From Halothiobacillus sp. (lineage in GTDB: Bacteria; Pseudomonadota; Gammaproteobacteria; Halothiobacillales; Halothiobacillaceae), in contig JAGDVP010000008.1 in assembly GCA_023255735.1 (NCBI GenBank), positions 1 to 43,787 on the forward strand: a stretch of 43,787 nt of DNA. Direction: 5' to 3'. Shown here piece after piece: positions 1 through 43,787 of this stretch. Made by a program: the position numbers and the translations under genes. Positions within the stretch are counted from its first letter, which is position 1; each line of letters starts with the position of its first letter. The notes below the pieces were generated by a model, which was not told where the DNA came from, ran no database searches, and saw nothing but the letters and a program-made list of their open reading frames with translations.

Positions 1-805
<805 letters not shown>

Positions 806-981
806 TTAAAGCTAGAAGCTGATCCTGTCATTACATTTTATTGTCTTGACAGGTCACCTATGTTTTTTGGATCCCCAAACAACACAAGCACCCACACAAA
901 TCATCTTAATTCTTAAAGAGTTTAACTTACGCCCTTCCGGCTAAGTATTTGTTTGCTTTCCCTTCTTTCGAAGGAGCGCGC
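806..981 (-). other. rrn leader (pre-16S spacer)
   Basis: This stretch has no credible gene. It is the transcribed leader between the nearest rrn promoter and the 16S 5' end. It holds a boxA-like element (911-922) and a local hairpin with a 7-bp perfect stem (CCTGTCA at 824-830 with TGACAGG at 847-853) just before the mature 5' end. The hairpin could take part in folding or processing of the pre-16S transcript, which is inference. The short open frames here have no family resemblance and overlap the rRNA control region. Confidence 0.7.
911..922 (-). promoter_or_regulatory. boxA-like rRNA antitermination element
   Basis: On the minus strand the sequence reads AACTCTTTAAGA, close to the E. coli rrn boxA TGCTCTTTAACA. 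It lies in the leader between the promoters and 16S, where NusB/NusE would load for antitermination. The position and the CTCTTTAA core are seen; function is inferred from family knowledge. Confidence 0.65.
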
Positions 982-1009
982 ATTTTATACGCTTATTTCA
1001 CCTTGTCAA
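982..1009 (-). promoter_or_regulatory. rrn promoter, proximal (P1)
   Basis: On the minus strand a perfect -35 TTGACA (1004-1009) is followed by a 16-bp spacer and -10 TAAAAT (982-987), then a GC-rich discriminator GCGCGC. The GC-rich discriminator is typical of stable-RNA promoters that respond to ppGpp and DksA. Transcription would start near 974-976 and run into the 16S leader. Confidence 0.8.
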
Positions 1010-1062
1010 CACCTTTATTTCGGTGCCCGTCGCGCTTACCGCTTCGGTTTCAAGGGAGGCGC

Positions 1063-1090
1063 ATTCTACACCCCTCAAACTTCGTGTCAA
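1063..1090 (-). promoter_or_regulatory. rrn promoter, middle (P2)
   Basis: On the minus strand -35 TTGACA (1085-1090), a 16-bp spacer and -10 TAGAAT (1063-1068) are followed by the discriminator GCGCC. The design matches the promoters at 982-1009 and 1170-1197. Its -35 lies 81 bp upstream of that of the proximal promoter. Confidence 0.78.
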
Positions 1091-1169
1091 CACCTTTCTA
1101 TCAGCGCCAACACTACTCTCAAACACCTTCAGCCACAAACCTTAATCCATCTGCGCTTCAGGGTGGCGA

Positions 1170-1197
1170 ACTATACGCCCATTTCGTGTTGTGTCAA
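1170..1197 (-). promoter_or_regulatory. rrn promoter, distal (P3)
   Basis: On the minus strand -35 TTGACA (1192-1197), a 16-bp spacer and -10 TATAGT (1170-1175) are followed by TCGCC. It begins only about 22 bp past the CCA end of tRNA-Lys, so the tRNA and the rRNA operon may be separate units that are partly read through. The -35 is 107 bp upstream of that of the middle promoter. Confidence 0.76.
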
Positions 1198-1219
1198 AGC
1201 TTAATTTGGCACTCAAATT

Positions 1220-1295
1220 TGGTGGGTCGTGCGGGATTCGAACCTGCGACCAATTGATTAAAAGTCAACTGCTCTACCGACTGAGCTAACGACCC
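1220..1295 (-). tRNA. tRNA-Lys (anticodon UUU), CCA encoded
   Basis: The minus strand folds as a complete cloverleaf. It has a 7-bp acceptor stem GGGTCGT/ACGACCC, a D-arm GCTC/GAGC, an anticodon arm GTTGA/TCAAT around the loop CTTTTAA, and a T-arm GCAGG/CCTGC with TTCGAAT. Anticodon TTT lies at 1260-1262 on the plus strand. The CCA end is encoded at 1220-1222. The gene sits between queC and the rrn promoters and has its own promoter at 1311-1338. Confidence 0.97.
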
Positions 1296-1310
1296 GTTTA
1301 AGAGGTGCGT

Positions 1311-1338
1311 ATTTTACCTATCTGCTCACTGGACGCAA
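1311..1338 (-). promoter_or_regulatory. Promoter of tRNA-Lys
   Basis: On the minus strand TTGCGT (1333-1338), a 16-bp spacer and TAAAAT (1311-1316) are followed by an ACGCACC discriminator about 10 bp before the tRNA 5' end. The 16-bp spacing and strong -10 match the neighbouring rrn promoters. The -35 has four of six consensus bases. Confidence 0.6.
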
Positions 1339-1363
1339 GTGCTTTTGCGCACTGAAATTCAAC

Positions 1364-2062
1364 TTAATTACTATATCGGGTGGCATCGGGCAGCCCCGCA
1401 TCAATAAACCCTTGTTTTCTATAATGGCATGCATCACAACGCCCACAGGCTTTCCCATCCGCGGTTGGGCTGTAGCAGGAGATAGTTTCGCTGTAATCGA
1501 CACCCAGTGCGGCGCCCGTCTGGATTATTTGTGCTTTTGTCATGTATTGCAGCGGGGCTATGATTTTGAACGGGGGTGATCTGTCTTTGGTTGCTGTCGC
1601 TATATTGGCTAGGATTTCGAATTGATGAATAAATTCTGGGCGGCAATCGGGATAACCTGAATAATCCACCGCATTGACTCCAATGTATATTCTGCGGGCT
1701 CCCAATATTTCGGCCCAGCCCAACGCCAGCGAGAGAAAGGTGAGATTTCTTGCGGGAACGTAAGTGATAGGGATATCTGCCTGGGTTCGTTCAATGAAAT
1801 CAGGCACATCAATCGTGGTATCGGTTAAGGCGGAGCCGCCCACGCCGTTCAAATCAATTCGTATCGTTTTGTGATGCTCTATACCGAGGCGCTTTGCGAT
1901 GCGATGTGCGGCCTCAAGCTCGACTTTGTGCCGTTGGCCATAATCAAAGCTTACCGCGTAGACTTGATAGCCTTCACTCTGCGCGATTGCCGCGACCGTT
2001 GCCGAATCAAGCCCGCCTGAGAGCAACACGACCGCTTTTAAGAGTTCAGTGTCCAGGATCAT
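1364..2062 (-). CDS. queC: 7-cyano-7-deazaguanine synthase QueC
   Basis: QueC converts 7-carboxy-7-deazaguanine to preQ0 using ATP and ammonia, in the cytoplasmic pathway to the modified tRNA base queuosine. The 232-residue protein has the N-type ATP pyrophosphatase P-loop SGGLDS at residues 15-20. A C-terminal zinc site is visible as C-x7-CGRCDAC after [10 protein letters not shown]. Length is normal for the family. It is the last gene of the yebC-tol-que block and overlaps the end of queE by 17 bases, which argues for translational coupling. QueE, which makes its substrate, is encoded directly upstream. The tRNA-Lys promoter begins just past its stop codon. Confidence 0.95.
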
Positions 2063-2714
2063 TCCCCCATACCATTTTATGCAATTGCATTTGCATGCGA
2101 ATACGCAGCCCGGTAGCCAAAATCCAACCTGCCAACATCACGGGGGTTATTTCGTCAAATACGGGGGAGATGAGCACATTAACCCGCTGATCCAGTTGGT
2201 ATTTTAGGATTTGCTCGTGTGCCCATTGAAAATCCTCGCTATTACCCACGACAAACTTCACTTCATCTGTAGTTTTAAGATGATCGAGGTTGGTATATAG
2301 ATTTTTGGATAATTCACCTGAACTGGGTGTTTTCAAATCCATCACAATGCGCACGCGGGGATCTACGTCGGTAATATCGATGGCGCCACTGGTTTCTAGG
2401 CTTACCGCAAAATTTTCATCGCACAGATGGGTTAACAAACGAACACAAGCGGGTTGCGCCAGCGGTTCGCCGCCGGTGACGCAAATTTCTTTGGTGTTTA
2501 GCGCACGAACTTCTCGGATTATGTCATCTATTGCCCTGCGTTGCCCGCCCGTAAAGGCATAGGCGGTATCGCAATACACGCAGCGCAAGGGGCAACCGGT
2601 TAGTCGGATAAATACGGTTGGCCAACCAACACTGTCGGACTCGCCTTGCAACGATCGAAAAATCTCGGTGATTCTCAGTTGCAGCGGTTCTGGCGGGTGC
2701 ACAACATCACTCAT
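2046..2714 (-). CDS. queE: 7-carboxy-7-deazaguanine synthase QueE (radical SAM)
   Basis: QueE is a radical SAM enzyme that converts 6-carboxytetrahydropterin to 7-carboxy-7-deazaguanine, the substrate of QueC. The 222-residue protein carries the cluster-binding motif C41-x3-C45-x2-C48 in [10 protein letters not shown]. It also has the N-terminal FRSLQGES typical of the family and the GGEPLAQP segment that contributes to SAM binding. It overlaps cpoB by 4 bases and queC by 17 bases. The cpoB-queE-queC order is common in Gammaproteobacteria. No queD or queF is present in the window. Confidence 0.94.
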
Positions 2715-3646
2715 CGTTTCTCAGTATCCATTCGCCCCAATCGCTGTTTGGCTAAATTGGCAGCTTGACTTTGGGGGAATTGCGCAATCACTTTTTGGAA
2801 AATAGCGCGCGCTTGGGCGTTTTTATTTTCATCGTAGGCGATATAGCCGGTCTTTAAGAGCGCATCAGGCACCCGATCGCTTTTCGGGAATTGGCTGAGT
2901 ATTTTTTGATAGGCCGCATCAGCTTGGGTGCGTTTTTGTTGCACATAATAAGTTTCACCTTGCCAAAAGAGCGCGCTGGGCGTCCATTGGCCTTGGGGAT
3001 CGGCATCAATTGTTGCTTGAAAGCCCTTGATGGCCTCATCGTAACTGCCATTTTTTAACTGCGTGAAGGCGGCGTTATAAAGCGCTTGCTGTTTTGCATC
3101 ATTTGCGGGCGCGGCGGGTTGAGCGGTGGCGGCAGGCTGAAGCGTTGTGGGTGCCACGGGCGCGGCAGGGGGGGCAGCAGGCATGGTTTGCATCGGTGGC
3201 GGATTCGATGACGAGCCATTTGCCGTTGCGGCGCCGCCCGGTTGTTCAAGCTTAGTGAGGCGGTCATCTAATGCGCCAAATCCTGATTGCTGAGTTTTCT
3301 GCAAACGTTGAATTTGGTTGCCCTGCTCTTCAACTTGACCGCGCAAATTTTGCACCTGCTCTTGCAGCTGAGACACATTATTCAAGAGATTTTGAATAAT
3401 GACTGTTTGCCCTGAACTGGGGGTTGCCGGTGCGGCATCGTTGCTACCCAAGGGTTGCGGTTGCACGCCGACACCCAATGGGGTTGCGACCGTCGCTTCC
3501 TGTGCGGGCGCCGGCGCAGGCTTGGTGCCATTCCAATCTAACCAAGTCGGTGGTGTTTGTGCTTGGACACTCGCCGCCATGGCTAAACTCAATAATGAGC
3601 CAGCTAATATTTGCGGCAAAGCCACTTTGGGTTTTAATTGTTTCAT
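2711..3646 (-). CDS. cpoB: Tol-Pal system coordinator CpoB (YbgF)
   Basis: CpoB is a periplasmic protein that links PBP1B-driven wall synthesis with Tol-driven outer-membrane constriction. The 311-residue precursor starts with a signal peptide ending near AASVQAQ. A trimerising coiled coil follows (INNVSQLQEQ-type heptads, about residues 85-130). Next comes a Pro/Ala-rich linker (about 135-185) and C-terminal TPR repeats beginning near QALYNAAF and including the FWQGETYY and AQFPQS signatures. It follows tolB after about 70 bases. In most gammaproteobacteria pal separates these two genes, and here it does not. The gene overlaps queE by 4 bases. Confidence 0.9.
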   Translation of the reverse strand: MKQLKPKVALPQILAGSLLSLAMAASVQAQTPPTWLDWNGTKPAPAPAQEATVATPLGVGVQPQPLGSNDAAPATPSSGQTVIIQNLLNNVSQLQEQVQNLRGQVEEQGNQIQRLQKTQQSGFGALDDRLTKLEQPGGAATANGSSSNPPPMQTMPAAPPAAPVAPTTLQPAATAQPAAPANDAKQQALYNAAFTQLKNGSYDEAIKGFQATIDADPQGQWTPSALFWQGETYYVQQKRTQADAAYQKILSQFPKSDRVPDALLKTGYIAYDENKNAQARAIFQKVIAQFPQSQAANLAKQRLGRMDTEKR

Positions 3647-3716
3647 CGCTAGTTCTTACTCTTTAAATGTATTGCAAGGCCATTTGATGGCGCACGGGTT
3701 GAAGAGTGCCGCACGC

Positions 3717-5027
3717 TTATTGTTCTGCGCCTTGGAATGGGCCCCAAGCGGGATCCCGTACCTTGCCGCTGGCAAAACGCAAAGTTTGGCTGCCTGCACC
3801 GGCGAGCGGGCTCACTTTTAAGACAGAACCACCCCCCGATTGGGACGCATAAATTAGCATGGTGCCATTGGGGGCAAAGCTTGGCCGCTCTTCGGAGCCG
3901 CCGTTGCTTATGTAGCGAAAATCGTTACCGCCACCCGAGAGCGATTGCACTGCAACCCGATAACCGCCATTGCCACCGGCTAACATCGCCAGCGTTTTGC
4001 CATCGGGAGACACGGCGCTACCCGCCGCATAGGAAACACCAAATGTTAAGCGTTGTGCTGATCCCGCCCCCGGTGTTTGCTCAAAAATTTGTGGGGAGCC
4101 GGAGCGATCCGAGGTAAATACCAGTGTTTGGTTATTGGGCATCCAAGACGCTTCGGTATTAATAGAGCCATCGCTGGTTACTTGCGTTAAGGCGCGGGTA
4201 TCCAAATCAACGATGTAGATATTCGGGCTACTAAACTTCGATAGCGTTAGTGCTATTTTATTGCCTTTAGGCGACCAGCTCGGCGCACCGTTAATGCCGG
4301 GGAACTTGGTTAGCTGATATCGCTGTCCTGTGCGTAAATCTTGCACCCAAATGCCCGACCGCCGGCCTTCAAAGGAAACGTAGGCTAATTTGGTGCCATC
4401 TGGCGACCAAGTGGGTGACATCAAAGGATAGGTTGAGCTCAAAACGGTTTGCGGATTGGCGCCATCGGAATCGGCCACCTCTAAAGTGTAGCGGCGCTTA
4501 TTCACAGGGCCATCGGTTTCGGTCACATAAGCAATCTTGGTATCGAAAGCCCCTCGAATCCCCGTGATTTGCTTGAACACAATATCAGCGATGCGGTGGG
4601 CAATGCTGCGCTCCGCTGCGATGGGTGCCGATATCACGCGCGCCGCCATTTGCTGGCCGTTAGACACATTGAGCAGATAAAACGTGGCCTGATAGGCGCC
4701 GCCTTGCTGCTCAACCTTACCCACCACCAAATATTGGGCTTTGCCGGCACGCCATTGATCAAACTGCACTTGATCGGGCGTTGAGGGCTGGCTTGGCAGT
4801 TGATCGGTGGTTAATGGCGCAAACTGCCCAGAACGCGCTAAATCTGCCCGGATAATGCTGGATAAATCGGTATTGGTTGTGGTGGCAAAGGGCACCACGG
4901 CAATCGGCACGCCGCTTTCTTGCCCGCCGCTGATGACAATATTCAGCTCAGCCACGCTCACCATCGGTACTGCCAACAAAAGCAGTGCCAAAATTCTCAA
5001 ACCCCAATGCTGAATTCGTGCGCTCAT
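3717..5027 (-). CDS. tolB: Tol-Pal system beta-propeller protein TolB
   Basis: TolB is the periplasmic component that cycles between Pal and TolA. The protein has a signal peptide, an N-terminal alpha/beta domain starting near ELNIVISGG, and a C-terminal propeller with repeated SPTWSPDG, APSWSPKG, EASWMPNN and RPSFAPNG blades. I start it at ATG 5027 (436 residues). GAAGGTGA lies about 6 bases upstream, and the longer frame to 5051 would need a TTG start without a good ribosome site. Position after tolA is standard. The next gene is cpoB, so the usual binding partner Pal is not encoded here. Confidence 0.94.
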   Translation of the reverse strand: MSARIQHWGLRILALLLLAVPMVSVAELNIVISGGQESGVPIAVVPFATTTNTDLSSIIRADLARSGQFAPLTTDQLPSQPSTPDQVQFDQWRAGKAQYLVVGKVEQQGGAYQATFYLLNVSNGQQMAARVISAPIAAERSIAHRIADIVFKQITGIRGAFDTKIAYVTETDGPVNKRRYTLEVADSDGANPQTVLSSTYPLMSPTWSPDGTKLAYVSFEGRRSGIWVQDLRTGQRYQLTKFPGINGAPSWSPKGNKIALTLSKFSSPNIYIVDLDTRALTQVTSDGSINTEASWMPNNQTLVFTSDRSGSPQIFEQTPGAGSAQRLTFGVSYAAGSAVSPDGKTLAMLAGGNGGYRVAVQSLSGGGNDFRYISNGGSEERPSFAPNGTMLIYASQSGGGSVLKVSPLAGAGSQTLRFASGKVRDPAWGPFQGAEQ

Positions 5028-5088
5028 GCGGATCACCTTCGATGGACTCAAAACGAAACTAAAAACACCAAGACCCTAATTCAAGCAA

Positions 5089-6180
5089 TTAGGGTTTGGC
5101 CTGAAACTCAAAATTAATACTGGACTGAAACAAACTCATATCTGCGGGCAATGGTAACGGCGAGGCGCGCTCAATGGCCTGTTGCACCGATCGCTGAAAC
5201 AACTGATCGCCATCGCATTGCAATACTTTAACATTGATTACCGTACCGTCGGATGCCTGTGAAATTCGCACATTGCATTTCCATTGAGGCTCCCAGCCCG
5301 GTGGCTTATACCATTGCGATTGGACTTTATTTTTAATCGCCGCCATGTAGGCATTCAGCACACCTTGGGATTGTTGTGTGCGCAATTCATCTTGCAACTG
5401 GCTTTTAAGCGCCGCTTCTTGCGCTTGTCGCGCCTTGGCGGCGGCTTCTTTTGCGGCTTCCGCTTTAGCGGCCTTATCGGCTGCCTCTTTAGCGGCCTTT
5501 TGCTGGGCGGCTTCTTTTGCGGCCTTTGCCTCGGCCGCTTTATCGGCTTGGGCTTTGGCTGCCTTTTCGGCCAGCGCTTTTTCTGCGGCGACTTTTTCTG
5601 CAGCCTGTTTATTGAGCTCAGCTGCTTTGGCGGCAGCGGCCTTGGCCTCGGCGGCGGCCGCCTTTTCTCTCGCTGCCTCAGCTTGCGCGGCTTGTTTTTG
5701 CGCATCCGCCCGAGCGGTTTCTTGCTGGATTTTTTCGAGCGCTTTTTGCTGCGAATCTAACGCAAGCTCTGCCTGTTTTTGCGCGGCTTGTGCCGCTTTC
5801 AGTTGCGCCTCTTGCGCCGCTGCGGCCTGCTGTCGGCTTTCACGCAAGGCTTCTAGCTGCTGCAAACGCGCTTGCTCGGCGCGGCGTGCCGATGCTGCGA
5901 GTTCTGCGGCGGCTTGCGCTTTCTCAGCCTCAGATTTTTGTTGTTTTAAGGCTTGTTCACGTTGCGCGTCGGCGCTTTTAAGCCGATTGAGTTGCTGGTC
6001 AATCGCCGATTGCGGCACCGAAGTCGCTTGGATGGTTTGTTCGGTGGGTGTATTGGAAGCCTCGGAGGCCGGTGAAAAGGCGTGCATTTTAAACGAGATA
6101 AAAATCGCCAACACAATCAGCAAGTGCAATACGATTGCCAACAGCGTGGCGAGTGGCATACGGGCAAACCAACGAAACAT
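5089..6180 (-). CDS. tolA: Cell envelope integrity protein TolA
   Basis: TolA spans the periplasm and couples the TolQR motor to TolB/Pal. The 363-residue protein has one N-terminal membrane segment (about residues 10-32, LATLLAIVLHLLIVLAIFIS). A very long Ala/Lys/Glu/Gln-rich helical stalk (about 60-265) is built of KAAAE-like units. The C-terminal globular domain contains KNKVQSQWYKP, C-x-VRI and CDGDQLFQRSVQQAI. Stop and start are 2 bases from tolR. The stalk composition creates long spurious open frames on the opposite strand. Confidence 0.95.
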   Translation of the reverse strand: MFRWFARMPLATLLAIVLHLLIVLAIFISFKMHAFSPASEASNTPTEQTIQATSVPQSAIDQQLNRLKSADAQREQALKQQKSEAEKAQAAAELAASARRAEQARLQQLEALRESRQQAAAAQEAQLKAAQAAQKQAELALDSQQKALEKIQQETARADAQKQAAQAEAAREKAAAAEAKAAAAKAAELNKQAAEKVAAEKALAEKAAKAQADKAAEAKAAKEAAQQKAAKEAADKAAKAEAAKEAAAKARQAQEAALKSQLQDELRTQQSQGVLNAYMAAIKNKVQSQWYKPPGWEPQWKCNVRISQASDGTVINVKVLQCDGDQLFQRSVQQAIERASPLPLPADMSLFQSSINFEFQAKP

Positions 6181-6182
6181 GG

Positions 6183-6638
6183 CTATTTGCCCCCGCCTGC
6201 TTTGGTATTACTGGGTTGATCGGTCACCAAACCCACTTTATCTACGCCCGCTTTTTGCACGGCCGCCATGGCGTTCATCACAAATTGGTAACTCGCGTCT
6301 TTATCACCTTTCACCAGCACCGGGATTTTCGGGTTATCTTTTAATGACGCGGCAATATAGCCTTGAATTTCACTGATGGATGGTTGCTCGCCAGACAGCG
6401 GCGCCTTGCCACCCGAAACAGAGTAGTCACCCGTTTTGCTTACCGCCACCACGATGGGCGGCACGTCACTGGCGGGTAATGCTTTAGAAGCCGCACTCGG
6501 CGGCGTGACCTCCACCCCTTGCTGCAACATGGGCGCGGTCACCATAAAAATCACGAGCAGCACCAGCATCACATCGATGTACGGCACCACGTTGATTTCG
6601 GCAACCACTTTACGGCTGCGGCGGGCACGACGATCCAT
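6183..6638 (-). CDS. tolR: Tol-Pal system proton-channel protein TolR
   Basis: TolR is the inner-membrane subunit of the TolQR proton-driven motor. The 151-residue protein has one membrane segment (about residues 18-40) with the conserved aspartate D22 in VVPYIDVMLVLL, which is thought to carry protons. A periplasmic domain ends in VLVKGDKDASYQFVMNAMAAV and GLVTDQP. The family is homologous to ExbD, but linkage to tolQ and tolA supports the Tol assignment. The gene ends 2 bases before tolA and starts 3 bases after tolQ. Confidence 0.95.
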   Translation of the reverse strand: MDRRARRSRKVVAEINVVPYIDVMLVLLVIFMVTAPMLQQGVEVTPPSAASKALPASDVPPIVVAVSKTGDYSVSGGKAPLSGEQPSISEIQGYIAASLKDNPKIPVLVKGDKDASYQFVMNAMAAVQKAGVDKVGLVTDQPSNTKAGGGK

Positions 6639-6641
6639 GGC

Positions 6642-7319
6642 TTACTGCCCCCCGATCTGGCGCTGAAGCAAGCCTAAAAACTCATCGGTGAACCGATCAT
6701 ATCGGCCATATAATTCATCTACTTGGGTGGAATAGCGATTGTACGCCACCACCGCAGGAATGGCCGCAAACAAGCCCATCGCGGTCGCGATGAGCGCCTC
6801 GGCAATGGGCGGCGCCACGGTAGCTAGGGTGGCATTTTGCGCGTTTCCTAAGTTCATAAACGCACTCATGATGCCCCAGACGGTACCAAACAAACCAATA
6901 TATGGGCTCACAGAACCAATGGTTGCCAAAATGGGCAAGCCTTCTTCGAACCGTTCGATTTGCCGGTGCAAGGTGACTCGCATGGCGCGCTCAACCCCTT
7001 CAATCAGCTCAACGGCGCTGCGCCCTTCCACTTGGCGCAGCCGCTTGAACTCGCGAAAGCCCGATTCAAAAATGGCTTCTTGGCCTTCGCGCGGACGGCT
7101 TTCACGGGAAATTCGATCAAAAAGATCATTCAAACTGCCGCCGCTCCAAAAACTTTCTTCAAATTGTTTGGCGCTTTTTCGTGCCGCACGCAATGCAGCC
7201 GATTTATGAAATATGAGCGACCAAGAGGCCACAGAGGCTGCCAATAATAGCAATAAAACAATTTGCACAGGCAGGCTTGCGCCTAAAATCAGGTGCACAA
7301 CAGACGGTTCAGTACTCAC
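6642..7319 (-). CDS. tolQ: Tol-Pal system motor protein TolQ
   Basis: TolQ forms the proton channel with TolR and drives TolA. The 225-residue protein has three predicted membrane segments: about 15-36 (VQIVLLLLLAASVASWSLIF), about 135-158 (IATIGSVSPYIGLFGTVWG) and about 168-190 (IAEALIATAMGLFAAIPAV). The GSVSPYIGLFGTVWGI and EALIATAMGL blocks are MotA/TolQ/ExbB signatures. The start codon is GTG, preceded by an AGG about 8 bases upstream. YbgC is encoded 17 bases upstream, as in many tol operons. Confidence 0.95.
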   Translation of the reverse strand: MSTEPSVVHLILGASLPVQIVLLLLLAASVASWSLIFHKSAALRAARKSAKQFEESFWSGGSLNDLFDRISRESRPREGQEAIFESGFREFKRLRQVEGRSAVELIEGVERAMRVTLHRQIERFEEGLPILATIGSVSPYIGLFGTVWGIMSAFMNLGNAQNATLATVAPPIAEALIATAMGLFAAIPAVVAYNRYSTQVDELYGRYDRFTDEFLGLLQRQIGGQ

Positions 7320-7336
7320 AGAAACCTAGCTCCAAA

Positions 7337-7735
7337 TCACAGTAAGACCATACCTTTCGGAATGGGTTTGGGTTTAAACGAAATTGCATCCACACACACA
7401 ATCTGAACCGATGCTTGAGACAAGAGCGCCCCGTCTGAAGTTCGCTCCACGGTTTGTTCAAAGTGCAACGCAGCCGCCGATTGTTTTTTCAGCCGACAGC
7501 TTACCTGCAAAGCATCATTAAATCGGGCGGAACGCAGATAGTTTACTTGTAACGCAGATACAACAAAAACGATCCCATAGCTATCGCGTAATTGATCTTG
7601 CTCAAACCCTTGCGCACGCAGCCACTCAGTGCGGGCGCGCTCATAGAATTTCAAGTAGTTAGCGTAATAAACCACGCCCGCCGCATCCGTATCCTCATAA
7701 TATACGCGCACCGGCCAATAAAATTCGGCGGTCAT
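7337..7735 (-). CDS. ybgC: Tol-associated acyl-CoA thioesterase YbgC
   Basis: This is a cytoplasmic hot-dog-fold thioesterase of the 4-hydroxybenzoyl-CoA type. The 132-residue protein has the family signature [19 protein letters not shown] followed by ERARTEWLR, with the likely catalytic aspartate at D17. The family normally has His where this protein has the second Tyr of VVYYANY, a change also found in other members. It starts within the last codons of ruvB (ATGA overlap). The enzyme is genetically linked to tol in many Proteobacteria, but its role in the complex is not settled. Confidence 0.93.
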
Positions 7736-8781
7736 TGGGCATCCTCTTCTGTCGGCAAGAGCGCGCCTTGCTGGGCTTGAAAGCTGGCGGGGGGGCGAAA
7801 ACCAAAATGCGCGTAGGTGAGTTTAGTGGCCATGCGCCCCCGGGCGGTGCGCACCAAAAAACCTTGTTGAATCAAGAACGGTTCGAGCACATCTTCGATC
7901 GTATCGCGCGCCTCGCCGATGGCGGCGGCGATATTATCGAGCCCGACCGGCCCGCCATCGAATTTATGAATCAGTGCCTCAAGCAGCCGTCGATCTTGAA
8001 AATCGAACCCGCGTACATCCACTTGCAGCAAATTGAGCGCATCGTGCGCCATGGCTTGATTAATGGCGCCATCACCGCGCACCTCGGCAAAATCGCGCAC
8101 GCGGCGCAGCAATCGATTGGCAATGCGTGGGGTGCCCCGCGCCCGCGCGGCAACTTCATGCGCGCCGGCCGCATCAATTGCAACCTGCATCAGCTGTGCC
8201 GAGCGCGTCACAATGTGGGTTAAATCGGCCACCGAGTAAAATTCCAGCCGCTGAATAATGCCGAAGCGATCCCGCAGGGGGCCTGTGAGCATGCCCGCCC
8301 GCGTGGTGGCACCCACCAAGGTAAACGGCGGCAAATCGAGCTTTATCGAGCGCGCGGCGGGCCCCTCGCCGATCATGATGTCGATTTGATAATCTTCCAT
8401 CGCGGGATACAAGATTTCTTCCACAATGGGCGAAAGCCTGTGAATTTCATCAATAAAAAGTACATCGTTCGGCTCTAAATTGGTCAGCAGCGCGGCTAAA
8501 TCGCCCGGACGCTCCAGCACCGGCCCCGAGGTTTGTTTTAAGCCCGTGCCCATCTCGTTGGCGATGATGTTGGCCAGCGTGGTTTTGCCTAAGCCCGGCG
8601 GGCCGAAAATCAATACATGATCGAGCGATTCCCCGCGCTGGCGCGCTGCGGGGATAAAAATTTGCATTTGCTCGACCACCGCCGGCTGGCCGACGTAATC
8701 CCCCAGCCGTTTGGGGCGCAACGCCCGCTCAATGGCCTCTTCTTCGCGCCCCGCACCCGCAGAAATGATGCGCTCTGTCAT
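7732..8781 (-). CDS. ruvB: Holliday junction branch migration helicase RuvB
   Basis: RuvB is the hexameric AAA+ motor that drives branch migration with RuvA. The 349-residue protein has Walker A GPPGLGKT (residues 60-67), Walker [11 protein letters not shown], the sensor/finger region [20 protein letters not shown] and a C-terminal winged helix with [13 protein letters not shown]. Length and start match the family (MTERIISAG followed by [11 protein letters not shown]). It lies 4 bases after ruvA and overlaps ybgC by 4 bases. Confidence 0.98.
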
Positions 8782-8785
8782 CCCG

Positions 8786-9388
8786 CTATCCCCCTGCCTT
8801 CGGTCTGAGCGCTTGACGGATGATCTGCTCGACCGTCAACTGCTCATCAACCGGCACGGCTTTCACCATTTTTAGGGCTTCGGCGGGTTTGTAGCCCAAT
8901 GCCTCCAGCGCGATCATGGCCTCGCTGCTGGCGCTGGGCTGGGGTGAGAAGGCGGCGCCGCCCGTGGGCCCAGCCGTAAAATCGCCCGCGCCGATGCGAT
9001 CGCGCAGTTCAATCACGAGGCGCTCAGCGGTTTTACGGCCAATACCGGGCAGGCGAACAAGGGCGGTAAGATCGTTGCGCTCAATGGCGCTCGCAAACTC
9101 TTCGGCGGTCATGCCGGAAAGTACCGCCAGCGCGAGCTTTGCGCCGACACCGGTAACTTTAAGCAGATGGCGAAATAGGCGGCGATCGGTTTCGCGGCCA
9201 AAACCATACAACAAAAAGGCATCTTCGCGCACCACGGTGTGGATTAAGAGGGTAACAGGCTGCCCCGTGGCGGGCAGGTCGAACAGGGTGGAGAGCGGCA
9301 CTTCAATTTCATAGCCCACGCCCTGCACATCCACGAGCAGCAGGGGGGGATCTTTACTAATGAGTGTGCCTTGAATGCGGCCAATCAT
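8786..9388 (-). CDS. ruvA: Holliday junction DNA-binding protein RuvA
   Basis: RuvA binds four-way junctions as a tetramer and recruits RuvB. The 200-residue protein has the N-terminal OB fold ([32 protein letters not shown]). Helix-hairpin-helix motifs follow ([15 protein letters not shown] and [18 protein letters not shown]). The C-terminal three-helix domain, which contacts RuvB, starts at [16 protein letters not shown]. It overlaps ruvC by 4 bases and precedes ruvB by 4 bases. Confidence 0.97.
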
Positions 9389-10041
9389 GGGGTGGGTTTT
9401 CCTTTGGTTTTGCGGGCACGCGCCAGCGCGAGTTCAGTCCAAGTTTCTTGCCCACTGCGTGAGCGGTGGCGGCTTTGCGCTAAGTGGCGCAGTAATTCAG
9501 CTTTGGCGGGCGGAATGTGTTCGGTTTGCAGGGCAACAAGCGAAGTACGCCGATAGCAATGGCACAAGGCGATGGCGGCGGCATCGGCACCATCCGCGGG
9601 CGGGGGGTGGCTCAAATTAAGCAGGCGTTTAACCATGTGTTGCACCTGCACCTTATCGGCGCGCCCGGTGCCGACTACGGCCTGCTTAACGGTGGCGGGC
9701 ATATATTCGTGCACGTTTAAGCCGCCCTGCACGGCGGCGGCAATGGCGGCACCCCGCGCCTGGGCAAGCTTGAGGGAAGATTCGGGGCTGCGAAACATAA
9801 AAATTTGTTCAATGGCAAATTCATCGGGCGAAAATTGCGTAATCAATTGATTAATTTCAGAAAAAACGGCACCCAACCGCGCGTGAAAATCACCGGCGGC
9901 CTTAAAGGGCGAACCAATCGATGCCTTTAACGCCACGCTGGCTAAATGCACGCAAACCGCTTCGCCCCGCTCAAAATCAATCACCGCCACGCCCATGGTT
10001 ACCGAGCCCGGATCAACCCCCAGCACCCGCAAGCGCGCCAT
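9385..10041 (-). CDS. ruvC: Holliday junction resolvase RuvC (C-terminally extended)
   Basis: RuvC cuts Holliday junctions symmetrically in concert with RuvAB. Catalytic acidic residues are visible: D10 in LGVDPGS, the glutamate in FAIEQIF, and the aspartates in DGADAAAIALCH. The protein is 218 residues, against about 170-175 for typical RuvC. The extra part is a basic C-terminal tail after the last conserved helix (PAKAELLRHLAQ onward, with RHRSRS and ARARKTKGK). The tail is Arg/Lys-rich and may contact DNA; that is inference. Its stop abuts yebC directly upstream in the operon. Confidence 0.95.
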   Translation of the reverse strand: MARLRVLGVDPGSVTMGVAVIDFERGEAVCVHLASVALKASIGSPFKAAGDFHARLGAVFSEINQLITQFSPDEFAIEQIFMFRSPESSLKLAQARGAAIAAAVQGGLNVHEYMPATVKQAVVGTGRADKVQVQHMVKRLLNLSHPPPADGADAAAIALCHCYRRTSLVALQTEHIPPAKAELLRHLAQSRHRSRSGQETWTELALARARKTKGKPTP

Positions 10042-10782
10042 TTAGGCAAAGGCCTCTTCGGGGATGTCGGCGTTGTGGAACACGGCTTGCACATCATCTA
10101 AATCTTCGAGCAGGTCGATCATTTTAACGAGTTTGACGGCCACCTCGCCCTCAACCGGCACAGTGACAGCCGCGTGCATGGCGATTTCACTGGCTTCGGG
10201 CACAAAGCCCGCGGCAATGAGCGCCTCTTTCACGGCCATATAAGCATCGGGCGCGGTGATAACTTCGATGGCGCCGTCGTCATGGCTGCGTACATCCAGG
10301 GCACCGGCGGTAAGCGCCGCGTCCATAAGCGCATCCTCCAAGGTACCGGGGGGATAAAACAGCATGCCTTCTTTTTTGAAGAGGTAGGAAACCGAGCCAT
10401 CGGTGCCCAAATTGCCACCCAGCTTGCTAAACGCATGGCGCACATCGGCCACGGTGCGGGTGTGGTTATCGGTCATACAATACACCAACACAGCCACACC
10501 GCCTGGCCCATAGCCTTCGTGCAGAATTTCGACATAATCCGCACCATCGCCCGCGCCCACGCCGCGCTTGGCCGCGCGCTCCATGGTGTCTTTGACCATG
10601 TTGGCGCCAAGGGCTTTATCCCAGGCGAGGCGCAAGCGCGGGTTGGTGGCGGGATCGGCCGATTTACCCACCCGAGCTGCCACGGTAATTTCGCGAATGA
10701 TTTTGGTCCAGATTTTACCGCGCTTGTTATCTTGGCGGGCTTTGCGGTGTTTGGTGTTTGCCCATTTGCTGTGGCCAGCCAT
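10042..10782 (-). CDS. yebC: YebC/PmpR family protein
   Basis: YebC-family proteins act as DNA-binding regulators in some bacteria, and members have been linked to ribosome function at difficult motifs. The 246-residue protein begins with the highly conserved [15 protein letters not shown]. It contains [10 protein letters not shown]-like [12 protein letters not shown], the [13 protein letters not shown]-type block and the C-terminal [16 protein letters not shown]. It is the first gene of the yebC-ruvCAB-ybgC-tol-que block and its stop codon abuts ruvC. A possible promoter lies at 10897-10925. Confidence 0.96.
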
Positions 10783-10896
10783 GGTTGTGTCCTTCTATCC
10801 TGATTCGTTATCGCCCGCAACCCGGCGGGGTTTAGGCGGGGTTTGAGCCGCGATGTGAGTTTAAAACCGAGCCTGATTCGATTTTCTCAAGGCACG

Positions 10897-10925
10897 TTTA
10901 TACCGAGGGCTTGCCTGCATTCTAA
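10897..10925 (-). promoter_or_regulatory. Possible promoter for yebC-ruv-tol-que
   Basis: On the minus strand TTAGAA (10920-10925), a 17-bp spacer and TATAAA (10897-10902) lie about 115 bp upstream of the yebC start, within the only sizeable gap (10783-10987) before this gene block. The -35 is weak, so confidence is low. The rest of the gap shows GC-rich inverted repeats but no clear terminator with a T-tract. Confidence 0.3.
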
Positions 10926-10987
10926 CAGCGCCATTTGCCGGCGCATAACGTGGATTTGTCGGCGGCAAGCGAGCGGCCAATTAGAGA

Positions 10988-12241
10988 CTAGACGAGTGGC
11001 GCCGGGCTGCGTTCACTGGCAAACCCCAAGCGGGGTGCGTTGTGCAGCCACCAAAGCCAGATCAGTGCAGCGGCGCCCCACAGCATGAGCATACCCAATG
11101 CCAGCCAGAGCAGGTTTTTGGCCAGCCATGCCACCGCAAACCCCGCTACCACGCCCGCCAGCGTCATTTGGGTGAACCCTTGCAGTGCCGAGGCCAAGCC
11201 CCGCTGCGCGGGAATGTAATCGAGCCCCATTAAATTGAGCGACGGCATTGCGGTCGCCATGCCCATGGCATAAATCATAATCGGCGCGACCGTCCAGCCA
11301 ATTTGGATGGCATTCTGTGCGGGATACGCCATAAACCACAAGCTTTGCATGAGATTAAACGCTACTGCGACGGCGGCAATTTTCAGGCCGAAGCTTACGG
11401 TGCGAATCGGTGCAAAACGACTGGCTAAAAAATTGCTCACGCGGCTGCCTAAAATCAAGCCCGCCACTAAGGGCACGAAAAACTTCCAGAAATCGGTCGG
11501 GCTTTGCCCCAAATGCGCCATCAGCACCCCGGGGGCGGCGGCGATATACAAAAACATGCCAGCAAATAGCAGCGCAAAAACAAGGGTTAAGCCCATAAAC
11601 GAGCGATCACGCAGAGCTTTAAGGTAGCCCACTAAAATAAATTTAGGCGCAATGGATTGCCGATTGTGCGCACCCACCGTTTCAGGCATAAACCCTAAAA
11701 CACCGAGCATAGATAAGCCGGCAAACAAGGCTAAAAACCAAAAAACCGATCGCCACCCAAAAATCGAATCTAAACCACCCCCGATGATGGGAGCAATCGC
11801 AGGGGCGGCGGCAAATACGAAGGTAATGTTCGACATCACCCGCTGGGCGGTTGCCCCTTCAAACAAATCGCGCACCAAAGCGCGACCAATCACAACCCCC
11901 GCACCGGCGGCAATGCCTTGCACAATGCGCGCGGCAATTAATTCATTCAGCGAGCTGGCCAGTGCGGCACCCACCGAGGCCAAAGCATAAATAATTAGCG
12001 AAATCAGCACCATGCGCCGGCGACCAAATCGATCCGACAACGGCCCATGAATCAGCATCATGCCGCCAAAAAACCAGAGGTATAAGCTCAAAGTGGCCTG
12101 CATGGCGGCATCATCAACCCCAAACGCCCGCGCGATAGCAGGAAATGAGGGCAAATACGCATCGACCGTGAATGGGGCGATCATGAGCAAGCTCGCCACC
12201 AGCGGCACAATCACCCAAACCCGCGTGGCGGGATTATTCAT
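10988..12241 (-). CDS. Bcr/CflA-type multidrug efflux MFS transporter
   Basis: This is an inner-membrane proton antiporter of the major facilitator superfamily, 417 residues with about 12 predicted membrane segments. The N-terminal block [19 protein letters not shown] and the loop [13 protein letters not shown] between segments 2 and 3 are typical of the Bcr/CflA drug-resistance group. The [15 protein letters not shown] block matches motif C-like regions of that group. Substrate cannot be read from sequence. The start overlaps the pabA/trpG stop by 4 bases, so it is probably co-transcribed with that gene. Confidence 0.88.
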
Positions 12242-12846
12242 GCCGCGACAGGATCACGCAGCGCGCTGGTATAGGCTAAAAACGTGCGCAATTGCTGATG
12301 GCCGTGTTCGGTTAGGATCGACTCAGGGTGAAACTGCACGCCCTCCACCACATATTTACGGTGCTGCAAGCCCATAATTTCATCCATCTGGCCATCGGCG
12401 TGCTGAGTCCACGCGGTGATTTCCAGATCATCGGGCAGGCTGGCTTGCGCAACAACCAGCGAGTGATAGCGCGTGGCTTCAAACGGATTCGGCAAGCCCG
12501 CAAATACGCCTTGGCCGGCGTGATAAATGGGCGATACCTTGCCGTGCATAACCGTGCGTGCGCGAATCACTTCGCCGCCAAACGCTTCTCCAATGGCCTG
12601 ATGCCCTAAGCACACGCCTAAAATCGGAATTTTGCCCGCAAAAGCGCGGATTACGTCAATTGAGATTCCTGCTTGCGCCGGCGCGCAAGGGCCAGGAGAA
12701 ATCACGATGTGCGATGGCGCACGGGCGGCAATTTCATCTACGGTGACCTGATCGTTGCGGGCGACCCAAACCGAGGCACCGAGTTCGCCCAAATATTGCA
12801 CGAGGTTAAACGTGAATGAATCGTAGTTATCGAGCATGAGGATCAT
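12238..12846 (-). CDS. Glutamine amidotransferase, anthranilate/aminodeoxychorismate synthase component II
   Basis: This subunit releases ammonia from glutamine for anthranilate (TrpG) or 4-amino-4-deoxychorismate (PabA) synthesis. The 202-residue class I glutamine amidotransferase has the nucleophile C79 in [15 protein letters not shown], the oxyanion segment [11 protein letters not shown], and the catalytic His-Glu pair in [10 protein letters not shown]. The N-terminus [20 protein letters not shown] is diagnostic. No synthase subunit I and no trpD or trpC is adjacent. The gene may therefore serve both pathways, as in some bacteria. It lies between cysQ and an efflux gene, which it overlaps by 4 bases. 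Confidence 0.93.
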
Positions 12847-12878
12847 GAGCGCATTCCTTCTAAATGTGAGCTGTTGGG

Positions 12879-13730
12879 TTATTCGGCAATGCGCGCCAAT
12901 TGCGCCAAAGACAAAGGCAAGGCCGCACCAAAGGCCAAAAAAGACGGGTTCAAAACGGAGTCTTTTTGATTATAGGCCAGCCGCTCGCCGGTTAAGGTAA
13001 TCATCCGCCCGCCGGCGGCTTCCAGCACGCATTGCGAGGCGGCGGTATCCCACTCTGAGGTTGGCCCAAAACGGGGGTATAAATCAGCCGCGCCCTCGGC
13101 CACCAAGCAGGTTTTAAGCGCACTACCGCAGCGAATCACCACAGGATTAATGAGCGCATCGATCAGTAATTGCTCGCGCCGGCTACCGTGCGAGCGGCTC
13201 AAAGCTAAGGTGGTGGGTCGAAGGGGGACACTGCGCACCTTGATTGGCAAGGCGGCATCACCCGTAAACCGCCAACTCCCCACGCCAAAAACCCCGGCGT
13301 AATCGGCGCCGGTTGCTGGGGCATACACCACGCCAAGCACGGGCTGATGATTTTGGATTAGGGCAATGTTGACGGAAAACTCGCCATTGCGCTTCACAAA
13401 CTCCCGCGTGCCATCCAAAGGATCGACCAGCCAATACCGCGCCCAATGCTGGCGAATAGCCCAATCCGGCAAGCCGCCCTCTTCGGTTAAAATCGGAATA
13501 TCGGGCGTTAATGCCTGCAAACCGGCCACAATCAGGTGATGCGCGGCCATGTCCGCTTCGGTCACCGGCGAATTATCGGCCTTGTGTTCGATGGCAAAAT
13601 CACTGGCATAAATGCGCACAATCGCCTCGCCCGCCGCGTGCGCTATCGCCCGCACCGGATCGCGCCACGCGAGGTAATCTGGCGGGGAGCCGGCCTCAAA
13701 TACACAAGAAAATTCGGCATTACTCATCAT
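12879..13730 (-). CDS. cysQ: 3'(2'),5'-bisphosphate nucleotidase CysQ
   Basis: CysQ hydrolyses 3'-phosphoadenosine 5'-phosphate to AMP, clearing a by-product of sulfate assimilation. The 283-residue inositol-monophosphatase-fold protein shows the metal ligands D60 in PVTEAD, E83/E84 in LTEEGG, D103 in DPLDGTREF, and the C-terminal [26 protein letters not shown] is the form typical of CysQ rather than inositol phosphatases. The start ATG at 13730 has GGAG about 9 bases upstream. It overlaps the 3' end of nudE by 11 bases, the arrangement often seen for nudE-cysQ. Confidence 0.93.
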
Positions 13731-14322
13731 GCGCGGGCGCTCCAGAAGGCAAGTTTTGAACCGGCGCCAATCGCTCGGCCGTTAAATAAGCGCGCGCCAA
13801 ATATAATGCGGCAATCGAGCGCGCCTCGCTGCACTCGGCATGAATGGCTAATTGATCTAAATCAGCAAATGGCCAAAGCACCACATCCAGCGGTTCTGGC
13901 TCATCGCCGGGTAGCCGCTTGGGGTATAAATCCATCGCTAAAACAACGTGGGTGCACTGGCTTGAATAGGCGGGCGCCGAGGTTAATTCCCGCAGAAAAA
14001 CAAGATGCTTGGCACCAAAACCCGCCTCCTCCATCAGCTCACGATTGGCGGCGGCGAGAATTGGCTCACCGCCTTCAATGCGGCCCTTGGGTAAACCGAG
14101 CTCGTAGCGCTCGGTACCGCAGGCATATTCACGAATCAGCACAATCTCTCCCGCTTCGGTGATCGGCACCACAAGCACTGCGCCCGCACCTTGACCCATT
14201 AAGCGCTCAAACGTTACCTCAGCGCCGTTGGCATAGGTTAAATCCACCGCTTCGATATGAAAAAAACGCGTGGTAGCTAAGGTACGAACGGCGCGAATCT
14301 TGGGTAAGTGCAAGCTGGGCAT
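13720..14322 (-). CDS. nudE: ADP compounds hydrolase NudE (Nudix)
   Basis: This Nudix hydrolase acts on ADP-ribose, AP3A or NADH-like dinucleotides in characterised NudE proteins. The 200-residue protein has a complete Nudix box (residues about 80-102), G-x5-E-x7-REL-MEEAG-F, with all metal-binding glutamates present. Flanking motifs ELGLPKGRIEGGE and DEPEPLDVVLWP fit NudE better than NudF. It is first in the run nudE-cysQ-pabA-efflux on the minus strand. Confidence 0.88.
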   Translation of the reverse strand: MPSLHLPKIRAVRTLATTRFFHIEAVDLTYANGAEVTFERLMGQGAGAVLVVPITEAGEIVLIREYACGTERYELGLPKGRIEGGEPILAAANRELMEEAGFGAKHLVFLRELTSAPAYSSQCTHVVLAMDLYPKRLPGDEPEPLDVVLWPFADLDQLAIHAECSEARSIAALYLARAYLTAERLAPVQNLPSGAPAHDE

Positions 14323-14540
14323 GGATTAACCTTAAATCAAAAATCAGGGTGTGCCGCCAGTATACCGATTAAGCCACGAGGGATGCGCGGCCAATCCTGC
14401 CTCACCCCTTTGGCGCAGCACGGAGCACAGTACAAAGCACCGCACGCCACGCATCTCGTATCGAAGCACGCGCAGGCCAACCCGTGCGCAAGGCTAGAAA
14501 AATTCATATTAACTATGACAAATTATCAACTTGATAGCAT

Positions 14541-14567
14541 TTGACCGAAGCATGTATCCCGTACAAT
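14541..14567 (+). promoter_or_regulatory. Promoter of the cobalamin riboswitch-btuB unit
   Basis: TTGACC (14541-14546) and TACAAT (14562-14567) are separated by 15 bp; counting the -35 as TTTGAC gives 16. Transcription would begin near 14574, directly in front of the riboswitch P1 stem. The upstream stretch 14323-14540 has no gene and shows no other clear element. Confidence 0.55.
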
Positions 14568-14578
14568 GCGCGCATTGT
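14563..14578. promoter_or_regulatory. Perfect 16-bp palindrome over the btuB -10 region (candidate operator)
   Basis: ACAATGCGCGCATTGT is its own exact reverse complement. Its left half shares five bases with the -10 element and its right half covers the expected transcription start, where a dimeric repressor would block RNA polymerase. It also lies just 5' of the riboswitch. No known binding protein can be named from the sequence. Confidence 0.45.
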
Positions 14579-14702
14579 GCGAGGTGTCCAATGCAGCCAT
14601 TGCCTTGGGTGAAACTGGGAAGCAGGTTTTAAGCCTGCGCTGCCCCCGCAACGGTATTGGTTTTATTTACCCATAAAGCCTAAGCCCGGAGACCGGCCTC
14701 GC
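14579..14702 (+). promoter_or_regulatory. Cobalamin (adenosylcobalamin) riboswitch
   Basis: Conserved class features are present in order: GGTG-type P2 entry, CTGGGAAGCAGG, GCGCTGCCCCCGCAACGG, and the B12 box GCCTAAGCCCGGAGACCGGCC. The closing helix P1 pairs GCGAGG (14579-14584) with CCTCGC (14697-14702). Seven T residues follow immediately (14704-14710). A further hairpin GCACGC-GGTGG-GCGTGC sits at 14719-14735, and a weak ribosome site GTGAG lies about 8 bases before the btuB ATG. Ligand binding is expected to lower btuB expression. Whether it acts by termination or ribosome-site masking is not decided by sequence alone. Confidence 0.95.
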
Positions 14703-14755
14703 GTTTTTTTCTTTGTTGGCACGCGGTGGGCGTGCTGGCCTTGTGAGCGATTGTT

Positions 14756-16594
14756 ATGTTGACTAGACCCTTTGCGCGCCCGTCCCTTTTGGCTCTGGCC
14801 TTATGTTCCGACCTATTTCCTGCATCTGCCACGTTGGCCGCAACCGATGCCGCCCCGCTCCCCAACGTTAACGTAACCGCAAGCCACGGCGCACCGGTCG
14901 CCTTTGCCGGCGTGCCGCAAACGGTCATTACCCGCGCCGAGATTGATCGCCTGCAAGCGACCTCAGTTTTATCTTTGCTGGAAAATCGCGCGGGTTTAAA
15001 TTTAGTGAACTCAGGTGGCGCCGGCCAACTCACCTCGGTTTCAATGTGGGGCATGAGCAGTGGCCAAACCTTAGTGCTGGTCGATGGCGTGCGTATTGGC
15101 TCACTCACAGCGGGTGCGGCTTATCTTGAAAACCTGCCCGTCGCGTTGATTGATCGGATCGAAATCATTAATGGCCCACGTTCAGGGCAATACGGCGCCG
15201 ATGCCATGGGCGGCGTGATTCAGATTTTCACCCGCAAAGGCCGTGAGGGCATTCAACCATCGTTTAGCATCAGCGGTGGCAGTAACAAAACCTTTAACAC
15301 GTCAGCCAATTTAAGCGGCGGCCAAGGCCCCATTGATTACGCCATCGGCGCATCACATCAAGGCACCGGCGGCTTTAATGCCTTTACCGATAAAACCGGT
15401 TCACCCTATGCCGTAAACCAGCCCGATAACGACGGCTACCGCAATAATTCCGCCAATGGCCGCATCAACTACACGGGCGAAAATGGCGCGCGTATCGGCG
15501 CTCATTGGCTCGGTACCAACGCTTTTAATGATTACGATGGCAGCAGTTATGCGGGCAATCAGCGCCAATCTCGCCAGCAAAACTTTGGATTAGATGGCGC
15601 ACTCATGAAAATGGGTAACTGGCAATTGCGCGGCAGCGCGGGGCGTAATATTGATCGGCAAACCAATTATTACAATGGCACCTATGTCTCTGAATTTAAT
15701 AGCCGGCAAGATTCGTTTAGCCTCGCCAACGATATAACCTTGAGTCAAGGGCTGTTCACGCTGGGAGCCGATCGCTTAAACGATCACATCGCCAGCAGCA
15801 CGCAATACACCGTCAATAGCCGCCATAATAACGGCCTGTTCGCGCAATATGCCACCGCGTTTGATGCGTTATCGATACAAGCGGCCGCTCGCCACGATCG
15901 CAACAGCCAATTTGGCAGTGCCAACACCGGCTCGTTGGATTTAAGCTACCAGCTCAGCTCAGATTTGGCGCTCACTGGCGGCTACGGCACCGCGTTTCAT
16001 GTGCCGAGCTTTAACTTCTTGTATTACCCAGGGTACGCCAACCCCAACCTGATGCCTGAGCGTTCACGCACCGCACGATTGGGCTTGAATTGGCAAAACA
16101 CAGCCGGATTTACCAGCAGCATCACCGGTTTTCGCACGCACACCGATGATTTAATCGCCTCAAGCGCCAACACCAACTATGTGCCCTACAACATTAAGCA
16201 AGCGCAATCCCTAGGTGCGCAATGGCAGCTGGGTTGGCATACTGCCGATTGGACACTCAACAACAGCGCCACCTGGATTTCAGCGGTCGACACATCAACC
16301 GGATTAAGCATTCCTCGCCAACCCAAATGGAGTGGCCGTATCGATTTGGATCGGGCATTTGGCGTATGGTCTGCGGGCGTAACCTTGCGCGGCCAAACCG
16401 CCACGCATGAATCCACCGCCTCGCAAATCAATGCAGGCTTTGCCACCTTCGATCTGCGCGCGAGTTATGCATTTGCCAAAAACTGGCACGTTGAGGCAAA
16501 GCTTGCCAATTTGATGGATAAAACCTATCAAACAGCCTACGGTTATAACCAAGCCGGCCGCACCGCGCTCTTTACTCTGCGCTATGGCGGATAA
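14756..16594 (+). CDS. btuB: TonB-dependent vitamin B12 outer-membrane receptor BtuB
   Basis: BtuB imports cobalamin across the outer membrane using energy passed by TonB. The 612-residue precursor has a signal peptide ending near ATLAATDA. A TonB-box-like segment (LPNVNVTA) is followed by a plug domain with SMWGMSSGQTLVLVDGVRIG and INGPRSGQYGADAMGGVIQIFT. A 22-strand-type barrel ends in NLMDKTYQTAYGYNQAGRTALFTLRYGG, a normal C-terminal signature. Control by the upstream cobalamin riboswitch supports the substrate. No btuCDF inner-membrane transporter is in the window. A tonB gene is at 32110-32862, not linked. Confidence 0.93.
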   Translation: MLTRPFARPSLLALALCSDLFPASATLAATDAAPLPNVNVTASHGAPVAFAGVPQTVITRAEIDRLQATSVLSLLENRAGLNLVNSGGAGQLTSVSMWGMSSGQTLVLVDGVRIGSLTAGAAYLENLPVALIDRIEIINGPRSGQYGADAMGGVIQIFTRKGREGIQPSFSISGGSNKTFNTSANLSGGQGPIDYAIGASHQGTGGFNAFTDKTGSPYAVNQPDNDGYRNNSANGRINYTGENGARIGAHWLGTNAFNDYDGSSYAGNQRQSRQQNFGLDGALMKMGNWQLRGSAGRNIDRQTNYYNGTYVSEFNSRQDSFSLANDITLSQGLFTLGADRLNDHIASSTQYTVNSRHNNGLFAQYATAFDALSIQAAARHDRNSQFGSANTGSLDLSYQLSSDLALTGGYGTAFHVPSFNFLYYPGYANPNLMPERSRTARLGLNWQNTAGFTSSITGFRTHTDDLIASSANTNYVPYNIKQAQSLGAQWQLGWHTADWTLNNSATWISAVDTSTGLSIPRQPKWSGRIDLDRAFGVWSAGVTLRGQTATHESTASQINAGFATFDLRASYAFAKNWHVEAKLANLMDKTYQTAYGYNQAGRTALFTLRYGG

Positions 16595-16625
16595 CCCCCG
16601 CACCCCGCGTCGTTGGGCGCGGGGG
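16595..16625 (+). terminator. GC-rich hairpin directly after btuB
   Basis: CCCCCGC (16595-16601) pairs with GCGGGGG (16619-16625) around a 17-base loop, immediately after the btuB TAA. No T-tract follows directly, so it is more likely a partial attenuator or 3' stabilising stem than a strong terminator. A T7 run occurs only at 16665-16671. Confidence 0.4.
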
Positions 16626-16772
16626 CATATCACGCTGGGCTTAGCCTGATTCGGGACTTGAGTCTTTTTTTGGATCAAACTAAAGCTTGGCTTCAGACGC
16701 ATATTTTACTGAGCACTCGGATGGGTAGAAGGGTTAAAATACTGCCATCTGTTGTGCAATTTAGGACAAACC

Positions 16773-17432
16773 ATGAACCCTTCCCCCCACGCTCGCCCAA
16801 GCTTGACTCAATCTGGCTCAACCGACCTCGACCGCCGCATCCCAAAACTTGGCCTAATTGTGTTTGGCTTGCTGGCTTTGTCGATGGCTGCTACGCGCTA
16901 CCACCATTTCAGTAACCTGCTCCATCTCGCAGACACGTCTTGGGCGGTGTTTTTTATCGCTGGATACTATTTGCGCCCGCGCTGGATGTTTCCAGCCTTG
17001 CTCAGTTTGGCAGTGGCGATTGATTTGGCCGCCGTATGGGTGGATGGCACCGGCATCAGCGGCTGTTTCTCGCCGGCGTACCCAGGCTTGCTGGCGGCTT
17101 ATGCCGCGCTTTGGGGCGCTGGGCGCTGGGCGGCCATGCAAACCCTGCCGCGTTCAGCTCATCAGGCCGTTATGGGCGTTGCGATTGAAATGCTGCAAAT
17201 TGCCGGCTGGCTCACGCTGGGGGTTCTGGCCGCATTTGCATTATCAAACTTAACGTTTTGGGCTTGGTCAGGACATTTTTCCGCGCTATCACTGGGTGAC
17301 TATACCGATCGTGTGATCGGCTATCTTGGGCAGTATTGGCGCGTAACGAGCTTTTACGTGAGCGGAGTAGTTATCGCCTTTATGCTGATTGATGGCTTAA
17401 AACTTCAAGCCACCCAACTTGCAGCGCATTAA
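16773..17432 (+). CDS. Polytopic membrane protein linked to btuB, function unknown
   Basis: The 219-residue protein has about five or six hydrophobic segments, starting with a membrane helix at about residues 24-42. Near the first segment it has ATRYHHF, then TSWAVFFIAGYYLRPRW, and later a CFSPAYPGLLAAYAALWGAGRW block. I recognise this only as a proteobacterial membrane-protein type sometimes found near B12-regulated genes. I start it at ATG 16773 because AGGA sits 6 bases upstream; the longer frame to 16752 would need a TTG start. It follows btuB by about 180 bases on the same strand with no clear strong terminator between, so it may belong to the B12-controlled unit. It could be a transport component for cobalamin or cobalt; this is inference. 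Confidence 0.75.
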   Translation: MNPSPHARPSLTQSGSTDLDRRIPKLGLIVFGLLALSMAATRYHHFSNLLHLADTSWAVFFIAGYYLRPRWMFPALLSLAVAIDLAAVWVDGTGISGCFSPAYPGLLAAYAALWGAGRWAAMQTLPRSAHQAVMGVAIEMLQIAGWLTLGVLAAFALSNLTFWAWSGHFSALSLGDYTDRVIGYLGQYWRVTSFYVSGVVIAFMLIDGLKLQATQLAAH

Positions 17433-17539
17433 TCGGCCTCAAAACATAAAACGCATTTTAAGCCGGTTCAAATCATCCTGATAGCCTGCGCGGGCGGGCT
17501 AAAATAGCCGTTTAGTTAGCCTAAATGTTGACCTAAATG

Positions 17540-18139
17540 TTAATTTGGGTGGCTCATATCGCGCTCAAAACGCAAGCGCATTTCATCAATGCGCGTTTCA
17601 AGCTGGCGAATATCCGGCACGGCAACTCGCCGCCCTGCAAGCATCGCCGTTCGGTACCATAAGCCGCCGGCATCAAAATTCTCTTCGCTCAAGCTGTCGG
17701 CTAAGAGCTCTTCCGAGCGCGGCACGCCCGAGAGCAAAATGGCGTAGTAAGGCAGCGCAATTTCAGGATGAGTGCCGTAAAGCACCGCACAACGAACACG
17801 CTGGCCAATCGTCGGCAAGGGTTCGTTCTGCATGGCTTCAAGGCTCACCAAGGGCACGCGCTGCCCACGCCACTCAACCAACGCCGCATCTAACCGACCC
17901 AGGTGGGTTTCCCCTTCGGGCAAAATAACCTCTGTAATTTCGGCCACGAGCGCATACGGCACAATGAGCTCAATCTGCGTCATTTGGGTCGGCAAACGCA
18001 CAATACGGATTCGTTGCGCGGCTGGGTTTTTTGCGGCCGATTGCGCCTCGGACAATTCATGACCCAACTCATACGCGGTATCCATTACCTCGGGCGCATC
18101 ATCGGCTAAACGATGCGGGGTTTCGCCTATGCTATTCAT
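17540..18139 (-). CDS. chpC: CheW-like adaptor of the Pil-Chp system, ChpC
   Basis: The 199-residue protein has a CheW domain from about residue 45 on (RIVRLPTQMTQIELIVPYALVAEITEV, then VEWRGQRVPLVSLEAM). CheW-type adaptors connect chemoreceptors with the kinase. It is the second CheW in the cluster, after PilI, and lies just downstream of chpA, which is the position of ChpC in Pseudomonas aeruginosa. The N-terminal 40 residues are acidic and not conserved by eye. It is the last gene of the minus-strand cluster. The gap 17433-17539 to the convergent membrane-protein gene holds only short inverted repeats and a tandem CCTAAATGTT-like pair. Confidence 0.82.
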   Translation of the reverse strand: MNSIGETPHRLADDAPEVMDTAYELGHELSEAQSAAKNPAAQRIRIVRLPTQMTQIELIVPYALVAEITEVILPEGETHLGRLDAALVEWRGQRVPLVSLEAMQNEPLPTIGQRVRCAVLYGTHPEIALPYYAILLSGVPRSEELLADSLSEENFDAGGLWYRTAMLAGRRVAVPDIRQLETRIDEMRLRFERDMSHPN

Positions 18140-18172
18140 GCCATCCTCTCATTGATCCTGTTTTGGTTCATG

Positions 18173-21100
18173 CTATTGGCTATTACTTTCGGCCAATTGG
18201 CGGCGCTTTTCCGTCAAAAACTCTTCAATTCGCGCAATCAAATCTGCCTCAGCATACGGTTTACCCAAGTAGGCGCTCACACCTAAGGCCTCGGCTCGAT
18301 TACGGTGTTTTTGCCCCGTGCGTGATGAAATCATAATCACCGGCACTGCGCGCGTTTGCGGGTCATTGCGGATAGCGCCCAGCAACTCAAACCCATCCAT
18401 GCGCGGCATTTCAATATCGGTGAGCACCACATCGGGCTGCTGCTCGTGCAGAATGCCAAGCGCCTCCACCCCATCTCGCGCCAAGACGACATCTAAATTA
18501 TTGCGCTCCAAGGTGCGCGCCGTCACTTTGCGCACGGTCAAGGAATCATCTACCACCATCACCACAGGGCGACGGCGTGCGACCGAACTCTGGGTTAAAT
18601 CAACCGAGCGATCATCACGACGCTGGAACTGCCGCACCAGCTCAAAGAGCTCCAACACCAGAATTACATTGCCATCATCGGCAATCGTAGCGCCAGACAG
18701 CCCCGGAATACGCCCCAGTTGCGGTCCTAGCGATTTCACAAACAGCTGAATGCCGCCCAATTGATAATCAACCTGGATCGCAAAACGGCGCTCGCCTAAC
18801 TTAAACAGGAATACCGGCCGGATGCCGGCTTCTTGGGTTTCGGCATTAAACGGGGTTTGGTTGAGCAATTCGCCCAAATAAAATAAGGGGTAACGTTCGC
18901 CATTTAAGGTCACGGCCGGCTTAGCGCTGGCGTATTGTTCCGCCAGCTGTACGGCGGTCATCCGCGTGACAGACACCACACCTTTATAAGGAATGGCATA
19001 GCGCTCATCCCCTAGGGCCACCAAAATACCCCGCGTCATCGCTTGCGTGAGCGGCAAGTTCAGTTGGATGCGGGTAAAGTGCCCCTGCTCAGAATTCAAA
19101 TCGACAAAGCCACCCAGTTCTCGCACGGCACTGGCGACAACATCCATGCCCACACCCCGACCCGCCACTTGCGAGACATTGCCCGCCGTCGAGAAGCCGG
19201 GTAGGAAAATTAACGCGCGCGCCTCGTCATCGGTCAGCTCAATATCGGCAGGCACCACCTTGCGCTCAATGGCTTTGCGCCGGATGGTGTCTAAATCCAA
19301 GCCACGGCCATCATCCTTCAATTCAAGGGTTACGTTGCCGCCAAAGCTTTCAATGGTGATCTCAATTTGGCCAATTTCTGGCTTGCCCAACGCTTGGCGC
19401 TCTTCCGGTGATTCAATGCCATGCGCCAAACTATTACGAATCATGTGCTCAAGCGAGGGCATTAAGCCGACTAAGGTCACACGGTCAAGCTCGGTCTCGC
19501 CATTATGGATAATCAACTCGGCATTGCGACCCATTTCATCGCCCACTTGGCGAACCACACGGCGCAAACGCCCGACCACATCGTTAAATCGCACCATCCG
19601 CAGCGCCAGCATGCCATCTTGCATTTTGCGCCCCAGGCGCGACTGTTGCAGCAAGAGCAATTGCGACTGCTCGGTTAAATCGCTCATGGCCTCTTCAATA
19701 CTGGAAATATCGCCCAAGCTTTCCATGATGCCGCGGCTTAACTCTTGCACTTGCGTGAAGCGATCGAACTCCAGCGGGTCAAACTCATCGGCGCTCAAGC
19801 CCGACTCGGCCATGAGCTCTGCTTTCATTTGCGATTCGGTTTCTATCTCCAAGCGGCGCAATTGGTTTCTTAAGCGCGCTAAGGTTTGCTGCAATTCAAA
19901 CAACTGCCGCTCAAATCCATTCACCTGACGATCAATCCGCGCCTGCAACAAGACGCTCTCGCCCACTTGGTTCACCATGGCATCAATGCGATCGGCATCG
20001 ACTCGAATTTGCTCGCGCCGCATTTCACCGGTTGAGCCGCCGGCACCGTGCGCCGATAGCAACTCTTGCTCTGGCTCTTGAGCCGACTCTTGCTCGGATC
20101 CGGCCGGCACCGCTTGCTCGGTGGGCTGCGGTGGAATTACCTGCGCAGTAGCAACCACCGAGGGCGCCGATGCGGGTTCAGATACGGGCTTATGCTTGGA
20201 CTCGGTATCAACAATTTGCGCCAACAAGGCCACTTGCGCGGGCACGGGCTCTTGCCGCCGCACCAGATCCAGCATTTTCGCCAGTTCATCGTAGGTGTGT
20301 TGCACGAGATAAATCAGATGGTCGGTTTGCTCACCCCCGCGGTCACGGGCACGATCTAAGCGATCTTCCAGCAAATGCGTTACATCGGCGAGGTTCAATA
20401 AACCCGCCATGCGCGCACCGCCTTTGAGGGTGTGCAAGTTGCGATGCAGCAATCGGATGGAGTCCAAATCATGCGGGTGCGAACGCCAATGCGCGATGTA
20501 CCCATCGGCTTTTTCTAGCAACTCTTCCGCTTCTTCCAGGAAAATTTGCAAGATGTCGGCATCTTGCTCGGCGGGTAGATCATCGGGGCGCACGGCAATC
20601 TCGAAATCGGCCGCCGCAGGCCGCGTAAACACGGGCTCATCAGCCGCGCCAAGCACTGGGCGCTCTGCACCCAGCGCGGGCCACGCATCAACCACCCGTT
20701 CTGCAATAGGCGCAACCTCAGATTTTGGCTGAGCCTCACCCTCTGCATTAGCTAAAGCATCGACAAGAGACGCCAAATCGGCGTAATCATCCACATCAAT
20801 TGCCGCCGAACCCACCTCGACCGGAGCGGCGCGTGCCAATGTTTGATCGATGTGCAGCGCGAGTTCCTGCTCAACGGCGTCAATCTCAGGGGCGGAAAAA
20901 CTCGGCTCAATCGCCCACTGCCGCAGGCGATCCATCATCAGCAAAGCGCGCTGGAATGCGGCCAAATCGGCATGATCGAGCAAGGTATTTTGCTCTTCCA
21001 ATAACCGAACCCACTCCTCAAGCCGCTGTGCAATCGTCGCAATGGGCTGAACCCCAGCCGTGCGCGCCGAGCCGAGCAGGGTATGCACCAAGCGCGCTAA

Positions 21101-24100
21101 TTCTTTGTCGCAGACCATCGTTATCTGATTTGTCAGCGCATGATCTACCTGATTGCGTAAGGCCTGGATATACCCAGATGACTCGGTATCAAAGATCTCA
21201 CGCAGCACGGGATCGAGAATAATCGGCTGGCGGGCAGGGGCTGCCTGCGCCTCTGGCGCGATGTGTTCACGCGATTCAACCCTTATTGCTTCAGGGGCAA
21301 CCGCATCAACCGCATCAACCGCATCAACCGCATCAACCGCATCAACCGCATCAACCGCTTCAACCGCTTCAACCGCTTCAACCGCTTCAACCGCTTCAAC
21401 CGCTTCAACCGCGTCAACCGCTTCAACGCTGATCGCTTCGGGGGCAACCGCCTCGATGCTAATCGCTTCGGGAGCCTCCTCTTCGCTCGCTCCGATTGCG
21501 TTCGGGGTGGCCATAGCGAGGGCATCTTCGGGCACTTCCTGCGCGTTATGTTCCGCCCATGCGGTACTACTTAATTCATCTAGGCTCAGCGTTTCTTCTT
21601 TTTCCTCATCGGCAGGCGACATCGCCGCGGCAGAACCTGCGGCCAGCGCGTTGCTCCAGCCCTCTGCTTTGGCAAGCGAGGCTTGCCAATACGCCGTAGG
21701 CGGCTGGTTACCGGCGGCCAAAACCGGCAAGGCTTGCGCCATCAGTTCAACCGCTGCCAGCACATCGGCACGAATCTCGTTGGTAACGGCAATCCGATCC
21801 TCAAGCACATGATTCAATAAATGCTCAAAAGCCCAACCCCAATCCCCAATAGCGGTTAATCCCACCATACGGCTACTGCCTTTAATGGTGTGGAAGCCAC
21901 GGCGAACGATCGTTAAGGCGTCGCGATGGCCACTATCTCGCCACTGGGTGGCCGCAGCTAAAATAGCGGGAACTTCCTCGGCCATTTCCTCGGCGAACAC
22001 CTCGCGCATTTCCAGCGTGAGCGCGTCAACCGGCGCACCATCTGATTTAGGCCCTGCAAGGGCGGGCGCAACCAAAGCTTCGTGTTCGGCCAAACTGAGG
22101 GCTTCGCTAGCTGCCTCATCAACTAATAGCGCATCCAAATCGCTCAATTCACAGGGATGCGCACCACGATCTGCCTCTGGCAGCACGCTGTCTAATGCCC
22201 CATCTTGGCTTGAATGCAGCGCATCAGCTTCAAGTTTAGTGGATACCGAAGGCGCAATCGGATTTTGCGCTGCCGCCTCATCCAATAATTCAGGCCAAGG
22301 CTCCGGTGCGGCAGGTTCAAGTGCGGGAAAGTCTATCGGAGGCGTCGCCTCGGGTTCAACCGCGGGCGGCATTTGTGCCCAGAACGGCAGTTCCTCCGCA
22401 GGTTCTAAGCTGTTTGGCGCTTCGAATTGCAACTCAAAGGCTTGCGCCAGACCAGGTTCAAGTTCTGGCTCAAGTTCTGGCTCGGCGTGCGCCTGCGCCC
22501 ACAATTGATTGGGTTGGGATAATTGCCGTTCAGCCCACTGATCCGCCGCTTCGAGGTCAGAAGGCACGGACTGCTCGATGGGTGGATGAGCGGGTAAATC
22601 TTCTTCCCGTTGTAACGGCTGCGGCGCATCCAACGAAAGCTCAATCCATTCGGGCACTTTGGCCTGTGACCCGTGGCTGGCTTCATCCTGTTCAAGTGCC
22701 GCCGCGATCGATGACGCAGATGCCAAGGCATCGGGTTCAAGTGGCATGGGCACGGGCGAGGGTGTGGGCAGCGCCGCCCAAGAATCGGGCTCAAACGCCT
22801 CGGGCGAAGCTCGGAGCTGCGCGATCAAATCATCCACGCTGGCAAGCGACTCATCTATAACGCCTGTGCGCTCAGGCTCGCTTAAAGCCTCAACAATTGG
22901 CAGAGTCGACAGTTCAGAAACCCGCTCAACGCCGCCATCGCGCTGCAATATCGGCAGCATTTCAACCGCGCCACTTAAGAATTGCAGCAGTTCTTTTTGA
23001 TGATTGCGCAAATTCTCTAAGTAAAATTCAATGGCAGCCGACACCTCAGCCAATGCGCCAAGTCCTTCGGGCGTGACTTGGGTTACATCTGAAGCGTTGG
23101 CAATTAGCCAGCACCGCAGCCCATCAATGAGCGGCATGGCGGCGTAAAACTGTGCCACCGTCAACGCATTACGCACCCCGGTAACCAACTCAACCGCATG
23201 GCCTAGCGTGTCGGAGGGCACCGGCTGACCACTCGGCCGCAAGGCGGTATTAACGATTTCTTTGGCGGCAATGATATCGTCGTAACAGGCGGTCGCGAGC
23301 GGCACCAGAGCCTGCTTAGCGGCTCGATCCACCGTTGTTAATATGGCATCAGTATCGACAATATGTTGACCAATTTGCGATACCACCTGCTCAGTGGTGA
23401 TAACGGCAACAGCCAATTTCATCAAAAAATCATCGCTTAAGAGCTCAGATCCCCGCACGACTAAAATCAGCTCGTCCAATGCATCGCGTATTAATGCCGA
23501 TTCATGATCGTAATTCAGTGCGCCGAGCACCCCGACGATATGCTCCAACCGGGGCTGAATACGCAAAAGCGGCTCAAGATCAGACTTAGCGCTGCGCACA
23601 AATAAATCCAAAACATCTTGCGCGGCATCCAGCTCTTCGGCCAAAACCTCGGCAACCTGTTTTAGAGCTGCAGTTTCCAAGCCTAAAAAGCGAATCCGCT
23701 CATGATCTGCCGATAAATTTTTACGCCAAACCTGAACCGTATCACCACAAAGCGCCTGGTCTTCGGGCAGTGACTCAATCAATTCAAGCAATAAGTCGGT
23801 CGCAAATTCAATGGCTTCAAAACGAATTAAAAGCTGATCGCGCCCTTGCATTACCATACGGAATAATCGCAAAACCCGACCAATCATGCGCTTAGCCAAA
23901 GGCAAATAACGCACTTGATCCGCATAAACCGCGTGCAGTAACTCCTCAAATACGCGCGTGGCCACCACAACGGCGCGATTAATCTCTCGATCAATCATTG
24001 CATCAAAGGTTTTGAGCAAATTCGCAATCGCACCAATATCGCCGCGCATCAAGAACAAAATCTGCTGTTCCATTTGCGATAACATCTGTTGCGAGGCGGC

Positions 24101-24610
24101 AATACCACTCGGCTCTGCGGCCTGCGTGCCTAGGTAGGGGCGAACAAAAACGCGACTTTCCGACCAAAAAATGCTGGCGCGAGTCAAAATATTTCGGGTA
24201 TCGAGCACCGACAATCCTTGAGCCGATCGCAACCGGTTAATCATCGGTTGCAGGCTTGCGGCATTAACGACCGCGCCGATACTCAAACGATCCAACACAG
24301 CGCGCAATAACCACGCGCCCTCGGTGACGGCGGTTAGGAGGGCTGTGGTGCGATCGGATGGGGATTCAAGTTGAACCAACGCAGCCATTTGCTCTTTAAA
24401 CAGAACGCGCAAGATGTGAAAATCCGACACAGCCAAAACAGCATCAATGGTTTTGATTGCCTGCAATGACTCAAACACATGCTCATTACCGCCGATGCCG
24501 CTGCTTAAATCATCCAGCGCGTGCAGTAATTGATCGAGTTTCTCTGTCAGCCCTTCCCGGAGCCAATCAAGAACTATTGAATCCACCTTTGATTCTGTGC
24601 GCATGGTCAC
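18173..24610 (-). CDS. chpA: Chemosensory hybrid histidine kinase ChpA (PilL)
   Basis: ChpA is the central CheA-type kinase of the twitching-motility system; it phosphorylates PilG and PilH. The 2145-residue protein has a long helical N-terminal region without a clear phosphorylatable His, resembling the FimL-like part of P. aeruginosa ChpA. Three Hpt modules follow: H907 in GFHTIKGSSRMVG, H1176 in LVHTLLGSARTAG and H1393 in NLHTLKGGARMAG. The CheA dimer/kinase core has its N box at about 1722 (HMIRNSLAHGIESPEE) and the G boxes DDGRGLDLD and GRGVGMDVV. A CheW-like domain and a C-terminal receiver follow; the acidic pair of the receiver is near 2021 and TDIEMPRMDG carries the phospho-acceptor. 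Acidic, Ala-rich linkers join the Hpt modules, and one contains an EAV/DAV tripeptide array (1063-1104). GTG at 24610 is preferred as start because TAGGAG lies 6 bases upstream. Confidence 0.93.
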   Translation of the reverse strand: MTMRTESKVDSIVLDWLREGLTEKLDQLLHALDDLSSGIGGNEHVFESLQAIKTIDAVLAVSDFHILRVLFKEQMAALVQLESPSDRTTALLTAVTEGAWLLRAVLDRLSIGAVVNAASLQPMINRLRSAQGLSVLDTRNILTRASIFWSESRVFVRPYLGTQAAEPSGIAASQQMLSQMEQQILFLMRGDIGAIANLLKTFDAMIDREINRAVVVATRVFEELLHAVYADQVRYLPLAKRMIGRVLRLFRMVMQGRDQLLIRFEAIEFATDLLLELIESLPEDQALCGDTVQVWRKNLSADHERIRFLGLETAALKQVAEVLAEELDAAQDVLDLFVRSAKSDLEPLLRIQPRLEHIVGVLGALNYDHESALIRDALDELILVVRGSELLSDDFLMKLAVAVITTEQVVSQIGQHIVDTDAILTTVDRAAKQALVPLATACYDDIIAAKEIVNTALRPSGQPVPSDTLGHAVELVTGVRNALTVAQFYAAMPLIDGLRCWLIANASDVTQVTPEGLGALAEVSAAIEFYLENLRNHQKELLQFLSGAVEMLPILQRDGGVERVSELSTLPIVEALSEPERTGVIDESLASVDDLIAQLRASPEAFEPDSWAALPTPSPVPMPLEPDALASASSIAAALEQDEASHGSQAKVPEWIELSLDAPQPLQREEDLPAHPPIEQSVPSDLEAADQWAERQLSQPNQLWAQAHAEPELEPELEPGLAQAFELQFEAPNSLEPAEELPFWAQMPPAVEPEATPPIDFPALEPAAPEPWPELLDEAAAQNPIAPSVSTKLEADALHSSQDGALDSVLPEADRGAHPCELSDLDALLVDEAASEALSLAEHEALVAPALAGPKSDGAPVDALTLEMREVFAEEMAEEVPAILAAATQWRDSGHRDALTIVRRGFHTIKGSSRMVGLTAIGDWGWAFEHLLNHVLEDRIAVTNEIRADVLAAVELMAQALPVLAAGNQPPTAYWQASLAKAEGWSNALAAGSAAAMSPADEEKEETLSLDELSSTAWAEHNAQEVPEDALAMATPNAIGASEEEAPEAISIEAVAPEAISVEAVDAVEAVEAVEAVEAVEAVEAVDAVDAVDAVDAVDAVDAVAPEAIRVESREHIAPEAQAAPARQPIILDPVLREIFDTESSGYIQALRNQVDHALTNQITMVCDKELARLVHTLLGSARTAGVQPIATIAQRLEEWVRLLEEQNTLLDHADLAAFQRALLMMDRLRQWAIEPSFSAPEIDAVEQELALHIDQTLARAAPVEVGSAAIDVDDYADLASLVDALANAEGEAQPKSEVAPIAERVVDAWPALGAERPVLGAADEPVFTRPAAADFEIAVRPDDLPAEQDADILQIFLEEAEELLEKADGYIAHWRSHPHDLDSIRLLHRNLHTLKGGARMAGLLNLADVTHLLEDRLDRARDRGGEQTDHLIYLVQHTYDELAKMLDLVRRQEPVPAQVALLAQIVDTESKHKPVSEPASAPSVVATAQVIPPQPTEQAVPAGSEQESAQEPEQELLSAHGAGGSTGEMRREQIRVDADRIDAMVNQVGESVLLQARIDRQVNGFERQLFELQQTLARLRNQLRRLEIETESQMKAELMAESGLSADEFDPLEFDRFTQVQELSRGIMESLGDISSIEEAMSDLTEQSQLLLLQQSRLGRKMQDGMLALRMVRFNDVVGRLRRVVRQVGDEMGRNAELIIHNGETELDRVTLVGLMPSLEHMIRNSLAHGIESPEERQALGKPEIGQIEITIESFGGNVTLELKDDGRGLDLDTIRRKAIERKVVPADIELTDDEARALIFLPGFSTAGNVSQVAGRGVGMDVVASAVRELGGFVDLNSEQGHFTRIQLNLPLTQAMTRGILVALGDERYAIPYKGVVSVTRMTAVQLAEQYASAKPAVTLNGERYPLFYLGELLNQTPFNAETQEAGIRPVFLFKLGERRFAIQVDYQLGGIQLFVKSLGPQLGRIPGLSGATIADDGNVILVLELFELVRQFQRRDDRSVDLTQSSVARRRPVVMVVDDSLTVRKVTARTLERNNLDVVLARDGVEALGILHEQQPDVVLTDIEMPRMDGFELLGAIRNDPQTRAVPVIMISSRTGQKHRNRAEALGVSAYLGKPYAEADLIARIEEFLTEKRRQLAESNSQ
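21299..21424. repeat. 9-bp minisatellite inside chpA, 14 tandem copies
   Basis: On the plus strand the unit AACCGCATC occurs six times in a row (21299-21352), then AACCGCTTC six times (21353-21406), AACCGCGTC once and AACCGCTTC once (to 21424). Each unit encodes DAV or EAV on the minus strand, giving 42 residues of ChpA (1063-1104). The unit length is a multiple of three, so gain or loss of copies would change linker length without shifting the reading frame. The two homogeneous blocks suggest recent expansion by slippage. Confidence 0.97.
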
Positions 24611-24799
24611 AAACCGCTCCTAGGATTTAATCGGCTGCCTTATCGCCGCAACCGATTTGCCGCTCCACTAGCCAAAACAAGCATTATGGAAACGATCATT
24701 CTTTATGAATCACTTTTCGATCAGGGGCATGCGCTAGGCTCATGTGCGCCTTATGATTGAATCTATCAGCGCAAAACCATCAAGCACGCCATCAAAGCC

Positions 24800-26815
24800 C
24801 TAGCGATCAGGCATTTTGAAGCCTGCAACCGAATTGTTCAGCTCTTGAGATAACGAACCCAATGCGCCAATTTCGTCTGCCGCTCGAATGGCTTTTTCGG
24901 TTGTATCTTGTGTTTCGGTACGGATTTCATTCACCGTTTCCCGCAGACTGGTGGCTACCGAAGCTTCCTGTTCGGTTACCTTGGCAATTTCACTAATTTG
25001 CTCAGAAAGGCTCAGCGAGACCGTTTCAATTTCTTGCAGCGCTTTACCGGCATTTTCAGCCAGTGTGGCACCACCCACCACATTGGTTGTGGTTTGTTCC
25101 ATGGCCAGCATGGCTTCAGAGGTATCGGTTTGAATCGTATTCACCAGCAACTCAATTTGGCGCGTCGCCTTACCCACGCGCTCGGCCAACCTTTGAACTT
25201 CATCGGCAACCACCGCAAAGCCTCGGCCGGCCTCACCTGCCATCGCCGCCTGAATGGCCGCATTCAATGCCAGAATGTTGGTTTGATCCGCAATATCGGT
25301 AATCAAACCCACGATGTCACCAATTTCTTGGGAAGATTCCCCCAGCCGTTTAATTCGTTTAGCCGTTTCTTGAATTTGTTCTCGAATATTCGCCATGCCG
25401 GTAATGGTTTCGCGCACGGCATCACCGCCCCGATGCGCCACATTCACCGAAGATTGTGCAATGGAAGCGGACTGTTGCGCGTTAAAAGATACGGCTTCAA
25501 TTTGATCGGCCATTTGGGCAATGGCATCTGAAACGGTACTAATTTGCAGCGCTTGCTTGCGTGAACTATCAGCCAATGCGCGTGAATCTGATTGCGAGCG
25601 CTGCACCGCGCCCGCGACGCGCTCGGAGGTGTCGTTAATCGTACCAACCAAATCACGCAAGGCATCAATGGAGTAGTTCACGGAATCTGCTATGGCGCCG
25701 GTAATTTCTTCTGTGACCGTGGTGTGTGAAGACAAATCCCCGTCGGCCAGCGTCATCATTTCATCCAGCAGTCGCAAAATAGCCTGCTGATTGCGTTGAT
25801 TTTGCGCTTCGGTAGAGCGCAAAGCACGCTGAGAATCTTGAACCAGAACGACCCCTAGCCACAACAGCAAGAGCAAGGCGGCTGAGCCCGTGAGATAACC
25901 CACATAGGCTAACTGACCTGAATGCACCTGATCATCCGTTAATGCCGCGCTTAATTTTGAAACATCTGTCGTGAATACACCGGAGGTTTTGTCGATGACA
26001 CTGGCCGCTTGGTTCGCGGCGAGCAGGGCAGGTGCCTGCGCCAACACATCAGAACCACCTTGGTTGACGGTGGCAAATAGCACCGCCACATCACGCAATT
26101 TGGCGCGCACGGCGGCGTCGGTAATTTGCGGCGCCATTCGGTTGCCATTTAAAAACCCGTTCAGCACACCGCCAAACAAGGCGACATCCCGGCCAAAACG
26201 ATCCGAGGCATTCGCTGCATCTTGATCGCCGCTGGTGATTTCACCCATGGTTAAACCAATCCGCTCAACCAGCATTAATTGACGTGTCGCAAGATACACA
26301 ACCTGAGGCGTGGCCTGACCGGCAATTAACGACTGCACGACATCATCGGAGCTTGAAAGCAAATCGGGCAACAATTGGTTGATTTGCGCTGCCAAGCCCG
26401 ACACGCCCAAAATGGCTTGCTGACCTTCCAGCACCTTGGCAAGCGCCAGATTGTATTGCGACCAGCTTTTTTGCACGGCAGCGAGTTCGGCTGCGCGGTT
26501 GCTCGGCACTTGGCCATCGGGGCGTTTGCTGTCTTTACCGCTGAGCGCGTCTAAATCGGCAATAAATTTTGCGCGCAACGCCAGCACGTTATCAAACGAG
26601 GTTTTGTTACCGCGAACGGCGCGCAGGGTTTCAATCGTCATCTCCTGCGCGGATCTTTCAAGCTGAGCGGCGATTAAGCGCCGATCAAGCAGCGATTGAT
26701 CGTTCTGCGCAGAAACGATAAAAATGATAACTGTCGCTAATAGGGCAATTGCCGCGACGGCGATTAACCCGATAATTTGACGACTTAGGCCGCCTAACCG
26801 AACTCCAAGACTCAT
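24800..26815 (-). CDS. pilJ: Methyl-accepting chemoreceptor PilJ
   Basis: PilJ is the inner-membrane receptor that feeds ChpA through PilI and ChpC. The 671-residue protein has a membrane segment at about residues 12-34 and a periplasmic region of about 270 residues. A second membrane segment lies at about 303-325 ([19 protein letters not shown]). The cytoplasmic signalling hairpin has the tip sequence [32 protein letters not shown], split here by the usual MCP pattern. The tip reads [15 protein letters not shown] rather than the common NAAIEAARAGEAGRG, as in PilJ proteins. It lies between pilI and chpA. The 190-bp gap to chpA holds no gene. Confidence 0.93.
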
Positions 26816-26935
26816 AGCAACTGCCCACTCCTAGCTAAAAAACAGGCGAATCCCTGTTGTGAAATCGAATGAAACTTTGATTACCACGCGCCACCCTGCC
26901 TGAACGCACCCCAAGCCCGTTCAATTCGCCGCGTA

Positions 26936-27451
26936 TTACGCCACCGCATTCATAAATTGATCGCTTTCTGTAAGCACATCTAGGTTCAAAATGGGCAACC
27001 ATTCATTATCAATGCGGGCTTCTCGCTGCACCCCCACCCAACGAGCTCCCGTCACGTTGCGCTCAGCGCTAAAGGGAATTTGGCGGATACCGTAAGATCG
27101 ACCGACCAAAAACGCGGCACTGAATCGTTGGGTTTTGGTCAAAAAAACAACCGAATGACGATTGGGTTCAGCGGGTTGATCAAAAAATAATCGGGATAAG
27201 TCATAAATCCCGGTTAAATCACCCCGCATGTTGGCGAGCCCCGTGACCCAAGGCTTAGCGCCCGGAACGCTCACTTGCTTTGGCGGTGGCAAAATAGCGC
27301 GCACTTGAATTAAGGGCACGAGCATTCTCTGCCCACCGGTACGAAACAGAATGGCCTGCCAAGTAGATTCGACTTTATCTGATTTTGGCATGCCAACCGC
27401 CTGGGATTTAGCTTGCGTTTCAATCCAGCGAATATATTCAAACAAATCCAT
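26936..27451 (-). CDS. pilI: CheW-like adaptor PilI
   Basis: The 171-residue CheW-domain protein couples PilJ to ChpA. Visible landmarks are RTGGQRMLVPLIQVRAILPPP, the VPGAKPWVTGLANMRGDLTGIYDLSRLF block that is the CheW signature, and a C-terminal PILNLDVLTESDQF. A good ribosome site, GGTAGG, is 4-5 bases before the ATG. It follows pilH by 20 bases, in the order pilG-pilH-pilI-pilJ known from Pseudomonas. Confidence 0.92.
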   Translation of the reverse strand: MDLFEYIRWIETQAKSQAVGMPKSDKVESTWQAILFRTGGQRMLVPLIQVRAILPPPKQVSVPGAKPWVTGLANMRGDLTGIYDLSRLFFDQPAEPNRHSVVFLTKTQRFSAAFLVGRSYGIRQIPFSAERNVTGARWVGVQREARIDNEWLPILNLDVLTESDQFMNAVA

Positions 27452-27471
27452 TTAACCTACCCCGCATGCAA

Positions 27472-27834
27472 TTAATGCAAAATGGTACTCAAAATTCCCA
27501 TGAGATCCGACTCTTTTACCGGTTTAACAAGATAATCTTTGGCGCCCTGACGCATGCCCCAGATTTTATCGGTTTGCTGATCTTTTGTGGTCACGATAAT
27601 GACAGGAATATGCGCGGTATCTGCGCCTTTATTCAGCTCCCGAGTTGCCTGAAAGCCGTTCATACCGGGCATAACCACATCCATCAATACCGCATCGGGC
27701 TGAGCACTTTTAACGAGCGCAATGCCATCTTCTGCATTTTTAGCAACCGATACTTTATGACCATTACGCTCCAGCATGGTTTGCAATACATAAACTTCAG
27801 TTGGAGAATCATCCACTACCACAATATGTGCCAC
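27472..27834 (-). CDS. pilH: Twitching motility response regulator PilH
   Basis: This is a stand-alone receiver domain of 120 residues. It shows the acidic pair in VVVDDSPTEVY, the phospho-acceptor Asp in VLMDVVMPGMNGF, the switch Thr in VIIVTTKDQ and Lys in YLVKPVKESDL. In P. aeruginosa PilH opposes or drains signal from PilG and influences the retraction motor. Position after pilG and the MDVVMPGMNGFQATREL block fit PilH. Confidence 0.93.
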   Translation of the reverse strand: MAHIVVVDDSPTEVYVLQTMLERNGHKVSVAKNAEDGIALVKSAQPDAVLMDVVMPGMNGFQATRELNKGADTAHIPVIIVTTKDQQTDKIWGMRQGAKDYLVKPVKESDLMGILSTILH

Positions 27835-27914
27835 AGCATTAATCCTTAATTCAATTTTTTCATTTTATGACCGGGCTTCATCCCCAATACCGAAAGGCGT
27901 GCAGGTTTGCAGCA

Positions 27915-28358
27915 TTAGGCGGCGTGACCTTGGGTATCTTGAGCCCGGTCACTTAAGGCAAACCGCCCAATGGCAGCAAATAGCTCTTCACTGGTGAACG
28001 GTTTCGTTAAGTAATCGGAAGCGCCAACAATGTTGCCGCGCGCTTTATCAAAAATACTATCTTTGCTTGAAAGCATAATGACGGGTGTGCGGGCAAAGCG
28101 CGCGTTGTGCTTGATGATGGCCGTGGTTTGGTAGCCATCAAGACGCGGCATAAGAATATCGATAATGACCACATCGGGTGAAAAATCACCAATTTTGGCC
28201 AACGCATCAAAGCCATCAACGGCGCTTTCAATCACGCAGCCTGCCTTGGAGAGCAAGCTGTCAGCTGTGCGCCGAATGGTTTTGCTGTCATCGACAATCA
28301 GTACTTTAAGCCCCGGAAAAGCAAGCGCCTCTGCAGACGATTCCATTGGATGTTCCAT
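27915..28358 (-). CDS. pilG: Twitching motility response regulator PilG
   Basis: The 147-residue single-domain receiver has an N-terminal extension of about 17 residues before the first beta strand (LKVLIVDDSKTIRRTADSLL). The phospho-acceptor is in VVIIDILMPRLDGYQT, the switch residue in VIMLSSKDS, and the lysine in YLTKPFTSEELF. PilG is the output of Pil-Chp toward pilus extension in Pseudomonas. It is the first gene of the cluster. No pilT, pilB or pilus structural gene is in the window. Confidence 0.92.
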   Translation of the reverse strand: MEHPMESSAEALAFPGLKVLIVDDSKTIRRTADSLLSKAGCVIESAVDGFDALAKIGDFSPDVVIIDILMPRLDGYQTTAIIKHNARFARTPVIMLSSKDSIFDKARGNIVGASDYLTKPFTSEELFAAIGRFALSDRAQDTQGHAA

Positions 28359-28423
28359 GGTGTGTTACCCAGTTATTTGAGATGCCTTGTAATTTAAGAC
28401 AGTTCGTTAAATCCCATGTGAGG

Positions 28424-28452
28424 AATGTACCCAACGCCGCCCGCTTATGCAA
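28424..28452 (-). promoter_or_regulatory. Possible promoter for pilGHIJ-chpAC
   Basis: On the minus strand TTGCAT (28447-28452), a 17-bp spacer and TACATT (28424-28429) lie about 65 bp before the pilG start, in the divergent gap shared with gshA (28359-28635). Match to consensus is moderate. The gap has no coding frame of interest. Confidence 0.35.
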
Positions 28453-28635
28453 CGACTTCGACATTTTAGCTTGCAAAGCTTAGGACAGAAGCAGAATTGT
28501 TACGCTAGACTACGAGCCGATCTTGGCCGCGCTCGGCGCCAGCATTCCACCGTGAATTTAGGGGTATTGCCCCTTCTGCACAGCGCTAATTCCAACACAG
28601 CTTGCGCCTTAACCTTATGATTAGAGATTACTTTC

Positions 28636-29973
28636 ATGTCACCTGAACAGTCTCGTTCTGCCCACCCTGAGCTTGATGCCCGCTATTGCGGCCCCTTGCT
28701 TGAGATTGAATCGCACATTATCCAATGTCATCGAGCGATCGAAGCGTGGTTCCGCAGCCAATGGCTACAGCACCCCGCGCCTTTTTATGCCTCGGTGGAT
28801 TTGCGCAATGCCGGATTCAAGCTCGCGCCTGTGGATACCAACTTATTCCCGGCGGGATTTAACAACCTGAACCATATTTTCGATCCCCTCATGGTGCAGG
28901 CGATTCAGGCGGCGGTTGAGCATGCTTGCCCCAAGGCGCGGGATATTTTAATTATTCCCGAGCGCCACACGCGCAATTTATTTTATCTGGAATCGCTGGC
29001 CGCCTTGGTCGATTTTGTTGAACTGGCGGGCTTTGGTGTGCGCATAGGATCGCTCGAACCGATTGAGGAGCCGCTCAAGTTTGAGCTCCCCTCGGGGCGG
29101 CATTTAACGCAGCATCCCATTTGTCGGGTGGGTCGGCGGATTGAAGTGGATGGGTTTTCCCCCTGCACTATTTTGCTGAATAATGATTTATCCGGCGGGC
29201 GCTTGGCAATTTTGGATGATCTGGAGCAATCCGTTATCCCGCCTATCGAGCTTGGCTGGTGGAACCGCTCAAAATTCGAACATTTTTCGATTTATCAACG
29301 CATTACTGCCGAACTTTGTGCCTTAATTAATCTCGACCCTTGGTATTTAACCCCGCTCATGCGAGATTGCGGGCATATTGATTTTCTAAAACGCGAAGGC
29401 GAGGAATGTCTTGAGCGGCAAGTGCGAGATTTACTCCATGAAATTCAACGGAAATATGATCAGCACGATATTAAAGAGCAGCCGTTTGTCGTCATTAAAG
29501 CCGATGCCGGCACGTATGGCATGGGGGTCATGACGGCGCAATCTGCCGAGGAAGTTACCCAGCTAAATCGCAAGCAGCGCACCAAAATGAGCACCAGTAA
29601 AGAGGGTTTAGGCATTAACCGGGTGCTGATTCAAGAGGGGGTACACAGCTTTGAAAAGGTCGCTATTAACGATGAGGATCAACGGTTTGTGGCAGAGCCG
29701 GTTATTTACATGGTGGACCATTTCGTGGTGGGCGGGTTTTATCGCGTCCATACCGAAAAAGATATTAACGAAAGCCTGAACTCCCCCGGCGCCTCGTTTG
29801 TACCCTTACCCTTCAACGAGGCTTGCAGCTTGCCGGCCGCCGGCGCCTCGCCCGATAGCGAACGCAATCGGTTATATGTGTACGGCGTCGTGGCGCGACT
29901 GGCACTATTGGCGGCGGCAATCGAATATCAATCCTTCTCGCACAACCAAACCGCGCAAGAGATTCCCGCATGA
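28636..29973 (+). CDS. gshA: Glutamate-cysteine ligase, ferrooxidans-type GshA
   Basis: This enzyme joins glutamate and cysteine in the first step of glutathione synthesis. The 445-residue protein belongs to the proteobacterial GshA group first defined in Acidithiobacillus ferrooxidans, which differs from E. coli GshA. Landmarks are YASVDLRNAGFKLAPVDTNLFPAGFNN near the N-terminus, the FVVIKADAGTYGMGVM loop (about residue 285-300), and the EPVIYMVDHFVVGGFYRVH block near the C-terminus. Overlap with gshB by 4 bases strengthens the call. The start at ATG 28636 has only a weak ribosome site. Confidence 0.9.
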   Translation: MSPEQSRSAHPELDARYCGPLLEIESHIIQCHRAIEAWFRSQWLQHPAPFYASVDLRNAGFKLAPVDTNLFPAGFNNLNHIFDPLMVQAIQAAVEHACPKARDILIIPERHTRNLFYLESLAALVDFVELAGFGVRIGSLEPIEEPLKFELPSGRHLTQHPICRVGRRIEVDGFSPCTILLNNDLSGGRLAILDDLEQSVIPPIELGWWNRSKFEHFSIYQRITAELCALINLDPWYLTPLMRDCGHIDFLKREGEECLERQVRDLLHEIQRKYDQHDIKEQPFVVIKADAGTYGMGVMTAQSAEEVTQLNRKQRTKMSTSKEGLGINRVLIQEGVHSFEKVAINDEDQRFVAEPVIYMVDHFVVGGFYRVHTEKDINESLNSPGASFVPLPFNEACSLPAAGASPDSERNRLYVYGVVARLALLAAAIEYQSFSHNQTAQEIPA

Positions 29974-30938
29974 AGCTCGGCATCGTGATGGATCCGATCA
30001 GCCAAATAAAGCCCTATAAAGACACCTCGTTTGCCCTGCTTCTGGCGGCTCAAGCGCGCGGCTGGGCGGTCTTTTATATAGAACCCAACTGGCTTTACTT
30101 AGAAGATGGCCAAGCCCACGCAAAATGGCACCCTGTGACTGTGTTTGACAGGCCCGATGCTTGGTTTGAACTCGGTGCGGCTGAGCAAGGCAATCTCGCC
30201 TGGCTTGACATCATCATCCAGCGGCAAGACCCGCCGATAAATTCTAATTATCATTATGTAACCGCTATTCTGGCACTGGCTGAGCGCCAAGGCGTGCTGG
30301 TCGCCAACCGGCCAAATGCGCTGCGTGCCGCCAATGAAAAATTGCTCGCGCAACACTACCCCGATTTATGCCCGCCCACCCTCGTCACCCGCGATCCGGA
30401 GTTGCTGCGGGCTTTTTTAGCAAGCCACGGGCATATCGTTCTAAAACCGCTGGATGCCATGGGCGGCGCATCAATTTTTCAAATTCAAGCGGGCGATTTA
30501 AACACCGCCGTCATTATTGAAACCATGACGGCGCAAGGCTTAACCATGGCGCAAAAATTTTTGCCCGCCGTACGGATGGGCGATCGGCGCATTTTGCTGA
30601 TTAATGGTCAACCGGTCGATCATGCCTTATTGCGGGTGCCGCGTGCCGATGAGTTCCGCGCCAACCTTGCCGCCGGTGGCTTAGGAGAAGTTGTGCCGTT
30701 GCGGCCCCGTGATCGTGAAATTGCCGCGCGCGTCGGTCCGGATTTAACCGCGGCAGGCTTTTGGTTTGTCGGCCTTGATGTGATTGGCGATTACTTAACC
30801 GAAATCAATGTAACGAGCCCCACCTGCGCGCGTGAGATTGATGCCGTGTGCCACAATGATCCGGCCGGGCAATTGCTGGACTTTTTAGCGCAACGGCGCC
30901 TCAATGCGCCCGCCTCCTCTACCTGCCTGCCCGTCTGA
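29970..30938 (+). CDS. gshB: Glutathione synthetase GshB
   Basis: GshB adds glycine to gamma-glutamylcysteine using ATP. The 322-residue ATP-grasp protein has the N-terminal MKLGIVMDPISQIKPYKDTSFALLLAAQ pattern and the nucleotide-binding loop VLKPLDAMGGASIF. Further motifs are RRILLINGQPVDHALLRVP and the metal-binding FVGLDVIGDYLTEINVTSPT. Start overlaps gshA by 4 bases (ATGA), so the two steps of the pathway are translationally coupled. The apbE gene follows after 12 bases. Confidence 0.96.
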   Translation: MKLGIVMDPISQIKPYKDTSFALLLAAQARGWAVFYIEPNWLYLEDGQAHAKWHPVTVFDRPDAWFELGAAEQGNLAWLDIIIQRQDPPINSNYHYVTAILALAERQGVLVANRPNALRAANEKLLAQHYPDLCPPTLVTRDPELLRAFLASHGHIVLKPLDAMGGASIFQIQAGDLNTAVIIETMTAQGLTMAQKFLPAVRMGDRRILLINGQPVDHALLRVPRADEFRANLAAGGLGEVVPLRPRDREIAARVGPDLTAAGFWFVGLDVIGDYLTEINVTSPTCAREIDAVCHNDPAGQLLDFLAQRRLNAPASSTCLPV

Positions 30939-30950
30939 AGCGAGCCCTCC

Positions 30951-32024
30951 ATGCCCACCCGCCGTCATTTTTTAACCACACTGGCTTTAAGCCCGTGGCT
31001 TGTTACGGGGTGCAGCAAACCCCAAACCCAGATCGTGGAAGAGGGTTTTACGGTGTTTAACCTGCCGATGACCTTGCGCTTTGCCAATGAGTCGGCGAAC
31101 GCCATTACCCAAACGATAAATGCCGCCGCCAGCATTGTGGAACCGTTTTATAAAAGCATTCACCCTTGGAAACCCAGCGATTTAACGCGCCTTAATGCGG
31201 AACTTGCTGCCACAGGGCGCGGCACGGCCACACCCCACATCATTGAGCTAATTAGCATCTCCCGCCAGCTTTTTGAGGCAAGCTTAGGCACGTTTGATCC
31301 CACCATCGGCGCGCTCATTGCCGCGTGGGGGTTTCATAATAGCCATGTCACCGAACCCCACCCGTTGCCATCAGATGAGTATTTAGATGCATGGCTTGAA
31401 AATCCGCCCAGCATGAACGATGTGTCGGTTGAAGGGCTTGAGGTACGGGTTACCAATCGGCGGGTGCAATTTGATTTTAATGGCTGCGCGGAGGGCTTTG
31501 CCGGGCATCTGGTTATCCAAGCCGCCCAACAAGCCGGCATCAAAAACTGCCTGTTTGATACCGGCGGGGATTTATTCATGATTGGCCAAGCGGGCGATAA
31601 ACCTTGGCATTTAGCGATTGAAAACCCCTTAAAACGCGGCGTGCTGGCTAGCATCAATCTCTCAGGCAGCACAGCGGCCAATGGCCATCAGTCCTTAAAC
31701 AGCTCAGGCAATTACGAGCATCGTTTCATCTATAAGGGCGAGGCGTACTCGCATATCATCAACCCAAAAACCGCCCGCCCCGTGCGCCGAGTGGCCGGCA
31801 GCACCGTGTGGGGGAATCATTACGGCATTAGCGATGGCGCAACCAAAGGTGTGATGATGCTTGAGCCCGCCCAATTGTCGCTTATGATTCAAAAGCTCAA
31901 ATTACAAGGCGTTCTGTTCATGGAAGAAAATGGCGATCTTTGGGTAAGCCAGGCAATGCGCGATCATATTGAGCTCATTTCACCCGTTGCCGATCTGCGT
32001 GCGCTGCACCTCATTCCCGATTAA
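30951..32024 (+). CDS. apbE: FAD:protein FMN transferase, ApbE-like lipoprotein
   Basis: ApbE proteins attach FMN covalently to periplasmic or membrane subunits such as those of Na+-NQR or Rnf. The 357-residue precursor has a lipobox LVTGC with the lipid-carrying C21 and a preceding RR pair. The catalytic domain shows FDPTIGALIAAWGF, DFNGCAEGFAGHLV, CLFDTGGDLF and SHIINPKTARPV. The usual GGIAKGYA segment is replaced by NGCAEGFA, an unusual but recognisable variant. It follows gshB by 12 bases, so it may share the transcript. No Nqr or Rnf gene is in the window. Confidence 0.88.
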   Translation: MPTRRHFLTTLALSPWLVTGCSKPQTQIVEEGFTVFNLPMTLRFANESANAITQTINAAASIVEPFYKSIHPWKPSDLTRLNAELAATGRGTATPHIIELISISRQLFEASLGTFDPTIGALIAAWGFHNSHVTEPHPLPSDEYLDAWLENPPSMNDVSVEGLEVRVTNRRVQFDFNGCAEGFAGHLVIQAAQQAGIKNCLFDTGGDLFMIGQAGDKPWHLAIENPLKRGVLASINLSGSTAANGHQSLNSSGNYEHRFIYKGEAYSHIINPKTARPVRRVAGSTVWGNHYGISDGATKGVMMLEPAQLSLMIQKLKLQGVLFMEENGDLWVSQAMRDHIELISPVADLRALHLIPD

Positions 32025-32109
32025 TATGATTGAAACCATTGCCGCGATAGCGACCGCTCAAGGGCAGCCAAGCCTGTGCACAACCCAGGTAAAACAACAA
32101 GGATGAATC

Positions 32110-32862
32110 ATGAATCAATGGGCACTCGATCAAAACAGCATCGCCAGCGATAGACGATTTATAGCCGCCTTGGTCGTCGCCCTGCTGGTGCATGCCGCCT
32201 TACTGATGGTGGCTTTTATCCGACCTGCCCCCACCCCGCCGCCGCCCCGCACCATCGAGCTCACCTTAGATGCACCACTCGCAGACCAAACCACCGATGC
32301 CAGCCCCGAGGCCAACCCCATCCCCAACACCGAACTTGCCCCGCAGGCCATAACCAGCGCACAAGGCGACCCCGACCCCAAATACGCCCTACCCAAGGCC
32401 GGCGCGGGCATCACCACAACCGGCAACGCCGGCGTAACCGACACCCAAGACCAATCAAGTGCGCCCGATACCTTCACACGCTTAAATAACGCGGTGAGCC
32501 AATCGCTCAAAACCGGCTACATGACCAGCAAAAGCCAAGATGGGCCGATTGGTGCCTATTTATCGAGCTGGAAACGGCAGGTGGAGCAATATGGCAACGC
32601 GCACTACCCCCAGAATCTTGCAGAGCAAGCCCTATCGGGGCAGCTCATACTGGATGTCACGATCGATAAACACGGCCATATTTTGAACATCGCCATTCGA
32701 CAATCATCCGGCAACCCCGCCATTGATGCCGCCGCGCGCAGGCTCGTGCAGCTCGCCTCGCCGTATGCGCCTTTTCCTGCCGCCATGGCAGCACAATTTG
32801 ATCAAATCATCATCACTCGGACATGGGCTTTCTCCAGCGGCAATGCACTCAGCACCCAGTAA
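32110..32862 (+). CDS. tonB: TonB-family energy transducer
   Basis: TonB spans the periplasm and powers outer-membrane receptors. The 250-residue protein has an N-terminal membrane helix (about residues 16-37, IAALVVALLVHAALLMVAFI) with the conserved-type His in HAALL. A Pro-rich stretch starting PAPTPPPPRTIEL follows, then a linker and a C-terminal TonB domain with LSGQLILDVTIDKHGHILNIAIRQSSGNPAIDAAARR. AAGGAT precedes the ATG. No exbB or exbD is adjacent, so the energising complex must be encoded elsewhere or shared. Confidence 0.87.
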   Translation: MNQWALDQNSIASDRRFIAALVVALLVHAALLMVAFIRPAPTPPPPRTIELTLDAPLADQTTDASPEANPIPNTELAPQAITSAQGDPDPKYALPKAGAGITTTGNAGVTDTQDQSSAPDTFTRLNNAVSQSLKTGYMTSKSQDGPIGAYLSSWKRQVEQYGNAHYPQNLAEQALSGQLILDVTIDKHGHILNIAIRQSSGNPAIDAAARRLVQLASPYAPFPAAMAAQFDQIIITRTWAFSSGNALSTQ

Positions 32863-33069
32863 AAAGCCTTCAGCGTCAAACATGAGCCCGCTCTGGGTTC
32901 AGCTCTTCGTGACTTTTTCATCAAGACAATCGTTGCGCCGCTGGGAGGAGAAACCTATACTCCCGCGTTGCTTGCGTGCTGGCATTAACTTAGATAGCTA
33001 CGCAAACGGTTCAGTTTAGACACAACACAATAGCATTAGCGTTACGCGCTAAGAATGAGGTTTTGGCAC

Positions 33070-33486
33070 ATGGCAGTCACACTCCCACCTGGTTATAAGC
33101 CCTCGGAAAATGAAGAATACATGAACCCGATGCAGCTCGAATATTTTCGGCAAAAGTTGCTGGCATGGCGTGAAGAATTGGTTCAAGAGTCCGAAACCAC
33201 GGTTAACCACATGCGCGAAGAAAACTGGCAAGAGCCGGATATTAACGATCGCGCTTCGCTGGAATCGGATGCCGCTCTTGAGCTGCGCACTCGGGATCGA
33301 TACCGCAAACTCATCAATAAAATCGACAAAACCTTAAAGCAAATTTCCGAAGGCAACTACGGTTTTTGCGAAGAAACTGGTGATGAAATTGGCATTCGCC
33401 GGCTCGAAGCCCGCCCAATTGCCACCCTCACCATCGAAGCCCAGGAGCGGCACGAGCGCATGGAACGGGTACAACGCGATGATTAA
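33070..33486 (+). CDS. dksA: RNA polymerase-binding transcription factor DksA, zinc-ligand-poor form
   Basis: DksA enters the RNA polymerase secondary channel and with ppGpp inhibits rRNA promoters. The protein (138 residues from ATG 33070) has the coiled-coil arms with [20 protein letters not shown] and the tip segment [17 protein letters not shown]. The globular domain reads [22 protein letters not shown]. Of the four zinc ligands only C100 remains; T103, T121 and A124 replace the others, with exact spacing C-x2-T-x17-T-x2-A. Similar Cys-poor DksA forms occur in several proteobacteria. ATG 33070 is chosen over 33055 because GAGG lies 9 bases upstream. Confidence 0.93.
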
Positions 33487-34120
33487 CCGCCAAGTTCCCC
33501 AGCAAAGCAAACGCCGTTTTTTGCAGGCCCTGAGCTTAAGCTTGGGCTTAAGCGTGGCCGTGCTCATGGCGCCGCTGGCTCATGCTGCGCCCGCCACCCC
33601 AACCGCCGCCATTCAACCCGTATCGGTTGAAATCACCACCAATCAGGGCAAGATCGTTTTAGCATTGGATTCGGCCAAAGCACCCAAATCCGTCGCTAAT
33701 TTTCTGGCCTATGTTCATGAAGGTTTTTATAACGGCACCATCTTTCATCGCGTTATTCCGGGCTTTATGATTCAGGGCGGGGGCTTTACGCCGAATTTCG
33801 CCCAAAAGCCCACCCACATGCCCATCGCCAATGAAGCCAATAATGGTCTTGCCAATACCCGGGGCACCCTTGCTATGGCGCGCACGAGCAACCCCAACTC
33901 GGCTACTAGCCAGTTTTTCATCAATGTGGCCGATAACGATTTTCTAAACTACTCAGGTCCTGGCCCACAAAGCGCAGGCTATGCCGTATTCGGGCATGTC
34001 ACCGCCGGGATGGATGTGGTTGATAAAATTGCCAAAACTCCCACGGGCAGCCAAGGCCCTTTCCCGCAAGATGTCCCAAAGCAAACGGTACTGATCGAAT
34101 CGATTAAGGTTCTACCCTAA
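33479..34120 (+). CDS. Periplasmic cyclophilin-type peptidyl-prolyl isomerase
   Basis: The 213-residue precursor has a signal peptide ([20 protein letters not shown], ending near AHAAPA). The cyclophilin domain shows [36 protein letters not shown] and [19 protein letters not shown]. The active-site Arg, Phe and Gln residues are present. It resembles PpiA of E. coli. The start ATG at 33479 overlaps the end of dksA by 8 bases, suggesting coupling; the longer frame from 33380 lies inside dksA. Export is inferred from the signal peptide. Confidence 0.92.
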
Positions 34121-34164
34121 CTTAAAGCGGCAGGCTCCTACGTGATCGCAAAATCCTCCGCCCT

Positions 34165-35271
34165 ATGAGCCGCGCACCTGCCTTGATGGTGCGAACGACA
34201 GACGCACTTCATCACGCCTGCGGGGTGCTGGCCACGGCACCCACGGCCATGCTTGATACCGAATTTATGCGCGAATCAACCTATTTCCCGCAATTGTGTT
34301 TGGTGCAAATCGCCACCCCCAATGCCCTGTGGTTATTCGATCCGTTGGCGGTTGAGCTCAGCCCCCTTTGGGCGACCCTCAATGCCCGCACCGCCCCTTT
34401 AGTGCTGCACGCCGCCGAGCAAGATTTAGAACTGATGTATCAGGCCGCCCACACCGTGCCCCCAATCCTGCGCGATAGCCAAATCGCCGCCGCGTTTTTA
34501 GGCATGGGCGATCAAATCGGTTACGGCAATTTGGTGCAGCACCTACTCGGGATCACCCTAGATAAATCCCAAAGCCGCACCAACTGGGCGCACCGCCCTT
34601 TGAGCGAAGCCCAGCAGCGCTATGCCGCCGATGATGTGCATTACCTTGCGCTGATTTACCCCGCACTGCGCCAGCGTTTGGCAGAGTGCGGGCGCTTGGC
34701 TTGGTTTGAAGAAGACTGCGCCGCATTAAGCAACACCCAGCGTTTTGAGCCGCAAACAAGCGGGCTCTGGCGGCGGGTGCGGGGTCAACAACTGCTGCGC
34801 CCCACCCAGCGCCGCGTACTGCAAGCCATTGCCCTCTGGCGCGAGCAATGGGCGCGCCAGCTTGATTTACCCCGCCGCTGGGTGCTCAGCGATGAGCAAG
34901 CCTTAGAGCTCGCCAATTCGCGCGGCTTTCGTGCCGACATTGTAAGCCGCAGCCAAAATGCTCGGCACACACTCAGCCCCGAGCAAATTCAAGATTTGCG
35001 CGCAACGGTTGATCGCGCCCGCCAATTACCTCTCGATGACAGCCCCGAGTGGCACAGCAACAGCCGGCTTGATCCCGACACCACAGCCCTCCTTGCCCTC
35101 ATGCAAACCAAAGTTGCCGCCTTAAGCCGCGCGCTTGGCATCAGTGCCTCATTACTTGCCACAATGGATGATCTGCAAAAGCTCATTGCAGCGCCCACTG
35201 CCCCCGGCAAGCTCAATCAAGGCTGGCGCGGTGAAGTCGTCGGCGCGCCGCTCAAAGCGCTGCTACCTTAA
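34165..35271 (+). CDS. rnd: Ribonuclease D
   Basis: RNase D trims 3' ends of tRNA precursors and other small RNAs. The 368-residue protein has the DEDD exonuclease motifs MLDTEFMRE, LHAAEQDLELM and YAADDVHYL. C-terminal HRDC-like helices follow (LRPTQRRVLQAIALWREQWARQLDLPRRWVLSDEQALELA and the LSPEQIQDLR area). Length matches E. coli Rnd (375). The first ATG has no strong ribosome site, and ATG at 34186 is an alternative. It is on the plus strand between the cyclophilin and a BolA-family gene. Confidence 0.94.
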   Translation: MSRAPALMVRTTDALHHACGVLATAPTAMLDTEFMRESTYFPQLCLVQIATPNALWLFDPLAVELSPLWATLNARTAPLVLHAAEQDLELMYQAAHTVPPILRDSQIAAAFLGMGDQIGYGNLVQHLLGITLDKSQSRTNWAHRPLSEAQQRYAADDVHYLALIYPALRQRLAECGRLAWFEEDCAALSNTQRFEPQTSGLWRRVRGQQLLRPTQRRVLQAIALWREQWARQLDLPRRWVLSDEQALELANSRGFRADIVSRSQNARHTLSPEQIQDLRATVDRARQLPLDDSPEWHSNSRLDPDTTALLALMQTKVAALSRALGISASLLATMDDLQKLIAAPTAPGKLNQGWRGEVVGAPLKALLP

Positions 35272-35322
35272 CCGGTTACACCTAAATTCATTCATCTTAA
35301 CGCTATATTTTGAGGGTAAATC

Positions 35323-35544
35323 ATGAATCCCGCTGACATCATCCAACTCATACAATCCGCCATTCCCGATGCCCTCGTGCAGCCCGAAGGGGAAGGCTGC
35401 AGCTTCAAAATTGCCGTCACAAGCCGCGAATTTGCCGGTAAAACCCTACTCCAGCAACATCAAATGGTGAATAAAATTTTAGCCCCCGCGCTGGCTTCGG
35501 GCGCCCTGCATGCCATCACACTTAACACCAAAACCCCCGCCTAA
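35323..35544 (+). CDS. BolA/IbaG-family protein
   Basis: The 73-residue protein has the BolA fold signature: EGEGCSFKIAVTSREFAGKTLLQQHQMVNKILAPAL, then LHAITLNTKTP. The residues resemble IbaG (YrbA) rather than BolA itself. BolA-family proteins pair with monothiol glutaredoxins in iron-sulfur trafficking. The Cys in GCSFK could be a cluster ligand; that is inference. GAGGGT lies 6 bases before the ATG. A DUF1244 protein follows 20 bases downstream, so the two small proteins are probably co-translated. Confidence 0.86.
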   Translation: MNPADIIQLIQSAIPDALVQPEGEGCSFKIAVTSREFAGKTLLQQHQMVNKILAPALASGALHAITLNTKTPA

Positions 35545-35564
35545 TATTTTTGGAGCCGCACACC

Positions 35565-35894
35565 ATGTCACAAACCGCCCCAAACCCAGTTGATAACAAC
35601 ACCCATGATCAAACCGCTTGGGAAGCCGCCGCCTTTCGCCGTTTGGTGGCTCACTTGCAAGCACGAACTGATGTGCAAAATATCGACATGATGAATCTCA
35701 CCGGCTTTTGCCGAAATTGCTTATCCCGCTGGTATCGTGAAGCCGCGCAAGCGCACGGCACAAATTTAAGCGATTTTGATGCCCGCGTAGCGGTATACGG
35801 CATGCCCTATGAAGACTGGAAGGCTCTGCATCAAAGCGAAGCCACCGCCGCGCAAAAAGCCGAGTTTACCCAAGCCATTAAGCAACATGACTAA
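35565..35894 (+). CDS. DUF1244 family protein
   Basis: The 109-residue protein carries the two hallmarks of DUF1244: VQNIDMMNLTGFCRNCLSRWY and AVYGMPYEDWKALHQ. The CRNC pair is conserved in the family and could bind metal or a cofactor. Its function is unknown to me. ATG 35565 is preferred because TGGAG lies 9 bases upstream; the longer frame begins with TTG. It is encoded directly after a BolA-type gene. The gap to the convergent gene at 36014 has no clear terminator. Confidence 0.88.
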   Translation: MSQTAPNPVDNNTHDQTAWEAAAFRRLVAHLQARTDVQNIDMMNLTGFCRNCLSRWYREAAQAHGTNLSDFDARVAVYGMPYEDWKALHQSEATAAQKAEFTQAIKQHD

Positions 35895-36013
35895 CCCGCA
35901 ATGTCGGCGGGAGCTGATTGGGGTTGCGCTGTTAAATTTTAGGTGTTTGAGGATTGAATGTGGCAGCACCCAAGCCCATGTGCCGCGCGCTTAAAAACCC
36001 GGAACTTCAGCGG

Positions 36014-36916
36014 TTAAAATGTCGGCCAAACGCCTTTCGCGATCGATTGCGTCACCTTGTCGGTATAAAACGCCACCTTGGCATTATCATAAAGCTCCGT
36101 ATCGTTCGCCGTCATCACCCGATACCAACCGGTGTAAATCGCAATGAGTTGCTCGGGCGTATAATCTGCCACCTTGCGCGGATCGGGGTTATCGCCGGCC
36201 AGTTGCGCCAGCTGTTTTTGGGTAAGCTCTGCAATGTGTACCACGGTTTCAACCAGCAAATCTTGGCTGTGGGCAGGCGCCGTGCGCGCTAAAATCGCGG
36301 CGGCATCTTTAACCGCATTGGGATGCGTTTGCAAAATTTTTGCAACTTTATTGAGCATATCGGCTGAACCCATTAAAGCGCGACTGGCCGGCACGGGAAA
36401 CCCATTGCCGCCGGTCGATTCCACCTGCAACTTGGCAATAGCCACCACCACCGTTAAGCGCGGCAGGTTTAATTCACGGGCGCGCCGATCAGCAATTTTG
36501 AGCGAATCGGGGGTGATGGCCATGCCACTACCCAGCCACTTTTGAATGGTGGTGGATAAATTTTCTCGCTCGATATACTGCATTTGGCCAATATTCCAGG
36601 GGAGAATTTTATCGACCAGCACTTCACGGACGAGCTTTTTCTCATCCGATGTCGCGCTCGGTGCCGTCATAATTTGCGTGCCCCCGCTGGGGCTACAGGT
36701 GCCGTAGAGGGTTTTATCATCGCCATTGACCACATCAGACAAGGTAATATCTACCGTGCCATCGGGGTTCATGGCTGTAATTAGGCCATCGGCATAGCCA
36801 TCGTTCATCAGGTTCTCGGAATAGAGCGGAATAAACACACGGCTCCCTACGGCGAACGGGGCGGCCTGCGCCACACCGCCCACAACCAACAATAACAAGG
36901 CAAACACTATGTTCAT
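36014..36916 (-). CDS. Secreted protein of unknown family with N-terminal SH3/Tudor-like segment
   Basis: The 300-residue precursor begins with a signal peptide (MNIVFALLLLVVGGVAQA, cleavage likely before APF). Mature residues about 20-75 read FAVGSRVFIPLYSENLMNDG, then YADGLITAMNPDGTVDITLSDV, a pattern like small SH3/Tudor-type barrels. A mostly helical part follows, with LPWNIGQMQYIERENLST and a C-terminal YNAK-like DNAKVAFYTDKVTQSIAKG. There is a Cys at LYGTCSPSGG. I do not recognise the family. ATG 36916 has AAGG about 8 bases upstream, better than the TTG at 36919. It is divergent from the spermidine-synthase-like gene with only about 40 bases between starts. Confidence 0.8.
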   Translation of the reverse strand: MNIVFALLLLVVGGVAQAAPFAVGSRVFIPLYSENLMNDGYADGLITAMNPDGTVDITLSDVVNGDDKTLYGTCSPSGGTQIMTAPSATSDEKKLVREVLVDKILPWNIGQMQYIERENLSTTIQKWLGSGMAITPDSLKIADRRARELNLPRLTVVVAIAKLQVESTGGNGFPVPASRALMGSADMLNKVAKILQTHPNAVKDAAAILARTAPAHSQDLLVETVVHIAELTQKQLAQLAGDNPDPRKVADYTPEQLIAIYTGWYRVMTANDTELYDNAKVAFYTDKVTQSIAKGVWPTF

Positions 36917-36958
36917 CAATCAACCTTTAATAAAAATGACACCGTGGTTATAGCATCA

Positions 36959-37720
36959 ATGGAAGTAAAAAAATACGCCGCGCGTGATGCTTGGGGCTTG
37001 CTTGAAGTGGTGCAAATTGGCTCTGAAATCACCTTGCAATTTGGCAACCACACCGCCCAATCCGGCTGGGATCCGGCCAAGCCCAGCGAGCTTGCCTTTG
37101 GCTATTACCAAGCCCTGTGCGTGGGCTTGGTGCTGCACGCAGCCCCGCAACGACTGAACCTCTATGGCTTAGGCGGCGGCGTCCTGGCGCGTTATCTTTT
37201 GGAATATACCGAACTATCGCTCCATGTGCTTGATTTGCGACCGCAACTTGCCGAAATTGCGCGGCAGTATTTTGGCCTTAACACCGAACACCCGCGCTTA
37301 AATTTGCATTTTGCCGATATAAGCCAAGCAGACGCACTGGCTGTCATCCCGCCATGCGATGTGATTTGGATTGATCTTTTTGATGAGCAAGGCATGGTAC
37401 CCATCCCGAACCGGAGCCTAGCTGCGCTGGCCGAACAGCTCGATGAAACCGGCGTGCTGTGCATCAATATTTGGCGTAATGCTTTGAATGAAGTCACCGA
37501 CATCACCCGCGCGCTGGCGCATTTTTTTGATGCAATCCCCATCACCATTCACGTGCCCGATCGCTATAACAGCGTCTTGTGCTATCGCAAAACCGCGTGG
37601 ACGACGAACGATTTAATGCGCATTCATGGCCGACTCGACAATTTTTCACCCGCGCTGCAAGCCACGCTGCGTGAGGCTCTATCGTGGGTTAGCCCCTTAC
37701 CGCACAAACGCAGCCGATAA
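36959..37720 (+). CDS. Spermidine synthase-like (SpeE-fold) protein
   Basis: The 253-residue protein has the Rossmann methyltransferase fold of polyamine aminopropyltransferases. It shows PSELAFGYYQALCVGLVLH, the nucleotide loop LYGLGGGVLARYLLEY, the acidic strand end LHVLDLRPQLAEIARQYFGL, and VIWIDLFDEQGMVP. The catalytic Asp region of true SpeE (YDxIxxDxxDP) appears as CDVIWIDLFDEQG, so activity may differ. Many such proteins are called spermidine synthase-like without proof. ATG 36959 or GTG 36944 could be the start; neither has a clear ribosome site. It ends 2 bases before the convergent peroxiredoxin gene. Confidence 0.78.
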   Translation: MEVKKYAARDAWGLLEVVQIGSEITLQFGNHTAQSGWDPAKPSELAFGYYQALCVGLVLHAAPQRLNLYGLGGGVLARYLLEYTELSLHVLDLRPQLAEIARQYFGLNTEHPRLNLHFADISQADALAVIPPCDVIWIDLFDEQGMVPIPNRSLAALAEQLDETGVLCINIWRNALNEVTDITRALAHFFDAIPITIHVPDRYNSVLCYRKTAWTTNDLMRIHGRLDNFSPALQATLREALSWVSPLPHKRSR

Positions 37721-37722
37721 GC

Positions 37723-38205
37723 TCAGCCCAACGCCGCCAGCACGGCCTCGGCCGAGGAATGCGCAAGGCCCGATTCATCCACCCCCAGCCATTGCACCAC
37801 CCCATTGTTCACAATCATCGCGTAGCGTTTCGAGCGCAGGCCCATCGCGCCATTGCTCATATCGCGCGCCATGCCGATTGCTTGGGTAAACATGCCATTA
37901 CCATCCGACAAAAACCGTATCGTCTGCTCATTCACGCCCAAATGCTGCGCCCAAAATTTCATCACGAACGGGTCATTCACCGCCACGCAATAAATCTCAT
38001 CAATGCCCTTGGCTCGAATTGACGCGCTATGCAGCACAAAACCCGGCACATGCGTATCCGAACACGTGGGCGTGAACGCACCCGGCACCGCGAAAATCAC
38101 AATTTTTTGCCCCGATACCAGCTCGCTCACCGCGCAGCCGTTCAAGCCCTGTTCACCCCGATAATGCAGCGTGGCATCGGGTAGTTTTTGACCGACTTCA
38201 ATCAT
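37723..38205 (-). CDS. Peroxiredoxin, Prx5 type
   Basis: The 160-residue thiol peroxidase has the peroxidatic cysteine C48 in VPGAFTPTCSDTHVPGF, the signature of the Prx5/hybrid group. Two further cysteines, in NGCAVSE and EIYCVAVND, might resolve the sulfenate. Glutathione or glutaredoxin as reductant is likely for this group; the window also encodes gshAB. ATG 38205 is chosen because AAGGAG lies 7 bases upstream; the longer frame to 38232 lacks one. It is downstream of thiC, separated by a terminator. Its stop nearly meets the convergent SpeE-like gene. Confidence 0.92.
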   Translation of the reverse strand: MIEVGQKLPDATLHYRGEQGLNGCAVSELVSGQKIVIFAVPGAFTPTCSDTHVPGFVLHSASIRAKGIDEIYCVAVNDPFVMKFWAQHLGVNEQTIRFLSDGNGMFTQAIGMARDMSNGAMGLRSKRYAMIVNNGVVQWLGVDESGLAHSSAEAVLAALG

Positions 38206-38230
38206 AATCAAACTCCTTAAATTGATAGAC

Positions 38231-38260
38231 AAAAAACCCGCACCATGTCGGGCGCGGGTT
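38231..38260 (-). terminator. Rho-independent terminator of thiC
   Basis: On the minus strand AACCCGC (38254-38260) pairs with GCGGGTT (38235-38241) around a 12-base loop, followed by a run of T residues (38231-38236). It lies about 35 bases past the thiC stop and before the peroxiredoxin start, separating the two units. Confidence 0.85.
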
Positions 38261-38293
38261 ATCGCATTTTTAACGCATTAAACGCGCAGGTCA

Positions 38294-40198
<1,905 letters not shown>

Positions 40199-40241
40199 TC
40201 AACGTTAAAAATGAATGGGCGGGAAGCTGCGGACCGTGCCG

Positions 40242-40327
40242 CCGACTTCCCTCCGCCGGTGCAAGCCGGATCAGGTTCCAAGGGACTCTCTCAGCCACCC
40301 CACGCCATGCGCGGGCAGCACCCCCAG
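40242..40327 (-). promoter_or_regulatory. TPP (thiamine pyrophosphate) riboswitch of thiC
   Basis: The minus strand reads GGGGTGC at the 5' side, then GGCTGAGAGAGTCCC and GAACCTGATCCGG, the core of the THI element, followed by GCACCGGCGGAGGGAAG. It lies about 60-145 bases before the thiC start. TPP binding is expected to lower thiC expression. With no clear T-tract between it and the ATG, translational control is more likely, though the GCGGGG near the start could be a masked ribosome site. Confidence 0.96.
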
Positions 40328-40410
40328 TCGATAACCGTGACCCTAACGCACACCACAGCAAATGTCCATGCCAAAGGCGCCCTCGTGCGTGCGCTTAATA
40401 TAAATCCGCA

Positions 40411-40439
40411 TGGTCATTGCGCGCCGCATTCGGTATATT
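40411..40439 (+). promoter_or_regulatory. Possible promoter of the pcm-like gene
   Basis: TGGTCA (40411-40416), a 17-bp spacer and TATATT (40434-40439) lie about 75 bp before ATG 40515, in the divergent gap shared with thiC (40184-40514). Start of transcription near 40446 would leave the upstream coding start at 40449 without a ribosome site, supporting the downstream ATG. Confidence 0.4.
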
Positions 40440-40514
40440 TAGCTGATTTTGCGGGCAGACGCCGCCTTGTCTAAATTTATTTCACGAATTAATTTCTCAG
40501 GATTTCTCCCAAAA

Positions 40515-41180
40515 ATGATGGCTTTTGATACCGAATTGGCGCGTTTTAATATGGTTGAGCAACAAATCCGCCCTTGGGATGTGCTGGATAAACGCGTGCT
40601 CGACACCTTTTTCAAAATCCCGCGCGAACAATTTGTCGCGGCAGAACAGCGCAATCTCGCCTTTTCAGACACCGCCTTACCCATCGGTTTTGGCGAAACG
40701 CTGCTCCCGCCCGTGGTTGAAGGCCGCATTCTGCAAGCGCTCAACATCGCCCCGCAAGAACGCATTTTAGAAATTGGCACCGGCACCGGTTTTTTTACCG
40801 CCTGCTTGGCGCACCTAGGCAACAGCGTGCACAGTGTGGATATTCATCCTGAGTTTACGGCAGCGGCACGCGAGCGGCTCAAAGCATTAGGTATTGAGCG
40901 CGTGGTGCTAGAGACGGGCGATGCCCTCACCGGCTGGGCGCAAAATGAACGCTTCGATGTGATTGTCATCACCGGCGCGGTGCAAACCATCCCTGAATCG
41001 TACCGGCAGCAATTAAACATCGGCGGGCGGTTATTTGCCATTGTAGGCCAAGAGCCCATCCAATCGGGGCTGCTCATTACCCGCCATCCGGATGATCGCT
41101 TCACCACCGAAAATTTATTTGAAACCGCCACCAAATACTTAAATGGCGGCGAACCTAAACCGCAGTTCTCATTTAATTAG
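40515..41180 (+). CDS. Protein-L-isoaspartate O-methyltransferase family protein
   Basis: The 221-residue SAM-dependent methyltransferase has RPWDVLDKRVLDTF and IPREQFV near the N-terminus. The SAM-binding motif I is ILEIGTGTGFFTACLAHLG, and FDVIVITGAVQTIPESYRQQLNIGGRLFAIVG is post-I/motif III. It is a Pcm-fold protein of the type often found next to tolC in Gammaproteobacteria and may not repair isoaspartate. ATG 40515 is preferred over 40449 because AGGA lies upstream and conservation starts at AFDTELARFNMVEQQIRPW. tolC follows after 220 bases containing a C-rich repeat. Confidence 0.85.
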   Translation: MMAFDTELARFNMVEQQIRPWDVLDKRVLDTFFKIPREQFVAAEQRNLAFSDTALPIGFGETLLPPVVEGRILQALNIAPQERILEIGTGTGFFTACLAHLGNSVHSVDIHPEFTAAARERLKALGIERVVLETGDALTGWAQNERFDVIVITGAVQTIPESYRQQLNIGGRLFAIVGQEPIQSGLLITRHPDDRFTTENLFETATKYLNGGEPKPQFSFN

Positions 41181-41196
41181 CGCAGCGGATTAGGGA

Positions 41197-41309
41197 GCCC
41201 CTTCCCCTAACCCCTCCCCACAAGGGGGCGGGGGACTTAGGGGTATCTTCCCCGCAAGGGGAAAACTCCCTCCGCTCTTCATGGGGGAGGGCTGGGGTGG
41301 GGGTGCGGC
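41197..41309. repeat. C/G-rich palindromic repeat element between pcm-like gene and tolC
   Basis: The stretch alternates C-runs and G-runs. TTCCCC-GCAA-GGGGAA forms a hairpin at 41248-41263, and CCCTCC (41268-41273) faces GGGAGGG (41284-41290). The part 41281-41305 is, in reverse complement, 24 of 25 bases identical with 43624-43648 at the end of murU. It has no coding frame of interest. It may act as a transcript-end or stability element, or be a small non-autonomous repeat family. Confidence 0.8.
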
Positions 41310-41400
41310 ACGGCAAAACGCAATTTGCCACCACCAAGCCCCAAATTTGCGCTAGAGTAAGAATCAATTAGCCAGCTAACAATATTTAGGTGTACCGATC

Positions 41401-42891
41401 ATGAACAACCCCCGCCGCGCACTGCGCCTAAAACACCCCCTAATCTTGCTGGCCATTGGCTTCGGCGCGGCCTATGGCTTGCCGGCGCTGGCCGATCAGC
41501 CCGTCACCAATTTGCTTGAGATTGTCAACCTAGCCGCCCAAAACGATCAAACCCTAAAAGCCGCCGATCAAAGCCGCATGGCCATCTTGGAGAATCGCCC
41601 GATTGCCCAATCTAGCCTGCTGCCACAAATTAGCGGCGTGGCTGGCGCCAACTACAACCGCACCGATGTGCAATACGGTGGGCTTGCCACCGCGCCCAAA
41701 ACCATCAAAGGCCCCAGCAGCACCCTCGGCATCAACTTAAATCAGGTCATCTATAACCGCATCGACAACCTCAATTTAGGCATTGCCGATTTACAAGCCA
41801 AACAAGCCGAACTCGATTACGCCGCCGCCCAGCAAAACCTGATTCTGCGCGCGGCGCAAGCCTATTTTGCCGTACTGAAAGCCAATGCCGGCTTACAATT
41901 GGCCATCGCCAGCCAAAACGCCTTCAAAAACCAATTAGCCCAAGCGCAAAAGCGCTATGAAGTCGGCCTCATTGCCGTGACCGATGTGGCCAATGCCCAA
42001 GCCAATTTCGATAAAGCCAATGCCGACATCATCACCAATCGCAACGCCCTGCAAAATGCCAAAGCCGCGCTCGCCACACTCACCAATCAAGAACCCGATG
42101 AGTTAAGCGACGTCCAAACCAATCTCGCCACCCCCAGCCCCAACCCCGAAAACTTGGATAATTGGACCACACTCGCCGTTAAACAAAATATCACCCTGCA
42201 AAGCGCCGAAATTGGCGGGCAAATTGTGCAGGAAAATATCGCCCTCAATCGTGCCGCCGCCGCGCCCACGGTGAGTCTCGTCGGTCAATACGGCTACAAC
42301 ACCGCCCCTAGCCAATTTAATGGCAACCAAACCGGCAACTTAGCGGGCAGCATCGGCGTGCAAGTCGCCGTGCCGCTCTACACCGGCGGGCGCATCAACG
42401 CCAAATCGCGCCAAGCCGCCTTTCAATACCAACAAACGCAAAACCAAATCGAAAATTTGCGCCGCTTAACCCAGCAAGGCACCGCCAACGACTATCGCGG
42501 CGTGCTCACCGCCTTAAGCGAAATTACCGCCTATAGCCAAGCCGTCGAATCGGCCCGCACCAGCCTAGCCGCCACGCAAGCGGGCTACCAAGTGGGCACG
42601 CGCACCATTGTCGATGTATTAAATGCCCAAACCCTTGTCTTTAGCGCCATGGCCAATTTTTTAAACGCCCGCTACAACTACCTAGTGAGCGCCCTGCAAC
42701 TCAAAGCCGATACCGGCCAGTTAGCGATGAGCGACATCGAAGCCATTAACGCCCAACTGGTGCCCGGCAAAGTCAACGCCCTCATCGCGCCACTCATGCA
42801 AGGCGCGAGCGAAAGCCCACAAGCCGAGCAAAAAATGATCGAACGGGTCATGCAACGCGCCAAGCAAACCGTCAACAGTGATTCAAAATAA
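41401..42891 (+). CDS. tolC: TolC-family outer-membrane efflux channel
   Basis: TolC proteins form the outer-membrane duct of type I secretion and tripartite efflux pumps. The 496-residue precursor has a signal peptide ending ALA before DQP. Two structural repeats each contain a long helical pair: first copy with NRPIAQSSLLPQISGVAGANY and LGINLNQVIYNR, second with APTVSLVGQYGYN and VQVAVPLYTGGRINAKSRQA. The GYQVGTRTIVDVLNAQ motif is characteristic. AGGTG precedes the ATG. No membrane-fusion or pump gene is adjacent; the murU start overlaps its 3' end. Confidence 0.93.
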   Translation: MNNPRRALRLKHPLILLAIGFGAAYGLPALADQPVTNLLEIVNLAAQNDQTLKAADQSRMAILENRPIAQSSLLPQISGVAGANYNRTDVQYGGLATAPKTIKGPSSTLGINLNQVIYNRIDNLNLGIADLQAKQAELDYAAAQQNLILRAAQAYFAVLKANAGLQLAIASQNAFKNQLAQAQKRYEVGLIAVTDVANAQANFDKANADIITNRNALQNAKAALATLTNQEPDELSDVQTNLATPSPNPENLDNWTTLAVKQNITLQSAEIGGQIVQENIALNRAAAAPTVSLVGQYGYNTAPSQFNGNQTGNLAGSIGVQVAVPLYTGGRINAKSRQAAFQYQQTQNQIENLRRLTQQGTANDYRGVLTALSEITAYSQAVESARTSLAATQAGYQVGTRTIVDVLNAQTLVFSAMANFLNARYNYLVSALQLKADTGQLAMSDIEAINAQLVPGKVNALIAPLMQGASESPQAEQKMIERVMQRAKQTVNSDSK

Positions 42892-43690
42892 GCCAGAGCA
42901 CTATGGAATCAATGCGTTGAGCCAAAAATGCCAGACCAAACCCATCCGCGCCCTAATTCTCGCAGCCGGAAGAGGCGAGCGCCTGCGCCCCTTAACCGAT
43001 CACACCCCAAAGCCGCTCATCCCCGTGCAGGGCAAACCACTCATCGAATATCATATTGAGCGATTAGCCGCCCAAGGCATCACCGACATCGTCATCAACT
43101 TAAATCACCTAGCCGAACAAATCCCCGCCGCCTTGGGCGATGGCAGCCGCTTTGGCATTCGCCTGCATTACTCATGGGAAAACCACTTAAGTGAAAATTT
43201 AGAGACCGCCGGCGGCATACGCCACGCCCTACCTTTATTAAGTGAGCCTTTTATCTTAGTGAATGGCGATATTTTTACCGATTACCCGTTTGAAGCATTG
43301 CTCAACACCAAGCTCCCGCCCAATACCGATTTTCACCTGGTGCTCGTCGATAACCCAACCTTCCACCCTAGGGGCGATTTTGCGCTCCAAAACGGCCAGC
43401 TAATGCTGGGCAACCACGAACTAACCGCCGCCCCCGCACGCCAACTCACCTACGCCGGCATCGGCCTATACCGTAAAAGCCTCATCGCCGCCCTACCCGA
43501 AGGCCGCCGCGCCTTGGGGCCACTACTAAAAGAACAAATCGCAAAGCAACGCGGGCAAGGCCAGCACTACAGCGGGCAGTGGATTGATGTCGGCACACCC
43601 GAGCGTTTGCTTGAAGCGCAAACCACCCCCACCCCAACCCTCCCCCATAAAGGGGGAGGGAGTAAAAACAAAGCCCCTCCCCCTCCGTAG
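42878..43690 (+). CDS. murU: N-acetylmuramate 1-phosphate uridylyltransferase MurU, with repeat-derived C-terminus
   Basis: MurU makes UDP-MurNAc from MurNAc 1-phosphate in the cell-wall recycling route found in pseudomonads and relatives. The 270-residue nucleotidyltransferase has LILAAGRGERLRPLTDHTPKPLIPVQGKPL, FILVNGDIF, and a C-terminal YAGIGLYRKSLI, then QWIDVGTPERL. The start is GTG at 42878, 14 bases inside tolC; TTG at 42917 is an alternative closer to the conserved core. The last about 20 residues, from TPTPTLPHKGGG to the Pro run, are encoded by a C-rich repeat element and are not part of the enzyme fold. Confidence 0.88.
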   Translation: MIQNKPEHYGINALSQKCQTKPIRALILAAGRGERLRPLTDHTPKPLIPVQGKPLIEYHIERLAAQGITDIVINLNHLAEQIPAALGDGSRFGIRLHYSWENHLSENLETAGGIRHALPLLSEPFILVNGDIFTDYPFEALLNTKLPPNTDFHLVLVDNPTFHPRGDFALQNGQLMLGNHELTAAPARQLTYAGIGLYRKSLIAALPEGRRALGPLLKEQIAKQRGQGQHYSGQWIDVGTPERLLEAQTTPTPTLPHKGGGSKNKAPPPP

Positions 43691-43787
43691 GGATGAGACA
43701 CCTAAGTCCCCCTCCCCCTCGTGGGGAGGGAGTTACCCCCTTGTGGGGGGGGGAATGCACTTAAGTTCCCCTCCCCCTCGTGGGGAG
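43624..43787. repeat. C/G-rich palindromic and direct repeats at window end
   Basis: A perfect 9-bp hairpin CCCTCCCCC-ATAAA-GGGGGAGGG (43638-43660) lies in the 3' end of murU. Two 30-base direct repeats, 43699-43728 and 43758-43787, start CACYTAAGTYCCCC and end CTCGTGGGGAG; they differ at 2 positions and are 59 bases apart. The window ends exactly at the last base of the second copy. Part of the element (43624-43648) is inverted relative to 41281-41305. Confidence 0.9.

Follow-up and report, generated by a model that had tools for sequence, protein, structure and literature searches.

Does a tandem array that lies within the frame of a signalling kinase tune the output of that kinase, or is it simply tolerated there? 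The question is raised by a 43,787-nucleotide stretch of DNA from Halothiobacillus sp. (the window), for which an earlier note had proposed that a 9-bp minisatellite in a ChpA kinase acts as a rheostat for twitching motility. Contig C10, which carries the window, is one of the 29 contigs of a 2.06-Mb genome (93.5% completeness). Our best reading, which we take as the default and consider probable, is that the array arose by slippage and that the acidic tether between Hpt modules tolerates it. If arrays in ChpA linkers did grade output, they would provide a heritable, graded dial on surface motility, unlike on/off phase variation. Even if the array is neutral, it illustrates that repeat counts from short reads can equal the k limit of the assembler exactly.

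The host gene and its 9-bp array

The array lies in an open reading frame of 2145 codons on the minus strand (18173..24610, GTG start; delimited by ORF, translation and Pfam matches). The product possesses three Hpt domains, H-kinase_dim, HATPase_c, CheW and a receiver domain (all five families exceed their curated cut-offs), in other words the dimerisation, HATPase, CheW and receiver domains of a Tfp-class CheA preceded by several Hpt domains. The motif search confirmed H907 (codon 21890..21892, minus strand) and H1176 (21083..21085, minus strand) as the histidines of Hpt1 and Hpt2, as the earlier note had them, and added a third in Hpt3, H1393 (20432..20434, minus strand; best Pfam Hpt stretch 1352-1446). 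Pfam likewise found three Hpt stretches. Hpt2 reads HTLLG, a variant when set against Tfp-class CheA proteins such as ChpA of Pseudomonas aeruginosa.

Upstream of the kinase gene, and likewise on the minus strand, lie a pilJ-type chemoreceptor gene (24800..26815; MCPsignal and PilJ matches in Pfam), a CheW gene (26936..27451; CheW match in Pfam) and, within 27487..28307, two stretches matching the receiver domain of ChpA (27487-27825 and 27936-28307). From their position the CheW gene is probably pilI, and the receiver stretches are presumably pilH and pilG. Because of the domain set and the adjoining PilJ-type and CheW genes we regard the kinase as ChpA-type, and it would control twitching via type IV pili. 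It resembles P. aeruginosa ChpA in its several Hpt domains, CheA core, receiver domain and pil-type neighbourhood, but has three Hpt domains, whereas for P. aeruginosa the literature gives either eight, of which six have the histidine, or no fewer than nine Xpt domains (PMC10542144, PMC12632253). A 199-aa ORF right after the kinase gene (window 17540-18139) gave no Pfam match at E 0.001.

The array itself (21298..21427, minus strand) has 14.4 copies of its 9-bp unit in the assembly and the highest score among the 11 TRF rows of the window (score 211, 97% match). In the direction of the protein it consists of one GTT-GAA-GCG, one GTT-GAC-GCG, six GTT-GAA-GCG and six GTT-GAT-GCG, so that the 14 units read EAV, DAV, six EAV and six DAV. 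Every difference among them falls on the wobble position of the acidic codon, which is GAA, GAC or GAT, and the lone DAV (GAC) is distinguished in this way from the DAV block (GAT). The six EAV units of the block lie in a perfect period-9 run of 62 bases (21351..21412, minus strand), the six DAV units of the other block in one of 61 bases (21298..21358, minus strand). The coordinates and the unit given in the earlier note are correct, and its blocks (six DAV, six EAV, then one of each) are so in plus-strand order, both by TRF and by reading of the codons. The linker peptide is APEAISIEAV-APEAISVEAV-DAV-(EAV)6-(DAV)6-APEAIRVE, and the array is flanked by an older, diverged 30-bp repeat encoding APEAIS[IV]EAV (21415..21472, minus strand; TRF period 30, 1.9 copies, 85%), which is probably the cradle of the 9-mer.

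Since the units are tandem, a multiple of three in length and enclosed in an open frame, the array is an in-frame intragenic minisatellite. The linker that holds it is acidic and of low complexity and joins Hpt1 to Hpt2, whose histidines are 269 residues apart, or 227 without the 14 units. In this respect TRF, translation and Pfam bear out the original description of an in-frame, slippage-type array in a ChpA-type kinase, between its first two Hpt modules. A 301-base query with the array found no second copy elsewhere in the genome at E 0.001. Low complexity arising by chance can be excluded: perfect period-9 runs did not exceed 22 bases when the codons of the whole gene were shuffled 1000 times, nor 26 bases when those of the linker alone, with the array codons kept, were shuffled 5000 times, against 62 in the gene. 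An on/off phase-variable contingency locus was rejected as well, because the 9-bp unit preserves the reading frame, deep inside the ORF.

Copy number and the limit of the assembly

How far can the printed copy number be trusted? When 400 bases from each of the 58 contig ends were compared, exactly 55 bases were common to 11 pairs of contig termini (nine common-end and two adjoining-end pairs, some of them within groups of three). With the all-N contig C24 set aside, the one other terminal overlap of at least 15 bases was a single pair at 18; further stretches were shared between ends but were never terminal at both sides. Exact terminal overlaps of 55 bases are the mark of de Bruijn assembly with k=55, so the assembly was probably built at that value. 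In a k=55 graph a period-9 run of up to 63 bases is linear, while a longer one forms a loop. The runs of 62 and 61 bases fall in the range of 55-63, in which 55-mers within the run are present and a loop is absent. Because both runs stand at this limit, the copy number is a lower bound: the true array has at least 6 + 6 copies, and these data make its existence secure.

Either homogeneous block, or both, may be longer in the cell and have been written as six by the graph, for which we would give somewhat less than an even chance. Besides the 55-base termini and the position of both runs within the critical range, simulated k=55 graphs speak for it: block pairs of 7+6, 6+7, 7+7, 9+12 and 20+20 each formed a loop, and the shortest path through the graph spelled 6 + 6, while 6+6 and 5+5 spelled themselves. 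Perfect tandem runs above the k=55 limit were absent from the 443,787 bases of the genome, window included, that were scanned, although the four rows of at least 30 bases found there (three in the array, one of period 30) are too few to decide on collapse. A similar array in Stutzerimonas, described below, has contigs that start inside it or within 5 bases of it (C5 and C41 of G171, C44 of G431), a sign that assembly may fail at arrays of this kind. Against longer blocks stands the simple fact that a genuine 6 + 6 array yields the identical contig without a loop. Many assemblers, moreover, resolve short loops with reads longer than k, and the same assembly marks another unresolved 55-base repeat with a 100-N gap, whereas the window is free of N.

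Two claims of the earlier note are affected. The slippage-type array stands, but the six plus six taken as its signature also equals the limit at k=55. The collapse in short-read assembly that the note considered possible would fit two blocks at that limit, as would a true 6 + 6 array. A longer array would concern the copy number alone and is compatible with a tolerated slippage array.

The scanned stretches held two N gaps, of 10 and 100 N. The latter (L189:7328-7427, that is G000:C4:87328-87427) represents an unresolved repeat, since the 55 bases to its left recur 122 bases to its right. The peptide start at this locus resembles, in our view, that of CsoS1-type carboxysome shell genes, and tandem shell paralogues may have collapsed there.

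Linkers in Halothiobacillus and in other ChpA-type genes

Ten genomes of the genus were searched, the window's own included, and the stretch from Hpt1 to Hpt2 was readable in nine. The EAV/DAV array is confined to one of these nine, the window's genome, and with the unit missing from the eight other readable members, no array conserved throughout the genus was seen. Other repeats occur in the same linker, with units of 45 bp (G003; 2.3 copies, 98%), 12 bp (G004; 3.3 copies) and 15 bp (G009; 2.3 copies), so that 4/9 genomes carry a TRF array there; the remaining five have none of score 50 or more. Some of the genus repeat units hold proline (EQMP, APEAIEDVRAHEAW). All nine genomes have an acidic linker (net charge -13 to -38), 91-163 aa in length, and the histidines are 219-291 residues apart, a range that includes the window's 269 residues as well as the 227 without the array. 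Acidity persists in all nine while lengths and repeats differ, so that composition is conserved more than length or sequence. In the tenth genome (G005, L012) the chpA frame is broken in the Hpt1-Hpt2 linker (517 nt from His to His, a length that three does not divide), at the site of the repeats in sister genomes; the break may be real or an assembly fault.

A wider search yielded 587 confirmed candidates, the best 80 of which were used. As the 80th proved to be the G004 gene again, 79 of them, the window and eight loci of the genus gave 88 ChpA-type loci, which because of this selection are not an even sample. An ORF with the motifs was obtained from 71/88 loci and none from the other 17. 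TRF arrays of score 50 or more were found in 33/71 ORFs and were absent from 38/71; arrays are thus common but not general in ChpA-type genes. With compartments delimited roughly, by motif, the linkers between Hpt domains held 44 of the 68 merged arrays (in 25 loci), where 15.4 were expected from their 22.6% of the length. The Hpt domains held 3 (11.4 expected), the kinase core 3 (20.4 expected) and the parts ahead of Hpt1 18 (20.8 expected). The TRF period was divisible by 3 in 89/94 rows from these genes, a predominance that an open frame favours.

The ChpA linker of Stenotrophomonas rhizophila (L049:8058-8125) has its own GTTGAAGCC array of 7.6 copies, whose peptide, VEA, is nearly the same as that of the window's array. 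Proline-holding units were also found elsewhere among ChpA linkers (ELTEPV, EPEQ). Two ChpA arrays are very long. In Lysobacter maris (L059) EAER-type units of 15, 45 and 90 bp extend across some 200 aa between Hpt motifs; in a Sedimenticola MAG (L105) a 51-bp unit is present in 6.3 copies ahead of the first Hpt motif found. Among the titles and abstract openings listed, none concerned a repeat array in chpA. One P. aeruginosa isolate has 18 bp inserted in its chpA, a within-species change of ChpA length whose position is absent from the passage cited (PMC7344871).

A natural length series in Stutzerimonas and the readings of the array

A GCCGAA unit, encoding AE, occupies the same place in Stutzerimonas kunmingensis (L082, 6.7 copies) and a Pseudomonas MAG (L078, 20.7 copies). 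Class-wide DNA searches with the linkers of Stutzerimonas and Stenotrophomonas, whose matches were mostly short and served this purpose only, led to genome G171. We take its genus as Stutzerimonas because one of the genomes there matches the L082 query at 100% identity across 1001 bases; the query matched 55/56 genomes of that genus. The locus was read in 50/56 genomes (L206-L235, L238-L257) and measured in 48. Left out were G431, in which a contig starts inside the array, and G407 (L222), a single-contig genome whose chpA frame is disrupted upstream of the array.

In 39/48 genomes the AE run has 6 residues or more, and its length at this one linker site takes 22 different values between 6 and 55 residues; the remaining nine had runs of 0-4. 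Four genomes (G395, G387, G397 and G382) that share 97-100% identity with the query along roughly 1000 bases have 6, 5, 8 and 4 units. The nine measured single-contig genomes, a kind less open to repeat collapse, have 41, 11, 39, 13, 16, 9, 4, 30 and 0 AE residues, and because these lengths differ the variation is not merely an effect of assembly. Copy number does change at ChpA linker sites between species, and the repeats there turn over. The in-frame copy change foreseen for the window's array thus has a counterpart, by analogy, in another genus, where a ChpA linker array varies between close relatives with the frame open.

The remainder of the AE-bearing spacing is about 309 residues, and within 5 of this in 34/39 genomes. 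Array length was uncorrelated with the rest of the linker in the 39 genomes (rho -0.14, p 0.38) and, with the genome of shortest rest omitted, in 47/48 (rho 0.01). The idea that the array compensates so as to hold total linker length constant is accordingly unsupported, here as in the measurements from Halothiobacillus. The next Hpt spacing ranged from 190 to 403 residues in the 48 genomes, a range that a missed motif may inflate.

Like the window's array, the (AE)n array of Stutzerimonas is acidic, keeps the frame and lies in a linker between Hpt modules, and its host kinase is homologous. Unlike it, it has a unit of 6 bp, occurs in 39/48 measured genomes of its genus and lies after an Hpt2-like module rather than between Hpt1 and Hpt2; it was assigned to a different linker because of this location, based on pairwise Hpt scores. 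The rheostat idea is better studied on it than on the array of the window: with 6 to 55 residues at a single site, this natural series allows a direct test.

In the rheostat proposal slippage alters the length of the tether and so grades Hpt phosphotransfer and type IV pilus output, the variability itself being selected. The unit is in-frame, arrays recur in ChpA linkers, and copy number differs between close relatives, as in the four Stutzerimonas genomes with 4 to 8 units. The 18-bp insertion mentioned above would fit too (PMC7344871), and there is a precedent in tolA of Escherichia coli, an intragenic repeat for which strain variation, contraction frequency and effects graded with repeat number were measured (PMC3477136). 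The window's array is likewise in-frame and intragenic, and tolA copy number varies without a frame shift (PMC3477136), but the host here is a kinase, known from sequence and from one genome of its species. An array found in one of nine readable genus members, a linker length within the genus range and the lack of any relation between array length and the rest of the linker in Stutzerimonas all tell against selected variability. The words 'tunes' and 'rheostat' therefore go beyond these results, and we consider the proposal unlikely for this array. Its broader form, in which fast-mutating in-frame arrays settle again and again, through selection, in the inter-Hpt linkers of ChpA and their copy number grades phosphorelay output and twitching while the kinase is never off, appears improbable to us too. 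A length-variable acidic tether would then have evolved repeatedly, as EAV here, AE in Stutzerimonas and VEA in Stenotrophomonas. The retention of an AE array in 39/48 Stutzerimonas genomes, with a rest of about 309 residues, could nevertheless mean that selection retains it.

Alternatively, the repeats might form a structured element such as a rigid E/A-rich helix spacer, in which sequence would matter besides length. EAV, AE and EAER-type units recur in several ChpA linkers, and acidic and alanine residues favour helices. Other linker units differ, however, and some contain proline (ELTEPV, EPEQ, EQMP and APEAIEDVRAHEAW); we consider this account very improbable.

For a slippage array tolerated in the tether speak an array and frame far from chance, linkers that are acidic yet variable within the genus, the enrichment of arrays between Hpt domains, the separate VEA array of Stenotrophomonas and the length range of (AE)n in Stutzerimonas, while the 38/71 ORFs without an array count against it. 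The minisatellite would have arisen from the older 30-bp repeat in the long, acidic, low-complexity tether of a ChpA-type kinase. Slippage or unequal exchange may then have turned a few point changes in the acidic codon, observed as GAA, GAT and GAC, into blocks. The tether would tolerate changes in length because composition matters more than length or sequence for the Hpt modules to reach the kinase and receiver domains. We infer slippage as the cause, a disordered linker and tolerance of length, the last being argued from variability alone. A signalling effect, if any, would be a by-product, perhaps selected and perhaps not, and the genome would hold at least the 14 copies printed, perhaps more. 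Tandem amino-acid repeats of Borg proteins, according to the passages cited, are also recently formed, in-frame and commonly located in disordered regions, and similar units occur there in related proteins, as they do here; repeats are pervasive in Borgs, whereas the present arrays belong to the linkers of one kinase family (PMC9879509).

The window contains a second repeat-rich stretch (5440-5567; TRF period 66, score 158), which sits in a TolA-like ORF on the minus strand (5089-6180; TonB_2 and TolA matches in Pfam). TolA is an envelope protein, and it is for tolA repeats that a functional precedent is known.
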